Below, in pieces: positions 1-59,174 of a stretch of DNA of 59,174 bases. The notes below the pieces were generated by a model. That model worked only from the letters and a program-made list of their open reading frames with translations. It did not search any database and was not told where the DNA came from. The DNA lies in IMG/VR virus record IMGVR_UViG_3300029787_000038, positions 1 through 59,174 of that record; one strand, given 5' to 3'. Position 1 is the stretch's first letter. Each line of letters begins with the position of its first letter. The DNA is from a virus. Both the position numbers and the translations under genes were made by a program.

Positions 1-2
1 TA

Positions 3-881
3 CGTTCTGACAGTGGGGGGACTGTTTCAGGACGTATCTCCATGAATAATCCTAATTTACAGCAAATCCCTGCTAGAGATCCAGAGATCGGACCTATGAT
101 ACGGAGTTTATTCCTACCTGAAAAGGACGAAAGTTGGGCGGCCATAGATTTCTCGCAACAAGAACCACGGCTCTTGGTTCATTATGCTCATGTGTATGGA
201 AAGGCGAAAGGTAGCCCGTTGCCCGCGATTGAAGAATTTGTCACGGCTTATAACGAAAACCCCGATATGGACTTTCACACGATGGTAGCTGAGATGGCTA
301 ACATACCCAGAAAGAAAGCAAAAACGATTAACTTGGGCATGATGTATGGCATGGGCGTCAATAAATTATCGGAACAGTTAGATGTTTCCTTGGACGAAGC
401 CAGAGAATTAATTGGTCAATACCATGCAAGAGTTCCGTTTGTTAAAAAATTAATGAACGGTGTTACCCAGAGGTTAAATGAAAAATCAAGTAGCGGTTCT
501 ATTCGATCCATACGGGGCAGAAAATGTCGATTTGATCTATGGGAGCCCGATACATTTAGTATGAACAAAGCACTACCGTACAAGGAAGCCCTGAAAGAAT
601 ATGGTGAAACCACCAAACTAAAACGAGCATATTCTTACAAAGCCCTTAATCGTTTAATCCAAGCGTCGGCTGCGGATATGACCAAACAATCTATGGTAAA
701 CCTCTATAAAGAAGGCATTATACCGCTTATTCAGATCCACGACGAGATAGCGGTTTCTGTAAAGGATAAAAATACAGCAAAAGATATTGCCAAGATTATG
801 GAAAATGCAGTATTGTTAGAAGTACCTAACAAATGTGATGTTGAAATCGGCCCTAGTTGGGGCGAGGCAAAAGCATTGTAA
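3..881 (+). CDS. polA: DNA polymerase A, C-terminal part (left allele, cut by window edge)
   Basis: This is the polymerase domain of a family A DNA polymerase that copies the phage genome. The frame is open from base 3, and the residues before the first ATG (RSDSGGTVSGRIS) match the interior of the complete polymerase at 55003-56895, so the gene enters from outside the window. Visible motifs are A (IDFSQQEPRLLVHYA), B (KKAKTINLGMMYG) and C (IQIHDEIAVSV), with the catalytic Asp residues present. By eye it is about three quarters identical to the right-hand copy. It lacks the 3'-5' exonuclease half only because of the window edge. A strong terminator follows. The identification is secure. Confidence 0.96.
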   Translation, partial: RSDSGGTVSGRISMNNPNLQQIPARDPEIGPMIRSLFLPEKDESWAAIDFSQQEPRLLVHYAHVYGKAKGSPLPAIEEFVTAYNENPDMDFHTMVAEMANIPRKKAKTINLGMMYGMGVNKLSEQLDVSLDEARELIGQYHARVPFVKKLMNGVTQRLNEKSSSGSIRSIRGRKCRFDLWEPDTFSMNKALPYKEALKEYGETTKLKRAYSYKALNRLIQASAADMTKQSMVNLYKEGIIPLIQIHDEIAVSVKDKNTAKDIAKIMENAVLLEVPNKCDVEIGPSWGEAKAL

Positions 882-911
882 GTTAGTTTTTCATATTCGT
901 CTCCCTATAAG

Positions 912-941
912 GCCCCGTTAAATCAAAAACGGGGCTTTTTT
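912..941 (+). terminator. intrinsic terminator after left polA
   Basis: An 8-bp stem (GCCCCGTT 912-919 with AACGGGGC 928-935) is closed by an 8-nt loop and followed by a run of T. It ends the polymerase transcript just before a new promoter. Confidence 0.9.
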
Positions 942-942
942 C

Positions 943-969
943 TTGACATATTGTATAAACTCTTATATT
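943..969 (+). promoter_or_regulatory. early-type promoter for the RHH gene
   Basis: TTGACA (943-948) is followed after 15 bases by TATATT (964-969). Between and over them lies TATAA-N4-TTATA (954-967), a dyad shared with other early promoters in this window. It directly precedes a gene for a ribbon-helix-helix protein, so autoregulation is a fair inference. The short spacer weakens the exact -10 call. Confidence 0.6.
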
Positions 970-997
970 TTCTTAGACAATTATATAGGAGATACGT

Positions 998-1162
998 ATG
1001 GATACAACGAAATGGAAGAGTGTTTTGGTTCCGAAAGAAATTTATGATGAGATAAAAAAGCTTTCCAAGGACGAAGGACGCACCATTAGTGGTCAGTTGC
1101 GTTTAGTTTTTGATTATTATAAGAAAAAACAACCTCTCACGCCTTACAGTACCAAAGATTAA
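998..1162 (+). CDS. small ribbon-helix-helix-like protein (left allele)
   Basis: This 54-aa protein begins MDTTKWKSVLVPKEIYDEIK and continues with LSKDEGRTISGQLRLV. It is homologous to the 60-aa protein at 57008. The short beta-strand (WKSVLVP), then a helix, a turn and a second helix, fits an Arc/MetJ-type ribbon-helix-helix DNA-binding fold. It has a good RBS (AGGAG, 9 nt before the ATG). It is probably an early regulator acting as a dimer on DNA. The fold is inferred from pattern and size, not from a search. Its stop codon overlaps the stop of the convergent gene by 3 bases. Confidence 0.75.
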   Translation: MDTTKWKSVLVPKEIYDEIKKLSKDEGRTISGQLRLVFDYYKKKQPLTPYSTKD

Positions 1163-1650
1163 AAGATACCCATTGGTAACTGAGGAGGAGTTTGTTTAAT
1201 GCCACCCTCAAAATCTGCACTAGGAAACTCATTTTTAATGAGCGTTTGTATACCTGACATCAGACCCTGTACTTTGCCTTGAGATTCTTTAGCCGTATCC
1301 TGCATGGCTAACATATTCAGAAAAAACTGTAAGCCTTGTAATGGGCTTTGCGGTTGAACTATTTTTGGACCTGGGTAAAAAGGAGTTGATGTAGTAGGAG
1401 AGTAAGACGGCATTGTTTCAGCAATAGCTTCTTTTTGAGCGTCTAACATACCAATCGCGGGTTGACCCTCAACAGTTGAAGTTGTTTGAATATCTGGCGT
1501 CATTTCCGCACCTGAATCCATCAGTCCACCACCAAAATCCACGGTGTTTGTATTTAGCCCAGATGATATAGGTGCTTGTGCCTGTGTTTGAGCCTGCTCA
1601 AACAAACCACCGATACCGCCAATACCAAATTGATCCAAAGCCATTTTCAT
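1159..1650 (-). CDS. Gln/Pro/Gly-rich protein of unknown function with MSGI motif
   Basis: This 163-aa minus-strand gene runs against most of its neighbours. It is rich in Q, P, S and G and has no predicted membrane segment. Near residues 125-145 it carries VQGLMSGIQTLIKNEFP, which resembles VSGVMSGIRSLVNEAFP in the larger minus-strand protein at 3868-4743, so the two are probably paralogues. The start could be the first Met or the Met two codons on. Low complexity and proline content resemble virion-associated or disordered linker proteins, but no function can be assigned. Confidence 0.65.
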   Translation of the reverse strand: MKMALDQFGIGGIGGLFEQAQTQAQAPISSGLNTNTVDFGGGLMDSGAEMTPDIQTTSTVEGQPAIGMLDAQKEAIAETMPSYSPTTSTPFYPGPKIVQPQSPLQGLQFFLNMLAMQDTAKESQGKVQGLMSGIQTLIKNEFPSADFEGGIKQTPPQLPMGIF

Positions 1651-1699
1651 ACGTCTATTATAATAAATTAAAAAAAAATTACAATTGTGAATTTTTTTC

Positions 1700-1728
1700 T
1701 TGCAATATCTTATAAAATCCTTTATAAG
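1700..1728 (+). promoter_or_regulatory. early-type promoter with perfect dyad
   Basis: TTGCAA (1700-1705) and TATAAG (1723-1728) are separated by 17 bases. An exact inverted repeat, CTTATAAA (1709-1716) and TTTATAAG (1721-1728), spans the spacer and the -10, placing an operator-like site inside the promoter. No ORF follows; a short structured transcript and a terminator do. Confidence 0.6.
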
Positions 1729-1734
1729 TAAAGT

Positions 1735-1842
1735 GTTTAGTTGAAAATTTTCTCAATTTAGACAACTCCGTAATAAAGACCTTGGTTTTGCCTGTAAAGA
1801 TTCCAAGGTCAACTCAGGGGGACACAACTGTCCCCCTTTTTT
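1735..1842 (+). ncRNA. candidate small RNA ending in an intrinsic terminator
   Basis: Between the promoter at 1700 and a strong terminator there is no coding frame. The stretch holds a hairpin GACCTTGG (1778-1785) with CCAAGGTC (1803-1810), then the terminator hairpin AGGGGGAC/GTCCCCCT with six T. The segment ACTCC-GTAATAAAGA resembles ACTCCATGTGATAAAGA in the equivalent unit at 57222, so the RNA seems conserved between the two alleles. The start is approximate. An alternative is an untranslated leader for a lost gene. Confidence 0.45.
1816..1842 (+). terminator. intrinsic terminator
   Basis: The stem is AGGGGGAC (1816-1823) with GTCCCCCT (1830-1837), a 6-nt loop, and T to 1842. It also separates this unit from the convergent minus-strand genes. 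Confidence 0.9.
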
Positions 1843-2068
1843 AATTCATTACTTCGTGACTGGTGGGTTCTTTTGGATAGTAAACTTCTACATAGGTTCC
1901 GCAGTTGGGACAGGTAAGGTTGGAAACAATTAAAAAATCACTTTCCTCATCATCAAGGTCGTGATCGCCACCCCAGATTAAGTTTGTGCCACAATGCCAA
2001 CAATTCATGCTTCTAATATTAAAGACCTTTACAAGCCTTCTTCCCTTATTCTTTTTAATCTTTCCCAT
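1841..2068 (-). CDS. small zinc-ribbon-like protein
   Basis: This is a 75-aa protein with two CxxC pairs, CWHC near residue 23 and CPNC near residue 53, enough for one zinc ribbon. The N-terminus is very basic (GKIKKNKGRRLVK). It lies in the same orientation as, and overlaps by 40 nt, the upstream zinc-binding gene at 2029-2199, so the two are probably co-transcribed leftward. Function unknown; nucleic-acid binding is likely but unproven. Confidence 0.6.
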   Translation of the reverse strand: MGKIKKNKGRRLVKVFNIRSMNCWHCGTNLIWGGDHDLDDEESDFLIVSNLTCPNCGTYVEVYYPKEPTSHEVMN

Positions 2069-2199
2069 ACTACCTCTTCATTGCAGACGTTGCAACACCT
2101 ACCCTCCTCGGCCAACGGCTCGGGGTTATGACTGTCCATGATGTGTGTGATCTTTTTCCCACAGATACAACAGTAAATAGGTTCTTTTAATCCATCCAT
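2029..2199 (-). CDS. small Cys-rich zinc-finger-like protein
   Basis: Taking the start at MDGLKEPIYCCICGKKIT gives 56 aa. Two cysteine pairs (CCICG and CCNVC) frame a His/Asp-rich loop (HIMDSHNPEPL). The frame is open 16 codons further up (to 2247), but that extension is AT-rich and implausible. Such short double-CxxC proteins are common in phages; the role is unknown. It is read leftward from the divergent region 2200-2290. Confidence 0.6.
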   Translation of the reverse strand: MDGLKEPIYCCICGKKITHIMDSHNPEPLAEEGRCCNVCNEEVVWERLKRIREEGL

Positions 2200-2240
2200 A
2201 ATAAGAGAATAGCAGACTTTATTATAAAAGCAAATATTAT

Positions 2241-2276
2241 TTGACATTATCTTAGTTATTATTATATAATCTTATA
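2241..2276 (+). promoter_or_regulatory. promoter for the 2292-3214 small-gene operon
   Basis: TTGACA (2241-2246) and TATAAT (2265-2270) are 18 bases apart. TATAA-TC-TTATA (2265-2276) repeats the dyad seen in other early promoters. The region is divergent: the leftward zinc-protein genes start at 2199. Confidence 0.65.
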
Positions 2277-2291
2277 AACGGAGAACTACCC

Positions 2292-2446
2292 ATGACAGAT
2301 CAAAAAAAAAAATTGAAGATCAGTTTTCAATCAACAATTTTTTAAAGAAAAACAAAAACTGGTCTAATCAACATCGTGAAAAAAATGGAGGGACTTTAGT
2401 TAAAAAATATAAAAAATACATGAAAAAAAAACAGGAGTTAAAATAA
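2292..2446 (+). pseudogene. frameshifted small gene at an A11 tract
   Basis: From the ATG at 2292 the frame stops after 16 codons. If the run of 11 A (2302-2312) were read as 12, the frame would continue as a coherent Lys-rich protein of about 51 residues (IEDQFSINNFLKKNKNWSNQ and on) ending at TAA 2444-2446, which overlaps the next ATG as TAATG. The precise coupling suggests a real gene. The indel may be a sequencing error, a true mutation, or a site of polymerase slippage. Confidence 0.55.
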
Positions 2447-2634
2447 TGTTAAAATTTACAAAAGAAGAAACAGAAATGTTGTTAAAATCAGGGGTACAGT
2501 ATGAACGGGCTGTAAATCTGTATGGACCAAATGTTGATGGTCTATCTAAAAAAGAAGTAAAAGGTATTAAATCTGGATTGTTGAAGTTACAAACTTATTG
2601 GGAAAAAAATTTTAATAGGTATTCCGAGGAATAA
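2446..2634 (+). CDS. hypothetical early protein, 62 aa
   Basis: A short, charged, helical protein (MLKFTKEETEMLLKSGVQYE) with no recognised domain. The start overlaps the upstream stop (TAATG), and the next gene starts 3 nt after its own stop, so it sits inside an operon of tiny genes. AGGAG lies about 10 nt upstream. Function unknown. Confidence 0.65.
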   Translation: MLKFTKEETEMLLKSGVQYERAVNLYGPNVDGLSKKEVKGIKSGLLKLQTYWEKNFNRYSEE

Positions 2635-2636
2635 AT

Positions 2637-2894
2637 ATGCAATATTATTTCTACGTTATCCCAGTCATGGGATCTAATGAGGAAAAAAATTGTTTAGTAT
2701 GTAACGATATTTTAATTAATAATGGAACTTGGGGTTACTGCTTTTCTTGTTGGAATAGTAACAAAGTAATGAAAAAAGTAACTTGGGAAAAATATTGGAT
2801 GAATAATGATGCAAGTACAAAAGTTTTTATTAGTAGACCATGTATTACAACAAATACAGGACGACGTATTAAAAGGAGATATGACGGCCATTGA
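2637..2894 (+). CDS. small Cys-pair protein, 85 aa
   Basis: Two CxxC pairs (CLVC near residue 22 and CFSC near residue 37) could bind one zinc ion. The C-terminus is basic (TGRRIKRRYDGH). A clear RBS (GAGGA) precedes the ATG. It is the third zinc-ribbon-like product in this short early region. No family is recognised. The C-terminal 14 nt overlap the start of the 31-aa ORF at 2881. Confidence 0.6.
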   Translation: MQYYFYVIPVMGSNEEKNCLVCNDILINNGTWGYCFSCWNSNKVMKKVTWEKYWMNNDASTKVFISRPCITTNTGRRIKRRYDGH

Positions 2895-2976
2895 AACATT
2901 AATTTCAGAGCTGCCCGTCGATACACTCAAAGCTTTTCTTTCGGAGGTAAAACAAAATGAAAAAGATAATTGTTAG
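2881..2976 (+). CDS. possible 31-aa peptide
   Basis: The ATG follows an excellent RBS (AAAAGGAGAT). The product MTAIETLISELPVDTLKAFL... is amphipathic and acidic. It overlaps the gene before by 14 nt and the gene after by 20 nt, which is typical of coupled phage genes. Short length is the main doubt. Confidence 0.5.
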   Translation: MTAIETLISELPVDTLKAFLSEVKQNEKDNC

Positions 2977-3214
2977 TCCCATTGTAAAGGACGCCATGAA
3001 AATTTTTTCGTTAGAAAGAGTATACAACCCTTATTTAAAATGGGCTGACGATCCCGATCCAATGGACTTTGACCATCTTTATGAAAAAGACTTGGTAGCT
3101 GACGCCAAGAAGTTATTAGAAGATAAAGATAAAATTTTTGATCCAGAAGATGTCAGACGATTAAAAGATTTTGTTCGTAAGTGGGATGTTGAAGATCTAC
3201 CTGATCCCGACTAG
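2957..3214 (+). CDS. acidic hypothetical protein, 85 aa
   Basis: This is a strongly acidic protein (many D and E; contains DDPDPMDFDHLYEKDL and ends DVEDLPDPD) with an RBS GGAGG upstream. No domain is recognised. It is the last gene of the small early operon begun at 2292. Acidic small early proteins are sometimes DNA mimics, but nothing specific supports that here. Confidence 0.65.
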   Translation: MKKIIVSPIVKDAMKIFSLERVYNPYLKWADDPDPMDFDHLYEKDLVADAKKLLEDKDKIFDPEDVRRLKDFVRKWDVEDLPDPD

Positions 3215-3220
3215 TTGGTT

Positions 3221-3309
3221 TTGTCACAACTGTCACAGGTGTTTTGTAACTTTATATAAATAAAATTATTTAAAAAAGTTTTGTTTTAGCTTGTGACAAG
3301 TGTGACAAG
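3221..3309. promoter_or_regulatory. inverted pairs of TGTCACA boxes
   Basis: TTGTCACAACTGTCACAG (3221-3238) holds two TGTCACA boxes 9 bp apart. TTGTGACAAGTGTGACAAG (3291-3309) holds two inverted boxes, also 9 bp apart. The pairs face each other across an AT-rich stretch of about 50 bp. This is upstream of the boxA-led gene, so an operator for looping or an origin-like array are both possible. Confidence 0.55.
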
Positions 3310-3326
3310 TATTTAGGTGCGACAAT

Positions 3327-3371
3327 TTGACACATTTATTCGTATGAGATTCTATGATAAAATCTTATATG
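3327..3371 (+). promoter_or_regulatory. early promoter element upstream of boxA leader
   Basis: TTGACA (3327-3332) is followed by GTATGAGATTCTATG (3342-3356), then ATAAAATCTTATATGG. The same GTATG-GATT-TATG block recurs at 58603, also before a boxA leader. The exact -10 is unclear (TATGAT at 3353 gives a long spacer). Confidence 0.55.
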
Positions 3372-3386
3372 GTTTAAAAACCAGGT

Positions 3387-3399
3387 TGCTCTTTGACAT
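3387..3399 (+). promoter_or_regulatory. boxA-like antitermination element
   Basis: TGCTCTTTGACAT matches the bacterial rRNA boxA (E. coli rrn TGCTCTTTAACAA) at 11 of 13 positions. A short hairpin (GACAG/CTGTC, 3420-3433) follows, recalling a nut-site layout. An identical 13-mer lies at 58652 in the equivalent leader. Recognition by host NusB/S10 is inferred. Confidence 0.6.
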
Positions 3400-3419
3400 T
3401 GATAGAAACTTTATTCGTA

Positions 3420-3433
3420 GACAGTAGTCTGTC
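3420..3433 (+). other. leader hairpin after boxA
   Basis: GACAG (3420-3424), loop TAGT, CTGTC (3429-3433). Its position after boxA suggests a boxB-like role, but the stem is short. Confidence 0.4.
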
Positions 3434-3464
3434 GGTGATCGAAGATTATTTTAACTAAACATAC

Positions 3465-3573
3465 GGAGTTGAAAATGAAAAAATCATATTGTGGTTTAAT
3501 TTTAGAGCATGGACACACTAGTTACGATTGGAAAAAATACACAGTAAAAGATCGTATCTTCCAATGTGTTAAA
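3465..3573 (+). repeat. direct repeat, left copy
   Basis: These 109 bases (RBS plus the first 33 codons of the gene at 3475) recur at 59066-59174 with one mismatch. The spacing is 55,601 bases. The true repeat may extend beyond the window. Confidence 0.95.
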
Positions 3574-3831
3574 GGATTTATTGGAAACAACTTATCCTCA
3601 AATATGTTTTTAAAAGAAAAAATAATCAAAGTGACTTTAATAGACTTAACAGGTTATGATCATATTTGGTTAAGTTGCGGAGGTTGGTTAGGTTCTTATA
3701 AAAACAAAGAAAAAGGAGCTATTCCGTTAGATAAATTCTCTGAATACAAAGTAACCTTACCAAAGTTAAGGAAAAACGGAAATCCATTAAGCAACACTTA
3801 CTTAGAAAAATTAAAAAATAATATAGCTTAA
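3475..3831 (+). CDS. boxA-led hypothetical protein, 118 aa (repeated at window end)
   Basis: The protein starts MKKSYCGLILEHGHTSYDWK and has a central Gly/Trp patch (YDHIWLSCGGWLGSY). No domain is recognised. The ATG is chosen because CGGAG lies 6 nt upstream. It is a single-gene unit: promoter, boxA leader, gene, terminator. The first 99 nt recur at 59076-59174 with one difference (T3510 versus C59111), so this is the join point between the two copies of the early module. Confidence 0.7.
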   Translation: MKKSYCGLILEHGHTSYDWKKYTVKDRIFQCVKGFIGNNLSSNMFLKEKIIKVTLIDLTGYDHIWLSCGGWLGSYKNKEKGAIPLDKFSEYKVTLPKLRKNGNPLSNTYLEKLKNNIA

Positions 3832-3836
3832 CAACC

Positions 3837-3865
3837 AAAGCCTCGTGGATCACGGGGCTTTTTCT
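3837..3865 (+). terminator. intrinsic terminator
   Basis: An 11-bp stem (3837-3847 with 3851-3861), loop GAT, then T residues. It ends the boxA-led unit and lies just beyond the stop of the convergent minus-strand gene. Confidence 0.88.
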
Positions 3866-3867
3866 AT

Positions 3868-4743
3868 TTAAAACGGAGAGTTCTCCATATTAAAGTTATA
3901 GGCTAAGTTGATTAACGGATCTTCAACCTGCTTTTGAATGGGCATCGGAAATACAGGATTGTATTCCATCGCAGGATTGTACGCAGGACTAGCAGGATCA
4001 CTTGGATCTAAACCTCCACTTTCATCCATAGCAGGTTTATAAACATTGTAATTTATAGCAGGGTTGTATTTCATCATATCTACAGTAGGATCTATCGTAG
4101 CACTCACTGGACCAATATCAGCTATTTTAGTACCAAATAGTTTATCTCCAAAATATTTATCCTTTGCAATGTCATCTTCAAACGAAAGTTGTTGAGGTTG
4201 ACCCATCGAAGCTTTTTGATTAGCAACAATATCTGTCATTTTAGTACCAAATAGTTTATCTCCAATACTTTCACCACCCTGCATAGGTTGAGGTATTGCA
4301 GGAGGATCACCCATAATTTGAGGTGTTGTTATTTGACTAAGATCACCCATCATAGGAGGTTGCATAGGTGTTGCAGGGATTTCAGCAGGCGTTGTAAAAG
4401 GAGCTGCGGGTATGGCCGTACCACCCAAGGACGCTATGCCTTGACCTAGCTGACCCGTAGTAGACATACCGCCACCAGACATACCGCCACCCATATTAGG
4501 AAACGCTTCGTTGACCAAGGACCGTATACCACTCATCACACCAGATACTTTTTGTATGGCCTCCTGTTGCATAGGTTGCATGGCCTGATCTACTTGGCTC
4601 ATGGCCCGCTGACCGAGGAACTGTTCAATCAGAGGAAACGGATCGTTTTGGATCTGTTGCATAGTGTTTTGAAACCCCTGTTGCATTTGTTGCAACGGAG
4701 TCATCATTTGTTGAAACGAAGGTGCTATAGGTTTTGCGGTCAT
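3868..4743 (-). CDS. Met/Gln/Pro/Gly-rich protein of unknown function, 291 aa
   Basis: The start is taken at MTAKPIAPSFQQMM (4743). The open frame goes 82 codons further up, but that part is hydrophobic noise over a regulatory region. The N-terminal third is Met/Gln-rich and helical, then comes VSGVMSGIRSLVNEAFP and a Gly-rich turn. The C-terminal half is low complexity with an internal repeat (DKLFGTKMTDI and DKLFGTKIADI) and YNPA-type motifs. It is paralogous in the MSGI segment to the 163-aa protein at 1159. It is transcribed against the main direction from the divergent control region 4744-5069. A virion or packaging-linked role is only a guess. Confidence 0.65.
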   Translation of the reverse strand: MTAKPIAPSFQQMMTPLQQMQQGFQNTMQQIQNDPFPLIEQFLGQRAMSQVDQAMQPMQQEAIQKVSGVMSGIRSLVNEAFPNMGGGMSGGGMSTTGQLGQGIASLGGTAIPAAPFTTPAEIPATPMQPPMMGDLSQITTPQIMGDPPAIPQPMQGGESIGDKLFGTKMTDIVANQKASMGQPQQLSFEDDIAKDKYFGDKLFGTKIADIGPVSATIDPTVDMMKYNPAINYNVYKPAMDESGGLDPSDPASPAYNPAMEYNPVFPMPIQKQVEDPLINLAYNFNMENSPF

Positions 4744-4796
4744 AAAAAGAATTATAAACAATCCCAGATAAAATAACAATAAATATTGTTGTTGTC

Positions 4797-4958
4797 GGTT
4801 ACGGTTACTTATATAGCTGAGAAAATAAAAAAAAATATTTTTAGTGAAAAATAGGTGTAACCAGTGTAACCGTGTAACCTTTGGTACAAAACCCCTTATA
4901 TATAAGGACAAAACTAGGTTACATAAAAGGTTACACCTTGAAATACAAAAATGTAACC
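4797..4958. promoter_or_regulatory. array of eight GTAACC/GGTTAC boxes around a 14-bp palindrome
   Basis: This fills most of the 326-base gap between divergent genes. GGTTAC occurs at 4797, 4803, 4917 and 4929, and GTAACC at 4857, 4866, 4874 and 4953. Three boxes are spaced 9 and 8 bp apart. The exact palindrome CCTTATATATAAGG sits at 4894-4907, between the direct and inverted groups. It could be a repressor operator for the terS operon and the minus-strand gene, or an iteron-type origin. The remainder of the gap is A/T homopolymer runs. Confidence 0.6.
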
Positions 4959-5069
4959 CTCGATTTGGCTTAATGTGAATATTTTTCATTTTTTTTTAAA
5001 AAATATTTTTCTGGAATATATAAAGAAAGTATCGTACATATAAGAAAAGACTTATAGTTGGAGCAGAGT

Positions 5070-5753
5070 ATGGCAAACTTAAATAAGAGTTCAAAGCTTG
5101 ATTTTAAAAAAATACCAAGATCACTAACTTTGAATAATAATCCCAAACCATCTTGGGTAAAAGAGAAACCACCACGCAATCCAAATGAAAAGAGAGGTCG
5201 TGTTAGAGTTCATAAAGATCAGAAGCTAACAAGACGACAAGAGCTTTTTGTTAAGGAGCTAGTATCTAACGACGGCCAGATAACTTTATTGGAAGCTGCT
5301 ATGAAAGCAGGGTATTCCAAATCTTCTGCACATATTAGAGCTTATGAACTTACTAATCCTCATTTGAGCCCTCATGTAGTAGCCGCCATAAAAAGAGAAA
5401 GAGATCTTTTGGATGAAAAGTTTGGAGTAACTTACGCTAGACACATTCGGGACTTACAAAGAATAAGAGATATGGCTTTGGAGAACGGAGCCTACTCAGC
5501 CGCCGTTCAAGCAGAATTTCGTAGAGGTATGGCACAAGGGGACATCTATGTGAACAAGTCTGAGATAAGGCACGGATCAATAGATAGTATGAGTAAAGAA
5601 GAAGTTGTAAAAGCAATCGAAGAAATAAAAAGGTCTTATGGTGAACAAACCATTGATATTACCCCAGACGAGCAAGAAGGAAGCAGGACTATATCAGCAA
5701 CTGAAATCAGCCATCAAGAGGTCGAAGAGGAACTTAGTCCTAACAAGGATTGA
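5070..5753 (+). CDS. terS: terminase small subunit
   Basis: Recognises phage DNA and recruits the large terminase for packaging. Residues about 50-110 match the Terminase_2 pattern: LTRRQELFVKELVSNDGQITLLEAAMKAGYSKSSAH, then NPHLSPHVVAAI, an N-terminal helix-turn-helix. The middle is helical (oligomerisation) and the C-terminus is acidic (terL-binding tail). It is 227 aa from the ATG at 5070, chosen over the TTG at 5058 because GGAG lies 6 nt upstream. TerL is 4.5 kb away, separated by early-type genes, which is unusual. The downstream nuclease overlaps it by 116 nt. Confidence 0.85.
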   Translation: MANLNKSSKLDFKKIPRSLTLNNNPKPSWVKEKPPRNPNEKRGRVRVHKDQKLTRRQELFVKELVSNDGQITLLEAAMKAGYSKSSAHIRAYELTNPHLSPHVVAAIKRERDLLDEKFGVTYARHIRDLQRIRDMALENGAYSAAVQAEFRRGMAQGDIYVNKSEIRHGSIDSMSKEEVVKAIEEIKRSYGEQTIDITPDEQEGSRTISATEISHQEVEEELSPNKD

Positions 5754-6075
5754 GAATTGGGCAGGCCAAGGTATTCCTGATCTTCTTATTTGTGATGAAA
5801 AGGGTTTGTTTCATTTTATCGAACTAAAGTTTGTAAAGGCTAACGCAGTTAATCTTAGCCCGCATCAGGTAGCTTGGTTGACAAGACATAAGCATAGTAG
5901 CTCTTGGGTGCTTATAAAGAAACAGAACAATCCAACTACTACGGCCGAGTTATATTTATATAAAGCGGATCAGGCTATTGATCTTAAAACAAATGGATTA
6001 AAGACCGAGCCAATAGGAGGTTGGAAAGCACCTTTTGAATGGGAAAAATTGTGGGACTTGATTTATCCCATATAA
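5638..6075 (+). CDS. PD-(D/E)XK / VRR-NUC-like nuclease
   Basis: The 145-aa protein has RIENWAGQGIPDLLI followed by GLFHFIELKFVK, the G-x-PD and E-x-K signature of the PD-(D/E)XK superfamily, closest to VRR-NUC. A later Gln (SPHQVAWL) is also typical. It likely cuts structured or branched DNA such as Holliday junctions during replication or packaging. The annotated ATG lies 116 nt inside terS; homology becomes convincing only from about residue 15, so a later non-ATG start is possible. Family assignment is firm, substrate is not. Confidence 0.75.
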   Translation: MVNKPLILPQTSKKEAGLYQQLKSAIKRSKRNLVLTRIENWAGQGIPDLLICDEKGLFHFIELKFVKANAVNLSPHQVAWLTRHKHSSSWVLIKKQNNPTTTAELYLYKADQAIDLKTNGLKTEPIGGWKAPFEWEKLWDLIYPI

Positions 6076-6117
6076 TTCTATATCATAAACGAATCACAAT
6101 TACATGGAGGTTAAGTG

Positions 6118-6336
6118 ATGAGAGGTAATCCAGATGATTTATCAAACCAACTTCTCGCAAAGATTAAGAAGTGGTTAAAGCATGAAGTTAAGCAATACAA
6201 AAGAATCTGTAAGCGTATTGATGAAGGTGAAGAACCTATAAATGTATGTGAAAATCCAGAGATATTCTTCTTTAGAAGTGAATGCTCAGAAAATTTGCTT
6301 GATCAAATAAAAGAATGGGAAAAGGAGCAGGAGTGA
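6118..6336 (+). CDS. hypothetical protein, 72 aa
   Basis: Charged helical protein (MRGNPDDLSNQLLAKIKKWL...) with no recognised domain. The ATG at 6118 is chosen because GGAGG ends 7 nt upstream; a GTG at 6115 is also open. The stop overlaps the next ATG (TGATG), showing coupling. First gene of a run of five or six tiny ORFs ended by a terminator at 6987. The product ends LLDQIKEWEKEQE. Confidence 0.65.
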   Translation: MRGNPDDLSNQLLAKIKKWLKHEVKQYKRICKRIDEGEEPINVCENPEIFFFRSECSENLLDQIKEWEKEQE

Positions 6337-6527
6337 TGTCCGAGGAAGAATTACAAAAACTTATCTATAAAACTATTAAAGATTGGGTAGATGAAGAGGC
6401 AGAACTAAACGATCACAATGAGGGTACTAGAGAAGATAACTTTGAAAATTCCTGCAAACAGTTAAGCAGATGGGCTACAGAGATTAAAGACGACTATAAA
6501 AAATATGTAGATAGGCCAATGGAGTAG
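6336..6527 (+). CDS. hypothetical acidic protein, 63 aa
   Basis: MSEEELQKLIYKTIKDWVDE... is acidic and helical, and resembles its upstream neighbour in size, charge and the K-x-W spacing, so the two may be distant paralogues. The start overlaps the preceding stop, with AGGAGCAGGAG just upstream. No function is known. Confidence 0.65.
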   Translation: MSEEELQKLIYKTIKDWVDEEAELNDHNEGTREDNFENSCKQLSRWATEIKDDYKKYVDRPME

Positions 6528-6539
6528 GGAGGAGGAGTA

Positions 6540-6713
6540 ATGAAAACGTATGAAATAACTGTAGTGTGTACAACAAAACGAGAAATTGTTGTAAAAGCTA
6601 ATAGTAAGAAAGGGGCTAAAAAACTCGCCATTAAAGAGGCTAATGCGCTTGTTGGGAGTTATTGTGAAAGCTACGTAGAAAATGTTGAAATATTGAAAGA
6701 GGGCTGTAACTAA
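6540..6713 (+). CDS. hypothetical protein, 57 aa
   Basis: MKTYEITVVCTTKREIVVKA... reads as beta-strand, loop, beta-strand, helix (NSKKGAKKLAIKEANALV), then YVENVEILKEG, a compact alpha/beta fold. GGAGGAG lies just upstream, and the stop overlaps the next ATG (TAATG). Widespread small phage proteins have this build; the role is unknown. Confidence 0.65.
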   Translation: MKTYEITVVCTTKREIVVKANSKKGAKKLAIKEANALVGSYCESYVENVEILKEGCN

Positions 6714-6886
6714 TGAGAGATAAAGATAGAGAGGCTGAACAAGACTATTGGGATATTCACCCAGAAGAAGAAAAAAAACATATAGAAAAAGCGAAAGCAG
6801 GAGGTGAACCAATGCTTATTCTGAATGAAAAAGTAGTCTGGGTTAACAAAGATTATTCTAAATTAAAAAAAGAGGGAGGTGATTGA
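6713..6886 (+). CDS. hypothetical protein, 57 aa
   Basis: Very charged N-terminus (MRDKDREAEQDYWDIHPEEE), then a small hydrophobic patch (LILNEKVVWVN) and a basic end. Translation is coupled to the preceding gene by TAATG. No recognised domain. Confidence 0.6.
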   Translation: MRDKDREAEQDYWDIHPEEEKKHIEKAKAGGEPMLILNEKVVWVNKDYSKLKKEGGD

Positions 6887-6979
6887 TTGTTTATTTTAAC
6901 TTGGATTGGTAAGTTATTGTATGGTGATAAATATGATGAACTTATGAAGAAAACCAATAAAACAAGGAGGAAAAGATAA
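6887..6979 (+). CDS. possible 30-aa peptide, TTG start
   Basis: A TTG immediately after the previous stop, with GGGAGGTGAT at RBS distance, opens a frame of 30 codons: hydrophobic N-terminus (FILTWIGKLLYG) and basic C-terminus (KTNKTRRKR). It could be a small membrane peptide. The rare start and short length keep this tentative. Confidence 0.4.
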   Translation: MFILTWIGKLLYGDKYDELMKKTNKTRRKR

Positions 6980-6986
6980 AATTACT

Positions 6987-7011
6987 AGGGGGCTTGACTA
7001 GCCCCCTTTTT
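6987..7011 (+). terminator. intrinsic terminator
   Basis: AGGGGGCT (6987-6994), loop TGACT, AGCCCCCT (7000-7007), then T. It closes the operon begun at 5070 or 6118. Confidence 0.9.
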
Positions 7012-7018
7012 AATTTAT

Positions 7019-7055
7019 TATATATGGGATAAGTAACATACATGGAGATTCGCTT
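7019..7055 (+). promoter_or_regulatory. terminator-linked promoter/leader, copy 1
   Basis: TATATATGGGATAA is followed by ATACATGGAGA and TC-C-TA before the ATG. The same arrangement recurs at 7802-7838 after another terminator. TATATA or TATAAT-like bases suggest a -10; the shared GGAG is the RBS. Confidence 0.5.
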
Positions 7056-7322
7056 ATGACAATTAAAGAATTAATGAAAGAATTTAAAAATTATCCATCT
7101 GACACTAGGTTAGATTTTATAATGGTAGATAGGAATTGGGAAGATGTTCCCTATGATCCAGAAATAAATTATTTTGGCATTGTTGGAAGTGGAGAACAGA
7201 CGGATGATTGTGAAAAAGGATATATCGAAGTAGCCTTTAAAGTTCTCCCAGAAAGCAGAGAAACTTTAAAGGAGCTATTAATTACTAATGATGAATACTT
7301 TGAGGGAGAAAGTGATGACTAA
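7056..7322 (+). CDS. hypothetical protein, 88 aa
   Basis: MTIKELMKEFKNYPSDTRLDFIMVDRNW... is an alpha/beta protein with an acidic end. The pattern 'LIKLLKxYPxDxxV' near the N-terminus occurs in many small phage proteins of unknown role that describe short alpha/beta folds. The ACATGGAG leader places the RBS 8 nt from the ATG. Overlaps the next gene by 8 nt. Confidence 0.65.
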   Translation: MTIKELMKEFKNYPSDTRLDFIMVDRNWEDVPYDPEINYFGIVGSGEQTDDCEKGYIEVAFKVLPESRETLKELLITNDEYFEGESDD

Positions 7323-7578
7323 ATATCTAACAAGAAGAGATATAATCCGTCTTAACAACAAAGCGATTAGAACAAAGAAAAATCGTTCTATTCGCCCCGA
7401 CAACTACAAAGTATTAAGAGATACTTTTAAATATCCTATTATATTTTCACTCGTTCATAATGATATTGAAATGAGAGTTAATATTTTATTTGGCGAGGGT
7501 GGAAGTAAAATTGAAACTTTTTGGCTTGATATGGATTTTAAAGATTATGATAAATTACCAACTGCTGAGGTGGGGTAG
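7315..7578 (+). CDS. hypothetical protein, 87 aa
   Basis: Begins MTKYLTRRDIIRLNNKAIRT, basic at the N-terminus and acidic at the C-terminus. The start at 7315 is chosen because GAGGGAGA lies upstream and it overlaps the previous stop. The region IIFSLVHNDIEMRVNILFGE suggests beta strands. No family recognised. Confidence 0.6.
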   Translation: MTKYLTRRDIIRLNNKAIRTKKNRSIRPDNYKVLRDTFKYPIIFSLVHNDIEMRVNILFGEGGSKIETFWLDMDFKDYDKLPTAEVG

Positions 7579-7581
7579 ATT

Positions 7582-7755
7582 ATGGAAAATTTAACAGACG
7601 AAGAATTAAATAAACTTTTAACAGAAGAAGTTATGGATTATTGGTTGGGTGACGCAACTAATAAACAATCCAGAATAAATCTTTTTTATGAATGCAAGTA
7701 TGATCCAGAAGTATTAGAAAGTGTATTAGATCATTATGCAGGATATGATCATTAA
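7582..7755 (+). CDS. hypothetical protein, 57 aa
   Basis: MENLTDEELNKLLTEEVMDY... is acidic and helical, and its N-terminus resembles NMTDQELVDYLFD of the next gene. The TGAGGTGGGG upstream is a fair RBS. Last gene before the terminator at 7764. Confidence 0.6.
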   Translation: MENLTDEELNKLLTEEVMDYWLGDATNKQSRINLFYECKYDPEVLESVLDHYAGYDH

Positions 7756-7763
7756 AAATAACT

Positions 7764-7793
7764 AAGGCGGGCTATTTACAACCCGCCTTTTTT
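7764..7793 (+). terminator. intrinsic terminator
   Basis: AAGGCGGG (7764-7771) pairs with CCCGCCTT (7782-7789) around a 10-nt loop, followed by T. Confidence 0.88.
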
Positions 7794-7801
7794 AATGCTA
7801 T

Positions 7802-7838
7802 ATATATGGGATAAATTATATACATGGAGAATCACATA
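7802..7838 (+). promoter_or_regulatory. terminator-linked promoter/leader, copy 2
   Basis: Near-copy of 7019-7055: TATATATGGGATAA, five bases, ATACATGGAGA, TC, C, TA, ATG. The two gene sets on either side thus share one control signal. Confidence 0.5.
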
Positions 7839-8651
7839 ATGGAAAAACAAATAGAAAATATGACCGATCAAGAATTAGTTGATTATTTATTCGATAAAGT
7901 GGACGTAAAAAAAACTATTTATAAAATGTTAACTGAAAATACAGGAACTCATTTTTTGGATTCAGGCGGGGCTAGTAATAGGAATTGGCAACGTAACCAA
8001 ATAAAAACAATTAAAGACTTTCAAGATGAACCTGAGGCTACTTTAAGTTTTGATGTTATCGGAGATGATATATATTTAGATCCAACTGTATCCGTATTTC
8101 ATAAATTATCTAAAGTATTAGATGAATGTAAAATATGTAAAGATTTTAACGCTATGAAAGTTAATAATTGGGATAGCCAAAACTATATGGGCGTGAGTAA
8201 AGAGGGAGAAAACTTTTTAAACTCTTACGGGTTTACTACTCCAGATAATCCCGATTGGAATACATACAATTGGGATAACTGTTTTAGTCAAGTTGTGCAG
8301 GGGACTAATTTAATTAGTGATAACAACGAGAATTATGTTCTTATTCAGATACATCAGGGCGCGGATGTAAGAGGGGGATATACGGACGCTAAACTATTTA
8401 TTATCTCTCATGGCTATGATTGTTTACATTATTCTGTACATGATGATAGTTGTATGTTCAGCGTTATTGATCCCGCAATTGATGTACTAACGAAAGATAT
8501 GTTTAAGGTCGCGCATGAAAACGAATTAATAATTGATTATCGTTTTAATTATTTTACTTGTAAAGACGGGATAGAAATTGACCAAGAATATATTAAAAAG
8601 TTTGCAACGTTATGCGATTATAAAACTATTAGCGGTTATATATCTGAATAA
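7839..8651 (+). CDS. conserved phage protein of unknown function, 270 aa
   Basis: The start is set at MEKQIENMTDQELVDYLFDK, since the GGAG of the shared leader lies about 9 nt upstream; an ATG at 7824 overlaps the RBS. Residues about 45-60 read HFLDSGGASNRNWQRNQ, a motif I recall from hypothetical proteins of large phages. The rest is mixed alpha/beta with a Cys/His-containing middle. No enzyme motif is certain. It is the only gene between two terminators. Confidence 0.7.
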   Translation: MEKQIENMTDQELVDYLFDKVDVKKTIYKMLTENTGTHFLDSGGASNRNWQRNQIKTIKDFQDEPEATLSFDVIGDDIYLDPTVSVFHKLSKVLDECKICKDFNAMKVNNWDSQNYMGVSKEGENFLNSYGFTTPDNPDWNTYNWDNCFSQVVQGTNLISDNNENYVLIQIHQGADVRGGYTDAKLFIISHGYDCLHYSVHDDSCMFSVIDPAIDVLTKDMFKVAHENELIIDYRFNYFTCKDGIEIDQEYIKKFATLCDYKTISGYISE

Positions 8652-8689
8652 AAAAGCTTGCAATATAAGAGAAATAATATATTTTAATA

Positions 8690-8720
8690 GGGCGGGGTAG
8701 TTTTTCCCGCCTTATTTTAT
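8690..8720 (+). terminator. intrinsic terminator
   Basis: GGCGGG (8691-8696) pairs with CCCGCC (8706-8711), followed by a T-rich run. A TTGCAA/TATATT-like pair lies just before it, so a short transcript is possible. Confidence 0.75.
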
Positions 8721-8740
8721 TAATTAACATGGAGTAAAAA

Positions 8741-9724
8741 ATGAATAAAATAGTAGACAATTTAATAAATAACGCAATCGCAACCGCAGAAAATACTCAG
8801 GACGTAGTATTCCCGCCATTGGAAAAAGTTAATTTTTCGGCCGTAAAAACCCCGATTTATTTACGTAATGTTAGCGGGGATTATGTACCCGTACCAATGG
8901 AAACGGGGCAAGCAATTATAAGAACCGATAATAGTACCCCGCTCGGCGTAATGAAAAAAAGATACGCAATCGCGGATAATTCTGAATTAGATAATGCGGT
9001 GCGCGAGGGATTAGAAGATTCACTTCCTAAAGAGGCCTTACAAAATATTAAGTTAATTGAAAAAACCGCCGATAATGGTTCAATATGTCGTTGGGGTTAT
9101 TCTTTTGACGGCCTCGGCCGAGATATCCGCCAATTAACGGGTAGTAAAACACAATTAAATTTTCGTGTTATGATCATTAATAGTTTTGGAGGCCAAACCG
9201 CTATTAGATTACAAGCGGGCGCAGAAGATTTATGGTGTACTAATGGTTGCACATCTGCAGAATTAATGGCCACCGCTTTCGGTCATACCGCTAGTTTTAA
9301 CCCCGCCCAAGTAAAACCATTTATTGAAAAGCAAGTAGAATACTACGAGTTAAAGGTTCAGACTTGGCAAGCATGGGCTAACAAAGAAATTAATTTTGAT
9401 CAGGCTTTTAAAGTTTTGCAAGATAATTACCCCGCCTCGGAAAGTGAAATTAAAAGAGCAGAAAAAAAAGGATTTACCGCGGGCGAGGCAAAATCCAGAA
9501 AAACCGCGCAGATGATGGAGCAATTTGAAAAGGAAGCGGAGCAACGCGGGTCAACTGTTTGGTCTCTTTATTCAGCGTTAACTTTCTATAGCTCCCATTC
9601 GGAGGGTTCATTCACTGTTAAAAATTCTGCTAATCGGGATAATGTAGAAACAACTTTGATACAAAGAGAGCGCGAAGTTAATAACGTGACCGCGTCTGAA
9701 AGTTTTTTAGAATTGGCGGGATAA
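8741..9724 (+). CDS. DUF932 family protein
   Basis: This 327-aa protein matches the DUF932 (phage/plasmid-related TIGR03299-like) layout: an N-terminal strand region, then TPLGVMKKRYAIADNSEL, a central Cys-containing core (AEDLWCTNGCTSAELM), and a helical C-terminus ending in S/T-rich sequence. DUF932 proteins are common on plasmids and phages; the biochemical role is unknown, with DNA metabolism or host takeover suggested. It is a single-gene unit between terminators with an ACATGGAG leader. GC is somewhat higher than in the neighbours to its left. Confidence 0.85.
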   Translation: MNKIVDNLINNAIATAENTQDVVFPPLEKVNFSAVKTPIYLRNVSGDYVPVPMETGQAIIRTDNSTPLGVMKKRYAIADNSELDNAVREGLEDSLPKEALQNIKLIEKTADNGSICRWGYSFDGLGRDIRQLTGSKTQLNFRVMIINSFGGQTAIRLQAGAEDLWCTNGCTSAELMATAFGHTASFNPAQVKPFIEKQVEYYELKVQTWQAWANKEINFDQAFKVLQDNYPASESEIKRAEKKGFTAGEAKSRKTAQMMEQFEKEAEQRGSTVWSLYSALTFYSSHSEGSFTVKNSANRDNVETTLIQREREVNNVTASESFLELAG

Positions 9725-9750
9725 TGTAAACCTATTATATAATCAAAATT

Positions 9751-9777
9751 AAGGCGGTCTCAGTACCGCCTTTTTTT
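9751..9777 (+). terminator. intrinsic terminator
   Basis: AAGGCGGT (9751-9758), loop CTCAGT, ACCGCCTT (9765-9772), then T. It closes the early region before the packaging genes. Confidence 0.9.
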
Positions 9778-9877
9778 ATTTCTTTATTTTAGTAAAACAA
9801 GCGGAGAACCGCCCGCCCTGAACCATTTTAAACGTACCAGAACCATGAACCGCGGACAGTTGACCAGCAACCGCATT

Positions 9878-9923
9878 AAAAATCATCAGCTGTTAATTTT
9901 AAAAATCGTCAGCTGTTAATTTT
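9878..9923. repeat. 23-bp tandem repeat with CAGCTG core
   Basis: Two adjacent 23-bp units (9878-9900 and 9901-9923) differ at one base (ATCATCAGCTG versus ATCGTCAGCTG). Each contains the palindrome CAGCTG. This is a candidate terminase- or regulator-binding site, 330 bp before terL. Confidence 0.75.
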
Positions 9924-9952
9924 TAGCTAACGAAAATTTACGATTAAAAAAA

Positions 9953-9969
9953 CCCGAAATATTTTCGGG
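9953..9969. other. perfect inverted repeat
   Basis: CCCGAAA (9953-9959), TAT, TTTCGGG (9963-9969). No T-run follows on either strand, so a simple terminator role is unlikely. Confidence 0.6.
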
Positions 9970-10059
9970 GCGGGGTATTTCCGACTCCGAATCTTGTACC
10001 GCGTCCGAGATAAAATATTTTAGAACCGCGCACCGCGGACGGAGTATTTTTTTTAAAGG

Positions 10060-10236
10060 ATGTTTAGGAGACCTCATAATATCGGGTCAATTTTTCACGA
10101 TCAAAAAACCAAAAAAATCGCACCAGAAACCACCGCCCGCGTGTTTGTGGCACGAGTGCAAGTGCCATGTTTTTCACAAATATTTATGCGTAAAAACGAA
10201 CAAGTATTTACTATTTTGAAAAAAGTGCTATTTTAA
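10060..10236 (+). CDS. possible small ORF upstream of terL, 58 aa
   Basis: The frame runs from ATG 10060 to TAA 10234-10236 and is basic (MFRRPHNIGSIFHDQKTKKI...). AAAGG abuts the ATG, so the RBS is poor. The overlapping +1 frame (about 10076-10219) encodes a Cys/His-rich peptide (CLWHECKCHVFHKYLC) with AGGAG 5 nt before an ATA codon. Only one of the two is likely to be real, and neither is certain. Confidence 0.35.
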   Translation: MFRRPHNIGSIFHDQKTKKIAPETTARVFVARVQVPCFSQIFMRKNEQVFTILKKVLF

Positions 10237-10252
10237 CGCTCAGGGACCCCCG

Positions 10253-11713
10253 ATGAATGTACAGATAAATCAGACCAATGAAGATAAACTTTTGAAGCTC
10301 AGACTGCGGTTAGCGCAGCTTGAAAAGAACGAGGCTTGTCAGGATAATTTTTTAACTTTTGTACGTTCCATGTGGCCTGATTTTATTGCAGGTAGGCATC
10401 ATTATATCATAGCGGAGAAGCTTCAGCGGGTCGCGAAAGGCGAACTTAAACGCTTGATTATCAACATGGCTCCGCGACACACGAAAAGTGAGTTTGCTTC
10501 CTTTTTGTTTCCTGCGTGGATGATGGGCCGTAATCCGCGAATGAAGATCATTCAAGCGACACACACGACGGAACTGGCGGTGAATTTTGGTAGAAAGACT
10601 AAGAATTTGATTGACAGTGATGATTATAAGATGGTGTTTCCTGACGTTAAGTTGGCGGCGGATAGTAAGGCCAGTGGTCGGTGGGACACGAGCAGTGGTG
10701 GGATGTATTATGCTGTGGGTGTGGGCTCGAACTTGGCGGGACGTGGTGGTGACTTGGTGATTATTGACGATCCGCATTCAGAGCAAACGGCGATGAGCAG
10801 TAGTGGTTTTGACGATGCTTGGGATTGGTATACGGGCGGACCTAGACAGCGTTTACAGCCGGGCGGTAGTATTGTTCTGGTGCAAACGAGATGGTCGGAG
10901 AAGGACATGACAGGTCAGTTGATGCGGGCGATGGCGAAAGACGACAGGGCGGATCAGTGGGAGATTGTGGAGTTACCTGCTATCTTTGAGGACGGCAAGC
11001 CATGTTGGCCTGAGTATTGGAGTTTGGATGATTTGACCGCGGTCCGCGCTTCCATACCGCCTAGTAAATGGAATGCCCAGTATCAGCAGAACCCGACGGG
11101 TGAGGAGAATGCGATTATCCCGCGCGAGTGGTGGAGGCGTTGGGAGAAAGAGAGGATACCGCAGTTGCAGTATGTGATACAGAGTTATGATACGGCTTTT
11201 AGTAAGAGGGAGACGAGTGACTACAGTGCGATTACGACGTGGGGTGTGTTCTTTCCTGAAGAGGGCGGAGCCCCTAATTTAATTTTGTTGGATAGTAAGA
11301 AGGGTCGGTGGGACTTTCCTGAGTTGAAGGGCATGGCGTTTGAGTTGTGGGAATACTGGGAGCCTGATGCGGTAATTGTAGAGGCCAAGGCGAGTGGTAT
11401 GCCGTTGACGCATGAGATGAGGCAGACGGGTATACCTGTTGTAAATTTTACGCCTAGTAAGGGTAATGACAAGGTGACGAGGGTCCATGCGGTTAGTCCG
11501 TTGTTTGAGGCGGGTATGGTTTGGGCCCCCGATGAGACGTGGGCGGATGAGATGATAGAGGAGGTGGCAGCTTTTCCGAATGGGGAGTATGACGACTTGG
11601 TGGATAGCATGACACAGGCCCTTATGAGGTATCGTCAGGGTAATTTTGTACAATTACCAACAGATGACTGGCAAGATGAAGAAAATTCTGTTAAGGTAAG
11701 GGCGTATTACTAA
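10253..11713 (+). CDS. terL: terminase large subunit
   Basis: ATP-driven motor and nuclease that cuts and packages DNA into the prohead through the portal. The 486-aa protein has an ATPase domain with a Walker A variant (PRHTKSE, residues 74-80) and Walker B (LVIIDDPH, about 168-175), then an RNase H-like nuclease domain with Asp in SYDTAFSKRETSDYSA and EAKASGMPLTHEM and a final Asp in YDDLVDSMTQAL. Length is normal. GC content and codon use are clearly higher than in flanking early genes. It is followed after 14 nt by portal. Confidence 0.95.
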   Translation: MNVQINQTNEDKLLKLRLRLAQLEKNEACQDNFLTFVRSMWPDFIAGRHHYIIAEKLQRVAKGELKRLIINMAPRHTKSEFASFLFPAWMMGRNPRMKIIQATHTTELAVNFGRKTKNLIDSDDYKMVFPDVKLAADSKASGRWDTSSGGMYYAVGVGSNLAGRGGDLVIIDDPHSEQTAMSSSGFDDAWDWYTGGPRQRLQPGGSIVLVQTRWSEKDMTGQLMRAMAKDDRADQWEIVELPAIFEDGKPCWPEYWSLDDLTAVRASIPPSKWNAQYQQNPTGEENAIIPREWWRRWEKERIPQLQYVIQSYDTAFSKRETSDYSAITTWGVFFPEEGGAPNLILLDSKKGRWDFPELKGMAFELWEYWEPDAVIVEAKASGMPLTHEMRQTGIPVVNFTPSKGNDKVTRVHAVSPLFEAGMVWAPDETWADEMIEEVAAFPNGEYDDLVDSMTQALMRYRQGNFVQLPTDDWQDEENSVKVRAYY

Positions 11714-11727
11714 TTTAGGAACATAAC

Positions 11728-14130
11728 ATGGTAGACACAGTTGGAAGTTTAATGGACACAAACGTCCCTTCGCAGTTGGACGAAGAGGATCTAAAGGCCG
11801 AGATAGAGCTTGAAATACCCAGTACTGATGAGCCGTTGCTCACGGATCCCGATATAGAGATTGAGATTACGGAAGAAGACGATGGTGGGGTGACGGTGGA
11901 CTTTGAGCCTGAGGAGGAGAGAACCGAGGCGGGATTTACAGAAAACCTTGCGGAGATGATTTCTGATACGGAACTGGGACGTATATCTTCTGAGTTACTG
12001 GGCGAGTTTGATGCGAATAAAGCTAGTCGTCAGGAGTGGGAGGACGCCTATACAGATGGTCTGGAGCTTCTAGGCTTTAATTATGAGGAGAGATCCCAAC
12101 CGTTTAGGGGCGCGAGTGGCGTGACGCATCCTTTGTTGGCGGAGGCAGCTACGCAGTTTCAGGCACAGGCGTTTAACGAGCTACTACCTTCTTCGGGGCC
12201 TGTTAGAACGGTGATTATGGGGGAAGATACCCGTGCCAAGCAGGAACAGTCCGAGCGGGTTCGTCACTTTATGAACTACTATATTACGAATGTAATGGAG
12301 GATTACACGCCTGACATGGATCAGATGCTGTTTTACCTACCGTTGGCGGGCAGTACGTTTAAGAAAGTGTACTTTGATGAGGTTATGGGTCAGGCTGTTA
12401 GCAAGTTTGTACCTGCAGAACAGTTAATTGTGCCTTATGACACGTCGGACTTGGACACCTGTCCGAATGTCACGCATATTATTCGTATGGGCTTGAATGA
12501 CCTAAGAAAGCAACAACTGGCAGGGGTCTATAGGGATATTAACGTGATACCTGTGCAAGGGGACGTGACCGAGGTACAGGGTGAAATCAACAGGATATCG
12601 GGCATGGAACCTTCCCAGATTGACTATGACTGTACGCTTTTGGAGTGTCATGTGGATCTGGACTTAAAAGGGTTTGAGGAGGTGGACGACGAGGGCGAGC
12701 CTACAGGGGTGAAGCTTCCTTATGTTGTCACCATTTCTCAGGACAACGGTCAGATTTTGTCAATCAGGAGAAACTACAAAGAGGGGGATAGCCTCAAGAA
12801 AAAAATACAATATTTTGTACATTTTAAATTTTTACCGGGCTTTGGTTTTTATGGACTGGGGTTAATTCATACGATTGGCGGGTTATCCAGAACGGCAACC
12901 GCAGCCCTTCGCCAGTTGATAGATGCAGGTACGTTATCTAATCTTCCTGCGGGTTTTAAAGCCCGTGGCCTGCGGATCAGGGACGATGAGGATCCTCTAC
13001 AGCCGGGTGAATTTAGGGACGTAGATGCACCGGGCGGTGCTATTAGGGACAGCTTGATGCCGTTACCGTTTAAGGGTCCTGACCAGACGTTATTTAATTT
13101 ATTAGGTTTTGTTGTTCAGGCAGGGCAGCGTTTTGCGACGATCACCGATATGAAGGTCGGGGACGGTAATCAACAGGCGGCAGTGGGTACAACACTGGCG
13201 TTATTGGAGCAGGGTAGCCGTGTAATGAGCGCGGTACACAAAAGGCTTCATTACGCTTTGCGGTTGGAGTTTAAACTGTTGGCTAAGGTAATGAGTGAGT
13301 TCTTACCGCAGGAATACCCGTATGCGGTAGAGGGTCAGGATCAAAAGATTATGGCGCAGGACTTTGACGAGCGGGTGGATATCCTACCTGTTTCTAACCC
13401 GAATACCTTTAGTCAGGCTCAGAGGATAGCTTTGGCGCAGACCAAGATGCAATTAGCGGCTCAAGCCCCTGAGATACACAATATGTATGAAGTGTATAGG
13501 GATATGTATGAAGCGATAGGTGTTTCGGATGTGGACAGGCTTTTAAAATCTATGCCAGATGAGGAACCGCGCCCCTTGGACCCTGCACAGGAAAACATAA
13601 ATGCAATGGAGATGATGACGTTAAAAGCCTTTGAGGGTCAGAACCATCAGGCGCACATACAGGCGCATCTGATCTTTGGTAGTACACCGATGGTGGCCTC
13701 TATACCACCTGTGGCAGCTACCTTGCAAAAGCACGTTTTGGAACACGTCAAGATACAAGCCGAGGAACAAGCTAGGGCTCAAATGGCACAGGCAGGACCT
13801 ATGCCTGCAGAAGGTCAGGAGATGCAGTTTCAGGCTATGGTGGCTCAGTTGGTGGCACAAGGTATGCAACAGGTTAAGCAACTATCTGGACAAATATCTG
13901 GTCAAGGACCTGATCCTCTGGTAAAACTAAAAGAGCAAGAGCTACAGATTCGGGCACAGTCTGAACAGAATGAGGCAAACACAGACAGGGCTAAACTACA
14001 ACTGGAAGCACAAAATCAGCAGATTAGAGCAGACCAGTTTGGTAAGAGGTTAGCCAGTCAGGAAGCCCAGACCGAGGCTAGGATCCAAAGCGCAATGGAA
14101 AGAGAACTGTTAAAGCAGAGAGGTAAATAG
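11728..14130 (+). CDS. portal protein, 800 aa
   Basis: The dodecameric ring at the capsid vertex through which DNA enters and leaves; it contacts terL and the tail. The acidic N-terminus (to about residue 60) is followed by the body, with EWEDAYTDGLELLGFNYEERS and a central region (GGLSRTATAALRQLIDAGTLSNLPAG) typical of large P22-type or podoviral portals. The C-terminal 130 residues are Gln/Ala/Glu-rich and probably a coiled-coil barrel (QELQIRAQSEQNEANTDRA). At 800 aa it exceeds P22 gp1 (725). Position right after terL supports the call. Confidence 0.9.
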   Translation: MVDTVGSLMDTNVPSQLDEEDLKAEIELEIPSTDEPLLTDPDIEIEITEEDDGGVTVDFEPEEERTEAGFTENLAEMISDTELGRISSELLGEFDANKASRQEWEDAYTDGLELLGFNYEERSQPFRGASGVTHPLLAEAATQFQAQAFNELLPSSGPVRTVIMGEDTRAKQEQSERVRHFMNYYITNVMEDYTPDMDQMLFYLPLAGSTFKKVYFDEVMGQAVSKFVPAEQLIVPYDTSDLDTCPNVTHIIRMGLNDLRKQQLAGVYRDINVIPVQGDVTEVQGEINRISGMEPSQIDYDCTLLECHVDLDLKGFEEVDDEGEPTGVKLPYVVTISQDNGQILSIRRNYKEGDSLKKKIQYFVHFKFLPGFGFYGLGLIHTIGGLSRTATAALRQLIDAGTLSNLPAGFKARGLRIRDDEDPLQPGEFRDVDAPGGAIRDSLMPLPFKGPDQTLFNLLGFVVQAGQRFATITDMKVGDGNQQAAVGTTLALLEQGSRVMSAVHKRLHYALRLEFKLLAKVMSEFLPQEYPYAVEGQDQKIMAQDFDERVDILPVSNPNTFSQAQRIALAQTKMQLAAQAPEIHNMYEVYRDMYEAIGVSDVDRLLKSMPDEEPRPLDPAQENINAMEMMTLKAFEGQNHQAHIQAHLIFGSTPMVASIPPVAATLQKHVLEHVKIQAEEQARAQMAQAGPMPAEGQEMQFQAMVAQLVAQGMQQVKQLSGQISGQGPDPLVKLKEQELQIRAQSEQNEANTDRAKLQLEAQNQQIRADQFGKRLASQEAQTEARIQSAMERELLKQRGK

Positions 14131-14131
14131 T

Positions 14132-14335
14132 ATGGCAAAGAAAAAAGTAACTGGAATAAGCAGTATGGAAGATTATAGCAAGGATTTATTAGACTTTGGT
14201 GCAAGAATTGCGGGAGCTTCTATTGGTGCAAAAATCGCAGGTGCAGGACCGGGCTCCATCATTGCAGCAGGTAGAGGGGCAGATAAATTAAGTAAAAAAT
14301 TTAAAAAAGCAACAAGCAAAGTTAGGGGTTATTAA
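14132..14335 (+). CDS. small Gly/Ala-rich protein with GPGSIIAAGRGA motif
   Basis: A 67-aa protein: basic start (MAKKKVTG), then a small-residue amphipathic stretch (IAGASIGAKIAGAGPGSIIA) and a Lys-rich end. The 12-mer GPGSIIAAGRGA recurs exactly in the giant internal virion protein at 41434 (about residues 1150-1160). A membrane-active or virion peptide is possible. It is tightly linked to portal (1 nt gap) and to the next gene (1 nt gap). Confidence 0.7.
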   Translation: MAKKKVTGISSMEDYSKDLLDFGARIAGASIGAKIAGAGPGSIIAAGRGADKLSKKFKKATSKVRGY

Positions 14336-14336
14336 A

Positions 14337-14534
14337 ATGGCTAGAAAAGTTAAAATAGTTACAAACACACCCGGTCCTGCACCAAAGGCAACAATGTCTG
14401 CAGAAATCAAGGGTCAGGGCACCATACCTTATGGCGAGGCTAAAGAGGTACAAGTTCCTACTAAGCTAAGGACTATGACGGTTAGAGGTATGGGGGCAGC
14501 CATTAAGGGTGGTAATTACCACGGTTGTTCATAA
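14337..14534 (+). CDS. hypothetical basic protein, 65 aa
   Basis: MARKVKIVTNTPGPAPKATM... is basic with a Gly-rich C-terminus (VRGMGAAIKGGNYHGC). No recognised domain. Spacing of 0-2 nt from both neighbours shows it belongs to the head operon. Confidence 0.65.
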   Translation: MARKVKIVTNTPGPAPKATMSAEIKGQGTIPYGEAKEVQVPTKLRTMTVRGMGAAIKGGNYHGCS

Positions 14535-14723
14535 ATGCCTTTAAAAAAAGGTTCTAGTCAGAAAACAATAAGTAAGAACATAAGCAAGCTTAGAGACGAG
14601 GGGTATCCTCAAAATCAGGCAGTGGCTATAGCTTTATCAACCGCAAACAAAAAAAGTAAGGGAGGAGTTGTACAGGGGTTCAGCAAGATTGCTAGACCTC
14701 AGAAGTTTAAAGGAATATTCTAA
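14535..14723 (+). CDS. small [12 protein letters not shown]-type protein, 62 aa
   Basis: [19 protein letters not shown], with [18 protein letters not shown] after it, is a motif I recall from many phage structural clusters: a short Lys-rich turn followed by an Ala helix. It is likely a DNA- or capsid-associated basic protein of unknown role. The stop overlaps the next start. Confidence 0.7.
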
Positions 14724-15211
14724 TGTTAGATCCCGCTAGTATTGCAACGGCTTTAAGTCTTAGTACGGCAGCTTTTAACAATATAAAAAAAGCATTTGCT
14801 ATGGGACGGGATATAGAACAGATGGGCGGTGATCTGTCAAGATGGATGAACGCCTCCAGTGACATAGATAATGCGGTAAAGTCTACAGCCAACCCTCCAT
14901 TTTATAAGAAGATGTTGAGCGGTGATACGGTAGAAGAAGCTGCTATGAAATCTTTAGTCGCACAAAAAACCCTTGAAAAACAAAGATATGAATTACAACA
15001 GTTCGTTAAATTTAAGTTTGGCGTAAAAGCTTGGGACGATTTATTAAAGATGGAAGGCACTATTCGTAAAAAAAGACAAGAGCTTATTTACAAGCGACAA
15101 GAACTTAAACAAAAAATAATTGAAGGTCTTTTTGTTATTATCTTGATAAGTTCTCTTATAGGACTAATCTTCTTTGCAATATGGTTGAAAAAACAACAAG
15201 ATGGAAATTGA
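14723..15211 (+). CDS. membrane protein of the lysis region, 162 aa
   Basis: Long helical, charged N-terminal part (to about residue 132) and one clear transmembrane helix near the C-terminus (GLFVIILISSLIGLIFFAIW) followed by KKQQDGN. The single C-terminal anchor and the coiled-coil-like segment (KKRQELIYKRQELKQKI) would suit a spanin-like or holin-accessory protein. It lies just before other membrane genes of the lysis cassette. The function is inferred from context only. Confidence 0.65.
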   Translation: MLDPASIATALSLSTAAFNNIKKAFAMGRDIEQMGGDLSRWMNASSDIDNAVKSTANPPFYKKMLSGDTVEEAAMKSLVAQKTLEKQRYELQQFVKFKFGVKAWDDLLKMEGTIRKKRQELIYKRQELKQKIIEGLFVIILISSLIGLIFFAIWLKKQQDGN

Positions 15212-15293
15212 AGATGTCTTATTGTACATTATTGTTCTAGCGGCTTTTTATTGGACTATACTTTTTCCTCCAAAATGGTTATTTATACAATAA
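15201..15293 (+). CDS. possible 30-aa membrane peptide
   Basis: MEIEDVLLYIIVLAAFYWTI... is one hydrophobic helix ending FPPKWLFIQ. It overlaps the previous gene by 11 nt and ends TAATG on the methylase start, which supports a real gene. No good RBS is seen. Confidence 0.45.
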   Translation: MEIEDVLLYIIVLAAFYWTILFPPKWLFIQ

Positions 15294-15844
15294 TGGGAAA
15301 AAGATCAGAGTTTGGCAGGATAGATAAGGATTTTTATCCAACGCCTGCAAAAGCATTAGAACCTTTGTTACCTCACTTAGAGGGTTATATCTCTTATGCC
15401 GAACCAATGGCGGGCAACGGTTCACTTATAAATGCCATGGATCAGTTTTCTGATTTGAAATGCAAGTGGCGTTCTGATATTTATCCGCAAAGAGAAGATA
15501 TAAAACAAGCTAATGTATTTGACTTAACCTTAAAAGAAATAGGTGTAGATACGGATTTAATTATTACAAACCCGCCTTGGTCAAGGGAGGTACTACACGA
15601 TACGATTATGCACTTATCTGCCATTAGACCTAGTTGGTTATTGTTCTATGCAGATTGGATGCACACCATACAAGCCGTACAATATTTACCTTATTGTCAA
15701 AAAATACAAAGTATTGGTAGAGTAAAGTGGTTTCCAGAAACACCCCATACAGGTAAGGACAATGTGTGTTGGTATTTATTTGATCAAAGAAAAAAATCTG
15801 ATACAGTAGAGTTTTACCCTAGAGGATGGTTGTTAACGACATGA
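15293..15844 (+). CDS. DNA adenine methyltransferase-like protein
   Basis: A 183-aa class I SAM-dependent methyltransferase. It has an N-terminal YPTP patch (DKDFYPTPAKALEPLL), SAM-binding motif I (YAEPMAGNGSL, residues 35-45) and catalytic motif IV NPPW (93-96), diagnostic of N6-adenine (or N4-cytosine) DNA methylation. No target-recognition domain is evident beyond the short C-terminus. It could protect phage DNA from restriction or mark it. The start at 15293 (MGKRSEFG) is preferred over an upstream Met because of the TAATG overlap. Confidence 0.8.
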   Translation: MGKRSEFGRIDKDFYPTPAKALEPLLPHLEGYISYAEPMAGNGSLINAMDQFSDLKCKWRSDIYPQREDIKQANVFDLTLKEIGVDTDLIITNPPWSREVLHDTIMHLSAIRPSWLLFYADWMHTIQAVQYLPYCQKIQSIGRVKWFPETPHTGKDNVCWYLFDQRKKSDTVEFYPRGWLLTT

Positions 15845-16191
15845 CACAAAAAAAATTACAAAAAGGTTCTACATGGGAACTGTTAGATAAAAACGGTGAT
15901 GGGATTGTAGACGATAAAGAATTAGAGCGAAGAGAGCGTATGGTTTTGCTTGAGAACCGTGATAAGAAAGAAGATCAGCAACGTCATTTGGTTTGGTTTT
16001 CTGCAATAACAGTAACGGTATTTATTATTGTATTAATGACACCTGTCGTACCCATAGATAGAATTGATCACTTGAGTGGTATTGGCGAAATTTGGATATT
16101 ATCCAACATGGGAATAATCGGCAGTTTTATCGGGTTTAATCAATTAGCCAAGCGTGGAAACAAAGGGGAGAATAATGGGGCTATTAGATAA
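15841..16191 (+). CDS. two-helix membrane protein with EF-hand loop
   Basis: This 116-aa protein carries a canonical calcium-binding EF-hand loop at residues 16-27 (DKNGDGIVDDKE: acidic or Asn at 1, 3, 5, 9, Gly at 6, Glu at 12). A charged helix follows, then two transmembrane helices (VWFSAITVTVFIIVLM and ILSNMGIIGSFIGFN). It lies directly before the holin and endolysin genes with ATGA and 17-nt overlaps, so it probably takes part in lysis or its timing. Similar marine phage proteins exist in my memory, unnamed. Confidence 0.75.
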   Translation: MTQKKLQKGSTWELLDKNGDGIVDDKELERRERMVLLENRDKKEDQQRHLVWFSAITVTVFIIVLMTPVVPIDRIDHLSGIGEIWILSNMGIIGSFIGFNQLAKRGNKGENNGAIR

Positions 16192-16576
16192 TCTTATACA
16201 ACCAGTATCTAAGATACTAGACAAAGCAATACCTGACCAAGATCTCAAACGAAAGTTATCCCATGAGATTGCAACCATGTCAGAAAAACACGCTCAGGAG
16301 TTGGCCCTCGCTCAAGTTAAGGTTAATGCTGCAGAAGCAGCGAGTGGAAGCCTGTTTAAAGGTGGGTGGCGTCCTTGCATTGGTTGGATCTGTGGGATTG
16401 CTTTTGGCTATCACTTTGTTCTTCAGCCAGTTATTATTTTTGTAGTGGCATTAGTTGGTATAGAAATACCAGAGTTGCCAGAGTTTGATATGGGTACACT
16501 TCTTACTGTCCTCGGAGGTATGCTCGGAATTGGAGGACTTAGAACTTATGAAAAGCAGAAAGGGTTAACAAAATGA
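16175..16576 (+). CDS. holin of the 3TMs family
   Basis: MGLLDNLIQPVSKILDKAIP, a charged helical region rich in Ala/Glu, then KGGWRPCIGWICGIAFGYHF and two further hydrophobic stretches, matches the Pfam 'Holin of 3TMs, for gene-transfer release' pattern. It forms membrane holes that let the endolysin through. The ATG at 16175 is chosen for GGGGAGAATA upstream. The next gene, an endolysin, overlaps by 4 nt. Confidence 0.85.
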   Translation: MGLLDNLIQPVSKILDKAIPDQDLKRKLSHEIATMSEKHAQELALAQVKVNAAEAASGSLFKGGWRPCIGWICGIAFGYHFVLQPVIIFVVALVGIEIPELPEFDMGTLLTVLGGMLGIGGLRTYEKQKGLTK

Positions 16577-17028
16577 GTTTTAAATTAAGTCAAAGATCTT
16601 TAGATAAACTAGAGGGGGTACATCCAGATATGGTCAAGTGTGTTACCTCGGCCATAAACTACTCAAAAGTGGATTTCGGTGTGATTTGCGGGATGAGATC
16701 GGAGGCCGAACAGCGCGAACTTGTTCAAAAAGGTGCTTCAAAAACAATGAAATCAAAACATTTAATTGGTCACGCCGTGGACCTCATGGCCTATCTTGGT
16801 TCGAGGGCATCATGGGAGTTGAATCTTTACGATGATATTGCAGATGCAATGGCACAAGCTGCTAAAGAACATAATGTTCCTATTAAATGGGGAGCAGCTT
16901 GGAGCATAGGAAATATAGCTCAATGGAATAGTGGGATGGAAGGTGCCATGAATAGTTATATTGACCTAAGACGAAAAGAAGGTAGACGCCCATTTTTGGA
17001 TGGACCTCATTTTGAGCTAATAAAATAA
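16573..17028 (+). CDS. endolysin, M15 peptidase (D-Ala-D-Ala / L-Ala-D-Glu type)
   Basis: 151 aa. The zinc-site signature is SKHLIGHAVD (His63, Asp70), with the final His in GPHFELIK (about His146). This is the VanY/M15 fold used by many phages to cut peptidoglycan peptides. It has no signal peptide, consistent with release by the preceding holin. Coupled to the holin by ATGA. Confidence 0.9.
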   Translation: MSFKLSQRSLDKLEGVHPDMVKCVTSAINYSKVDFGVICGMRSEAEQRELVQKGASKTMKSKHLIGHAVDLMAYLGSRASWELNLYDDIADAMAQAAKEHNVPIKWGAAWSIGNIAQWNSGMEGAMNSYIDLRRKEGRRPFLDGPHFELIK

Positions 17029-17067
17029 GGGAATTTTCAACGCCATATTAAAATAGAAAGGGAAATC

Positions 17068-17787
17068 ATGGCTAATATATACACACCAAAAGACGAAGAG
17101 GAAATCTTTGCTCCATTTAGTCCTATTATAGGATATAAAAAAATGTCACCTAGCTTTGTAGATAGGCTCAACGACGCTATGGACGAGAATATGGAGGATT
17201 GGTCGCCTAATCTCGTAGGAAAAGTTTCACAAGAGTTAAAATTTACTAAGGAGCTAGATCAGCTTTGGGCAAAAGAAATGGGTACTTTTTTAATGAAGTA
17301 CCAAAGCCACGCTGAGTTATATACCTCTTTGGGTAAAAGAAACATACAACCTGACATTTTTAATTATAGCATAGACGTAACAAGTGGTTGGTTTGTTCGT
17401 CAGTTTGAAAATGAATATAACCCTATCCATGTTCACTTAGGCTCTTACTTATCCTGTGTAGGCTATTTAAAATTACCAGACGGGATAGATGAGGAGTGGG
17501 AAGAAGATTACAAAGATCACCATCCGTGTAATGGACACATACAATTTGTTTATGGACACGCAGCTAATCATACGGGATCTAATTGTTTAATGAAACCACA
17601 GGTCGGAGACTTTTATGTTTTTCCGGCTCATTTGCATCATTGTGTTTATCCGTTTAAAACAAAGGGTGAAAGACGTAGTTTTAGTGTGAATTGCACCATA
17701 TCGGCTACTTATAAAGATCCGTCACAAGAAGCTAAAACCTTTTCAGATCAAGAGAAAGAAATGCTTGTTGAAAAAGAAAAAGTTTAA
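17068..17787 (+). CDS. putative 2OG-Fe(II) oxygenase
   Basis: The 239-aa protein contains NPIHVHLGSYLSCVGYLKLP, then GDFYVFPAHLHHCVYPF and GERRSFSVNC. This is the H-x-H, distal His and Arg pattern of the 2OG-FeII_Oxy_5 family common in marine phages. It is a 2-oxoglutarate-dependent hydroxylase of unknown substrate, perhaps a protein or nucleic acid. It sits between lysis and capsid-assembly genes, where it may be an auxiliary gene. Good RBS-like AAAGGGA upstream. Confidence 0.8.
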   Translation: MANIYTPKDEEEIFAPFSPIIGYKKMSPSFVDRLNDAMDENMEDWSPNLVGKVSQELKFTKELDQLWAKEMGTFLMKYQSHAELYTSLGKRNIQPDIFNYSIDVTSGWFVRQFENEYNPIHVHLGSYLSCVGYLKLPDGIDEEWEEDYKDHHPCNGHIQFVYGHAANHTGSNCLMKPQVGDFYVFPAHLHHCVYPFKTKGERRSFSVNCTISATYKDPSQEAKTFSDQEKEMLVEKEKV

Positions 17788-17789
17788 CG

Positions 17790-17990
17790 ATGTGGATGCC
17801 TATACTTTTGGTATGTTCTAGTGTTTATGCCGAAAGTTGTATAGTGGTTACAAGAAATTGGGAATTTCATAAGCAGTTTGAGATTTGTCTTGGTGTCGCT
17901 AAGATGCAAGCAGAAAAACTTTTTGAACATCCCCAGATTTATCACATCAAACCTTTGTGTCAGGAGATAATTTTAAGTGAACCCACTTGA
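17790..17990 (+). CDS. small secreted Cys-containing protein, 66 aa
   Basis: A short hydrophobic start (MWMPILLVCSSVYA) with a plausible signal-peptidase site after VYA is followed by four further Cys-spaced segments. The mature part would be about 52 aa with C17, C32 and C57, maybe disulphide-bonded in the periplasm. It starts 3 nt after the oxygenase stop. A role as an outer spanin-like or lysis factor is possible, but no lipobox is clear. Confidence 0.55.
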   Translation: MWMPILLVCSSVYAESCIVVTRNWEFHKQFEICLGVAKMQAEKLFEHPQIYHIKPLCQEIILSEPT

Positions 17991-18053
17991 TTATTTTATA
18001 TTTTTCTACATAATCCCATATATAAATGCAATTTTATAGGATTTTTTTTAGAA

Positions 18054-18251
18054 ATGAGTGATATTTTTGTTGCAGAAGCTGTATTAAGGCTTATAAATGA
18101 CCATAGACGGACTGTTCAGGACGTTTTACAGTATAACAATGTAAAAAATATGGAACATTACCGCGAACTCATGGGCAATTTGGATGCCCTTAACTATGTT
18201 GAACAGGAACTCAAGAGCCTGCTAAATAAACAGGAGCAAAATGATGAATAA
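18054..18251 (+). CDS. hypothetical helical protein, 65 aa
   Basis: MSDIFVAEAVLRLINDHRRT... is an amphipathic helix bundle candidate ending LKSLLNKQEQNDE. TAGGA lies upstream. It overlaps the GroES-like gene by 11 nt, which suggests co-expression during head assembly. No recognised domain. Confidence 0.65.
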   Translation: MSDIFVAEAVLRLINDHRRTVQDVLQYNNVKNMEHYRELMGNLDALNYVEQELKSLLNKQEQNDE

Positions 18252-18690
18252 AAGTGCTACAATAAAAGCATCAGCCACGCCAAAAGCTGTTGCGAACCTT
18301 TCAAATGCTTATCAAGAAGAGAAATATCTTAATCCAGAAGCCTTAGAGGGCTCTTTGTTGGACAGAATGCCTAGTCCTACAGGTTGGAGACTGTTGATTT
18401 TGCCTTACAGGGGCAAGGGAAAGACAGAAGGTGGTATTCATCTACCAGATCAAGTTAGAGAACAGAACCAAGTGTCTACCCAAGTTGGGTATGTGCTTAA
18501 AATGGGTACACTTTGCTACCAAGACAAGGAGAAGTTTCCTTTTGGGGCTTGGTGTAAAGAAAATGACTGGGTAATGTTTGCCCGATACGCAGGTTCACGG
18601 TTTAACATTGACGGTGGTGAGGTCAGAATACTCAATGATGACGAAATTCTGGCTAAAATACAAAATCCAGACGATATTTTGCATTTTTAG
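18241..18690 (+). CDS. GroES-like co-chaperonin
   Basis: The 149-aa protein holds RMPSPTGWRLLILPYRGKGKTEGGIHLPDQ, then GYVLKMG and WVMFARYAGSRFNIDGGEVRILNDDEI. This is the Cpn10 beta-barrel layout with a presumed mobile loop around GKTEGGIHLP. Phage co-chaperonins (as T4 gp31) team with host GroEL to fold the capsid protein. Location just before scaffold and capsid fits. The N-terminal 40 residues are an extension relative to bacterial GroES. Confidence 0.85.
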   Translation: MMNKSATIKASATPKAVANLSNAYQEEKYLNPEALEGSLLDRMPSPTGWRLLILPYRGKGKTEGGIHLPDQVREQNQVSTQVGYVLKMGTLCYQDKEKFPFGAWCKENDWVMFARYAGSRFNIDGGEVRILNDDEILAKIQNPDDILHF

Positions 18691-18699
18691 GAGGTATAA

Positions 18700-19569
18700 A
18701 TGGCAGAAGATAAACAAATAGAGCTTGAATTAGATGAATCAAAGGATGTTGAAGTCGAAGTCAAGTCTGATGAGAAAAAAGAAGCTACCACTGAGGTAGT
18801 AAATGAATCAACTGATGAGGATCAGTTCCAAAAAGCAGAATCAGCTACCCAAAAACGAATAAATTCTCTTACAAAGAAGATGAGAGAGGCTGAGAGAAGA
18901 GAACAAGAAGCATTAAACTATGCAAAAAATGTTCAAAGTGAATCAAACAACCTTAAAGCAAGATTAAACAATTTAGACACGAGTTATATTAACGAATACG
19001 ATAATCGTGTTAAAAGTCAGATGTCCCAAGCTGAAAAAGACCTTGCTAAAGCAATGGAAATAGGTGATTCGCAAGCAGCGGTTATTGCAAATAAGCAGAT
19101 TGCAGAGCTTGCAGTTCAAAATAGTCAATTAAATCAGGCAAAAGCGCAACAAGAGCGTCAAAAGGCTGTTAGTCAGCAACAAAATTACGTTCAACAGCCT
19201 GCCCCACAACCACAACAGGTCAGAAGACCTGATCCAAAGGCGGAACAGTGGGCAAGCAAAAATGACTGGTTTGGTCAGGATGAAGCTATGACTTTTGCTG
19301 CTTTTGGCATACATAAACGGCTTGTTGAAGAAGAAGGGTTTGACCCGCAGACCGATGAGTACTATACTGAATTAGATCGACGTATTGAAGACAAATTTAA
19401 TATGCCGAACAAAGACAATGGCAAAAGACCCGTCCAGACTGTTGCTAGTGTTTCAAGAAATTCTGGGCGCAATAGTGGGAAAAAGGTTAGACTCACCCCT
19501 AGCCAAGTTGCAATAGCAAAGAAATTGGGTGTGCCGCTAGAAGAATATGCGAAATACGTGAAGGAGTAA
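18700..19569 (+). CDS. scaffolding protein
   Basis: 289 aa, highly charged and helical. It has an acidic N-terminus (EDKQIELELDESKDVEVE), a coiled coil about residues 45-150, a Gln/Pro-rich linker (QQPAPQPQQVRRPDPKAEQW) and a small ordered segment (NDWFGQDEAMTFAAFGIHK), then a basic C-terminus likely to bind capsid. Typical of podoviral scaffolds that are expelled before packaging. Placed two genes before the capsid proteins, with a GGAGG RBS. Confidence 0.8.
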   Translation: MAEDKQIELELDESKDVEVEVKSDEKKEATTEVVNESTDEDQFQKAESATQKRINSLTKKMREAERREQEALNYAKNVQSESNNLKARLNNLDTSYINEYDNRVKSQMSQAEKDLAKAMEIGDSQAAVIANKQIAELAVQNSQLNQAKAQQERQKAVSQQQNYVQQPAPQPQQVRRPDPKAEQWASKNDWFGQDEAMTFAAFGIHKRLVEEEGFDPQTDEYYTELDRRIEDKFNMPNKDNGKRPVQTVASVSRNSGRNSGKKVRLTPSQVAIAKKLGVPLEEYAKYVKE

Positions 19570-19573
19570 AATT

Positions 19574-20062
19574 ATGAGCATTGAAAATATAGATCAACCA
19601 ATTAAGAGAACTTCTCGCGCAAATGAAACTAGGGAGAAAAAGGCTAAACGCAAGCCTTGGGCTCCACCCTCCATGTTAGACGCTCCACCTGCACCCGACG
19701 GGTTTCAACACCGTTGGATAAGGGCAGAAACTCGCGGATTTGATGACACTAAGAATATTAGTGCCAAAATGCGTGAGGGTTGGGAATTAGTTCGCAAGGA
19801 CGAATTTCCTGATTTTGAAGCCCCAGTTATTGACACAGGTAAATATGAAGGAGTATTTGGTGTTGGGGGATTGATGCTTGCTCGCATTCCTGTAGAGACA
19901 GCCAAAGAAAGAAGTGATTACTTTTCTTCAAAGAGTCACGACCAGATGGAAGCTGTGGATTACGATATGATGCGAGAGAATGCACATTCAACCATGACGA
20001 TTTCTAAACCAGATCGTCAATCTCGTGTAACCTTCGGTGGTCCTCCAAAAAATAAAGGCTAG
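19574..20062 (+). CDS. head-region hypothetical protein, 162 aa
   Basis: Basic N-terminus (RTSRANETREKKAKRKPWAP), then HRWIRAETRGFDDTKNIS, which recalls a small domain found between scaffold and capsid genes in several marine phages. It is likely a minor head or assembly protein. The start has AGGAG 9 nt upstream; the gap from the scaffold gene is 4 nt. Confidence 0.65.
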   Translation: MSIENIDQPIKRTSRANETREKKAKRKPWAPPSMLDAPPAPDGFQHRWIRAETRGFDDTKNISAKMREGWELVRKDEFPDFEAPVIDTGKYEGVFGVGGLMLARIPVETAKERSDYFSSKSHDQMEAVDYDMMRENAHSTMTISKPDRQSRVTFGGPPKNKG

Positions 20063-20090
20063 GACTACCCCAATATAGGAAGATAAATTA

Positions 20091-20741
20091 ATGGCAAATC
20101 AAGAAACAGCCTTCGGTCTTCGTCCTATTGGGCTTGTTGGTAATGCAGCCAATACTACTGGGGTAACTCAGTATGAGATTGCATCCGACAATACTAACGC
20201 TTTGTTCAATGGTGCTATTGTAGTGCCTACCGCAGCAGGGGTAATTGATCAAGCAGGTGCTACCAGTGGTGGTACAACTCAAGCGTTAGGTGTTCTCATG
20301 GGCGTGGAATACGTAGATAGTTCAACCAAAAAGGTAATTTTTAATAATTACTGGCCGGGTTCAAACAATGTGAGTGTGGATACAAACTTTCCTGTAAAAG
20401 CACTTGTAGCTGACAATCCGAATCAACTTTTTAAAGTTGCTTCAGATGCAACCCTTACAGATCGTGCAACTGCGTTAACAGCCGTTTTTGCTAACGCTTC
20501 ATTAGGCACCTCTGCTCGTACAGGTTCAACCAGTACAGGTAGAGCTAATGGCGCACTAAGTGTAAGTTCTATTGCAGTAACAGCCACATTACCGTTGAGG
20601 ATTGTAGGAATAATGGACGACGAAGCTAACAGTGATTTCACTGCAGCAGGTATACCGCTTATTGTTCGACTCAATGCTCACTTCAATGCACCAACAAGTA
20701 GGTTTGATTCGCAGACAACTGCGACATCAACCGGATTATAA
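20091..20741 (+). CDS. putative capsid decoration or head protein, 216 aa
   Basis: MANQETAFGLRPIGLVGNAA... is Ala/Thr/Gly-rich beta protein with no charged tail, like decoration or head-associated proteins (the N-terminal 'TAFGLRPI' pattern is common in them). It lies immediately before the capsid protein with an AGGAAG RBS. The head role is inferred from composition and position. Confidence 0.65.
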   Translation: MANQETAFGLRPIGLVGNAANTTGVTQYEIASDNTNALFNGAIVVPTAAGVIDQAGATSGGTTQALGVLMGVEYVDSSTKKVIFNNYWPGSNNVSVDTNFPVKALVADNPNQLFKVASDATLTDRATALTAVFANASLGTSARTGSTSTGRANGALSVSSIAVTATLPLRIVGIMDDEANSDFTAAGIPLIVRLNAHFNAPTSRFDSQTTATSTGL

Positions 20742-20755
20742 GGAGGGATTAGACT

Positions 20756-21664
20756 ATGGCTATATCTCGCGCACAATTAGCGAAAGAGCTTGAACCCGGC
20801 CTTAATGCCTTGTTTGGGCTTGAGTATGATCGTTATGAAAACGAACACGCTGAAATCTTTGAAGAGGAGACATCAGACAGAGCTTTTGAAGAAGAAGTAA
20901 TGTTAGGTGGTTTCTCGACTGCACCTGTTAAGTCAGAGGGTGGATCAATTAGTTTTGACGATGCACAAGAAACCTACACAGCTAGGTATACGCATGAAAC
21001 TATTGCTTTAGCATTTTCTATAACTGAGGAGGCTATTGAAGATAATCTTTATGATAGACTAGCTTCACGTTATACAAAGGCTCTAGCACGTTCTATGGCT
21101 CAGACAAAGCAGATCAAAGCAGCAGCAATACTTAATAATGCTTTTACTGCAGGTTCAAGTGCAATAGGGGACGGAGTATCTCTTTGTTCTGCTTCTCACC
21201 CATCTTTATCAGGAACTCAAACCAATATCTTATCTGTAGCAGCGGATCTCAATGAGACTTCTCTTGAGCAGATGTTGATAGATATTGCAGGATTTACTGA
21301 TGAGAGAGGGCTTAAAATTGCAGTTAGAGGAACTAAGTTAATTATTCCTAAAGAATTGCAGTTTATTGCAGAAAGAGTAATGAACTCAAACCTCCGTTCA
21401 GGAACAGCGGATAACGACATTAACGCCAACAGAAGCATGGGTATGCTTCCTGAGGGTGCAGTCGTTAACCATTTCTTAACGGATACGGATGCCTTTTTTA
21501 TCAAAACTGACGCTCCAAACGGCTTTAAGATGTTCAATAGAGCAGCTATAAAGACAGCTATGGAAGGTGATTTTGATACAGGAAACATGAGATTTAAAGC
21601 TCGTGAAAGATATTCTTTCGGTGTTTCCGACTGGCGTTGTGTTTTCGGTACACCGGGAGCTTAA
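20756..21664 (+). CDS. major capsid protein (Mu gpT-like, HK97 fold)
   Basis: 302 aa. Starts AISRAQLAKELEPGLNALFG; the central FSITEEAIEDNLYDRLA and the Trp/Gly-poor C-terminal ERYSFGVSDWRCVFGTPGA match Mu-like major head subunit gpT. No long N-terminal delta domain is seen, consistent with a separate scaffold. It assembles the icosahedral shell. Followed by a terminator, as expected of a highly expressed gene. Confidence 0.9.
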   Translation: MAISRAQLAKELEPGLNALFGLEYDRYENEHAEIFEEETSDRAFEEEVMLGGFSTAPVKSEGGSISFDDAQETYTARYTHETIALAFSITEEAIEDNLYDRLASRYTKALARSMAQTKQIKAAAILNNAFTAGSSAIGDGVSLCSASHPSLSGTQTNILSVAADLNETSLEQMLIDIAGFTDERGLKIAVRGTKLIIPKELQFIAERVMNSNLRSGTADNDINANRSMGMLPEGAVVNHFLTDTDAFFIKTDAPNGFKMFNRAAIKTAMEGDFDTGNMRFKARERYSFGVSDWRCVFGTPGA

Positions 21665-21686
21665 CTCTAAATTAAATAAAATAATG

Positions 21687-21712
21687 AAAGGCGACACTTG
21701 TCGCCTTTTGTT
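21687..21712 (+). terminator. terminator after the capsid gene
   Basis: AAAGGCGACA (21687-21696) pairs with TGTCGCCTTT (21699-21708), followed by T-rich sequence. The tight loop (effectively 4 nt) is typical. Confidence 0.85.
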
Positions 21713-21744
21713 TTTTCTTGTATAGTAGTCATATTAACTTCTGA

Positions 21745-21763
21745 CAATCGCATGGTGCGATTG
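21745..21763 (+). other. leader hairpin upstream of decoration gene
   Basis: CAATCGCA (21745-21752), TGG, TGCGATTG (21756-21763): perfect 8-bp stem without a T-run, 26 nt before the next ATG. It may stabilise the mRNA or control translation of an abundant protein. Confidence 0.6.
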
Positions 21764-21789
21764 ACATAGCCAAGACAGGAGATGATATT

Positions 21790-22506
21790 ATGGCTGTACA
21801 TTTTACCGGACCAATACTTTTCGCAGGAAAAGACGGTCAAAGAAAGTGGTTTGAAAACCTCCCAATAGACAAAAACCCTGATTATCTAGTTTACATGGAT
21901 GATTTTACAGGGGTCGCTTTAGACAATACAAACGACTGGACAGTTGTGAAAGATTCCAGTGCCTCTGCAGCCATTGCTGCTGATGTTGTAAACGGAGCGG
22001 TTACATTAAGCTCTCAAGCAACAACAGATAACGATGGTGCTTCTATCCAAGGTAATGAAATCTTCGCAGTATCTTCAGGAAGAGATATTTGGTTTGAAAC
22101 CAAACTTACCCCAACAGATGCTGAGGGGGATGCAATGGATATTTGTATAGGTTTAACTGTAAACTTTGCAACTAATCCAGAAGCTATGCTTACCGCAGCA
22201 GACCGTGTTGTTTTTCAAGTAGATGATGGTGATAGCAATATTGATTGTGTGACTGAAAAAGACGGCACTGCAACAACAACAGATTCTGGGGTTGATATTG
22301 CAAGTGGTACTGCAGTAACACTTGGTTTTCATATCAAAGGGACAGGAAGTGTAGAATTTTTTGTAAATAGAAACTTAGTAGCTACACATACTGCTAACAT
22401 TCCAGACGATGAAAACTTAGCTCTTGGAGCAATGGAACTTTCAGGTTCTGCAACAGGAACTAAATCAATGAACATTGATTATATGTTTGCTGCACAGAAC
22501 AGATAA
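21790..22506 (+). CDS. LamG/ConA-like capsid decoration protein, 238 aa
   Basis: MAVHFTGPILFAGKDGQRKW..., then VYMDDFTGVALDNTNDWTVV and DIWFETKLTPTDAEGDAMDI. The repeating strand pattern and C-terminal GTGSVEFFVNRNLVATHT fit a concanavalin-like jelly roll, as in some phage head decorations. It could bind sugars on cells or particles. It is placed directly after the capsid gene with its own leader. The fold is inferred by eye. Confidence 0.65.
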   Translation: MAVHFTGPILFAGKDGQRKWFENLPIDKNPDYLVYMDDFTGVALDNTNDWTVVKDSSASAAIAADVVNGAVTLSSQATTDNDGASIQGNEIFAVSSGRDIWFETKLTPTDAEGDAMDICIGLTVNFATNPEAMLTAADRVVFQVDDGDSNIDCVTEKDGTATTTDSGVDIASGTAVTLGFHIKGTGSVEFFVNRNLVATHTANIPDDENLALGAMELSGSATGTKSMNIDYMFAAQNR

Positions 22507-22517
22507 TGGAGGATTAG

Positions 22518-22691
22518 ATGGCTGAAAGAAAAAGAGCCAGAACTAAAGCGGGAAAATTTATTCCTGATGATCCAAACACACCTGAAAACGAAGCTTGGGT
22601 CACTACTAAATCTAACTCCAAAAAAGCACTCCCCCCAAAGGGGAGTGCTGAATATAAAGCCATGCTTTTGCGTGGTGAGATAAAGGAGTAA
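22518..22691 (+). CDS. small basic head-region protein, 57 aa
   Basis: MAERKRARTKAGKFIPDDPN... starts very basic and ends KGSAEYKAMLLRGEIKE. TGGAGGATT is a strong RBS. The motif 'R-x-x-KGxFxxDDPxTPxNEAW' is familiar from phage head clusters, without known role. It lies between two decoration-type genes. Confidence 0.7.
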   Translation: MAERKRARTKAGKFIPDDPNTPENEAWVTTKSNSKKALPPKGSAEYKAMLLRGEIKE

Positions 22692-22694
22692 TCA

Positions 22695-23099
22695 ATGGCA
22701 GATGCAGTTACCTCACAGACAATAATTGATGGACCTAAAACAGTTGTAATGAAGTTTACCAATGTATCCGATGGATCTGGTGAATCTGCAGTTACAAAGG
22801 TTGATGTTAGTGCTTTAAACGCAAGTGCAGACGGAGATGCTTGTACAGGCGTTGTCATTGAAAAAATGTGGTGGCAATGTATTGGTATGAAAGTACAAAT
22901 ACTTTTTGACGCTGATACAGATGTTTTTTGCATAGAATTAGGTGAAAATCAAAGTGGTCATCACGATTATTCAAGCTTTGGTGGATTAACAAATAACGCA
23001 GGAACGGGAGTTACTGGAGACGTATTGTTTACTACTGTTGGTCACAGCAGTGCAGATACTTATACTGTAATCCTTTACTTGCGTAAAAAATATGGCTAG
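22695..23099 (+). CDS. putative small decoration/structural protein, 134 aa
   Basis: MADAVTSQTIIDGPKTVVMK... is a beta-rich protein (KVDVSALNASADG, VVIEKMWWQCIGMKVQI) reminiscent of small phage structural domains. No signature is certain. The gap from the previous gene is only 3 nt, with AAGGAG before the ATG. Followed by a hairpin. Confidence 0.6.
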   Translation: MADAVTSQTIIDGPKTVVMKFTNVSDGSGESAVTKVDVSALNASADGDACTGVVIEKMWWQCIGMKVQILFDADTDVFCIELGENQSGHHDYSSFGGLTNNAGTGVTGDVLFTTVGHSSADTYTVILYLRKKYG

Positions 23100-23120
23100 A
23101 ATTATTGAGTTTTTCTCCAA

Positions 23121-23149
23121 TTCCCACCCTTATCAAAAAAGGGTGGGAA
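23121..23149 (+). terminator. hairpin after structural gene
   Basis: TTCCCACCCTT (23121-23131) pairs with AAGGGTGGGAA (23139-23149). The T-run is imperfect (GTATTTCTG), so it may be a weak terminator or a processing site. Confidence 0.65.
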
Positions 23150-23199
23150 GTATTTCTGTATTGTTATACTTATTTTTGTTTTATTTTTTGGAGGATTAA

Positions 23200-23487
23200 A
23201 TGGCTTCAAAAACAAAAGATAAGATGCCAAAAAGAAACAAACGTAATTTCCGCCCCACAAAAAAAGGAGCAGGAATGACGGAGGCAGGTGTTAAAGCCTA
23301 CCGCAGAAAAAATCCCGGTTCAAAACTTAAAACGGCTGTTACAAAGAAAAAAGGTTTAACTAAGTCTGAAAAAGCAAGAAGAAAGTCCTTTTGCGCTAGA
23401 TCAGCAGGTCAAATGAAAAAGTTTCCAAAGGCAGCAAAAAATCCAAACAGTAGATTAAGACAAGCTAGAAAGAGGTGGAGATGTTAA
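23200..23487 (+). CDS. DUF6321-like very basic protein, 95 aa
   Basis: Nearly half Lys/Arg: KMPKRNKRNFRPTKKGAG, MTEAGVKAYRRKNPGSKL, then KKGLTKSEKARRKSFCARS. I recall this as DUF6321, found in many phages. The charge suggests DNA binding or packaging with the genome. GGAGG is an excellent RBS. Its 3' end overlaps the next basic gene. Confidence 0.75.
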   Translation: MASKTKDKMPKRNKRNFRPTKKGAGMTEAGVKAYRRKNPGSKLKTAVTKKKGLTKSEKARRKSFCARSAGQMKKFPKAAKNPNSRLRQARKRWRC

Positions 23488-23708
23488 TATCCAGAAGTAA
23501 AATGCCCAAAGGTTTAAGCTATTTTAGAAAAGGTGGTGAAGCTTCAAAAAAATCAAAAGGTAGTAAGATCTGTCCAGAGGGTAAGGCATGGGCGCAAAGA
23601 ACTTTTGATACTTATCCATCCGCCTACGCAAATTTAGCAGCCTCAAAATATTGTAAAGATCCAAACTATGCAAAAAAAGCCAAGGGTGGTAAGAGAAAAG
23701 GTAAATAA
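23481..23708 (+). CDS. basic Cys-containing protein, about 75 aa
   Basis: The conserved part is MPKGLSYFRKGGEASKKSKG followed by ICPEGKAWAQRTFDTYPSAY and ASKYCKDPNYAKKAKGGKRK. Two Cys and many Lys are present. The ATG at 23481 is used; GTG 23475 and ATG 23502 are alternatives (the latter starts at the conserved part). Seen in marine phage head clusters; role unknown. Confidence 0.7.
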   Translation: MLISRSKMPKGLSYFRKGGEASKKSKGSKICPEGKAWAQRTFDTYPSAYANLAASKYCKDPNYAKKAKGGKRKGK

Positions 23709-23995
23709 TGTCAAATGATCCTAAAATAGGCACGGGTAGAAAACCCAAGAACACAGGGCGTAGATTATATACGGATGAAAACCCTAAAGACACCGTAAGT
23801 ATTAAGTATGCTACTGTAAAAGATGCAGAAGATACTGTAAAAAAAGTTAAGAATATAAAAAAACCTTTTGCTAGAAAGATACAAATTTTGACAGTTTTGG
23901 AACAAAGGGCTAAAGTAGCAGGTAAAAAACAACAAGCACTAATTGCAAAAAGGGCAAAAGAGTTCCTTAGAAATAAGGAGAATAGAGTTGGGTGA
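23708..23995 (+). CDS. basic hypothetical protein, 95 aa
   Basis: MSNDPKIGTGRKPKNTGRRL... with a helical central part (TVKDAEDTVKKVKNIKKPF) and ending LIAKRAKEFLRNKENRVG. Strongly basic, TAATG-coupled to the gene before it. No domain recognised, though similar proteins accompany DUF6321 genes. Confidence 0.65.
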   Translation: MSNDPKIGTGRKPKNTGRRLYTDENPKDTVSIKYATVKDAEDTVKKVKNIKKPFARKIQILTVLEQRAKVAGKKQQALIAKRAKEFLRNKENRVG

Positions 23996-24365
23996 GTTAA
24001 AAGATTGGTTAAAACAAGACTGGGTGAGGATAGGTACAGATGGCAAAATCAAAGGTAAATGCGGTACTTCAAAGGATAAAAAGAATCCTGACAGGTGTCT
24101 TCCAAGGGCTAAAGCTCAAAGTCTTTCGCAAAAAGAAAGAGCCTCTACCGCTCGTAAAAAAAAGACAGAAGGTAAAAAGGGGAAGACCGTCGTTAAAAAC
24201 ACCAAACAAGCGCAAGTAAAGTTTGCTGCATACGGTGGTGAAATAGAAGTTACAAAAGCAAAAAGACCCTACACAGGTAAAAAAAAGGACGGTGTGGTTG
24301 CTAGAGGATGCGGTGCCATACTAGCTGATAGAAGAAAGCATACGAAAGGGTCTGTAAGCACATGA
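23988..24365 (+). CDS. DUF5872-like basic protein, TTG start, 125 aa
   Basis: From TTG 23988 (RBS AAGGAG 8 nt upstream): GELKDWLKQDWVRIGTDGKI, then KGKCGTSKDKKNPDRCLPRA, DUF5872-like with paired Cys. A longer frame to 23943 lacks an RBS. The C-terminal half is basic, with GGEIEVTKAKRPYTGKKKDG and VARGCGAIL. Overlaps the preceding gene by 8 nt and the next by 4. Confidence 0.7.
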   Translation: MGELKDWLKQDWVRIGTDGKIKGKCGTSKDKKNPDRCLPRAKAQSLSQKERASTARKKKTEGKKGKTVVKNTKQAQVKFAAYGGEIEVTKAKRPYTGKKKDGVVARGCGAILADRRKHTKGSVST

Positions 24366-24916
24366 GCAGTGAGTATCTTCAAGAAATTAAGGCTTGGTCC
24401 AAACACGCTCTTGAAAAACCTTTAGACTATTTTAATGGTCTTCCACCTTGCCCTTATGCTGAAAAAGCTTGGGAGGATAATCGTGTAGATTGTGTAATAA
24501 AAGACACAGACAATAAACAGGTTCTGTATACGACTGTTTCTCAGTTTCCTAATCATTTAGACATAATTTTAATAATTGATAAAAAATATGAGCTTGAAGC
24601 CAAAAAGTTTCACGAATATTTAGATTCAATGAATATAGCTATATCAGATGGTATGTTTATAGATAAAGATATTTGGGTAATGGGGTTTCATCCTGACGAT
24701 GAAGCTAGTGAGTATGTAGAGGATAATAATTTTAATGCTTTGATTGAAGATAAGTATGCGATTATCTTCGTTCAAAGATTAACAAAACTTTATGAATCTG
24801 CAGACAAACTTAAAAAAAGAGGTTATTATAAAAATTACAGCAAAGACTATAATATTAATGAAATTTTTAAATTAAGAGAAACTTTGTATAGGAGACTTAA
24901 AAATGGCAATGCATAA
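24362..24916 (+). CDS. hypothetical protein, 184 aa
   Basis: MSSEYLQEIKAWSKHALEKP... is an acidic alpha/beta protein and contrasts with its basic neighbours. Contains GLPPCPYAEKAWEDNRVD, which recalls the DUF1415 family of PCPF-type motifs, but weakly. The start overlaps the previous stop as ATGA. No enzyme motif is firm. A host-like metabolic origin is possible. Confidence 0.6.
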   Translation: MSSEYLQEIKAWSKHALEKPLDYFNGLPPCPYAEKAWEDNRVDCVIKDTDNKQVLYTTVSQFPNHLDIILIIDKKYELEAKKFHEYLDSMNIAISDGMFIDKDIWVMGFHPDDEASEYVEDNNFNALIEDKYAIIFVQRLTKLYESADKLKKRGYYKNYSKDYNINEIFKLRETLYRRLKNGNA

Positions 24917-25064
24917 GAAAAAACCTGTAAAAAAAATGGGTGGTGGAATGATTAAAAAGAATGGTATGACTAAGGCCATGCGTGGCGGTGGCATGGTTAA
25001 GAAGATGCGTGGCGGTGGCATGGTTAAGAAGATGCGCGGTGGCGGCATGGTCAAGAAAAAATAA
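24903..25064 (+). CDS. Met/Gly/Lys repeat peptide, 53 aa
   Basis: After MAMHKKKPVKKMGGGM the protein repeats MRGGGMVKK three times in a row. It is basic and flexible. The start overlaps the previous gene by 14 nt, with GGAG upstream. The repeated GGGM-VKK unit suggests expansion by DNA slippage (9-codon unit). Confidence 0.65.
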   Translation: MAMHKKKPVKKMGGGMIKKNGMTKAMRGGGMVKKMRGGGMVKKMRGGGMVKKK

Positions 25065-25079
25065 TCAGGAGTAAGTAAC

Positions 25080-25358
25080 ATGGCAGGATCCAGAGTTAAT
25101 ATCGGAAACGCAGGTTTCAAAAAAATGAAATCTAAAGGTGGCACCATAAAGATGAAATCCAAGGGCGGTATGATCAAAAAAAATAAGCCTATGATGATGT
25201 CTAAAGGTGGCATGATTAAGAAAAACAACAAACCTATGATGATGTCTAAGGGTGGCATGATTAAGAATAATAAGCCTAAAATGATGTCTAAGGGTGGTAC
25301 GGTTAAAAAAATGAAAATGATGTCCAAAGGTGGTACGGTTAAAAAAATTAAAAAATAG
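25080..25358 (+). CDS. SKGG-repeat basic protein, 92 aa
   Basis: MAGSRVNIGNAGFKKMKSKG starts the chain, then MMSKGGMIKKN-type units recur about six times. Composition is dominated by Met, Lys and Gly. It is kin in style to the 53-aa peptide before it. It may bind DNA or membrane in the virion; nothing is known. CAGGAG gives a good RBS. Confidence 0.65.
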   Translation: MAGSRVNIGNAGFKKMKSKGGTIKMKSKGGMIKKNKPMMMSKGGMIKKNNKPMMMSKGGMIKNNKPKMMSKGGTVKKMKMMSKGGTVKKIKK

Positions 25359-25367
25359 AAAGGATCT

Positions 25368-26051
25368 ATGGCTTATTTACAAAGTAATATTCCGCATTTT
25401 AAATGTTGGGTGCGTAGGGAATATACGCACAACCATGAAAAATATCATGGTGAATTTTTACACGCTATGGCAGTGGCCGTCACAACTATGCCATGCAGAT
25501 CTTTAAGCTTTCAAGTAATATTTACTGGACTTGAAGAAGGATCTGAGGAAAATGTGCATGGTGGAGCTATGTGGGCAAGAATGCCTATAACAGCCTTGGT
25601 AGGTGATTTTGACTTTGAAGGTTGGCCTGAACCCATGCCTACCTATCTAGCGCAACCTTGGGACTGTTCCTCACATCATCATGCAGTATACCAAATAAAC
25701 AGGGCGCAACCTTGTCCTTGGATTGCTAAAATTGGAAGTGATTTTTTTCCTGCTAAATATTTATTTACAGTAGACTATACAGAGAGTGAAATAGCGGATG
25801 ATCCTGCACAACACAAACAAAGCCATGTTTTACAGTTGTTGGATGCGGATGTTTATACAGGTAATGTAGTGGCCTTACCTAATAATAGAGTTAGGGTTAC
25901 ACATCCTGCTTGGTGGGTTACAGGAGAAGGTCCTCCCGATTTTAAACCCTCTCATCATATACACTATTCAAAATCAGATTTAGACTATACCCTAGACGTA
26001 AATAAAATTTTTGATAATATGTATGCAGAGCCAGAAGAAGAGGAAAAATAA
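25368..26051 (+). CDS. head-tail region hypothetical protein, 227 aa
   Basis: Rich in His/Trp/aromatics: HFKCWVRREYTHNHEKYHGE, AMAVAVTTMPCRSLSFQVI, QPWDCSSHHHAVYQINRAQP. A domain of this type is widespread in marine phages between capsid and connector genes; function unknown. It could be structural with a metal-binding His cluster. It overlaps the P22 gp4-like gene by one base. Confidence 0.65.
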   Translation: MAYLQSNIPHFKCWVRREYTHNHEKYHGEFLHAMAVAVTTMPCRSLSFQVIFTGLEEGSEENVHGGAMWARMPITALVGDFDFEGWPEPMPTYLAQPWDCSSHHHAVYQINRAQPCPWIAKIGSDFFPAKYLFTVDYTESEIADDPAQHKQSHVLQLLDADVYTGNVVALPNNRVRVTHPAWWVTGEGPPDFKPSHHIHYSKSDLDYTLDVNKIFDNMYAEPEEEEK

Positions 26052-26719
26052 TGGCGATATCTAACAGTACAGATTTTGAACTTGATGTAGTTGAGTATAT
26101 AGAAGAGGCATTTGAGCGTTGTGGACTTGAGGTTCGCACGGGTTATGATCTTAAAACGGCAAGACGCTCTCTTAATCTTATGTTAGCAGAATGGGCTAAC
26201 AGGGGTTTAAATCAATGGACAATTAAACAAAGAACCCTTTCTTTAGTCAAATCAGATGGGGAATATGATTTAGGTACAGATATCATAGATGTATTATCTG
26301 TTGTCGTTAGAAGGGATAACACCGATTTTTCTGTAGAAAGAATAAGCAGGGACACGTATCTGTCCATACCTAATAAAACTACAGAGGGTAGAACAAATCA
26401 ATTCTTTTTGGATAGGCAAATAACGCCAAACCTTAAAATATGGCCTGTACCAGAAAATAGCACCGATGTTATATACTATGATGCGTTGACTAGGGTGGAT
26501 GATGCAGACACTCAGGTAAATACCTTAGATGTTCCGTTTAGGTTTTACCCCTGTCTTGCTGCAGGGTTAGCTTATTATATTGCTATGAAAAAAGCACCTG
26601 AAAGAATACAATTACTTAAAGCAGCTTACGAAGAGGAATTTCAAAGAGCTATGACTGAGGATAGAGATAGAGCATCATTTAATGTTGTTCCTCAGTTTGA
26701 ATATTTTAGGACTACCTGA
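26051..26719 (+). CDS. P22 gp4-like tail accessory / head completion factor
   Basis: 222 aa. FELDVVEYIEEAFERCGLEV, ARRSLNLMLAEWANRGLNQW and the strand-rich middle (YDLGTDIIDVLSVVVRRDN) match the gp4 tail-accessory family, which plugs the portal and adapts it to the tail. The helical C-terminus is typical. One-base overlaps on both sides show operon structure. Predicted connector of a podovirus-like tail. Confidence 0.85.
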   Translation: MAISNSTDFELDVVEYIEEAFERCGLEVRTGYDLKTARRSLNLMLAEWANRGLNQWTIKQRTLSLVKSDGEYDLGTDIIDVLSVVVRRDNTDFSVERISRDTYLSIPNKTTEGRTNQFFLDRQITPNLKIWPVPENSTDVIYYDALTRVDDADTQVNTLDVPFRFYPCLAAGLAYYIAMKKAPERIQLLKAAYEEEFQRAMTEDRDRASFNVVPQFEYFRTT

Positions 26720-27588
26720 TGTCAAAATACGCTAGTGGTAAAAGAGCTTATGGAATATCGGATCGCTCAGGATTTAGGTATAGGTATAAAGATTTAAGAA
26801 AAGAATGGAACGGGGCTGTAGTAGGACCAGATGAGTTTGAAACAAAGCATCCACAATTATTTCCCAGAAGAAAAGTTTTTGATGCCCAAGCTTTACGGGA
26901 TGCAAGACCAGAAACTAATTTATCAGAAGAAAGATCCATTCAACATGGCTTTAATCCCGTTGGTTTTCGTTTTATTCAAGGGATTACACCACCAAACCGA
27001 CTTGCCCCAGAAGCAGGGGTTGGTAACGTAACAATAACAGTAACTGATTTTATTGGTAATACTGCTAATGTTAGCGGTGTTCAAGGAGCGTCCGCAGTTG
27101 GCACGGTTTCAATAACTGTTCCAAATGAAAATGAATCTGTTAATGTGTCTGGTTTTGTAGGCACAACCTCTGTGGGCTCAATTTCTACTTTACCTATTGA
27201 TGTCATAGGAGTAGCGGGCACCTCGGCAGTGGGTAGTGTTACAATTTCAGAATCTGTAACTACATACACTGTAACCGTAGCAAGCTATCTTGGTGCTAAT
27301 AAATATTACATAGATGGTGTAAGACAAGCCACAGTAACCCTTAGCGAAGGTAGTATTTACCGATTTGATCAATCCGATAGTTCAAATGGGGGTCATCCAT
27401 TAAGGTTTTCAACCACAAGTGACGGAACACACGGAGGCGGTTCAGAATATACAACAGGAGTTACAACTAATGGCACAGCGGGTAGTTCGGGAGCTTATAC
27501 ACAAATAACCGTTGCTAGTGGGGCTCCGACGTTGTATTACTATTGTACAAACCATAGTGGCATGGGAGGTCAAGCAAACACACCATGA
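26719..27588 (+). CDS. virion protein with SAVG repeats and cupredoxin-like domain
   Basis: 289 aa. Residues 1-95 are a basic connector-type domain (YKDLRKEWNGAVVGPDEFET; SIQHGFNPVGFRF). Residues about 100-175 carry three SAVGSVTI-type repeats. Residues 180-289 look like a cupredoxin: strand-rich, with His226 (GGHPLRF) and the loop CTNHSGM (Cys276, His279, Met282), matching type 1 copper ligands with amicyanin spacing (C-x2-H-x2-M). It is probably exposed on the tail; copper binding or simple fold reuse remain to be tested. Confidence 0.75.
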   Translation: MSKYASGKRAYGISDRSGFRYRYKDLRKEWNGAVVGPDEFETKHPQLFPRRKVFDAQALRDARPETNLSEERSIQHGFNPVGFRFIQGITPPNRLAPEAGVGNVTITVTDFIGNTANVSGVQGASAVGTVSITVPNENESVNVSGFVGTTSVGSISTLPIDVIGVAGTSAVGSVTISESVTTYTVTVASYLGANKYYIDGVRQATVTLSEGSIYRFDQSDSSNGGHPLRFSTTSDGTHGGGSEYTTGVTTNGTAGSSGAYTQITVASGAPTLYYYCTNHSGMGGQANTP

Positions 27589-28436
27589 GCTTTACATTAA
27601 CGACACTAAGAACATCTTTAAAAGAATATACAGAAAACACAGAGACAAGTTTTGTTAATAACCTAGATTTGTTTATTCGTTTAGCAGAAGAAAGAATATT
27701 AAAAAACGTACAGCTAAATGTTTTTGAAAAAAACGTCTCTGGTACCATGACAACTAGTAATCAGTATTTGGCTTGTCCCAGTGATTTTTTAGCACCAAAT
27801 GCTTTGACCATTACCAATAGTAGTCAATACACCTACTTACAATTTAAAGAAAAAGAATTTATTCAAACCTTTACACCCAATGCTTCTACAACAGGTGTAC
27901 CAAGGTTTTATGCACAGTTTGACGTAGATAATTTTGTAATCGCTCCAACGCCCGACAGTGGTTACACGGTTAATCTAAGTTATTTTTATAGACCCGCTAG
28001 TCTTACGGATAGCACTATTACCTTTACGGTTAGTAGTAGTTCTTCTTTTACAGTGGGAGAAACCATAACAGGAGGTACTTCTGGATCTACTACAACTATT
28101 ACAGCCTTACCTTCAAGCACGACAATGACGGTTATTGTTCCTAAAGATAGTTTTACGGCTACAGAAACCATAACAGGAGGTACTTCTGGTGCCTCTACAA
28201 CGTTATCTTCATTTACCTCAGATACTACAGAATCTTGGTTAAGCACCAATGCAGAACTTGCTTTACTTTACGGATCCCTAATAGAATGTTATATTTATAT
28301 GAAAGGTGATCCTGATATTATGAATGTTTATAATACAAGGTTTGCTGAAGCGATAGGTAGATTAAAGAATTTAGGTGAAGCGAAAGAAGTAGTCGATGAA
28401 TACACAATGGGTCCAATTAGAAAGGCAAGGACATAA
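27585..28436 (+). CDS. SU10-like adaptor/neck protein with inserted repeats
   Basis: 283 aa. The N-terminal helix block (LRTSLKEYTENTETSFVNNL; FIRLAEERILKNVQLN) and the C-terminal one (ESWLSTNAELALLYGSLIEC; YIYMKGDPDIMNVYNTRF) match the SU10 adaptor family, which connects portal and nozzle. Between them (about 143-210) sits a Thr/Ser-rich insert with two VGETITGGTSGSTTT-like units, rare in the family and surface-exposed in principle. ATGA-coupled to the previous gene. Confidence 0.8.
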   Translation: MSFTLTTLRTSLKEYTENTETSFVNNLDLFIRLAEERILKNVQLNVFEKNVSGTMTTSNQYLACPSDFLAPNALTITNSSQYTYLQFKEKEFIQTFTPNASTTGVPRFYAQFDVDNFVIAPTPDSGYTVNLSYFYRPASLTDSTITFTVSSSSSFTVGETITGGTSGSTTTITALPSSTTMTVIVPKDSFTATETITGGTSGASTTLSSFTSDTTESWLSTNAELALLYGSLIECYIYMKGDPDIMNVYNTRFAEAIGRLKNLGEAKEVVDEYTMGPIRKART

Positions 28437-28729
28437 TGTTTACTGATTCGTTAAGCATGGGTAAGAACTTTTCAGTGCAAATACAGACTACTGATAACAG
28501 AGGGCAAACCCCTGAGGAGGTAGCTGAAAGATGTGTCAATAAAATAATTGGTGTATCAGAAAATGCCCACCCTGTCATAAGGGAGCAAGCTCATGCTTAT
28601 CGTAAAGAGATGGAGAAAATAATTGCAATTTATATGAGACAGGCTATTAAAAGTGATAGAACCACCGTGTATAATGCAATAAAAGATTCAGGCAACCCCA
28701 AACTAGCAGAATATATAAGGAGAATGTAA
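28436..28729 (+). CDS. conserved hypothetical protein, 97 aa
   Basis: MFTDSLSMGKNFSVQIQTTD..., then QTPEEVAERCVNKIIGVSEN and AHAYRKEMEKIIAIYMRQAI, helical. Similar proteins sit in tail clusters of marine phages and cyanophages; a minor tail role is likely. One-base overlaps with neighbours on each side. Confidence 0.65.
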   Translation: MFTDSLSMGKNFSVQIQTTDNRGQTPEEVAERCVNKIIGVSENAHPVIREQAHAYRKEMEKIIAIYMRQAIKSDRTTVYNAIKDSGNPKLAEYIRRM

Positions 28730-29166
28730 TGGCTTTTACGGGAAATTTTTTATGTACCTCTTTTAAAACAGAACTTTTGAAAGGTGTTCATAACTTTACA
28801 GCAACAACAGGAAATACTTTTAATGTGGCCTTATATGATAATAGTGCCTCATTTACAGCAGCTACCACAGCTTACACCTCTAGTAACGAAATAAGTGGTA
28901 CTAATTACTCAGCTAAGGGTCAGGCATTAAATCCTGTAACACCTACGGCAAGTGGTACAACGGCATTAGTAGATTTTGCTGATGAGACATTTAGCAATGT
29001 TACTATCAGTAGTGTAAGAGGTGCTTTAATATTTAATGAGACTGCAACAGGAGATCCTTCCGTTGCTGTTTTAGATTTTGGTGCAGATAAAGCAGCCAGT
29101 AGTGGTGACTTTACGATTGTGTTCCCTACGGCTGATGCAAGTAATGCAATTATAAGGATTGCTTAA
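28729..29166 (+). CDS. tail-associated structural protein, 145 aa
   Basis: MAFTGNFLCTSFKTELLKGV, then FNVALYDNSASFTAATTAYT and a strand-rich C-terminus (SVRGALIFNETATGDPSVAV). The pattern of small beta modules recurs in phage tail and neck proteins. No enzyme motif. Likely virion component, tightly packed between connector and fibre genes. Confidence 0.65.
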   Translation: MAFTGNFLCTSFKTELLKGVHNFTATTGNTFNVALYDNSASFTAATTAYTSSNEISGTNYSAKGQALNPVTPTASGTTALVDFADETFSNVTISSVRGALIFNETATGDPSVAVLDFGADKAASSGDFTIVFPTADASNAIIRIA

Positions 29167-29846
29167 TGGCGACAGTTGTTGCGTTTAAAGGATGGAATAG
29201 CTCTCTAACTGCTTGGAATACAGGCACTTGGAATGGTGAGGGCGTTTTTCCTAGTGCAACAGCTTCCGTTGGCTCTGTAGCTATTACAGGCGAAGGTGAA
29301 ATTGGTGTTTTTGGGGTTGCAGGTACAAGTGCTATTGGCACAGTTTCCATCACCGCTAATTCAAACCTTTCTGTAACGGGTTTAGCAGGCACAGGTGCTG
29401 TAGGATCTACCACTGTAGTTGGGGCAGCCAATATATCACCGACAGGTGTAGCAGGTACAACTGCTTTAGGTAATGTGTTTGAAACGCAGACAGGTGTAGC
29501 AGGAACGTCTGCCGTTGGCTCTGTAACCATAACAGGTGTAGCTAACGTTTCTGTAACTGGTTTATCGAGTACATCTGCAATTGGTAATACTTTTGAAACT
29601 TTAAATGGTGTAGAGGCTACAGGTGCGGTTGGTACGGTTACTATTACAGGTTTTGCTAATATTTCGGTTACAGGTGTGGCAGGAACTATGGCAATCGGTA
29701 GAACAACAGAAACAATTATACCGACTTGGGGTGAGATTATACCAGATCAAGATGCTAGTTATAGCACTTTTACACCAAGTCAAACACCGAGTTACAGTAC
29801 AATAACCCCAAGTCAAGATCCATCTTGGCTTGATAAAGCAGCATGA
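29166..29846 (+). CDS. repeat-rich fibre protein (GVAGTSAVGSVTI units), 226 aa
   Basis: After a short W-rich start (FKGWNSSLTAWNTGTWNGEG) there are about eight repeats of 20-25 residues related to GVAGTSAVGSVTITG. The C-terminus has Q-x-PSYST-type units (PSQTPSYSTITPSQDPSW), a pattern known from phage tail fibres. It looks like a beta-solenoid appendage. DNA-level similarity to parts of 26719 and 35742 indicates exchange of the repeat. Confidence 0.7.
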   Translation: MATVVAFKGWNSSLTAWNTGTWNGEGVFPSATASVGSVAITGEGEIGVFGVAGTSAIGTVSITANSNLSVTGLAGTGAVGSTTVVGAANISPTGVAGTTALGNVFETQTGVAGTSAVGSVTITGVANVSVTGLSSTSAIGNTFETLNGVEATGAVGTVTITGFANISVTGVAGTMAIGRTTETIIPTWGEIIPDQDASYSTFTPSQTPSYSTITPSQDPSWLDKAA

Positions 29847-29854
29847 GGTAAGCA

Positions 29855-32800
29855 ATGTCAAGTGTATATACCAATGATTTAAGATTAGAAGAGATTGGTT
29901 CTGGTGAACAATCAGGAACGTGGGGTGATACCACGAATACCAATCTTGAGCTAATAGCAGAAGCTTTTAGTTTTGGAACAGAAGCAATTACAACGAATGC
30001 AGATACGCATACCACCACCATAGCAGACGGTTCAACCGACCCCGGTCGTTCTATTTATTTAAAATATACAGGCACGTTAGATTCTGCTTGTACTATTACA
30101 TTAGGACCAAATACTGTAAGTAAGGTGTGGTTTATTGAAAATGCTACCTCTGGATCACAAAATATTATTATAAGTCAAGGTTCTGGAGCCAATGTCACAA
30201 TAGGTAATGGCGCAGTTAAAATGGTTTATAGTGATGGTGCAGGATCAGGAGCTGCCGTTGTTGATGCTTTAGTTGATTTGGATCTTACAGGAACGACGAC
30301 AGTTGCAGCTTTGACTTCATCAGGTGCAATCACTGCTTCTGGAGTTATTACGGGAACCACTCTTGAGGCTACAGCAGACACTTCATCAGGTGATAATGCA
30401 GCCATTGGATATACAAGCACAGAGGGTTTAATCCTCACAGGTCAAGGTAGCACAGGTGATGTTACGATTAAAAATGATGCTGATGCTACTGTTATACAAA
30501 TACCCACAGGAACAACAGGCGTAGATTTTAAGGGTAACATATTTACATCTACTTCTGGCACTTCAAACTTTGTGGCAGGTGTCAACGCAGGTAACTCTAT
30601 TGCTTCTGGTGGTAATTACAATACTGTTATAGGTGATGAAGCAGGAACAGCTATTACAACAGGTGATAATAATGTTGCTGTGGGTTATGCTGCACTAAAG
30701 ACGGAAGATGGCAATGGTTATAATGTTGCTATTGGAGTTGGTGCTTTAGAAAATATGAATGCAGGTGCAGATGCTTACACTGTTGCTGTAGGACATAACG
30801 CAGGAAATGATGTTACAACAGGACTTTACAATACTTTTGTAGGTGCTATGTCTGGTGATGCTATAACTGATGCAGATTATAATACTGCTTTAGGTAATGG
30901 GTCATTAGGTGCTGATACAAAAGGAAGTAAAGCTACTGCTATAGGATACCAAGCATTAGGAACTCAAAATTTTACTACTGCTACAGACAGTCATAACACG
31001 GCTGTGGGTTATAACTCAGGTCTTAGTGTTACAACAGGCATAAGCAACACTTTAATTGGTGCAGTTGCAGGTGATGCTCTTACTGATGCTGACTACAATG
31101 TAGCTATTGGGTTAGGTTCTTTAGGTGCAGATACACTAGGTAGTAAATCAGTTGCAGTAGGAACTGCTGCTTTACAAGCTCAGAACTTTACAACAGCTAC
31201 AGATACTTTTAACACAGCAGTAGGACATAACGCAGGTAATGATATTACAACAGGTAAGAGAAATGTATTATTAGGTGGTTTAGCAGGAGATAGTATTACT
31301 TCATCAGATGATAATATTGCAATAGGTTATTTAGCCTTAGATGCTAATACTGTAGGCTCTGCAAATATTGCCATAGGTTCTCATGCCTTGGATGCAATGA
31401 ATCCTGCAACTGCAACAACTATGTATAACATAGGAATAGGATATGCAGCAGGTGGTGCAGTCACAACAGGCACACGAAACACTCTTATAGGTGGACTAGC
31501 AGGAGACGCTTTAACTACTGGCTATAACAACACTGCTTTAGGATATAGTGCTTTAAGTGCAGATGATGTAGGGCAAGGAAGTACGGCTATTGGATATGCT
31601 ACTTTAATGAATCAAAACTTTGCTACTGCAACAGATTCTGATAATACGGCTGTCGGTATTTTAGCAGGTAATCAAGTTACAACAGGTATACAGAACACCC
31701 TCATTGGTTCAAAAGCAGGTGATGCCCTTACGGATGCAGATTATAACGTAGCTGTAGGCTATCAAGCTTTAACTGCAGATACTCTAGGTTCTAGAAGCGT
31801 TGCTATAGGTAGAAATGCACTTTTATCACAAAACTTTACTACAGCTACTGATAGCTATAATACAGCAGTTGGTTATAAAGCAGGAGAAGATGTTACAACA
31901 GGTCAATCTAATTCATTAATTGGTTATCAAGCAGGAGTAGCTTTAACAACAGGTTTTTCTAATACTGTTCTTGGTTCAGCAGCTTTATCAGCAGAGGATA
32001 CTGGAAGATACAATGTTGCTATAGGTGCAGGTGCGCTTGAAAACCAAAATTCTGATGCAGACAATCACAATATAGCAATTGGTTACAATTCAGGTAATGC
32101 CGTTACAACAGGTACTTTAAATGCTATTATTGGTAGTTTTGCAGGTTTAGCTTTAACAACAGGTTATCAAAATACAGCACTTGGATATGGTGCGTTAAGC
32201 ACTGAAGATACTGGAAGATTTAATGTTGCTATTGGTACATTAGCTTTAAGTACACAAAATTATGATGCAAACAACTACAACACAGCAGTTGGATATCACT
32301 CAGGAAAAGCAGTCACAACAGGTACACTTAATACTTTAATTGGATCAGAAGCAGGTCTTTCTTTAACAACTCCTTATGGTAATACTTTGATTGGATATCA
32401 TGCAGGACAATCTGAAACAACAGGTACTAGAAATACTATTATTGGAGCAGGTGCAGGTGAGTCACAAAATGGTGGTAATGGTAATAATTTTATAGGTTAT
32501 GACGCAGGAAAACAATGTACCACAGGAAGTGATAATGTTGCTATTGGTGCAGATAGTCCTAGTGCAAATGCTGCTCTTGAAAATCTTACAACAGGAAGTT
32601 TTAATGTATCTCTAGGTGGAAACTCACAAGTAAATAATGATGTTGGTAGTAAAAATGTTTCTGTTGGATTTAGTTCTTTAAGAGATTTAAATTATGCTAC
32701 TGCAACAGATGGTCAAAATACTGCTGTTGGTTTTCAGTCAGGACTACAAGTTACTACTGGAGTACAAAATGTTTTTGTAGGTTCTAGTGCAGGTGCAGGA

Positions 32801-33385
32801 GCTGCTTTAACTGGATCAACTAATGTCTGTGTAGGGTATGCAACAGGTCATGCTATTACCTCTGGTGGTAATAATTTACTTCTTGGATCTGAAGCAGGAA
32901 GGTCAAATTCACCTAGTGGTAACATTACTACAGGTAGTAATAATGTTTGTTTAGGAGATGATAATATTAGTAACTTATTCTGTGCTGATACAAGTATTTC
33001 TAGTTCAGATTCAAGAGACAAAGCTGATATTACAGATTTTACTATTGGTTTAAATTGGATTAAAGATTTACGACCTGTAACTTACAGATGGGATAAGAGG
33101 TCATGGTACGGAACAGACGAAGAACCTTATGGCACACCTGATGGAAGTAAAAAGAAATCAAAAGTAAATATAGGATTTTTAGCACAAGAAGCACTTGAAG
33201 TAGAAAAGGCAAATGGCTTTGGAGGTAGTGCAGACAATATGTTGGTTTGTAACCTTACAGAGGATGGTCAAAGATATGGAATGAAATATGAAAGACTTGT
33301 TCCTATTCTTGTAAATGCAGTCAAAGAATTATCAACAAAAGTAACAACTTTAGAAGCCGAAGTAACTAAATTAAAAGGAGAATAA
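29855..33385 (+). CDS. tail fibre/spike with S74 self-cleaving chaperone, 1176 aa
   Basis: Likely receptor-binding fibre. The N-terminal 200 residues carry a virion-anchor type start (VYTNDLRLEEIGSGEQSGTW). Residues about 240-1040 are about ten units of near 70 residues of the NTAVGYNSG / TTGISNTLIG / AGDALTDADYN type, a trimeric beta-helix shaft. The C-terminal 124 residues are a peptidase S74 intramolecular chaperone: the DSRDK catalytic Ser-Lys dyad begins at about Ser1053, followed by IGFLAQEALEV and a coiled coil (VKELSTKVTTLEAEVTKLKG). Cleavage before Ser releases the chaperone once the trimer is folded. Confidence 0.9.
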   Translation: MSSVYTNDLRLEEIGSGEQSGTWGDTTNTNLELIAEAFSFGTEAITTNADTHTTTIADGSTDPGRSIYLKYTGTLDSACTITLGPNTVSKVWFIENATSGSQNIIISQGSGANVTIGNGAVKMVYSDGAGSGAAVVDALVDLDLTGTTTVAALTSSGAITASGVITGTTLEATADTSSGDNAAIGYTSTEGLILTGQGSTGDVTIKNDADATVIQIPTGTTGVDFKGNIFTSTSGTSNFVAGVNAGNSIASGGNYNTVIGDEAGTAITTGDNNVAVGYAALKTEDGNGYNVAIGVGALENMNAGADAYTVAVGHNAGNDVTTGLYNTFVGAMSGDAITDADYNTALGNGSLGADTKGSKATAIGYQALGTQNFTTATDSHNTAVGYNSGLSVTTGISNTLIGAVAGDALTDADYNVAIGLGSLGADTLGSKSVAVGTAALQAQNFTTATDTFNTAVGHNAGNDITTGKRNVLLGGLAGDSITSSDDNIAIGYLALDANTVGSANIAIGSHALDAMNPATATTMYNIGIGYAAGGAVTTGTRNTLIGGLAGDALTTGYNNTALGYSALSADDVGQGSTAIGYATLMNQNFATATDSDNTAVGILAGNQVTTGIQNTLIGSKAGDALTDADYNVAVGYQALTADTLGSRSVAIGRNALLSQNFTTATDSYNTAVGYKAGEDVTTGQSNSLIGYQAGVALTTGFSNTVLGSAALSAEDTGRYNVAIGAGALENQNSDADNHNIAIGYNSGNAVTTGTLNAIIGSFAGLALTTGYQNTALGYGALSTEDTGRFNVAIGTLALSTQNYDANNYNTAVGYHSGKAVTTGTLNTLIGSEAGLSLTTPYGNTLIGYHAGQSETTGTRNTIIGAGAGESQNGGNGNNFIGYDAGKQCTTGSDNVAIGADSPSANAALENLTTGSFNVSLGGNSQVNNDVGSKNVSVGFSSLRDLNYATATDGQNTAVGFQSGLQVTTGVQNVFVGSSAGAGAALTGSTNVCVGYATGHAITSGGNNLLLGSEAGRSNSPSGNITTGSNNVCLGDDNISNLFCADTSISSSDSRDKADITDFTIGLNWIKDLRPVTYRWDKRSWYGTDEEPYGTPDGSKKKSKVNIGFLAQEALEVEKANGFGGSADNMLVCNLTEDGQRYGMKYERLVPILVNAVKELSTKVTTLEAEVTKLKGE

Positions 33386-33386
33386 A

Positions 33387-33659
33387 ATGGCAGAAACAAG
33401 AACAGATGAACAAATAGCACAAAACTACAAAGCTATGGGAGATAGTGTAGACGTAATACAATCTATTGTCACAGCAAAGAAAAATGATGATGGTGAGTTG
33501 ATGATCATGGGTGACAGAACAGATGATGAAAAGAAAGAAAGAGTCAATATCAATGTAGGTTATATTGAATACATGAAAGCATTGACTGACTGGAAAGGCA
33601 ATGAAGATTGGACAGATGTAGACAAAGCCATTACAGATGGTAAGGCTTATGTGGGTTAA
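33387..33659 (+). CDS. acidic protein linked to fibre gene, 90 aa
   Basis: MAETRTDEQIAQNYKAMGDS..., acidic, with a Trp-rich end (MKALTDWKGNEDWTDVDKAI). It starts 1 nt after the fibre stop, in the slot where many phages keep fibre-assembly helpers. No family recognised. Confidence 0.6.
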   Translation: MAETRTDEQIAQNYKAMGDSVDVIQSIVTAKKNDDGELMIMGDRTDDEKKERVNINVGYIEYMKALTDWKGNEDWTDVDKAITDGKAYVG

Positions 33660-33661
33660 TA

Positions 33662-33826
33662 ATGACTAAAATAACAGAGCTAGATAAAAGAGTTGTGGCA
33701 TTAGAGACTGAAATACATATTCAGTTTAAAGATCTTTACAATCGTATTAAACGTATTGAAGCTTGGGCAATAGGTTCTGCTACTTCTATTATTCTTTTAC
33801 TGTTAGCTATTTTATATAGGATGTAA
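33662..33826 (+). CDS. small coiled-coil plus transmembrane protein, 54 aa
   Basis: MTKITELDKRVVALETEIHI continues as heptads to about residue 34, then one membrane helix (IGSATSIILLLLAILYRM) at the very C-terminus. This architecture resembles XhlA-type or bacteriophage hemolysin-like proteins. It follows the fibre genes, distant from the lysis cassette, so a second membrane function is possible. Confidence 0.65.
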   Translation: MTKITELDKRVVALETEIHIQFKDLYNRIKRIEAWAIGSATSIILLLLAILYRM

Positions 33827-33831
33827 TATGA

Positions 33832-35742
33832 ATGCCTCTAAGCAAGTTACAGTTTAGACCCGGTATAAATAAAGAAACAACTTCTTATTCTAATGAAGGT
33901 GGGTGGTTTGACTGTGATAAAGTACGTTTTAGAGCAGGTTTTCCAGAAAAAATAGGTGGTTGGGCAAAGAAAACACCTAATTCACATTTAGGTGTAACAA
34001 GGGCTTTACATCCTTGGCAAACCATCTCACTCGCTAATTATCTTGGTGTGGGCACGAATGAAAAGTATTATGTGTTATATGGTGGTGCCTATTATGATGT
34101 TACACCATTAAGAGCTACAACCTCTGCGGGCGACGTTACGTTTTCTGCGACTAACGGATCTTCCACTATTACTGTTACGGATACATCACACGGTGCCATA
34201 GTGGGGGACTTTGTTACTTTTAGCGGGGCAGCTTCTTTAGGAGGTTTGATTACAGCAGAAGTATTAAATCAGGAATATAAGATTGTTACGGTTCCTACGG
34301 CAAACACCTATACCATTACAGCAAGGGAGGTTAACCCCGTTTCACGGATCACGGTCAATGGCATTTATACACCAGTTGCTGTTACAGCAAATAGTTCAGA
34401 CAGTGGCAACGGTGGTAGTTCAACAGTAGGAGCCTATCAGTTAAATATAGGTTTGAATACATCTATTACAGGAGATGGTTGGAATGCAGGAACATGGGGC
34501 CGTGGCACATGGAACAGTGCTACTACGCCCACGGTAGAAAGTGTATTGAGGCTTTGGACACATGACAACTTTGGAGAAGACCTTGTTATTAATATCTTCA
34601 ATGGTGGATTATATTATTACGATAGCTCTACAGGCTTAACAAATAGGGCCGTTGTTTTAAGTTCAGTATCAGGTGCGGTCAGTCCTCCTTCTGTTGCTGT
34701 TAAAGTACTTGTGTCCGATGTAGACTTACACGTTATTGCTTTTGGTTGTGATTCAGAGGATGACCCCGGCACACAGGATCCTTTGTTAATTAGGTTTTCT
34801 GATCAAAGGAATGCTTTGGATTGGAAAGCTACAGTTGACAATACGGCAGGTGATTTAAAAATATCCAGTGGTTCTAAGATTATAACAGCTATAGAAACCA
34901 AAAGGGAGATCTTAGTTTTTACAGATACTTCTATTTATTCTATGCAGTTTATCGGACCTCCTGATACTTTTGGTATTACTATTGTATCTGAAGGTATATC
35001 TATACGAAGTCCCAATAGTGCTGTAGCTATTGAGGACAATGTATTTTGGATGGGTAACAATGAGTTTTATGTCTATAATGGTGCGGTACAAAAAATACCT
35101 TGTACGCTAAGGGACTTTGTGTTTTCTGATTTTAACAACTTACAAGCAGAAAAAGTATTTGCAGGTGTTAATTCAAGTTTTTCTGAGATCTGGTGGTTTT
35201 ATCCAAGTGCCAATTCTAATGAAATAGACAAGTATGTCATTTATAATTACCAACAGCAAATCTGGTATTTTGGATCTTTACCAAGAACAGCATGGTTAGA
35301 CCGTGGGGTTAATGAGTTACCAACCGCCGCTAGTCCTGATTACTACCTTTACAACCATGAAACAGGAGATGATGACGGTAGTACAGACCCTGTAACTGCT
35401 ATTACGGCTCACATTGAGTCAAGTCAGATGGACATAGGTGAGGGTGATCAATTTACGTTTATAAGTCGAATCATACCTGATATTACCTTTAGAAACTCAG
35501 ACATAGGTAAAAAGGCATCTTTGTCACTTAAAGCAAGAAACTTTCCCGGTGGTAACTATTTGCAAACTGATTCTGCTGAGATATCCAAAACAGCAACAGT
35601 GCCTGTTGAACAATTTACAAATGATGCGTTTATAAGACTGCGGGGTCGTAGTTTTGCGTTACGTGTCGAATCAACAGAAACAGGTATTAGTTGGCGTTTG
35701 GGCTCACCTAGAATTGATATTAGACCCGATGGTAGACGCTAA
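33832..35742 (+). CDS. tail nozzle/stabilisation-like structural protein, 636 aa
   Basis: Begins MPLSKLQFRPGINKETTSYS, then WFDCDKVRFRAGFPEKIGGW, the N-terminal signature of a large structural protein family in marine podoviruses. The middle is beta-propeller-like (repeated strand pairs, SVALEDNVFWMGNNEFYVYN-type), and it ends SWRLGSPRIDIRPDGRR. It may play the role of P22 gp10 (nozzle). The family name is uncertain; virion location is likely. Confidence 0.7.
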   Translation: MPLSKLQFRPGINKETTSYSNEGGWFDCDKVRFRAGFPEKIGGWAKKTPNSHLGVTRALHPWQTISLANYLGVGTNEKYYVLYGGAYYDVTPLRATTSAGDVTFSATNGSSTITVTDTSHGAIVGDFVTFSGAASLGGLITAEVLNQEYKIVTVPTANTYTITAREVNPVSRITVNGIYTPVAVTANSSDSGNGGSSTVGAYQLNIGLNTSITGDGWNAGTWGRGTWNSATTPTVESVLRLWTHDNFGEDLVINIFNGGLYYYDSSTGLTNRAVVLSSVSGAVSPPSVAVKVLVSDVDLHVIAFGCDSEDDPGTQDPLLIRFSDQRNALDWKATVDNTAGDLKISSGSKIITAIETKREILVFTDTSIYSMQFIGPPDTFGITIVSEGISIRSPNSAVAIEDNVFWMGNNEFYVYNGAVQKIPCTLRDFVFSDFNNLQAEKVFAGVNSSFSEIWWFYPSANSNEIDKYVIYNYQQQIWYFGSLPRTAWLDRGVNELPTAASPDYYLYNHETGDDDGSTDPVTAITAHIESSQMDIGEGDQFTFISRIIPDITFRNSDIGKKASLSLKARNFPGGNYLQTDSAEISKTATVPVEQFTNDAFIRLRGRSFALRVESTETGISWRLGSPRIDIRPDGRR

Positions 35743-36029
35743 TGGCTAAAGTCATACCCTTTTTTCCATCCCCGCCTTCCGATTATAACAGACAGTATAT
35801 GGATGACATTGTTAGGGCGTTCTCTTTATATGTTAGCAGTATTAATACACCGGGCGAGGGTAGAAACACTTTTACTGTATTTACAAATTTACAAACAGAC
35901 GATTTTAATTTAGAAACAGGAGCTATATTTAATCATAACGGGTTTGTTAAAATATCACAATTAGACAGCCCGCACACAAGAGGAGTTAGTGGCACGTCAG
36001 CCGTGGGCTCCGTAACTGTAACAACGTAG
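35742..36029 (+). CDS. small structural protein ending in SAVG repeat, 95 aa
   Basis: MAKVIPFFPSPPSDYNRQYM, then FTVFTNLQTDDFNLETGAIF, and a terminal GVSGTSAVGSVTVTT. The last 15 residues match the repeat of the fibre proteins upstream, as if a repeat was appended by recombination. Overlaps the nozzle-like gene by one base. Probably a tail component. Confidence 0.6.
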   Translation: MAKVIPFFPSPPSDYNRQYMDDIVRAFSLYVSSINTPGEGRNTFTVFTNLQTDDFNLETGAIFNHNGFVKISQLDSPHTRGVSGTSAVGSVTVTT

Positions 36030-36073
36030 ATTCATACTAGAAAACTTATTTAAACTCTGGTAAAGTATAAAAG

Positions 36074-37357
36074 ATGAATAGAGATATGTCACAAATGCCC
36101 ACAGGTGGATTAGGTTCTTTCTTAACATCTAACATAGATGAGATAGACGATAATATACTGGCCTTTGGTAAGGGGCAGGGTATTAACTCCATGAGTAAAA
36201 TAGCTAATCGTATGGCTAATATGGGTCGTAATGGTGACAATCAGCTTGTACACGTTAAGACTGGAGAGCTTATTGTATCTCCTGAGATATTAGAAAAAAA
36301 CCCTAAACTTGCAAAAGAACTAACCCAAAGTTTTCAAAACATGGACGAGAACATAGGCGATTATGTCGTTGGTTCTGATGGTAACTCTATTAATCCTATG
36401 ACAGGCCAGAGAGAGTTCTTTCTCAAAGGGCTTGTTAAGGGGATTAAAAACATATTTAGCAAGGTTGCAGGTATAGTTTTACCGGGTTTATTAGGTAATT
36501 TTATACCGGGTTTTAGCGCACTTAGTCCTGTATTGAAAGGTGTTATTACAGGCGGTATTGGTGGATTATTAAGTGGTAAAGGAGCTAAAGGGGCTTTAGA
36601 AGGAGCAGCTTTAGGTGGGTTAGGTCAAGGTTTAATGTCTGGTTTAGCAACTGGTAACGTAGGAGCAGGTTTTAAATCTGCAACGGAACCAACAAAACCT
36701 TTTGAACTAGTTGGAAAGATACAAGAAAGAGGTGGGACTTTTATGGATAAAATGTTTCCTAAAGGTTTTATACCTAAAGGAATGGATCCTTCATCGGAAC
36801 AATTTAAAGCAATTGAACAAAGTTTTATAAAAGATAGAGGTTTTTCTCCTAGAGAGGCTTATCAGGCCGCTTTAGAACGAACTAAACCCGGTTTTTCTGA
36901 TTACATAGGTCCTGCAGTAGCAGGAACAGCAGTAGTGGGTGCCTTAGGAGGTTTTGATACACCAGAGCAAACTATGCCGGATCCCTACGGTGGTGTTACC
37001 TCTACTAAATTAGTTCAAGAAAACCCTGAATTATACAGGGTTCTGTTTGGTGGGTTAAGACCACCTAGAAGAACAACAATGGAAGATACAGTTGTACCTA
37101 CCCCAGATCCGTTTTTATTTGAAAAATACCTTGATCCGCAGTTAGCGGCTAAAGGTGGTGAGATGTTTCCACGAAAGACAGGTTCTATAAACGGACCGGG
37201 CACAGAGACATCTGACGATGTGCCTGCTATGTTGTCTGATGGTGAGTTTGTTATGACCGCTAGAGCCGTCCGTGGTCTAGGAGACGGAAGCAGAAAACAA
37301 GGTATAAAGAAAATGTATGATATGATGAAAAACTTTGAACGGAGTGTACCCGCGTAA
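36074..37357 (+). CDS. internal virion/injection-type protein, 427 aa
   Basis: Contains QLVHVKTGELIVSPEILEKN, a hydrophobic Gly-rich stretch (AGIVLPGLLGNFIPGFSALS; GGIGGLLSGKGAKGALEGAA) and a C-terminal TSDDVPAMLSDGEFVMTARA motif seen in phage injection or tape-like proteins. The amphipathic Gly/Leu region could insert into membranes during DNA entry. First gene of the large internal-protein block. Confidence 0.65.
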   Translation: MNRDMSQMPTGGLGSFLTSNIDEIDDNILAFGKGQGINSMSKIANRMANMGRNGDNQLVHVKTGELIVSPEILEKNPKLAKELTQSFQNMDENIGDYVVGSDGNSINPMTGQREFFLKGLVKGIKNIFSKVAGIVLPGLLGNFIPGFSALSPVLKGVITGGIGGLLSGKGAKGALEGAALGGLGQGLMSGLATGNVGAGFKSATEPTKPFELVGKIQERGGTFMDKMFPKGFIPKGMDPSSEQFKAIEQSFIKDRGFSPREAYQAALERTKPGFSDYIGPAVAGTAVVGALGGFDTPEQTMPDPYGGVTSTKLVQENPELYRVLFGGLRPPRRTTMEDTVVPTPDPFLFEKYLDPQLAAKGGEMFPRKTGSINGPGTETSDDVPAMLSDGEFVMTARAVRGLGDGSRKQGIKKMYDMMKNFERSVPA

Positions 37358-38703
37358 TGTCTACCGTAACTAATATACAAAAGCTTGATCCTGCTATCGA
37401 AGCTTATAAACTTGGTCTTTTAGCAGATACACAACAGTTAGTTGGGGATCAAATGTTTGGACAGAATGTCCAAAACCTTAGGCAAAGTCTTCAAGGACAA
37501 ATAGATCCCGAAACAGGTCAACCCCTTACACCTGAACAAATAAATACACAAATCGCTACGCAACTGTCCACTGACGAGGTGCCGATAACCGCAGAACAAG
37601 TGGGTGGTATTAGCCAAGATTCTCTTTATGGGCTACCTGATTTTAAAGTTGCCGATTTATCCCAATCTCAAAAAGACGCTTATACTTTAGCACAACAAGG
37701 AGTAGGATCTTATCAACCTTTTGTTACAGGTGGTTTAGATGCTGTTCAAAAGGGGCAGGCAGGGGCCTACGATGCTATGCTTGGTGTAGGTGGTAGTACC
37801 GACCTTGCAGGTATGACCACGGGTCAGGCTCAACAAGCCATACAAGAGGCAGGTCAGTTTGGAATGCAAGCTGCTCAACAAGGTTTGGCAGGGTTACAGG
37901 GCGTATCGGGTCAATTTGATCCAAGCGGTATTGGAGCTTTCTATAATCCTTATGAACAGGATGTAGTGCAGGCTACGTTAGATGATTTACGTAAGGATTT
38001 TCAAACGCAAAAAGCTCAAAGACAGGCTCAATCTGATGCAGAGGCCGTGTCCAGAGGTGCTTTTGGTAGTGTATCTAGCCAAATGCGTAGGGACGCACAG
38101 AACATACAACCGTTAGAAGAAGACTATTTAAAGACCGCCGCCCGTGAGATAGGGGCATTGAGATCTGCAGGGTTTACAAACGCAGCCAATCAAGCAGCCC
38201 AAGCCTTTGAACAAGCCAAGCAAAGACAGCTAGGCGGGGCTCAGGCAACAAGTGCCATTGGTCAGCAAGGTGCAGGTACAGGACTACAAGCAGGTCAGGC
38301 AACAGGTAACTTGGCTCTTGGACTGGGTAATCTAGGCTTGTCAGGGGCTTCTACCCAAGCGGGGATAGGACAGCAGTTGGCAGGTATGGGTCTACAGCAA
38401 GCAGGACTAGGTGAATTAGAGAAGTCCTTACAGCAACAGGATATTAACGCCCTTATGGGTACAGGTGGTATGTTACAGGCACAAAAGCAAGCAGAGCTAG
38501 ATGCGGTAAAAGCCTCTGACACACAGAAATATCAACAACCTTATCAGCAACTTGGCTTTATGTCTGATATTTATTCTGGAGTACCTACTTCGCAAGCCAC
38601 AACGACAATGACAACAGGTACGCCTGCTTCACCGTTTATGCAAGCTGCAGGGCTTGGCATAGCAGGATTAGGTGCAGCAAGCGGTGCAAAAGGATTATTT
38701 TGA
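37357..38703 (+). CDS. Gln/Gly/Ala-rich internal virion protein, 448 aa
   Basis: MSTVTNIQKLDPAIEAYKLG, a helical acidic N-terminus, then a long Gln/Ala/Gly-rich region (QAGQFGMQAAQQGLAGLQGV; FEQAKQRQLGGAQATSAIGQ) and a hydrophobic Gly-rich end (AAGLGIAGLGAASGAKGLF). Low complexity with alternating helix predicts an ejection protein. ATGT overlap with the previous gene. Confidence 0.65.
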   Translation: MSTVTNIQKLDPAIEAYKLGLLADTQQLVGDQMFGQNVQNLRQSLQGQIDPETGQPLTPEQINTQIATQLSTDEVPITAEQVGGISQDSLYGLPDFKVADLSQSQKDAYTLAQQGVGSYQPFVTGGLDAVQKGQAGAYDAMLGVGGSTDLAGMTTGQAQQAIQEAGQFGMQAAQQGLAGLQGVSGQFDPSGIGAFYNPYEQDVVQATLDDLRKDFQTQKAQRQAQSDAEAVSRGAFGSVSSQMRRDAQNIQPLEEDYLKTAAREIGALRSAGFTNAANQAAQAFEQAKQRQLGGAQATSAIGQQGAGTGLQAGQATGNLALGLGNLGLSGASTQAGIGQQLAGMGLQQAGLGELEKSLQQQDINALMGTGGMLQAQKQAELDAVKASDTQKYQQPYQQLGFMSDIYSGVPTSQATTTMTTGTPASPFMQAAGLGIAGLGAASGAKGLF

Positions 38704-41429
38704 TGACAGTACCTTCTCAATTTAAAGGATTTTCAAAACTTCCTGAACACGTTCAGCAGAAGATGGATCCAGAACTAGCAAAGAAATACAATATGGGTGG
38801 CGGAGTATTGCAACGCCCTTTGTTTAGGCAAATGGGCGGTCCTGCAGAGGCCATGCAACCCGCACCGATGCCCGCGCCTCCACCGCCACCTCCTCCTATA
38901 CCACCGCAAGGTGATCCTATGGTACAACAAACAGAGGCGCAGTTTGCTAATATTGGTGAACAACTAGCCCAAGATACCATGCAGAATATAGATCAGGCGC
39001 AAGACATAGAGGGTGCTATCAACGGACTACGGGGCAATCAAAAGCCCATAGAGGCTAGATATGACGAATTAGCAGGTTTTGTTGGTCAGAGTGACGCTCA
39101 ACAAACGCCAGAAAGTGTTTTAGCAATGGTGCAACCTACCATTATGATGACGGAACAAGGTGCGATGGACAGTGGTATAGGTGAACTTATCCAGTCTATT
39201 GCAGGTTCGGATATGGAAACACCGACGGGTGAACCAACACCGATGGGACAGGGCGTGGGTGAGCTTATGGCAATGGGGGCGGGCAACACTCCACCCGTAA
39301 ATTTTAACCAAGGCGGACCTGTAGAGGTCCGACGGTTTCAAGAAGGCACACCTCCCGGTGGTAATACGACTGCTCCTTTAGGAGCAACTAAGTTTTCTGA
39401 AATATATGGAGACATTTTACCTACCATTCAGCAACAAAGTGCAGGTATTTTTGGAACGCCTGAAGAACGTGCAAGGGAATTAGAAGAACAAAGAGAGTTT
39501 CAGAGAAGTCAGGCTATGCTTGATTTAGCGAAATTCGGATTAGCCTTAGCGTCGCCCACGGATCGACCTCTATCTCCTGTTGAAAAATTAGCAGCGGCGG
39601 GTCAACCATTAGCTACAAGCATACAAGAGCGTGGTAAAACAGTACAAGACATTAAACGTCAACAAAAGGCCGAGGAGCGAGGCCTTGCCATGCAGAATCT
39701 ACAAACAGGTTTAGGTATTGCAGGTAATATATTTGCGAAAGAAATTGAACAGCGAGAAGGTGCGGCCGAGAGAGGTTTGAGGTTTAATCTTTTAACGACC
39801 CAATTAAAATCAAATAAAGAGATAGCAAATGCAGAATTAGAATTAAGAAGAGATATTTTTGAAGAGGACAAATTAAAATTTGATAGGACCGCTACTCTCG
39901 AAGAAAATAAGTTAGCTTATAAAAAAGAATTTGATAATGAAGCTAGAGAACTTCAAAAGTTTTTAACTAGGTTTAAAACAGCGGGTGACTTAGAACTGAC
40001 TAAGTTTCAAGGAGAAGAACAAAGAAAGTTACAAAGATTACAAAACTTAGCTCAAGAAAAATTAGCTAAAATACAAGGTCAAATTTTCTTAGACAATCAA
40101 CTTGAGATTGCAGGGGCAAATAATTCATTTACCCTTGAGAAAATGGAACTTGATTTAGCTAATTCAAAAGACCTTGCTAAGACCAATGCTGAGTTAAATA
40201 AATCTGCACAAAAGAATGCACAGATTTTTCAGGCATCACAAAATGCCTTAAACAGGGTTTTTGAACTTAGAAAACAGGGTAAATTACTAGATGCACAGTC
40301 TGTAGAAAATGCCTTAAATAGAGAATTACAACAAGAACTCGCAGATGATGCTAATGCGTTGAGTGCAGCTCAATTTAGAATGAACTATTTATTAAAAGAA
40401 AGAGGACTTACAGTCGAAGAGGCTCTAGCTGAATCTAAGATAATTAATGACAACTTAACCTTACGAATAGAGGCAGAGAAAAATAAATTAAACAAACTTG
40501 GTACAAGCCTTGATGGTTTAGCAAATAATATGGTATCGCAAGAAGATAAATTAAAAGCTTATGCAGATGGAACTTTACAGGGCACAGATTTAAATCTTTT
40601 TGAACAAGCCATAACACATTTAGGAAGTCCTAAAGAAACCATTGTTGGTGGTAAAAAAGAAATAAAACCTGCACAAGAGTTTAATTCAAATCTTATTGAT
40701 GCTTTTGAACAAAGAATTGAAAGAGGAGATCCAATACCTAACATTGCAAGACAAGCTGTAAAAGCAAGGGCTTTCAATCAATCTAATTTAGAAAAGTTTA
40801 ATAAAGCACCTTCTCAACTTGCGGTGGACGCTTTGTTAAAAACTTTAAATGTAGGAAAAAATATTGATGCAAGTGATATCTTCGGTAGAAACGCTTTCTT
40901 TAAAAGTTTAGCAAATATAGGTTCAGAACTTTTTGCTCCCGGTTTTACTATGTTTGATGACACTAAAGTTGCTAAAGATGTTCTATCAGCCTTAAATTTA
41001 GCTACAATACAAGTATTTAGGGGAATGCCAAATTTTAGAGATAGCGTTTATTCTCAAAAACAGATTGATAAACTTACCGCAAAACCTGCAGAACTTCTTC
41101 AAGGTCCGAATAGTGCCTTATCAAAGGTTAATGCTTTAATAAATACTTTAACAATTTATCGTAATAATTTAGAAACTTTTAAATCTGTTCCTGAAGAATA
41201 TGTAAAAGATTTTGGCTCAATGGCCGATGTCAATCAAAGAAAACTTGAACTTGAAGGTTTAATAAACAGATACGAACTATTTATAGGAAAAAGACCTACT
41301 CAATTTGGAGAGATTGATATTGGAAGTTATCTTAACCTTGATGAAAAGGGTCCTCAAGATGAGGCCGAACAAAAATTTATTATTAAAAGAGTGCTTGATG
41401 CAGTAACTAAAAAGAAGAAAAAAGATTAA
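38700..41429 (+). CDS. large internal virion protein, 909 aa
   Basis: Pro-rich segment near residue 60 (APMPAPPPPPPPIPPQGDP), then a long alpha-helical charged region about 260-650 (coiled coil, e.g. EEDKLKFDRTATLEENKLAY) and a mixed C-terminal domain. Typical of ejected proteins that form a channel through the cell envelope. No catalytic motif is seen. Overlaps the previous gene by 4 nt. Confidence 0.65.
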   Translation: MMTVPSQFKGFSKLPEHVQQKMDPELAKKYNMGGGVLQRPLFRQMGGPAEAMQPAPMPAPPPPPPPIPPQGDPMVQQTEAQFANIGEQLAQDTMQNIDQAQDIEGAINGLRGNQKPIEARYDELAGFVGQSDAQQTPESVLAMVQPTIMMTEQGAMDSGIGELIQSIAGSDMETPTGEPTPMGQGVGELMAMGAGNTPPVNFNQGGPVEVRRFQEGTPPGGNTTAPLGATKFSEIYGDILPTIQQQSAGIFGTPEERARELEEQREFQRSQAMLDLAKFGLALASPTDRPLSPVEKLAAAGQPLATSIQERGKTVQDIKRQQKAEERGLAMQNLQTGLGIAGNIFAKEIEQREGAAERGLRFNLLTTQLKSNKEIANAELELRRDIFEEDKLKFDRTATLEENKLAYKKEFDNEARELQKFLTRFKTAGDLELTKFQGEEQRKLQRLQNLAQEKLAKIQGQIFLDNQLEIAGANNSFTLEKMELDLANSKDLAKTNAELNKSAQKNAQIFQASQNALNRVFELRKQGKLLDAQSVENALNRELQQELADDANALSAAQFRMNYLLKERGLTVEEALAESKIINDNLTLRIEAEKNKLNKLGTSLDGLANNMVSQEDKLKAYADGTLQGTDLNLFEQAITHLGSPKETIVGGKKEIKPAQEFNSNLIDAFEQRIERGDPIPNIARQAVKARAFNQSNLEKFNKAPSQLAVDALLKTLNVGKNIDASDIFGRNAFFKSLANIGSELFAPGFTMFDDTKVAKDVLSALNLATIQVFRGMPNFRDSVYSQKQIDKLTAKPAELLQGPNSALSKVNALINTLTIYRNNLETFKSVPEEYVKDFGSMADVNQRKLELEGLINRYELFIGKRPTQFGEIDIGSYLNLDEKGPQDEAEQKFIIKRVLDAVTKKKKKD

Positions 41430-41433
41430 TTAA

Positions 41434-44400
41434 ATGGTTGAAACCCACGACATATCAGAAATACCCGATGAGTTGCCTAAACAAAATACTCAAATTACGG
41501 ATAGTAGTTTCGATGCTTATCAAGATATTTTTGATAACCCCATAAGCTTATCAGAACAAGAAGTCATGGACATAATGACTTATTTTCCTAAAGGCGGGAG
41601 AGTGGTTGATGGGAGAAGAATAACAGCTACAGAGGCTGTAGCAGAGTTGGTTGCTAGTGAATTTAACGGTAGATTTCCGGGTGCAGGAACTTACGAACAA
41701 TTACGTAGTGGTGAGTCACAGTTTGCGCCCGGTGCGCGTCTCTCTGACGAAAACATAATAGAAATATTTTCGGATCTTGAAAATAAAGGATTTTTACAAT
41801 CCTTAGGCCGAAGAACCGTAGAAAACGTGCCAATGACCGTGGCCTTCGGTACAGGTTTTAAGTTCGGAAAAAAAATTCAAAAAGTATTACCAAACTTTAA
41901 TCAAAAAATAGCAAAACTTCCTTATAAAGCGGATCTTGTCGCAAACGCTGTACAAAATATTTATAATGTAGGTAAATTTTCGGTTCCTTATATTACAGGA
42001 ATTGGAGCTAGTATTTTATCTGCTCCTTATAATGAGCCTTTTGGAGAATTAATTCTTGGTAAAAAGAAAACATTTACACCTGAAACTTATTCAAAAATGA
42101 GAGCAGGGGAATTTGTAGCAGACACATTAAGTTTTACTCCTTATTTGTATTTTTCAGACAAAGCATCTACTGATTTTTTAAGAGATTATTTTACCAATAG
42201 ATTGACAACTAGTGGAATGGGAAGACCTTTTGACCTAAGTGTGGGTGCTAATAAAAGTCTTAATCAACAAATAAAAGAAGCACAAAAAACAATTACTACT
42301 AGCCTTGGTGGTGATAAAAGAATGCAAGGTCCCATTGACTTTACTTCTTTACAGGAAAGGGGAGTTGAAGCGGTTCTTCAAGGTAAAGTTCCACCTATGA
42401 TGATGAGAAGACTTTTAACCTTAGAAAATGCTCTGATTAGAACAGGAACAGAGGCTAGAGCTAATCCGGCTCTTACCGCATTTTATGAAACTCTTGCAAC
42501 AGGAGGTGGTGTTGCTGCATTGAGATTAGCTACGGAGGCAGCCCCCGGTTCTGGTTTTGAAACTGCAGCGGAAATAGCAGGCCCTGTCGTCACAGGTGCA
42601 GCTAGACCTTTTACTTTAAATCTTGTTTATAAAGGTCTTAAAGGCATAGGTAGGTTAGGTTATGAAGGGACTCAAGGTGGTTTACCTGCCATGCGTAATG
42701 TGTTTTCAGATTATTTTAAAGAAAAAAGAGATCAAAGAGCTTTTGCATTTCTTGTTGAAAAACTTGATAAAATTGGAAGTTTAGACGGTGAAAATTTACA
42801 AGAGATGATTAGGCTTTTAGAAAAACAAATGCCTGCAGGGGTAAAAGGCACTGCAGGATCTTTAACAAAAGACCCTGCTATTATAGCTTTAGAGGCAGCT
42901 ATGGCAAGGGATTTTCCTGATTTGGCGGCTGCTCAACAAGAACAATTAAAATTAGAAAAAAGTGCTTTAGAAAAAATTATAAGAAATTTAGGTTTTGTTG
43001 CCGAGCAAAATGTAGATACAACTGCAGGCGCAGGTGCGCTTAGATTAGTGGGGCAGTTAAAAGAGGGGATATTTAAGGAGACCCTTAATAATAGATTAAT
43101 TAAAGCGGAAGATGAACTGTTATCAAGTTTTTATCAACTTAAACAAATAAGAAAAAGAGGTACTTCAAAACTTGAACTTGACCAAGGAGAGGAAACACTT
43201 ACAGGTGATGCAGCACGTAAAACTTTAAACAATGCAGATACCATTGAATTGTCAGAGCGTTTATTTAATTTAATAGGCACTCAAATGAAGTTTGCAAGAG
43301 AAGAACAAAAAAGATTGTATGACAAAGTAGGTCGTGTTGAATTTAATTCAAATAGTTTTTTTAATAACAACGGTCAGGTTGATACGCCCAAATTTGTTGC
43401 TTTTGCCGATTCAGTTTTGCCTGAAAAACCAGAAAACAGTAAAATGTATGACAAACTTAAAAAGGTTTTATTTGATTTTGTTAGAAAAACAGATAGCCAA
43501 GGAAATGTAACAGGTGTGGCTGCAGATTTAGCAGAAGGTGGTACTGTATCTTTAAAAGCCCTAAATCAACAAAGATCAGAATTATTAGCAATAGCAAGAG
43601 ATGGTAATGAAAGAAAAGACATAAGAAGAATTGCAGGACAAATGGCAGAGGCCATACAAGATGACTTAGATAATTTTGTTCAATATGGAGGTTATGGAAC
43701 AGGCCAAAACAAAAAAACCATAGAGGCTTTGCAATCAGCTAATTCTTATTCTAAAGCCTTTGCTGATGTTTTTTATCGTAGTTTTGTCGGTGATTTAATG
43801 CAAAAAACAAAAGAGGGAGGCTATAGAGTAGCACCTGAGCTTTTACATCAAAATTTTAAAATAAATAATTTTGATCCCGGATATTTAAAAGTAAAAGACA
43901 TTATGAAAGTAGGAGATTTTGTTACATCTTACAAAATTGAGGATGGTGTCAAAAATATTAAAACAGTTAACGCTACCCTTGACAGATTATTAAGGGAGAT
44001 CCGGGCACAAACTTATGACCCTACTACCAAAACTGTTAATAGAAATGCCTTACAAGATTGGATTAACAATAATAACAAACTCCAAGAAATATTTCCTGAC
44101 CTGTTTGATGATTTAGATAATTTTATTACTAAAAGTGACAACAAAGATAGTGTTCTTTTTAACAATAAACGCCAAGAGGCTGAAGTAAAAAAACAAATTA
44201 ATTTTATGGCTTTTCTCTATGATACAAATGGACAGGTACGGACTGATCCCACAAATGCCATAGCTGAGGCACTTATTGGTGGTAGAAACCAAGGTAAAAA
44301 CCTTGAAGATTTAATTGAAAGTATACCCCAAAAAGGTGAAAAAAAGTCAACAACCATTTATGAAGCAATAGATACAAAAACTGGTTTTAAAGAAACTTTT

Positions 44401-45441
44401 TTTAATGAAAACGATGCACGAAAGTTTATTGAAAAAAATCCTGCTTTTGATTTAGATATTAAAAATATTACGGTTGATAGAGAAAAAGCAATTCAAGGTT
44501 TTAAATCCGCTATATTTGAATATTTAGTTAATGGTAAAACCCAATTTGGACCAGAGAAAAAGTTTAAGTTTTATGATATTTACAATACTCTTTTTGAGAA
44601 AAAGATGTCTACCACACAGTTTAATCCAAGAACGGGGGCTGAAGTTCTTAAAAAAGAAACTTTAAGTGATTTTCTTCTTAGAAAAGGTATTTTTACCAAA
44701 AGTGATGTCAAGACCTCAAAAGATGCCTTAGAGGAACTTATTGGTTTAGAAGCCTCAGATCCGTCAAATTTATTAGATGCCGCTTTTGAGGAGGCTAAAC
44801 CTATTTTAGATTTTGCCGTATCTATTGGAGGTTCTGCCGTTGGAACAAGATCTCAAGCTTTGTTGACGGGTGATGCAACAGGACCGGGTTCAATTATTGC
44901 AGCAGGTCGAGGTGCCCAGTTAGCAAGGGATTTATTTATTAGAATGCCCTCAATATCAAAGAAATTATTTTTAGCAGATCTATTACAAAACCCTAAATTA
45001 TTAGCAAAAATGTTAAGGCAATATGGAGAGGGTAAACAATCAACAGGCGTATTTAATGCAGTAAAAAATTACTTAATTAAAAATGGTTATGTAGATACAC
45101 CAAGAAGAATAGGTGTTGCCACTGTTCCAGAGGATGAATTTTCTGATGAAGATGCCTTAATAGAAGATCAAAGTCAGGTCACACAACCTCCTGTTAATAT
45201 TACACCTACACCGCCTGTGATAGAAAATAACAGAGCTATTGTTCAGAGTGGACCACCAATCAATCTAAGCCAAGTTAACCCGCCTGCTCAAATTCCCACA
45301 CCTACACCGCAGGCGCAAGCGCAACCTAGTTCGGGGTCTGCGGATCCTAATACAAGAACTAGGTACGCTTCTTTGTTTCCAAACGACCCGATATCAGGTA
45401 TGCTTGGTTCGGGTGGCATAACTAATGTGAGGACAACGTAA
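41434..45441 (+). CDS. giant internal virion protein, 1335 aa
   Basis: Largest gene of the window. Mostly alpha-helical, with scattered coiled coils. About residues 140-240 and 355-420 contain short hydrophobic segments (SVPYITGIGASILSAPYNEP-like; AGPVVTGAARPFTLNLVYKG). Near the C-terminus GPGSIIAAGRGAQLARDLF repeats a motif of the 67-aa protein at 14132. It ends in a Pro/Gln-rich tail. Likely an ejection protein analogous to T7 gp16-size proteins, but no transglycosylase motif is seen here; that is in the gene at 47080. Confidence 0.65.
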   Translation: MVETHDISEIPDELPKQNTQITDSSFDAYQDIFDNPISLSEQEVMDIMTYFPKGGRVVDGRRITATEAVAELVASEFNGRFPGAGTYEQLRSGESQFAPGARLSDENIIEIFSDLENKGFLQSLGRRTVENVPMTVAFGTGFKFGKKIQKVLPNFNQKIAKLPYKADLVANAVQNIYNVGKFSVPYITGIGASILSAPYNEPFGELILGKKKTFTPETYSKMRAGEFVADTLSFTPYLYFSDKASTDFLRDYFTNRLTTSGMGRPFDLSVGANKSLNQQIKEAQKTITTSLGGDKRMQGPIDFTSLQERGVEAVLQGKVPPMMMRRLLTLENALIRTGTEARANPALTAFYETLATGGGVAALRLATEAAPGSGFETAAEIAGPVVTGAARPFTLNLVYKGLKGIGRLGYEGTQGGLPAMRNVFSDYFKEKRDQRAFAFLVEKLDKIGSLDGENLQEMIRLLEKQMPAGVKGTAGSLTKDPAIIALEAAMARDFPDLAAAQQEQLKLEKSALEKIIRNLGFVAEQNVDTTAGAGALRLVGQLKEGIFKETLNNRLIKAEDELLSSFYQLKQIRKRGTSKLELDQGEETLTGDAARKTLNNADTIELSERLFNLIGTQMKFAREEQKRLYDKVGRVEFNSNSFFNNNGQVDTPKFVAFADSVLPEKPENSKMYDKLKKVLFDFVRKTDSQGNVTGVAADLAEGGTVSLKALNQQRSELLAIARDGNERKDIRRIAGQMAEAIQDDLDNFVQYGGYGTGQNKKTIEALQSANSYSKAFADVFYRSFVGDLMQKTKEGGYRVAPELLHQNFKINNFDPGYLKVKDIMKVGDFVTSYKIEDGVKNIKTVNATLDRLLREIRAQTYDPTTKTVNRNALQDWINNNNKLQEIFPDLFDDLDNFITKSDNKDSVLFNNKRQEAEVKKQINFMAFLYDTNGQVRTDPTNAIAEALIGGRNQGKNLEDLIESIPQKGEKKSTTIYEAIDTKTGFKETFFNENDARKFIEKNPAFDLDIKNITVDREKAIQGFKSAIFEYLVNGKTQFGPEKKFKFYDIYNTLFEKKMSTTQFNPRTGAEVLKKETLSDFLLRKGIFTKSDVKTSKDALEELIGLEASDPSNLLDAAFEEAKPILDFAVSIGGSAVGTRSQALLTGDATGPGSIIAAGRGAQLARDLFIRMPSISKKLFLADLLQNPKLLAKMLRQYGEGKQSTGVFNAVKNYLIKNGYVDTPRRIGVATVPEDEFSDEDALIEDQSQVTQPPVNITPTPPVIENNRAIVQSGPPINLSQVNPPAQIPTPTPQAQAQPSSGSADPNTRTRYASLFPNDPISGMLGSGGITNVRTT

Positions 45442-45442
45442 T

Positions 45443-47080
45443 ATGGCAGGTTTTACAGGGTTTGATCCAGAAAGAAACAGTTACGTTGTAGAAGGTAATT
45501 TGGTAGGCAATATGTCTCCTGAAGCTTTTAATCAAATAGTAAAAAATGTTACAGGGCAATCCTTTACAGGACAGCAAGCCCCTGCTCAAACACAAACACA
45601 GCAGGCTCCTGTTCAAGCACAGGCACAACAAGCTCCACAAGAAGATGATAAGCAAATGTTGTATGGTGGAGATTATAGCCTTGAAACTTTTGCGGGTGGT
45701 CAACCTAAAATGCTTAATTTTATAGGTTCTGATGGTAAGAGTTATGTAAAAAGATATGCAGAGGATGAGTTTGTTTATGGGGCTCCACCCTCCGATGTAA
45801 GTTTAACATTAACTTCCGTTATTGCTGAAGATAGGAATGACAATACCTTTAAAAAAGATGTTGACCCTACAAAATTTCAATACGGTGGTAAGCAAACGCC
45901 AGAACAAGCTGATGCGGCGGCTAAGGAAGCTGCTAGAGAGCCCGGCTATGAGTCAGGTGGTGGTGGTTTATTTTATACATACAACGATACAGAATACTAT
46001 ACACCCGATAACAGCGGACAAGGTATTCCAGTTGGTTCAACTGATATAACCAGAGATCCCGGTTCAAAAGACATTACAGACCCTAACAACCCACAATATT
46101 CTCCTGTTTTAACAAAAGGTTTTTCAACTTATTACGATCAAAATGAAATTAATCCAAATAGTGACTTATTTAATCAACAACAATTTAATAAATTTCAAAA
46201 AGATATAATTCCTGAAAGTAAACCGTTGACTTTGGGTAATGTATTTTCACTAACACCGGGTGGAGGCGTTATCGATACGGGTCTTGCAAACCCATTTGGC
46301 GAAGGTAATATTGAGTTTTCTAACCCGCCGTCACAACTGCAAGATTTAGGACCTTTCTTTAATTTGGCAGAAAGCTTTGGTTATCAGAACTTTAAAGATT
46401 CTTATAAAAATAATCCATTGGCTGAATCTTTAGGATTAGTAGCTCCTACACCCTCTATAGGAGAGATAATTCAAAATACAGGTGGTTCTAATGTTGCACC
46501 ACCAAGTACTACAAAAGACCCTGATCCATCCACAGGTGGCGGTGGCGGAGATGACCCTGACCCCGATCCAGACAAAGATCCGTCAAAGGGAAAAACCTTC
46601 TTTGCACCTGCTAAAAGGTCAGATCCTATAAGCACCGCGCCCGATGAGCCGATTAATACAGATCCAAGGTTTCAACCTATCTTTCCTCAACAGCCCATAC
46701 AGCCTATCGGTCCCATTGAAGGTGGACCCGTAGAAGGACTTTTTCCAATACCTACACAACCACAAGCAAGCCCTGCCATGCCTCAACCTGCGCCTATACC
46801 CATTGAGGCAAAACCTACTGTTATGCCTCCTCCGCAAGCCGTGCCACCTGTTTTACCTCCACAAACCCTTGCAGATGTTATGGCGGCGGGTGGTACACCC
46901 AATCAAACAGGGATTAATCCTTACTTTCAGGCTATAGAACAAATTAATAAAACAAACCCAATGTTAGGTATTGCTACCAATCCTATGATGCTAAAAGATG
47001 GTGGTGGTATTATGTCTTTGCGTAATCGAATGCTCATGGCCCCCGCATCACAGGCCATGACAAAGGGGATTATGTCCTAA
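45443..47080 (+). CDS. Pro/Gln-rich virion protein, 545 aa
   Basis: MAGFTGFDPERNSYVVEGNL, a Gln-rich block (AQTQTQQAPVQAQAQQAPQE), a strand-rich middle and a long proline-rich C-terminal third (PQQPIQPIGPIEGGPVEGLF). Ends with TNPMMLKDGGGIMSLRNRML, a short motif seen in phage proteins next to lytic domains. Mostly disordered. It lies 1 nt after the giant protein, so is likely packaged with it. Confidence 0.6.
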   Translation: MAGFTGFDPERNSYVVEGNLVGNMSPEAFNQIVKNVTGQSFTGQQAPAQTQTQQAPVQAQAQQAPQEDDKQMLYGGDYSLETFAGGQPKMLNFIGSDGKSYVKRYAEDEFVYGAPPSDVSLTLTSVIAEDRNDNTFKKDVDPTKFQYGGKQTPEQADAAAKEAAREPGYESGGGGLFYTYNDTEYYTPDNSGQGIPVGSTDITRDPGSKDITDPNNPQYSPVLTKGFSTYYDQNEINPNSDLFNQQQFNKFQKDIIPESKPLTLGNVFSLTPGGGVIDTGLANPFGEGNIEFSNPPSQLQDLGPFFNLAESFGYQNFKDSYKNNPLAESLGLVAPTPSIGEIIQNTGGSNVAPPSTTKDPDPSTGGGGGDDPDPDPDKDPSKGKTFFAPAKRSDPISTAPDEPINTDPRFQPIFPQQPIQPIGPIEGGPVEGLFPIPTQPQASPAMPQPAPIPIEAKPTVMPPPQAVPPVLPPQTLADVMAAGGTPNQTGINPYFQAIEQINKTNPMLGIATNPMMLKDGGGIMSLRNRMLMAPASQAMTKGIMS

Positions 47081-48141
47081 TGGCAAGTTTAAAAGAAATA
47101 ATGAAAGATATAGGAAATAAAGATGAAAGGCTTAAATTAGATAAAGTAATCAGAAGTCTACAACTAGATATTGAAAACGGTATCACTACAGTAGAACAAG
47201 CTCGTAAACAATTACAACAATACAAAGACTTACAAAACTACAACCGTAGAAAAGGTATGGCTATGGGTGGTGGCGTTGAGAGTGGACTGGGTTCTTTTAT
47301 ACCTCGTATGAGAAACGGTGGTGAGGCTTTAAACTTTGATAGACTATTTAGGGCTTTAATACAAGTTGAGAGTGGTGGTGTACCAGATAGAGTAAGTCCT
47401 GCAGGAGCTATCGGTTTAACACAAATAATGCCTGAGACTGCAATGAAACCCGGCTATGGCGTAGATAATATTTTTACACTTGCTAGAAAAATGAATGTAC
47501 CTTTTGGAGAGGAGTCCTTGTCAGAGGCTAAAAGACTTTTGTTTAATACTGAATTAAATACAAAATTTGGTAGTGATTATTTAAAGGCTATGATTGATTA
47601 CAGTGGTGGAGATATTAAGACTGCCCTTCAAGGTTATAATTATGGTCTTGATAGAGTTCTTAATTTAAAGGCAAAAGGTGAGCCTATTACTGTAGAAGAA
47701 ACAATAAATTATCCCATTAAAGTAATGGCTGCCTATAATGGTATAAATCCAAATGATCCTCAACAATTAGAAATTTTTAAACAATCGCCTAATGTTGAAA
47801 GTGCTATGTTTGAAATGGCAGAGGCTAAAGGAACTACTCAACCAAAAACAGATATACAAGGTGTTTTAGAAAGTTTAAATATATTTAAGTCAGAAGATCC
47901 CATCTCACCTAGTTTTCAGCCTTTACCCCCTACTAGACCGACAGAACTTACAGAACAGTTAGGTCTACCGGGCGACGTGCTAAGAGATGCCGAGGTAGAG
48001 CTTCAAATGGCTGAAGATCCAAACTTAGTTGGTTTTTCAAAAGAGCCAATGACAAGATCTTTTGCAATGGAAGAAGAGGAAAAAGATCCTATTTTAGCCA
48101 GTTCCTCGCTTCCTCTCCAAAGACCTTCTGGGATAAATTAA
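47080..48141 (+). CDS. lytic transglycosylase (SLT) virion protein, 353 aa
   Basis: The SLT domain spans about residues 85-230: ALIQVESGGVPDRVSPAGAI has catalytic Glu97, then GLTQIMPETA and ALQGYNYGLDRVLN. It opens peptidoglycan during DNA entry. A helical N-terminus and a disordered acidic C-terminus flank it. The last 53 nt overlap the 3' end of the opposite-strand SNF2 gene. Confidence 0.85.
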   Translation: MASLKEIMKDIGNKDERLKLDKVIRSLQLDIENGITTVEQARKQLQQYKDLQNYNRRKGMAMGGGVESGLGSFIPRMRNGGEALNFDRLFRALIQVESGGVPDRVSPAGAIGLTQIMPETAMKPGYGVDNIFTLARKMNVPFGEESLSEAKRLLFNTELNTKFGSDYLKAMIDYSGGDIKTALQGYNYGLDRVLNLKAKGEPITVEETINYPIKVMAAYNGINPNDPQQLEIFKQSPNVESAMFEMAEAKGTTQPKTDIQGVLESLNIFKSEDPISPSFQPLPPTRPTELTEQLGLPGDVLRDAEVELQMAEDPNLVGFSKEPMTRSFAMEEEEKDPILASSSLPLQRPSGIN

Positions 48142-49534
48142 TTTTATTTTTCAAAGCTTCCAATATTTTCTCGTCAATCGTATCAGGACAAACAAGATCT
48201 ATATAGGTTACATTTTTCTTTTGCCCTATACGGTGGGCTCTGTCTTCGCTTTGTAACCTATTTTCCAAATCGTAACTATTGCTATAATAAATAACAGTGC
48301 TTGCTGCAGACAACGTAATGCCATATCCACCTGTCTTTGGTTGACCGACAAAAAACCGTAAGTCAGAGTTCATATCCTGAAACCTGTGTACGATCTCCTG
48401 TCGATCTTCTTGAGGTGTTTCACCATAATAAAGTGCGACCGAATCAGGCCCAAAACGGTCGCGCAGGGATCTAGCAATCTGTTGAATATCATGTGTAAAC
48501 GATGCCCAAATGATTGCTTTCCCCTGTAGCTCGTCCGTAATATCTAGCAATTCACTTAATCTGTTGTTTGCTAAAGGACGTATATCTCCTATGTCGGGCT
48601 GAAAAAACCCACAACATATTTGTTGTAATCTCATAATCTGTGTCAAAATGCTTGCTGTCGTCGATAATTCACCGCTCTCAAGCTGTGCTAGGGCAAGCTT
48701 CTTCATTTGATTGTAAACGGTAGATTGCTCGTCAGAGAGCGTTATATTGCGTCTGGTGTACAATTTCTCAGGTAAATCCAAACACTCCTCTTTCAAAGTG
48801 CGTGTGCTAAACTGTTCAAGCTTCTCGTTAAGTTCCTCAAGGTTCCTATATCCTACAATCTCCTGAAATGACCGCGCACCAAAGGCTCTCTGCTTTATAA
48901 TAGCGTACCGACCTTGAAATGCGTAATAACTACTAAAGTTAAGGGCTCTGTTAGATAAAAAAGAACACTGACTATATAAGTCCATTGGGCTCTTAGTAAT
49001 AGGAGATCCCGTCAAGATCCTACGATAACTACTGTAACTTTTTAACGTCATTAAGTTCTTTGTCCGCGAAGCCCCTCTATTCTTTATAGTGGTGCTTTCA
49101 TCGACAATAATCATGTTATCTTCATTCTGTATAAGAAAGACACCCGCTATCTTTGCACCCTTGGTCGTGGACAACGCTTCTATGTTCATCACAAAAATCT
49201 TCAGACCATCATATCGTTCTTTTACAAAGCTCTCTAATTCGTTCTTGTAAGCAATACTTAATCTGGGTTGCCACCTTACGACTTTAACAGGCACGTCATC
49301 TGATAAATGCTTTGGTATCTCTACCTTAACCCAGTTATCGTACACCCCCTTTGGTGCAATAATCAAAGCAGCCGATATCTTTTTTTGTTGATACAATATA
49401 CCTAGATTATCCAAGGCTACCTTGGTTTTACCTGTACCCATCTCCATAAAAAAAGCATAGTATCTTTCGTTACAGGCTTTCTCCAAAGCTTCGGCCTGAT
49501 GCTTAAAGGGTTTGGTTTTAAATTTATATTTCAT
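48089..49534 (-). CDS. SNF2-family DEAD-like helicase
   Basis: 481 aa. Motif I FMEMGTGKTKVALDNLGI, motif II VDESTTIK (DESx instead of the classic DEAH), motif III LTGSPITKSP, and the C-terminal motif VI QSEDRAHRIGQKKNV are all visible. SNF2-like phage helicases remodel or unwind DNA-protein complexes during replication or repair. It is the only replication-module gene on the minus strand and converges on the structural operon. The start at 49534 fits the first Met. Confidence 0.9.
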   Translation of the reverse strand: MKYKFKTKPFKHQAEALEKACNERYYAFFMEMGTGKTKVALDNLGILYQQKKISAALIIAPKGVYDNWVKVEIPKHLSDDVPVKVVRWQPRLSIAYKNELESFVKERYDGLKIFVMNIEALSTTKGAKIAGVFLIQNEDNMIIVDESTTIKNRGASRTKNLMTLKSYSSYRRILTGSPITKSPMDLYSQCSFLSNRALNFSSYYAFQGRYAIIKQRAFGARSFQEIVGYRNLEELNEKLEQFSTRTLKEECLDLPEKLYTRRNITLSDEQSTVYNQMKKLALAQLESGELSTTASILTQIMRLQQICCGFFQPDIGDIRPLANNRLSELLDITDELQGKAIIWASFTHDIQQIARSLRDRFGPDSVALYYGETPQEDRQEIVHRFQDMNSDLRFFVGQPKTGGYGITLSAASTVIYYSNSYDLENRLQSEDRAHRIGQKKNVTYIDLVCPDTIDEKILEALKNKINLSQKVFGEEARNWLK

Positions 49535-49543
49535 TTTTACCTC

Positions 49544-49571
49544 TTGACAGCATCTTATAATATCTTATATG
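49544..49571 (+). promoter_or_regulatory. early promoter of the replication operon
   Basis: TTGACA (49544-49549), 16 bases, TATATG (49566-49571), with TATAA-N4-TTATA (49556-49569) overlapping. The following GGTTAAGTCA is shared with the element at 57187. A short hairpin (AAGGCC/GGTCTT, 49580-49598) lies in the leader. Confidence 0.75.
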
Positions 49572-49620
49572 GTTAAGTCAAGGCCATAAAAAGGTCTTTA
49601 ACAACGAAAAAGGAACAACG

Positions 49621-50190
49621 ATGAATAGTATATTTGAAGACATGGAGGAGGAGCAATCTTCCAACATTAATAATTTAGAGCAGGATGATTTAACTTCTGT
49701 TGCATCATTGGCTAAAAAACAAAAAAATCAGGAACAAAAGGTCAAAGACTTGGAGGCTGAATTAAAAGAAGCCAAGAAAGAGCTTCTACGAATCAGTGAC
49801 GAAGAAATACCAAATCTTATGACAGAAACAGGGTTGGCATCTATTAAGTTAGATGACGGATCCTCTCTTGAAATCAAAAACATATATGGCGCATCCATTC
49901 TTGTTGCTAACCGTGAGAAAGCTTACGATTGGCTAAGAGAGCATGGGCACGATGACATTATAAAGAATAAAGTTGTCGCTACCTTTGGTCGTGGACAAGA
50001 GGATGATGCCAAGGTTTTTATGCGTGTAGCTTACGATAATGGTGTAGCTACCGATCAAGAGTCCAAAATAGAATCTCAAACCTTAAAGGCTTGGGTTAAA
50101 GAAAGAATGGAAGCAGGGGAGGAGTTTCCAACAGAACTCTTTGGTGCTTTTATGGGTCAACGTGCAATCATTAAAGGAGGAAAAAAATGA
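49621..50190 (+). CDS. replication-module protein with coiled coil, 189 aa
   Basis: N-terminal acidic part, then a coiled coil (KKQKNQEQKVKDLEAELKEA) and a domain with IKSxTL-like ESQTLKAWVKERMEAGEEFP and ELFGAFMGQRAIIK. The same signature occurs in phage genes next to primase and helicase. First gene of the replication operon. Function unknown; recombination or ssDNA-related work is inferred from context. Overlaps the next start by 4 nt. Confidence 0.7.
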   Translation: MNSIFEDMEEEQSSNINNLEQDDLTSVASLAKKQKNQEQKVKDLEAELKEAKKELLRISDEEIPNLMTETGLASIKLDDGSSLEIKNIYGASILVANREKAYDWLREHGHDDIIKNKVVATFGRGQEDDAKVFMRVAYDNGVATDQESKIESQTLKAWVKERMEAGEEFPTELFGAFMGQRAIIKGGKK

Positions 50191-50948
50191 CAACTGCCGT
50201 AGATGAAAAAAAGAAAACCGAGGTAGTTGCATTTGACGCCTCAATAATGGAAGCAGACGCAGGGTCTGGTATTATTGATTTAGAAAGTGATGATCTAGCT
50301 CTGCCTTTTCTAAAAATATTATCTGGGCTCGACAGTAAGCTTGACGACTTGGATAATGCTAAAAGAGGGGACATCATTAATAGTGTCACAGATCAAATAT
50401 ACAAAGGTAAGGATGGGGTCGATGTCGTACCTTGTGCTTATGAAAGAGTATATATCCAATGGTCGCCTCGTGGTGAGGGAACAGGGGCACCTGTCTCTGT
50501 TTATAAAACCAAGGATGAATGCCCTAAGTTTGAAAGAAGTTCAGAAGATAACAAAGATTATCTAACAGACGGATCAGGACAATACATCGAAGAGACGCAT
50601 CAGCATTATGTGTTGGTGTTAAATAAAGATGGTGGTGCAGACCAAGCTTTAATTGCTATGAAATCTACACAGTTAAAGAAAAGCCGTAAATGGAATAGCA
50701 TGATGTTATCTGCAACCATCAAGGGGAAGAACGGATTGTTTACACCGCCTCGTTTTGGGTTTGTGTATCACATGAAGTCTGTTGCAGAAGAGAACTCAAA
50801 AGGCTCTTGGCACGGATGGGAGATGTCAAGGAAAGATCCCGTCAACAGTGCCGACATATATGCTAAGGCAAAGTCTTTTGCCGAAAGCATTAAAAAGGGA
50901 AGCGTTGTTGTTAAACACGAGAAAGATGAGAGCGAAACTCCCTTCTAA
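50187..50948 (+). CDS. putative single-stranded DNA-binding-like protein, 253 aa
   Basis: Acidic N-terminus and C-terminus (ends HEKDESETPF, an acidic tail as in SSB and T7 gp2.5), with a strand-rich core (IYKGKDGVDVVPCAYERVYI; HQHYVLVLNKDGGADQALIA) compatible with an OB-like fold. Placed directly before the primase. The SSB role is inferred from tail, size and location, not from a motif. TAATG overlap to the next gene. Confidence 0.6.
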   Translation: MTTAVDEKKKTEVVAFDASIMEADAGSGIIDLESDDLALPFLKILSGLDSKLDDLDNAKRGDIINSVTDQIYKGKDGVDVVPCAYERVYIQWSPRGEGTGAPVSVYKTKDECPKFERSSEDNKDYLTDGSGQYIEETHQHYVLVLNKDGGADQALIAMKSTQLKKSRKWNSMMLSATIKGKNGLFTPPRFGFVYHMKSVAEENSKGSWHGWEMSRKDPVNSADIYAKAKSFAESIKKGSVVVKHEKDESETPF

Positions 50949-52486
50949 TGTCAGTAGAGCAATTTTCATCAATCTTTGACGGATTGAAGGAAGCCTACGG
51001 TACTTACAAAGTTGAAAAGACACAACTAAACGGTAAGAACACTGGCAAGGCTTCCATCATCCGCGAACCACGGACCCTGAACCTTTGGGAGGGACACCTG
51101 TCTGGTAAGGGTGATGCGTTAGGCATCATCCCTATCAATGAGAGCAATAGGTGTAAATGGGGATGTATTGATGTTGATCAATATCCACTTGACCATAAAA
51201 ATCTTGTCGATAAGATTAGAAAACTCAAACTCCCTTTAGTAGTGTGTCGCTCCAAGTCAGGAGGGGCACACTGTTTTTTGTTTCTAACCGATTGGGTAGA
51301 TGCAAAAGATTTACAAAGAACCTTACAACATATTAGTGCTGCCCTTGGGTATGGAGACAGTGAGATCTTTCCCAAGCAGGTTAAGTTGAATTTAGAGCGT
51401 GGTGACGTGGGTAACTTCTTGAACTTACCTTATTACGACCACGAGGAGGGGCTACGGTACGCCTTTCTTGATGAGGGCACCTCAGCTACCCTAAAAGAGT
51501 TTATCGCTCTGTACGAGCGTTTTAAGCAGACCCCAGAGCAAATGAAAAAGCTACAGATAGAAGAACAACCAGAGTTTGCTTCTATGAGGGATGGTCCGCC
51601 CTGTTTACAGATTATTATGGCGGGTAAAATATCCGAAGGTGGACGCAACAATGGTTTGTTTAACATTGGTGTTTACCTACGCAAAGCTTTTCCTGATTCG
51701 TGGGAGAGTGAAATACTGAATTATAATATGCAGTATTTAGAACCACCATTGCCTTTGAATGAAGTCAATGTAGTGGCAAGACAGTTACACCGTAAAGATT
51801 ATGCTTATAAGTGTTCAGATGCCCCTATCAACGCCCACTGCAACAAAGAACTGTGTCGTACACGACGTTATGGTATCGGGGCTGCGGTACAAGGGGCAAA
51901 CATTGCTAACCTTAGAAAATATAATTCTACCCCGCCTGTGTGGTTTATTGACGTAAACGGAGAACCGCTTGAACTAGATACTGATGCTTTGATGAGCCAA
52001 GGGTTGTTTCAAAAAGCTTGTATGGAACAACTACACATGATGCCCAGAACCGTATCCAGAAACATTTGGGAAAGCAGGATTAGTTCTTTGATGACCGAGA
52101 TGAAAGAAAACGAAAGTGCCATTATGGAAGTGTCCCAAGATGCGAGCATTAGCGGACAGTTTTATGATTACCTAGAGGAGTTCTGTCGTCATTTGCAACA
52201 GGCACAGGACAGGGAAGAGATCCTGTTACGCAAGCCTTGGACAGATGAAGAAGAGGGCTTTACCTATTTCAGGCTGAAGGACTTTGAGAACCACCTCAAA
52301 AAGAATAGGTTTTTTGAGTATAAGTCTCATAAGGTGGCCCAAAGACTTAGGGACATACAAGGTGAAAGCACCGTCCTCAAGATCAAAGGGTCTACACTCA
52401 GGGTATGGAAGATACCTGCCTTTGAGTTTTCTGCAGTAGAAGTCGATACACCTGAGTTTGGTGATAAAAGAAAGACCCCTTGGTAA
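50948..52486 (+). CDS. AEP-type (TOTE-like) DNA primase, 512 aa
   Basis: Archaeo-eukaryotic primase core with catalytic Asp pair (KWGCIDVDQYPLDHKNLV, about residues 58-76) and the His motif RSKSGGAHCFLF. A C-terminal Cys cluster (CSDAPINAHCNKELC) is probably a zinc site, and a further helical domain follows. It makes primers for the phage polymerase. No DnaG-like fold and no fused helicase are seen. Start coupled to the gene before by TAATG. Confidence 0.85.
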   Translation: MSVEQFSSIFDGLKEAYGTYKVEKTQLNGKNTGKASIIREPRTLNLWEGHLSGKGDALGIIPINESNRCKWGCIDVDQYPLDHKNLVDKIRKLKLPLVVCRSKSGGAHCFLFLTDWVDAKDLQRTLQHISAALGYGDSEIFPKQVKLNLERGDVGNFLNLPYYDHEEGLRYAFLDEGTSATLKEFIALYERFKQTPEQMKKLQIEEQPEFASMRDGPPCLQIIMAGKISEGGRNNGLFNIGVYLRKAFPDSWESEILNYNMQYLEPPLPLNEVNVVARQLHRKDYAYKCSDAPINAHCNKELCRTRRYGIGAAVQGANIANLRKYNSTPPVWFIDVNGEPLELDTDALMSQGLFQKACMEQLHMMPRTVSRNIWESRISSLMTEMKENESAIMEVSQDASISGQFYDYLEEFCRHLQQAQDREEILLRKPWTDEEEGFTYFRLKDFENHLKKNRFFEYKSHKVAQRLRDIQGESTVLKIKGSTLRVWKIPAFEFSAVEVDTPEFGDKRKTPW

Positions 52487-53997
52487 TGTTTAGAATATTT
52501 GGACCACCCGGCACAGGTAAGACCACTACGCTACTTAATATGGTAGACGAAGCCCTTTCCTCAGGTGTGACCCCAAACAAAATAGCTTTCTTGGCTTTTA
52601 CCCGCAAAGCTGCCCACGAAGCCAAGGAAAGAGCTTGCCAACGCTTTAAACTAGATCCACAAAAAGATCTATATTATTTTCGTACTTTACATAGTCTTGC
52701 CCTTACTCTGTCCGACATACGAACTGAACAGGTTATGCAAGCAGAAAACTACAGGGAACTATCCGAGAAGATAGGTATTACTCTTCATGTAGATAGACCC
52801 TCGTCCGATGATCTACCTGATATGCTCAAGGCTCACGACCCGATCCTTGGTCTTATCAATCTAGCTCGTCTCAGAAGAGTATCCTTAAAAAAACAATATG
52901 ATAATAGCACTGTTGAGGAGCCTTGGGTTACAGTTGATTATGTAGACAGGGGGCTCAGGAAGTACAAAGAAGCAAACGGTTTGTTTGATTTTACCGATAT
53001 GCTTGAACAGTTTGTACAGGAGTCCCACCGTTATTGCCCTGACTTTGACCTTTGTTTTCTGGACGAGGCACAGGACTTGTCCCCTTTACAATGGCAGATA
53101 GCTCATCTCATAGAGAAGAAAGCAAAGAAGATGTACTGTGCAGGGGACGATGATCAGGCTATTTATAAGTGGGCAGGTGCAGACGTACATCATTTTATTA
53201 CAATGGATAGCCCCTCAGAGACCCTGTCTCAATCCCACCGTGTCCCTAAGAATGTACATTGTGTTGCAGAAAATGTAGCTAGGCGCATTAAAAAACGTCA
53301 TGCCAAGAAGTATGAACCAAGGAATTTAGACGGACAAGTAGAACGTATCTGGGATATCAACCAATTAGATATGTCCGAGGGCGAGTGGCTCATTCTAGCT
53401 CAGGCGGGGTATCAACTGAGCCCTGTTAAAAATACCTTACGGTCAAATGGATTACTGTTTGAATACCGTGGCTCACGGTCCATTAATGAAAAGATCAGTA
53501 TTGCCGTCAATGCTTGGGAGGACTTACGCAAAGAAAGACCTATCTCAGGTAAAGAAGCACGAACCATGTATCACTATATGTCTGTCGGCAAGGGTGTAAA
53601 GCGTGGTTACAAAAAGCTTAATGGTTTAGATGACGGTGATATGATTACTTATGTTGAGTTAAAAGATAACTTTGGTCTGTTAAAAGACCTAGAAGAGATA
53701 TGGCATCTTGCGCTTGATAAAATTCCTGAAGAGGAACGAGCGTATATTATTGCCATGTTGAGGCGGGGAGAAAAGTTCAATGGTATTCCCCGCATTTCAG
53801 TGTCCACGATCCACGGCTCAAAGGGAGGAGAAGCCGATAATGTCGTATTACATACCGACTTGTCATGGGCGGCTGAACAAAGCTCACGTTTAGAACCTGA
53901 TGATATCCATCGGGTTTTTTACGTGGGCGTAACAAGGGCAAAAGAAAATCTATATATAGTAGAACCCGAAGACGCAACGAGGAGTTACGATTTATGA
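52486..53997 (+). CDS. UvrD/Rep-like superfamily 1 helicase, 503 aa
   Basis: Motif I GPPGTGKTTTLLN (residues 5-17), motif Ia LAFTRKAAHEA, motif II LDEAQDLSPLQ, motif III GDDDQAIYKWAGAD, and the C-terminal motifs V (STIHGSKGGEADNVVLHTD) and VI (VFYVGVTRAKENLYIV) are intact. It unwinds DNA for replication or repair. ATG 52486 overlaps the primase stop; an in-frame TTG 6 nt earlier is ignored. Length is short for UvrD (720), indicating reduced inserts. Confidence 0.92.
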   Translation: MFRIFGPPGTGKTTTLLNMVDEALSSGVTPNKIAFLAFTRKAAHEAKERACQRFKLDPQKDLYYFRTLHSLALTLSDIRTEQVMQAENYRELSEKIGITLHVDRPSSDDLPDMLKAHDPILGLINLARLRRVSLKKQYDNSTVEEPWVTVDYVDRGLRKYKEANGLFDFTDMLEQFVQESHRYCPDFDLCFLDEAQDLSPLQWQIAHLIEKKAKKMYCAGDDDQAIYKWAGADVHHFITMDSPSETLSQSHRVPKNVHCVAENVARRIKKRHAKKYEPRNLDGQVERIWDINQLDMSEGEWLILAQAGYQLSPVKNTLRSNGLLFEYRGSRSINEKISIAVNAWEDLRKERPISGKEARTMYHYMSVGKGVKRGYKKLNGLDDGDMITYVELKDNFGLLKDLEEIWHLALDKIPEEERAYIIAMLRRGEKFNGIPRISVSTIHGSKGGEADNVVLHTDLSWAAEQSSRLEPDDIHRVFYVGVTRAKENLYIVEPEDATRSYDL

Positions 53998-54248
53998 AAA
54001 GAGCAGAAGTATTAAAAAAGGCAGAGTTAATGATCAACGGACCCAGAGCCAAAGACTATGGGGACGCTTATAAAAACCATGAGCGCATTGCAAAAATGTG
54101 GTCTGTTTTATTGGAAAAAGAAGTAACCGTGCCTCAAGTCTATCAATGTATGATAGCCATCAAGCTTTCTCGACTAATAGAAACACCTGACCACGAGGAC
54201 AGTTGGATTGATATTTGTGGCTATGGTGCTTTGGGTGGAGAGAAGTAA
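53994..54248 (+). CDS. DUF6378-like protein, 84 aa
   Basis: MKRAEVLKKAELMINGPRAK, then DYGDAYKNHERIAKMWSVLL and IAIKLSRLIETPDHEDSWID. Matches the DUF6378 phage family (the motif 'R..DYG....N....A..W' is clear). Function unknown; proteins of this size often go with nucleotide metabolism such as MazG-like folds. It overlaps both neighbours by 4 and 1 nt. Confidence 0.8.
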   Translation: MKRAEVLKKAELMINGPRAKDYGDAYKNHERIAKMWSVLLEKEVTVPQVYQCMIAIKLSRLIETPDHEDSWIDICGYGALGGEK

Positions 54249-55018
54249 TGGCTTGCAATAAACACTCTATGTCTCAGGTGTATAAAATTTTATCCGATTA
54301 TAAAGGTTCAGAGCATAAGTTTGAAAAAGGTGAAAAAAAGAAAAAATTTAATTTAAGCTTTATTTGTTGTGTAGATACAAAGTATGGGAATATTAATTCT
54401 TCCACAGATGAATGGTTTATTGGCGAAGATGGTTTCTTTTTTAAGGACACTTATGAGAATCTTTATAAAACAAACAGCAAAAGTTTTAACCTTTTTTCGA
54501 ATGAGCATGACATCATTGAGGGCATGAACTTTTCATTTACAGCTAATGTTTCAGATAACAAAGAATTAGTTTACCTTAAACAATGTAAGTATACACAATT
54601 AAACTATGTAAAAGACGTCGATATCCTTTCTTATCCAGAAAAGACTTATCAAACAGATGAAGAAAAAGAAGAGGACTTGAGACAATCTAAACGTATAGAG
54701 CGTGGTCCTGATGGGGATCTAGTCAAAGAACATTTTCAGGATGAATGTCAAATATGTAATGCACAAGGTATTTTTGAAAACTATTCCTTCATAAAAGAAA
54801 ATGGTCGTCAATACTCAGAGGCTCATCATGTTATCCCACTTTCTCAAAAGGGTACCGATACGCCCGACAACATTATGTGTCTTTGTGCTAATCACCACAG
54901 GCAAATGCACTACGGTGACGCATTTGTTAGGTATGATTGCAAAAATTTTTATGTGACCCTTGATGGTAAAGAACTTAAACCAATACCAAAATGGAGGATG
55001 AAATGTCCTTACAACTAA
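54248..55018 (+). CDS. HNH endonuclease, 256 aa
   Basis: The C-terminal domain shows CQICNAQGIF, then EAHHVIPLSQKGTDTPDNIM and CLCANHHRQMHYG, a complete HNH site with structural Cys residues. The N-terminal 150 residues are AT-rich and less conserved. It is set between DUF6378 and polA, and GC content appears lower than its neighbours, like freestanding homing endonucleases that target polymerase genes. Start overlaps the previous stop (TAATG). Confidence 0.85.
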   Translation: MACNKHSMSQVYKILSDYKGSEHKFEKGEKKKKFNLSFICCVDTKYGNINSSTDEWFIGEDGFFFKDTYENLYKTNSKSFNLFSNEHDIIEGMNFSFTANVSDNKELVYLKQCKYTQLNYVKDVDILSYPEKTYQTDEEKEEDLRQSKRIERGPDGDLVKEHFQDECQICNAQGIFENYSFIKENGRQYSEAHHVIPLSQKGTDTPDNIMCLCANHHRQMHYGDAFVRYDCKNFYVTLDGKELKPIPKWRMKCPYN

Positions 55019-56895
55019 CAATGTTTGCACCCAAGAGCGAATGGGTGCCCCCTTATGAACTACCTGATCTCAGTCACTGTAAGCAAATTGCCATTGACGT
55101 AGAAACCAGAGATCCGAACATCAAATCTAAAGGACCGGGTTGGCCTACAGGAGACGGTATGATTGTAGGATATGCCATTGCCACCGAATCATGGTCACAT
55201 TATATCCCTGTTAAACACGTCGGCGGGGGTAATTTAGATGAAAGAATCGTCAATAGGTGGTTAAAAAAGGTTTTTGAGAGCCCTGCAGATAAAATTATGC
55301 ACAATGCACAGTATGATGCAGGGTGGATTAGACAAGAGGGCTTTACTTTAAACGGTAGAATCATTGATACAATGGTCATTGCCTCGTTATTGGACGAAAA
55401 CCGCTTTAGTTATAGCCTAAATGCTCTTTCTTACGACTATTTAAGCAAAACCAAGTCCGAAAAAGAATTAAATGAAGCTGCATCTGCCTTTGGTGTCGAT
55501 CCAAAAGCTGAAATGTGGAAGTTACCTGCCATGTTTGTAGGTCCTTACGCTACCGACGACGCAAAACTGACCTTGGACCTTTGGAATTACTTTTCTGTCG
55601 AGATTAACAAGCAAGGATTGTCAAAAATAGCTGATTTAGAGTTAAATTTACTGCCCTGTTTGATTGATATGACATGGAGAGGTGTTAGAGTGGACCTTGA
55701 TAAGGCCGAATCACTTAGAAACACCCTCCTCAAGCGTGAAAATGAAACTTTACACAAGATAAAAAAGCTTACGGGGCTTGAAATAGAGGTTTGGGCGGCT
55801 CAATCTATAGCCAAAGCCTTTGACAAACTTAATATTAAGTACGAAAGAACTGAAAAAGGTGTGCCCTCCTTTACCAAGTCTTTCCTGAAAGATCATCCAC
55901 ACGAGCTTTCTAAATTAATTGTGGACGTTAGGAACCTTAACAAGACCAGTGGTACGTTTATCAACACAATTATGAAGCATTGCCACAAAGACGGACGCAT
56001 TCATAGTCATATTAACCAGATACGCTCCGACCAAGGGGGCACGGTATCGGGTAGAATATCCATGAACAATCCTAATTTACAGCAGATCCCCGCTAGAGAT
56101 CCTGAATTAGGTCCTATGATTCGTTCTTTGTTCCTACCTGAAGAGGGAGAGCAGTGGGGTTCTATTGATTTCTCGCAACAGGAGCCACGGATCTTGGTTC
56201 ACTACGCTCATGTCTTTGGTGTATCCAGAAAAGTACCGCTTAAAGGCGCAAAAGAGTTTGTCGAAGCTTATAATGACGACCCGACTACCGATTTTCATAC
56301 GATGGTTGCAGAAATGGCACAGATACCGCGTAAGTCCGCCAAGACCATCAACCTCGGCATGATGTACGGCATGGGTGTCAACAAGTTATCCGAGCAATTA
56401 GGCATAGAAGTAGAGGAAGCCAAGTCCATTATTCGTCAGTACCACGAGCGAGTACCCTTTGTGAAGGGCTTGATGAACGGGGTAATGAACCATTTAAATG
56501 AACGAGATAGCTCAGGCTCCGTAAGATCACTACTCGGCCGAAAATGCCGCTTTGATTTATGGGAACCTGACCGCTTTGAAATGAACAAGGCTATGCCTTT
56601 TGAGCAAGCTGTACAGGAATATGGTAAAACCACCAAGCTCAAGCGGGCTTATACCTACAAAGCCCTAAACAGGCTTATTCAAGCGTCGGCCGCGGACATG
56701 ACAAAGAAAGCTATGGTCGATATTTACCAATCAGGTCGCGTCCCTCTTATACAAATACACGACGAGATAGCGATTTCTGTCAGAGATAAACCAGATGCAG
56801 AAAGTATTTCCCGAATCATGGAAAATGCAGTACCTTTAGAGGTGCCTAACAAATGTGACGTGGAGGTGGGTCGCAGTTGGGGAACCGCTCAATGA
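55003..56895 (+). CDS. polA: DNA polymerase A, complete (right allele), 630 aa
   Basis: Replicative polymerase with proofreading. The 3'-5' exonuclease motifs are IAIDVETRDP (Exo I), MHNAQYDAGW (Exo II) and YATDDAKLTLDLW (Exo III). The polymerase has motif A (IDFSQQEPRILVHYA), B (KSAKTINLGMMYGMG) and C (IQIHDEIAISV). It lacks a 5' nuclease domain, so is T7-like in layout. The start at 55003 is preferred to 54991 because GGAGG lies 5 nt upstream; it overlaps the HNH gene by 16 nt. No DnaJ-like insertion, as known from HMO-2011, is visible. Confidence 0.97.
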   Translation: MSLQLTMFAPKSEWVPPYELPDLSHCKQIAIDVETRDPNIKSKGPGWPTGDGMIVGYAIATESWSHYIPVKHVGGGNLDERIVNRWLKKVFESPADKIMHNAQYDAGWIRQEGFTLNGRIIDTMVIASLLDENRFSYSLNALSYDYLSKTKSEKELNEAASAFGVDPKAEMWKLPAMFVGPYATDDAKLTLDLWNYFSVEINKQGLSKIADLELNLLPCLIDMTWRGVRVDLDKAESLRNTLLKRENETLHKIKKLTGLEIEVWAAQSIAKAFDKLNIKYERTEKGVPSFTKSFLKDHPHELSKLIVDVRNLNKTSGTFINTIMKHCHKDGRIHSHINQIRSDQGGTVSGRISMNNPNLQQIPARDPELGPMIRSLFLPEEGEQWGSIDFSQQEPRILVHYAHVFGVSRKVPLKGAKEFVEAYNDDPTTDFHTMVAEMAQIPRKSAKTINLGMMYGMGVNKLSEQLGIEVEEAKSIIRQYHERVPFVKGLMNGVMNHLNERDSSGSVRSLLGRKCRFDLWEPDRFEMNKAMPFEQAVQEYGKTTKLKRAYTYKALNRLIQASAADMTKKAMVDIYQSGRVPLIQIHDEIAISVRDKPDAESISRIMENAVPLEVPNKCDVEVGRSWGTAQ

Positions 56896-56916
56896 CCTGT
56901 ATACCATCTCAAACTT

Positions 56917-56955
56917 GTGCCCTCCTTCCTCCCTTTCGAGGAGGGCACCCTTTTT
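56917..56955 (+). terminator. intrinsic terminator after polA
   Basis: GTGCCCTCCT (56917-56926) pairs exactly with AGGAGGGCAC (56939-56948), then CC and five T. Confidence 0.88.
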
Positions 56956-56958
56956 CCC

Positions 56959-56987
56959 TTGAATAATCCAATAAAATCTTATATATT
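56959..56987 (+). promoter_or_regulatory. early promoter of right RHH gene
   Basis: TTGAAT (56959-56964), 17 bases, TATATT (56982-56987), with CCAATAAAATCTTATATAT in between. Corresponds in place to the promoter at 943. Confidence 0.7.
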
Positions 56988-57007
56988 CTCATTAAAGGAG
57001 ATGCAAA

Positions 57008-57190
57008 ATGGATACAACTAAATGGAAAAGTGTGCTTGTTCCTATCGAAGTGTACAGAGAATTGAAGGCCCTGTCCCGCGAACAGGGGCGCACGATGGGG
57101 GGACAGTTAAAGATCATGTATCAAGTCTATGAAGCCTATCAAAATAAAGAATTAACCTTTTCTACGGAACCACCTGAAAAAAGAGTTTGA
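57008..57190 (+). CDS. ribbon-helix-helix-like regulator (right allele), 60 aa
   Basis: MDTTKWKSVLVPIEVYRELK, then ALSREQGRTMGGQLKIMYQV. The first 12 residues match the left-hand protein at 998 except for I/K at position 12. Short strand then two helices indicates an Arc-type DNA-binding dimer. AAAGGAG lies before the ATG. It may bind the dyads in the early promoters, including its own. Confidence 0.75.
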   Translation: MDTTKWKSVLVPIEVYRELKALSREQGRTMGGQLKIMYQVYEAYQNKELTFSTEPPEKRV

Positions 57191-57215
57191 CAGATCCCAT
57201 AAAATCTTTTACGGT
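57187..57215 (+). promoter_or_regulatory. early promoter of the second small RNA
   Basis: TTGACA (57187-57192), 17 bases, TACGGT (57210-57215). Near-palindrome CCATAAAA-TC-TTTTACGG lies in the spacer and -10. GGTTAAGTCA follows, as at 49571. Confidence 0.65.
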
Positions 57216-57221
57216 TAAGTC

Positions 57222-57292
57222 ACTCCATGTGATAAAGAGTCGTTGTTAATCCTATGATTTGTTCAAACCAACCTGACAACGGCTCTTTTTTT
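57222..57292 (+). ncRNA. candidate small RNA (right allele)
   Basis: No ORF lies between the promoter at 57187 and a terminator at 57292. The segment CACTCCATGTGATAAAGA resembles the left unit at 1764. Most of it forms a 15-bp stem (57234-57248 with 57274-57288, two G-U pairs), followed by seven T. A loop with TTTG-TT-CAAA is exposed. A simple attenuated leader is the alternative. Confidence 0.45.
57234..57292 (+). terminator. long-stem intrinsic terminator
   Basis: 15-bp stem as described for the small RNA, followed by TTTTTTT (57286-57292). Confidence 0.85.
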
Positions 57293-57297
57293 ATGTC

Positions 57298-57326
57298 TTG
57301 ACAGCTATCCCATAAAAGCGCATACT
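57298..57326 (+). promoter_or_regulatory. early promoter of small-gene operon
   Basis: TTGACA (57298-57303), 17 bases, CATACT (57321-57326). TATCCCATAAAAGC lies in the spacer. It corresponds to the promoter at 2241 in the left module. Confidence 0.65.
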
Positions 57327-57332
57327 AATACT

Positions 57333-57391
57333 GTTACAAGTTCAAGTTAGGTTTAAGCTCAGTTGCCTAATGGTAGGCTTGGGCTTGTAAC
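57333..57391 (+). promoter_or_regulatory. structured 5' leader
   Basis: GTTACAAG (57333-57340) pairs with CTTGTAAC (57384-57391), then CAAG (57343) with CTTG (57378) after a 2x2 bulge. An inner hairpin CCTA-ATGG-TAGG lies at the tip. No T-run follows, so it is not a terminator; it begins at about the expected transcript start. mRNA stabiliser or translational switch are possible. Confidence 0.6.
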
Positions 57392-57409
57392 TTTAGTATG
57401 GAGATACAA

Positions 57410-57559
57410 ATGAATAAAAAAAAATCATTAGCCGAGCAGTTTGGCATTCACAGGTTTTACAAACCCAACAAAGAACACACTAGTCGTTGGGTTTGGAGAA
57501 AACTACCCGCTCGTCTATTTAAAAAAAAAGAGAGGAAAAAGGATGACAAAAAAACTTAG
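57410..57559 (+). CDS. basic hypothetical protein, 49 aa
   Basis: MNKKKSLAEQFGIHRFYKPN, then RWVWRKLPARLFKKKERKKD, strongly basic. GGAG lies 6 nt before the ATG, following the structured leader. Overlaps the next gene by 17 nt. No family recognised. Confidence 0.6.
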   Translation: MNKKKSLAEQFGIHRFYKPNKEHTSRWVWRKLPARLFKKKERKKDDKKT

Positions 57560-57728
57560 TCCTGCAGAAGAGTATGAACTAAATTTTTTAAGAAAACAGG
57601 TAGATCACTACGAAACCAAGGTCTTTGAATTAAAAAGACATAAAGACATAGCTAGGGATCACGAGAGAGCAAGAGAAGAACTTAAAACTTATGTATTGAA
57701 ATTAAGAGGATTAGGGAGGGAAGTATGA
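57543..57728 (+). CDS. helical coiled-coil protein, 61 aa
   Basis: MTKKLSPAEEYELNFLRKQV..., almost entirely charged helix, coiled-coil-like. ATG 57543 is chosen for AGGAAAAAGG upstream; the longer open frame from 57441 has no RBS. The stop is coupled to the next start (ATGA). Confidence 0.65.
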   Translation: MTKKLSPAEEYELNFLRKQVDHYETKVFELKRHKDIARDHERAREELKTYVLKLRGLGREV

Positions 57729-57877
57729 CAGAGAGTGAAAAGAAAGAAGAGTTCTTTAAACACTTAAATAACGTACTGGCGGATAAGTTACTGAAGCCCG
57801 CTATTATATTGGAATACATTAATCAATATAAAATTAGCATGGGAGAGAGTAATGACCAATCAAATAATGATGTATAG
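57725..57877 (+). CDS. hypothetical protein, 50 aa
   Basis: MTESEKKEEFFKHLNNVLAD, then KLLKPAIILEYINQYKISMG. Mixed helix; AGGGAGG upstream. It overlaps the next gene by 26 nt in another frame. No known family. Confidence 0.6.
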   Translation: MTESEKKEEFFKHLNNVLADKLLKPAIILEYINQYKISMGESNDQSNNDV

Positions 57878-58046
57878 CCTTCTGACCGTCATGCACTTCA
57901 CCACGCCCGAAGAGTGTCAAATGTGGAGCGATAAGATCTATGGCGAGGGCTATAAGTGTTTTATATCTTACAAACAAAAAGAGTGGTATATTAAAGAACC
58001 GTTGCCCCGACCAGATATTATTGTTAATATGGGAAAAGAGGAGTAG
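57852..58046 (+). CDS. hypothetical protein, 64 aa
   Basis: MTNQIMMYSLLTVMHFTTPE, then CQMWSDKIYGEGYKCFISYK, aromatic and compact, two Cys. GGGAGAG upstream. The stop TAG at 58044 is followed by the next reading frame after an RBS. Role unknown. Confidence 0.6.
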   Translation: MTNQIMMYSLLTVMHFTTPEECQMWSDKIYGEGYKCFISYKQKEWYIKEPLPRPDIIVNMGKEE

Positions 58047-58050
58047 TCAG

Positions 58051-58290
58051 ATTTTAAAAGCAAACAAACTTGATGATGCACTTATTGGAATTGGCAGAAG
58101 ATGTTCCCAAGAGGACGTTCTTGTCTATGATTTTAATAAAGCCGTTAAGATCCTTGTAGATCGTGACCAAATGACAGAGGAAGAAGCCGTTGAGTATTTA
58201 GAGTTTAATACCGTAGGTGCATGGGTCGGCGAAGAAACACCCGTGTTTGTCTATCCAATGACAATGGAGGAAATAGATGAGATGCAATAG
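58051..58290 (+). CDS. conserved phage protein, probable ATT start, 79 aa
   Basis: LKANKLDDALIGIGRRCSQE, then MTEEEAVEYLEFNTVGAWVG and TPVFV, a small family I recall from many phages, whose members usually begin a few residues before 'DDALIGI'. GAGGAG lies 7 nt before ATT 58051, and no ATG fits; TTG 58021 is the other option. Function unknown. Confidence 0.6.
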   Translation: MLKANKLDDALIGIGRRCSQEDVLVYDFNKAVKILVDRDQMTEEEAVEYLEFNTVGAWVGEETPVFVYPMTMEEIDEMQ

Positions 58291-58477
58291 ATGCGGCTGC
58301 GAAGCCAAAACCGTTTATGTTCATGGGCACGAACAATGCTCACAGTGTCATTCCGTTGTAGAGGACTGTTGTCAGGGGATCACGGTCCAAGAAGTTTCCA
58401 AAGATAATTATTACGTCGAAAAGCAATCCTGTAAATACAATGAGGTGGACCCTCATTTTGTTGTTGGTAAAGAGTGA
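58277..58477 (+). CDS. zinc-ribbon-like protein, 66 aa
   Basis: RCNRCGCEAKTVYVHGHEQC, then SQCHSVVEDCCQG: CxxC and CxxC pairs with nearby His and more Cys. GGAGG lies 6 nt before the ATG. It overlaps the previous gene by 14 nt. Likely a single zinc finger; it parallels the zinc proteins of the left module. Confidence 0.65.
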   Translation: MRCNRCGCEAKTVYVHGHEQCSQCHSVVEDCCQGITVQEVSKDNYYVEKQSCKYNEVDPHFVVGKE

Positions 58478-58557
58478 TAACTCTTTTTTATGTCAGCGTC
58501 GTCATTGCTATACTTTTCATCCTAGTCGGGATTGTATGGATAGCTATACATAAGTGA
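58474..58557 (+). CDS. possible 27-aa membrane peptide, GTG start
   Basis: A GTGA overlap with the previous stop opens a short frame reading as one hydrophobic helix (FYVSVVIAILFILVGIVWIA) with a terminal HK. The chance of a random open, all-hydrophobic frame of this length is not negligible, hence low confidence. Confidence 0.4.
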   Translation: MITLFYVSVVIAILFILVGIVWIAIHK

Positions 58558-58602
58558 CATTTTTATCACAGTTAAAATTTTTTTATCTAAAGGGGTTTTA
58601 AT

Positions 58603-58632
58603 GTATGGGATTTTATGCGATAATAAATATAG
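58603..58632 (+). promoter_or_regulatory. early promoter element upstream of second boxA leader
   Basis: GTATGGGATTTTATG (58603-58617) followed by CGATAATAAATATAG mirrors 3342-3360. TAATAAATAT offers a -10. A -35 is not clear. Confidence 0.5.
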
Positions 58633-58651
58633 TGATTCGTCATGGATCACC

Positions 58652-58664
58652 TGCTCTTTGACAT
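58652..58664 (+). promoter_or_regulatory. boxA-like antitermination element (right)
   Basis: TGCTCTTTGACAT, identical to 3387-3399, in an otherwise different leader. See the left copy for the comparison to rRNA boxA. Confidence 0.6.
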
Positions 58665-58705
58665 CGTCAATCTTTTTGGTTCCGTAGGGGAAACCCGATT
58701 ATCGG

Positions 58706-58739
58706 TTAGCACCAACCTAAGACTTAGTAATGGTGCTAA
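58706..58739 (+). other. leader hairpin after right boxA
   Basis: TTAGCACCA (58706-58714) pairs exactly with TGGTGCTAA (58731-58739), loop of 16. It lies between boxA and the RBS. Confidence 0.65.
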
Positions 58740-58767
58740 GTATCAACCCCAAACAAAGGAGGTCTTT

Positions 58768-59022
58768 ATGGCTTATCCAATTTGGGAGGGTGATCTTGAT
58801 TTTTTTATGAATCAAGAGCTTAACGAGCGTATTAGCGAAGCACTCGCTAATAACTCTGACCCTCAAAATTCTGATCGCGACATTCGTCGTGCAGAAGCTC
58901 TCAAATTTCGCAAAGAAATTTGGGATAACAACCACCACAAATATTCCCGTCATCATATCAAAATGATGAAAAAAGGTTTATTTGGTGGACCTTTTACCTA
59001 CGAGATGTTTGCTCGTGGGTAA
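58768..59022 (+). CDS. boxA-led hypothetical protein, 84 aa
   Basis: MAYPIWEGDLDFFMNQELNE, then NNSDPQNSDRDIRRAEALKF and a basic C-terminus (NNHHKYSRHHIKMMKKG). AAAGGAGG is a near-perfect RBS. The longer frame from 58642 crosses the leader and is rejected. Followed by a terminator. Not present in the left module, where the boxA leader drives the 3475 gene directly. Confidence 0.7.
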   Translation: MAYPIWEGDLDFFMNQELNERISEALANNSDPQNSDRDIRRAEALKFRKEIWDNNHHKYSRHHIKMMKKGLFGGPFTYEMFARG

Positions 59023-59031
59023 CAACCAAAC

Positions 59032-59056
59032 GGGGCAGGCAGTGCCTGCCCCTTAA
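59032..59056 (+). terminator. intrinsic terminator (weak T-run)
   Basis: GGGGCAGGC (59032-59040), AGT, GCCTGCCCC (59044-59052), then TTAATTTAA. Confidence 0.75.
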
Positions 59057-59065
59057 TTTAAACAT

Positions 59066-59174
59066 GGAGTTGAAAATGAAAAAATCATATTGTGGTTTAA
59101 TTTTAGAGCACGGACACACTAGTTACGATTGGAAAAAATACACAGTAAAAGATCGTATCTTCCAATGTGTTAAA
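59066..59174 (+). repeat. direct repeat, right copy
   Basis: Copy of 3465-3573 with one mismatch (C at 59111 versus T at 3510). It runs to the window end, so its length is unknown. Confidence 0.95.
59076..59174 (+). CDS. hypothetical protein, 5' part (repeat of the gene at 3475)
   Basis: The first 33 codons are identical at protein level (MKKSYCGLILEHGHTSYDWK and on) to the 118-aa protein at 3475. The gene is cut by the window edge. The RBS GGAG and spacing are the same. In this copy the gene lies after the 58768 gene and its terminator rather than after boxA. Confidence 0.85.
   Translation, partial: MKKSYCGLILEHGHTSYDWKKYTVKDRIFQCVK

Follow-up and report, generated by a model that had tools for sequence, protein, structure and literature searches.

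A conserved box array upstream of terS, its co-variation with a primase wing, and a candidate iteron origin in marine phages

The box array and its conservation

The window, that is, the whole stretch of viral DNA that was analysed (59,174 nucleotides), contains in the gap upstream of the small terminase gene a compact array of six-base boxes, found as GGTTAC at 4797, 4803, 4917 and 4929 and as GTAACC at 4857, 4866, 4874 and 4953. The following features make up the locus:

3868–4743, minus strand: left-neighbour ORF, which makes the gap divergent in the window
4797–4808, minus strand: left box pair, GGTTAC GGTTAC, exact copies at 4797 and 4803 (spacing 6)
4809–4853, unstranded: A+T-rich tract (87% A+T), candidate duplex-unwinding element
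4857–4879, plus strand: three boxes in tandem, GTAACC-agt-GTAACC-gt-GTAACC, at spacings of 9 and 8; best-conserved segment of the array
4894–4907, unstranded: CCTTATATATAAGG, a 14-bp palindrome flanked by the triple and the inverted pair
4917–4934, minus strand: inverted box pair (spacing 12, kept in many relatives)
4953–4958, plus strand: last box, exact GTAACC
5011–5023, plus strand: conserved CTGG-(n)-TATATAA element just 5' of terS, possible terS promoter
5070–5753, plus strand: terS, small terminase (Terminase_2 / phrog_51), the usual neighbour of the array

The sequence-only reading of this DNA had described eight copies of a 6-mer within 162 bp in both orientations, a helical-turn-like spacing of 9 and 8, and an exact 14-bp palindrome in mid-array. 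All of this was borne out: the eight copies are exact, the spacing is that measured within the triple, and the palindrome lies where it was described. The divergent gap before terS, in turn, is a property of the window and not a general one, since in some relatives the left-hand gene runs on the plus strand. A T precedes six of the eight boxes, so that the actual box is TGTAACC. The A+T-rich tract adjoins the iterons and keeps its A+T-rich character in relatives (TATATAGG..GAAAAATAAAAAAAATA), and the palindrome region has its counterpart in a comparable A+T-rich centre, present in relatives and in an array that has moved away from terS in genome G011 (CCTATATTATAAGG).

The clustering exceeds chance expectation. 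GTAACC and GGTTAC occur 30 times in the window against 24 expected; the 22 copies outside the array are scattered and near expectation, and thus represent background, so that the count proposed as a check gave a low background in 59 kb. The array is the sole cluster of its box within the window. In 40 random genomes generated by an order-2 Markov model, the largest cluster of any 6-mer with a G+C of at least 3 within a 162-bp span held 3–6 copies, mostly 4, as against eight in the array. The other proposed check, a change in cumulative GC skew, was uninformative, the skew being positive nearly throughout the window with no switch at the array. A sigma-70 promoter scan returned promoters no commoner than in shuffled sequences, and the search of Rfam gave no family for the array, its sole match lying far under threshold. 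The window has no terminal repeat.

Relatives were gathered by a TerS search of IMG/VR, which yielded 80 loci; the sampled collections are mostly contigs of unknown host. A comparable array is found 50–280 bp upstream of terS in most of these loci, with TerS identity down to about 35%, and the expected conservation in relatives is thereby confirmed. The shared layout comprises the left pair near TATATAGG, an A-rich tract, three tandem boxes spaced 8–9 bp and an A+T-rich centre, followed by an inverted pair spaced 12 bp, another box, a G-rich or TTAATG element, CTGG..TATATAA and terS. This layout is kept across highly diverged relatives while all box letters change in concert, the letters varying between phages and being uniform inside most arrays. 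There are lineage-specific departures: the left pair, present in many relatives, is lost in the L032/L055/L066 clade, and in the clade of L032, L055, L059 and L080 the boxes are on the plus strand only, with no inverted partners. In G011 and G012 the array is about 5 kb away from terS, in contrast to its position at terS in the window and most relatives.

The large terminase of the window shares 53–63% identity with its counterparts in the Pelagibacter phages HTVC023P and HTVC027P and in phages 023Pt_psg01 and DSL-LC04, which places the window phage in or near the HTVC023P-type (pelagiphage-like) podoviruses, an abundant marine group. The distant isolates 023Pt_psg01, HTVC027P, DSL-LC04 and HTVC023P were searched for an array of this geometry, with a negative result. 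HTVC023P has repeated CTAGGAAA boxes upstream of terS (L085, 3392–3500), with letters and spacing unlike those of the window array, and its primase C-terminus differs too.

Several other elements were observed around these loci. A perfect parS-like TGTTTCACGTGAAACA lies upstream of terS in L070, L076 and L081, genomes with a relocated candidate origin array, and GTTTCACGTGAAAC is found inside a gene of HTVC027P (L083, 4854–4867). Short G+C-rich motifs of the CGCGGATCACGGTCCGCGG type are frequent in the intergenic DNA left of the array (L004, L017, L032, L076 and others). Downstream of terS, the close relatives L040, L046 and L051 have exchanged one version of a DUF932-like gene for another; a CPADC..CGNGKPLCAR protein of unknown function follows.

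Primase wing residues and box letters

Pattern scans for three tandem boxes, from which many coding-repeat matches were set aside by hand, located the same triple geometry, built of 5-mers, in many unrelated phages, directly downstream of a long replication gene. Fifteen flanking proteins were assigned by Pfam and PHROG profiles to DUF5906, VapE, DUF927 with a Cch helix-turn-helix, Pox_D5, or primase/helicase families. The gene order in several unrelated phages is primase-helicase, array, a gene of 152–172 aa and a terminase-sized gene, the last two being an HTH_7 protein and the large terminase in L206. The origins of SaPI and of SCCmec Cch2 are likewise downstream of the initiator gene and consist of short iterons read by its C-terminal domain, with which Cch2 reads three 5-nt iterons within a 23-bp repeat (PMC7581432). 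Because the helicase-adjacent arrays match these origins in position and composition, our reading of the window array moved from packaging to replication. The primases of the window group and the helicases of the unrelated phages both often have an acidic C-terminal tail ending in PF or PW (EAPF, ELPF, ESPF), which resembles an SSB-type tail.

Among the replication genes of the window are PolA, a primase of the AEP type (PF22548) and two helicases, one UvrD and one SNF2; Pfam scans found no D5/SF3 helicase. There are two PolA-like ORFs, at 42–881 and 54991–56895, one full-length and the second equivalent to the C-terminal portion of the first, with 73% identity across 277 aa. A profile was built from the last 150 residues of the 15 array-flanking proteins and compared with all ORFs of at least 50 aa in the window and seven relatives. 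In each of these eight genomes the top ORF, out of 221–552, was the primase C-terminus. The scores themselves are weak (HMM E 0.026 for the window, 7.7–12.5 bits overall), as is the hhalign comparison of the primase domain with the helicase C-termini (P 0.006–0.026, probability 2–6%), and the evidence is the consistency across the eight genomes. The two sides have a wing of common form, V-I-K-V-H-G-K-T-S-R versus V-L-K-I-K-G-S-T-L-R. The candidate reader and its wing are encoded as follows:

50948–52486, plus strand: archaeo-eukaryotic primase (AEP-TOTE PF22548, PriCT_1, phrog_21866) with a C-terminal winged-helix domain and an acidic ..PW tail, proposed box reader
52373–52411, plus strand: codons for wing residues 476–488 (VLKIKGSTLRVWK), of which V476 and K478 co-vary with the box

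The statement that no known protein matched the array is thus partly answered, the likely reader being this primase. Its gene is 8–12 kb from the array in the window group, which separates the reader from the candidate origin, whereas the helicase genes of the unrelated phages adjoin their arrays. Two further genes considered as readers, the left neighbour and the DUF932 gene, were rejected since neither follows the box class in close pairs.

Co-variation was analysed in contigs carrying both the primase and the array. Among 28 distinct primases, 21 beside GTAAC and seven beside GTTAC boxes, two of about 513 alignment columns separate the classes perfectly, and both (columns 480 and 493, window residues 476 and 483) are located at the wing. 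Residue 476, V for GTAAC and L for GTTAC, was correct in 13 of 13 contigs fetched later, which are not all phylogenetically independent. Residue 483 (A/S/T versus P/V) separated the first set without error but mispredicted the held-out L646 and L655, and was dropped as a determinant. At residue 478, phages with GTWACC boxes have K and those with GTWACA boxes have R. Over 39 primases the pair formed by residues 476 and 478 corresponds one-to-one with nine box sequences, four of the pairs being represented by one contig each, their boxes having been identified with the residues already known:

VK: GTAACC
LK: GTTACC
VR: GTAACA
TR: GTTACA
TK: GTGTCC (one contig)
QK: GGTACC (one contig)
QR: GGTACA
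QS: GGGATA (one contig)
VA: GTAATC (one contig)

In a ranking of the 301 variable primase columns by how well they track the box, residue 476 leads and 478 follows when the whole box is considered; base 3 taken singly is tracked best by 476, and base 6 by 478. A primase tree of the 39 sequences, calculated from residues 1–440 with the C-terminal domain left out, needs 11 box changes. Close pairs show the same behaviour: from the window to L105, residue 478 changes from K to R and box base 6 from C to A, and L648 and L436, which differ at 19 of 512 primase residues including 476 and 478, differ in their boxes. Contigs that seemed to lack an array carry one in other letters (GTAATC with A478 in L436, GTGTCC with T476 in L480, GGTACC with Q476 in L567). 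G011 also seemed array-less; from Q476 and R478 the box GGTACA was predicted, and a search then located GGTACA boxes arranged in the usual layout. G012 has Q476 and S478 with a GGGATA array, away from terS. Several choices (region limits, spacing, use of the wing) were made post hoc, and only two results, the residue-476 rule and the G011 box, were tested against data that had played no part in deriving them. That residues 476 and 478 co-vary with the box suggests that box specificity lies in the C-terminal domain of the primase.

An AlphaFold2 model calculated with 66 sequences (model m8ab493a537a3) predicts, with moderate confidence, a winged helix for this domain (mean pLDDT of 70, with values of 78–86 around the wing); both residue 476 and residue 478 fall on the first strand of the wing. 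A sequence search of the PDB with the domain profile gave nothing credible, and the Foldseek search of the PDB gave no match reaching E 0.001. The best Foldseek match, and the nearest solved fold, is the winged helix of TcpK on oriT DNA of pCW3 (5vfx; E 0.015, probability 1.00, TM 0.5–0.6, 13% identity). TcpK inserts its beta-wing into the major groove to read tandem 9-nt boxes in oriT (PMC6137059), which fits a primase whose wing residues would set the box letters. The likeness is at the level of the fold only, TcpK being, unlike the primase domain, a stand-alone conjugation protein.

Other possible readers and uses of the array

The array is real and conserved, and its letters change together with the wing residues of the primase, whereas TerS does not track them. 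The TerS proteins of L035, L040 and L044 (GTAACC), L046, L049 and L050 (GTTACC) and L051 (GTTACA) differ at just 4–5 C-terminal positions, and L052 (GTAACC) is identical at the variable residues to L046 (GTTACC); TerS of L016 and L119, with GTTAC boxes, is nearly identical over the compared part to that of L031, with GTAAC boxes. The best column of the TerS alignment separates the GTAAC and GTTAC classes at 0.893 and none is perfect, unlike the primase columns. TerS was accordingly rejected as the source of the letter changes. These comparisons render it improbable that the array is a pac or cosB packaging-initiation site bound by the small terminase, which would also repress its own promoter as in SPP1, a reading that draws on the usual position of the array, about 100–270 bp upstream of terS in relatives, and on the Terminase_2/SPP1 type of the window TerS. 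The pac site of SPP1 spans the terS promoters and has direct repeats, so that it shares with the window the presence of repeat boxes in the terS promoter region beside a Terminase_2-type TerS (PMC4737164, PMC6316719). The boxes of SPP1 and SF6, moreover, differ though their TerS proteins are exchangeable (PMC4737164, PMC6316719). TerS can recognise pac mainly through DNA structure in these phages (PMC4737164), and the preference of SF6 TerS for structure over letters leaves room for weak TerS recognition. Unlike in SPP1, however, the box letters of the window group track the primase, and the array can leave terS, as it has done in G011 and G012; in unrelated phages it adjoins primase-helicase genes. 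(Near-)identical TerS beside different boxes, together with the distance of about 5 kb from terS in two genomes, argues that the array is neither a pac site nor an operator read by TerS. Of the two options in the sequence-only reading, a dedicated operator and an iteron origin, the first is weakened by the independence of the letters from TerS and the untying of the array from terS in two genomes, and the second is well supported by the conserved array, the co-variation with the primase and the helicase-adjacent arrays.

Co-variation names the reader of the boxes and not the outcome of binding, so the primase could bind the array for another purpose, such as control of the terS or late promoter, partition, or primase loading in late replication, with the true origin elsewhere. 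The frequent location of the array between a terminator-like hairpin and terS, including the TATATAA elements, would agree with such a use, and the array may have a second role in the terS promoter. We consider this unlikely as the full account, given that replication proteins of the SaPI, SCCmec Cch2 and pRN1 type use such sites as origins, that the layout was retained in G011 when the array moved from terS, and that the window has no other cluster of the box. It is very unlikely that the boxes are the sites of a separate transcription regulator, for which the small ribbon-helix-helix-like protein at 57008–57190 (60 aa, MDTTKWKSVLVPIEVY...) would be an example: such proteins bind arrays of short repeats and a homologue is present in 14 of 20 related records, but its N-terminal strand KWKSVLVPIEVY hardly varies among phages with GTAACC, GTTACC or GTAACA boxes and therefore cannot account for the concerted letter changes. 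As to a structured RNA or single-strand DNA element in which the boxes pair mutually and their letters change together for that reason, plus-strand boxes are indeed able to pair with minus-strand ones (GGTGTAACC and GGTTACACC), and several classes preserve this complementarity. Such pairing would not predict co-variation with primase residues, and a self-pairing RNA was rejected because the inverted boxes are missing in the L032/L055/L059/L080 clade and Rfam holds no family for the array; we regard this explanation as hardly credible.

A proposed iteron origin read by the primase

The array is probably an iteron replication origin read by the wing of the primase. Binding by the primase is proposed from the co-variation, and duplex opening, priming and use as an origin from the position of the array and the analogy with SaPI and Cch2. 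The primase would bind the 6-bp boxes via the beta-wing of its C-terminal winged-helix domain, with residue 476 setting box base 2/3 and residue 478 base 5/6. It would gather on the triple boxes, aided by the inverted ones, and this assembly, beside the A+T-rich tract, could open the duplex there and so position the primase for the synthesis of the first primer.

The closest known systems share parts of this arrangement. SaPI Rep and SCCmec Cch2 origins have iterons of 5–6 nt, three of them in tandem within about 23 bp, and the replication protein reads them with its C-terminal DNA-binding domain (PMC7581432), as proposed here for the primase. The proposed reader in the window is, in contrast, an AEP primase and not an initiator helicase (SF3/AAA+), its gene is 8–12 kb off instead of directly upstream of the array, and the array has inverted boxes and two pairs in addition. 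In P4 alpha and pRN1 ORF904 an AEP-type primase is also joined to an origin-recognising protein, but these primase-helicases contain an SF3 helicase domain that the window primase lacks. The iterons of P4, GGTGAACAG, appear to resemble the window GGTGTAACC. The pRN1 origin, a stem-loop as opposed to an iteron array, is located in non-coding DNA near the rep gene (PMC4234260). A prior description of such an origin and reader was not found in the open-access literature, and a literature search for the box letters returned primer matches only.

In a wider proposal, which we judge evenly balanced, a stand-alone AEP primase would be the origin-recognition protein of a dominant ocean phage group and carry a wing code, related wings in the SF3/D5 helicases of unrelated phages would read arrays of the same geometry, and the two would form one exchangeable module, a large unnoticed class of origins that could be paired with their readers by sequence alone.

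The analysis pairs a candidate origin with a candidate reader and tabulates residues against bases for nine natural variants, which makes the proposal testable by single-substitution binding assays. Six to eight boxes changing with two residues constitute a clear case of protein–DNA co-evolution. If the proposal is true, the primase does a job usually assigned to an initiator or a helicase, and origins would become predictable in many phages by matching wing residues with box letters.
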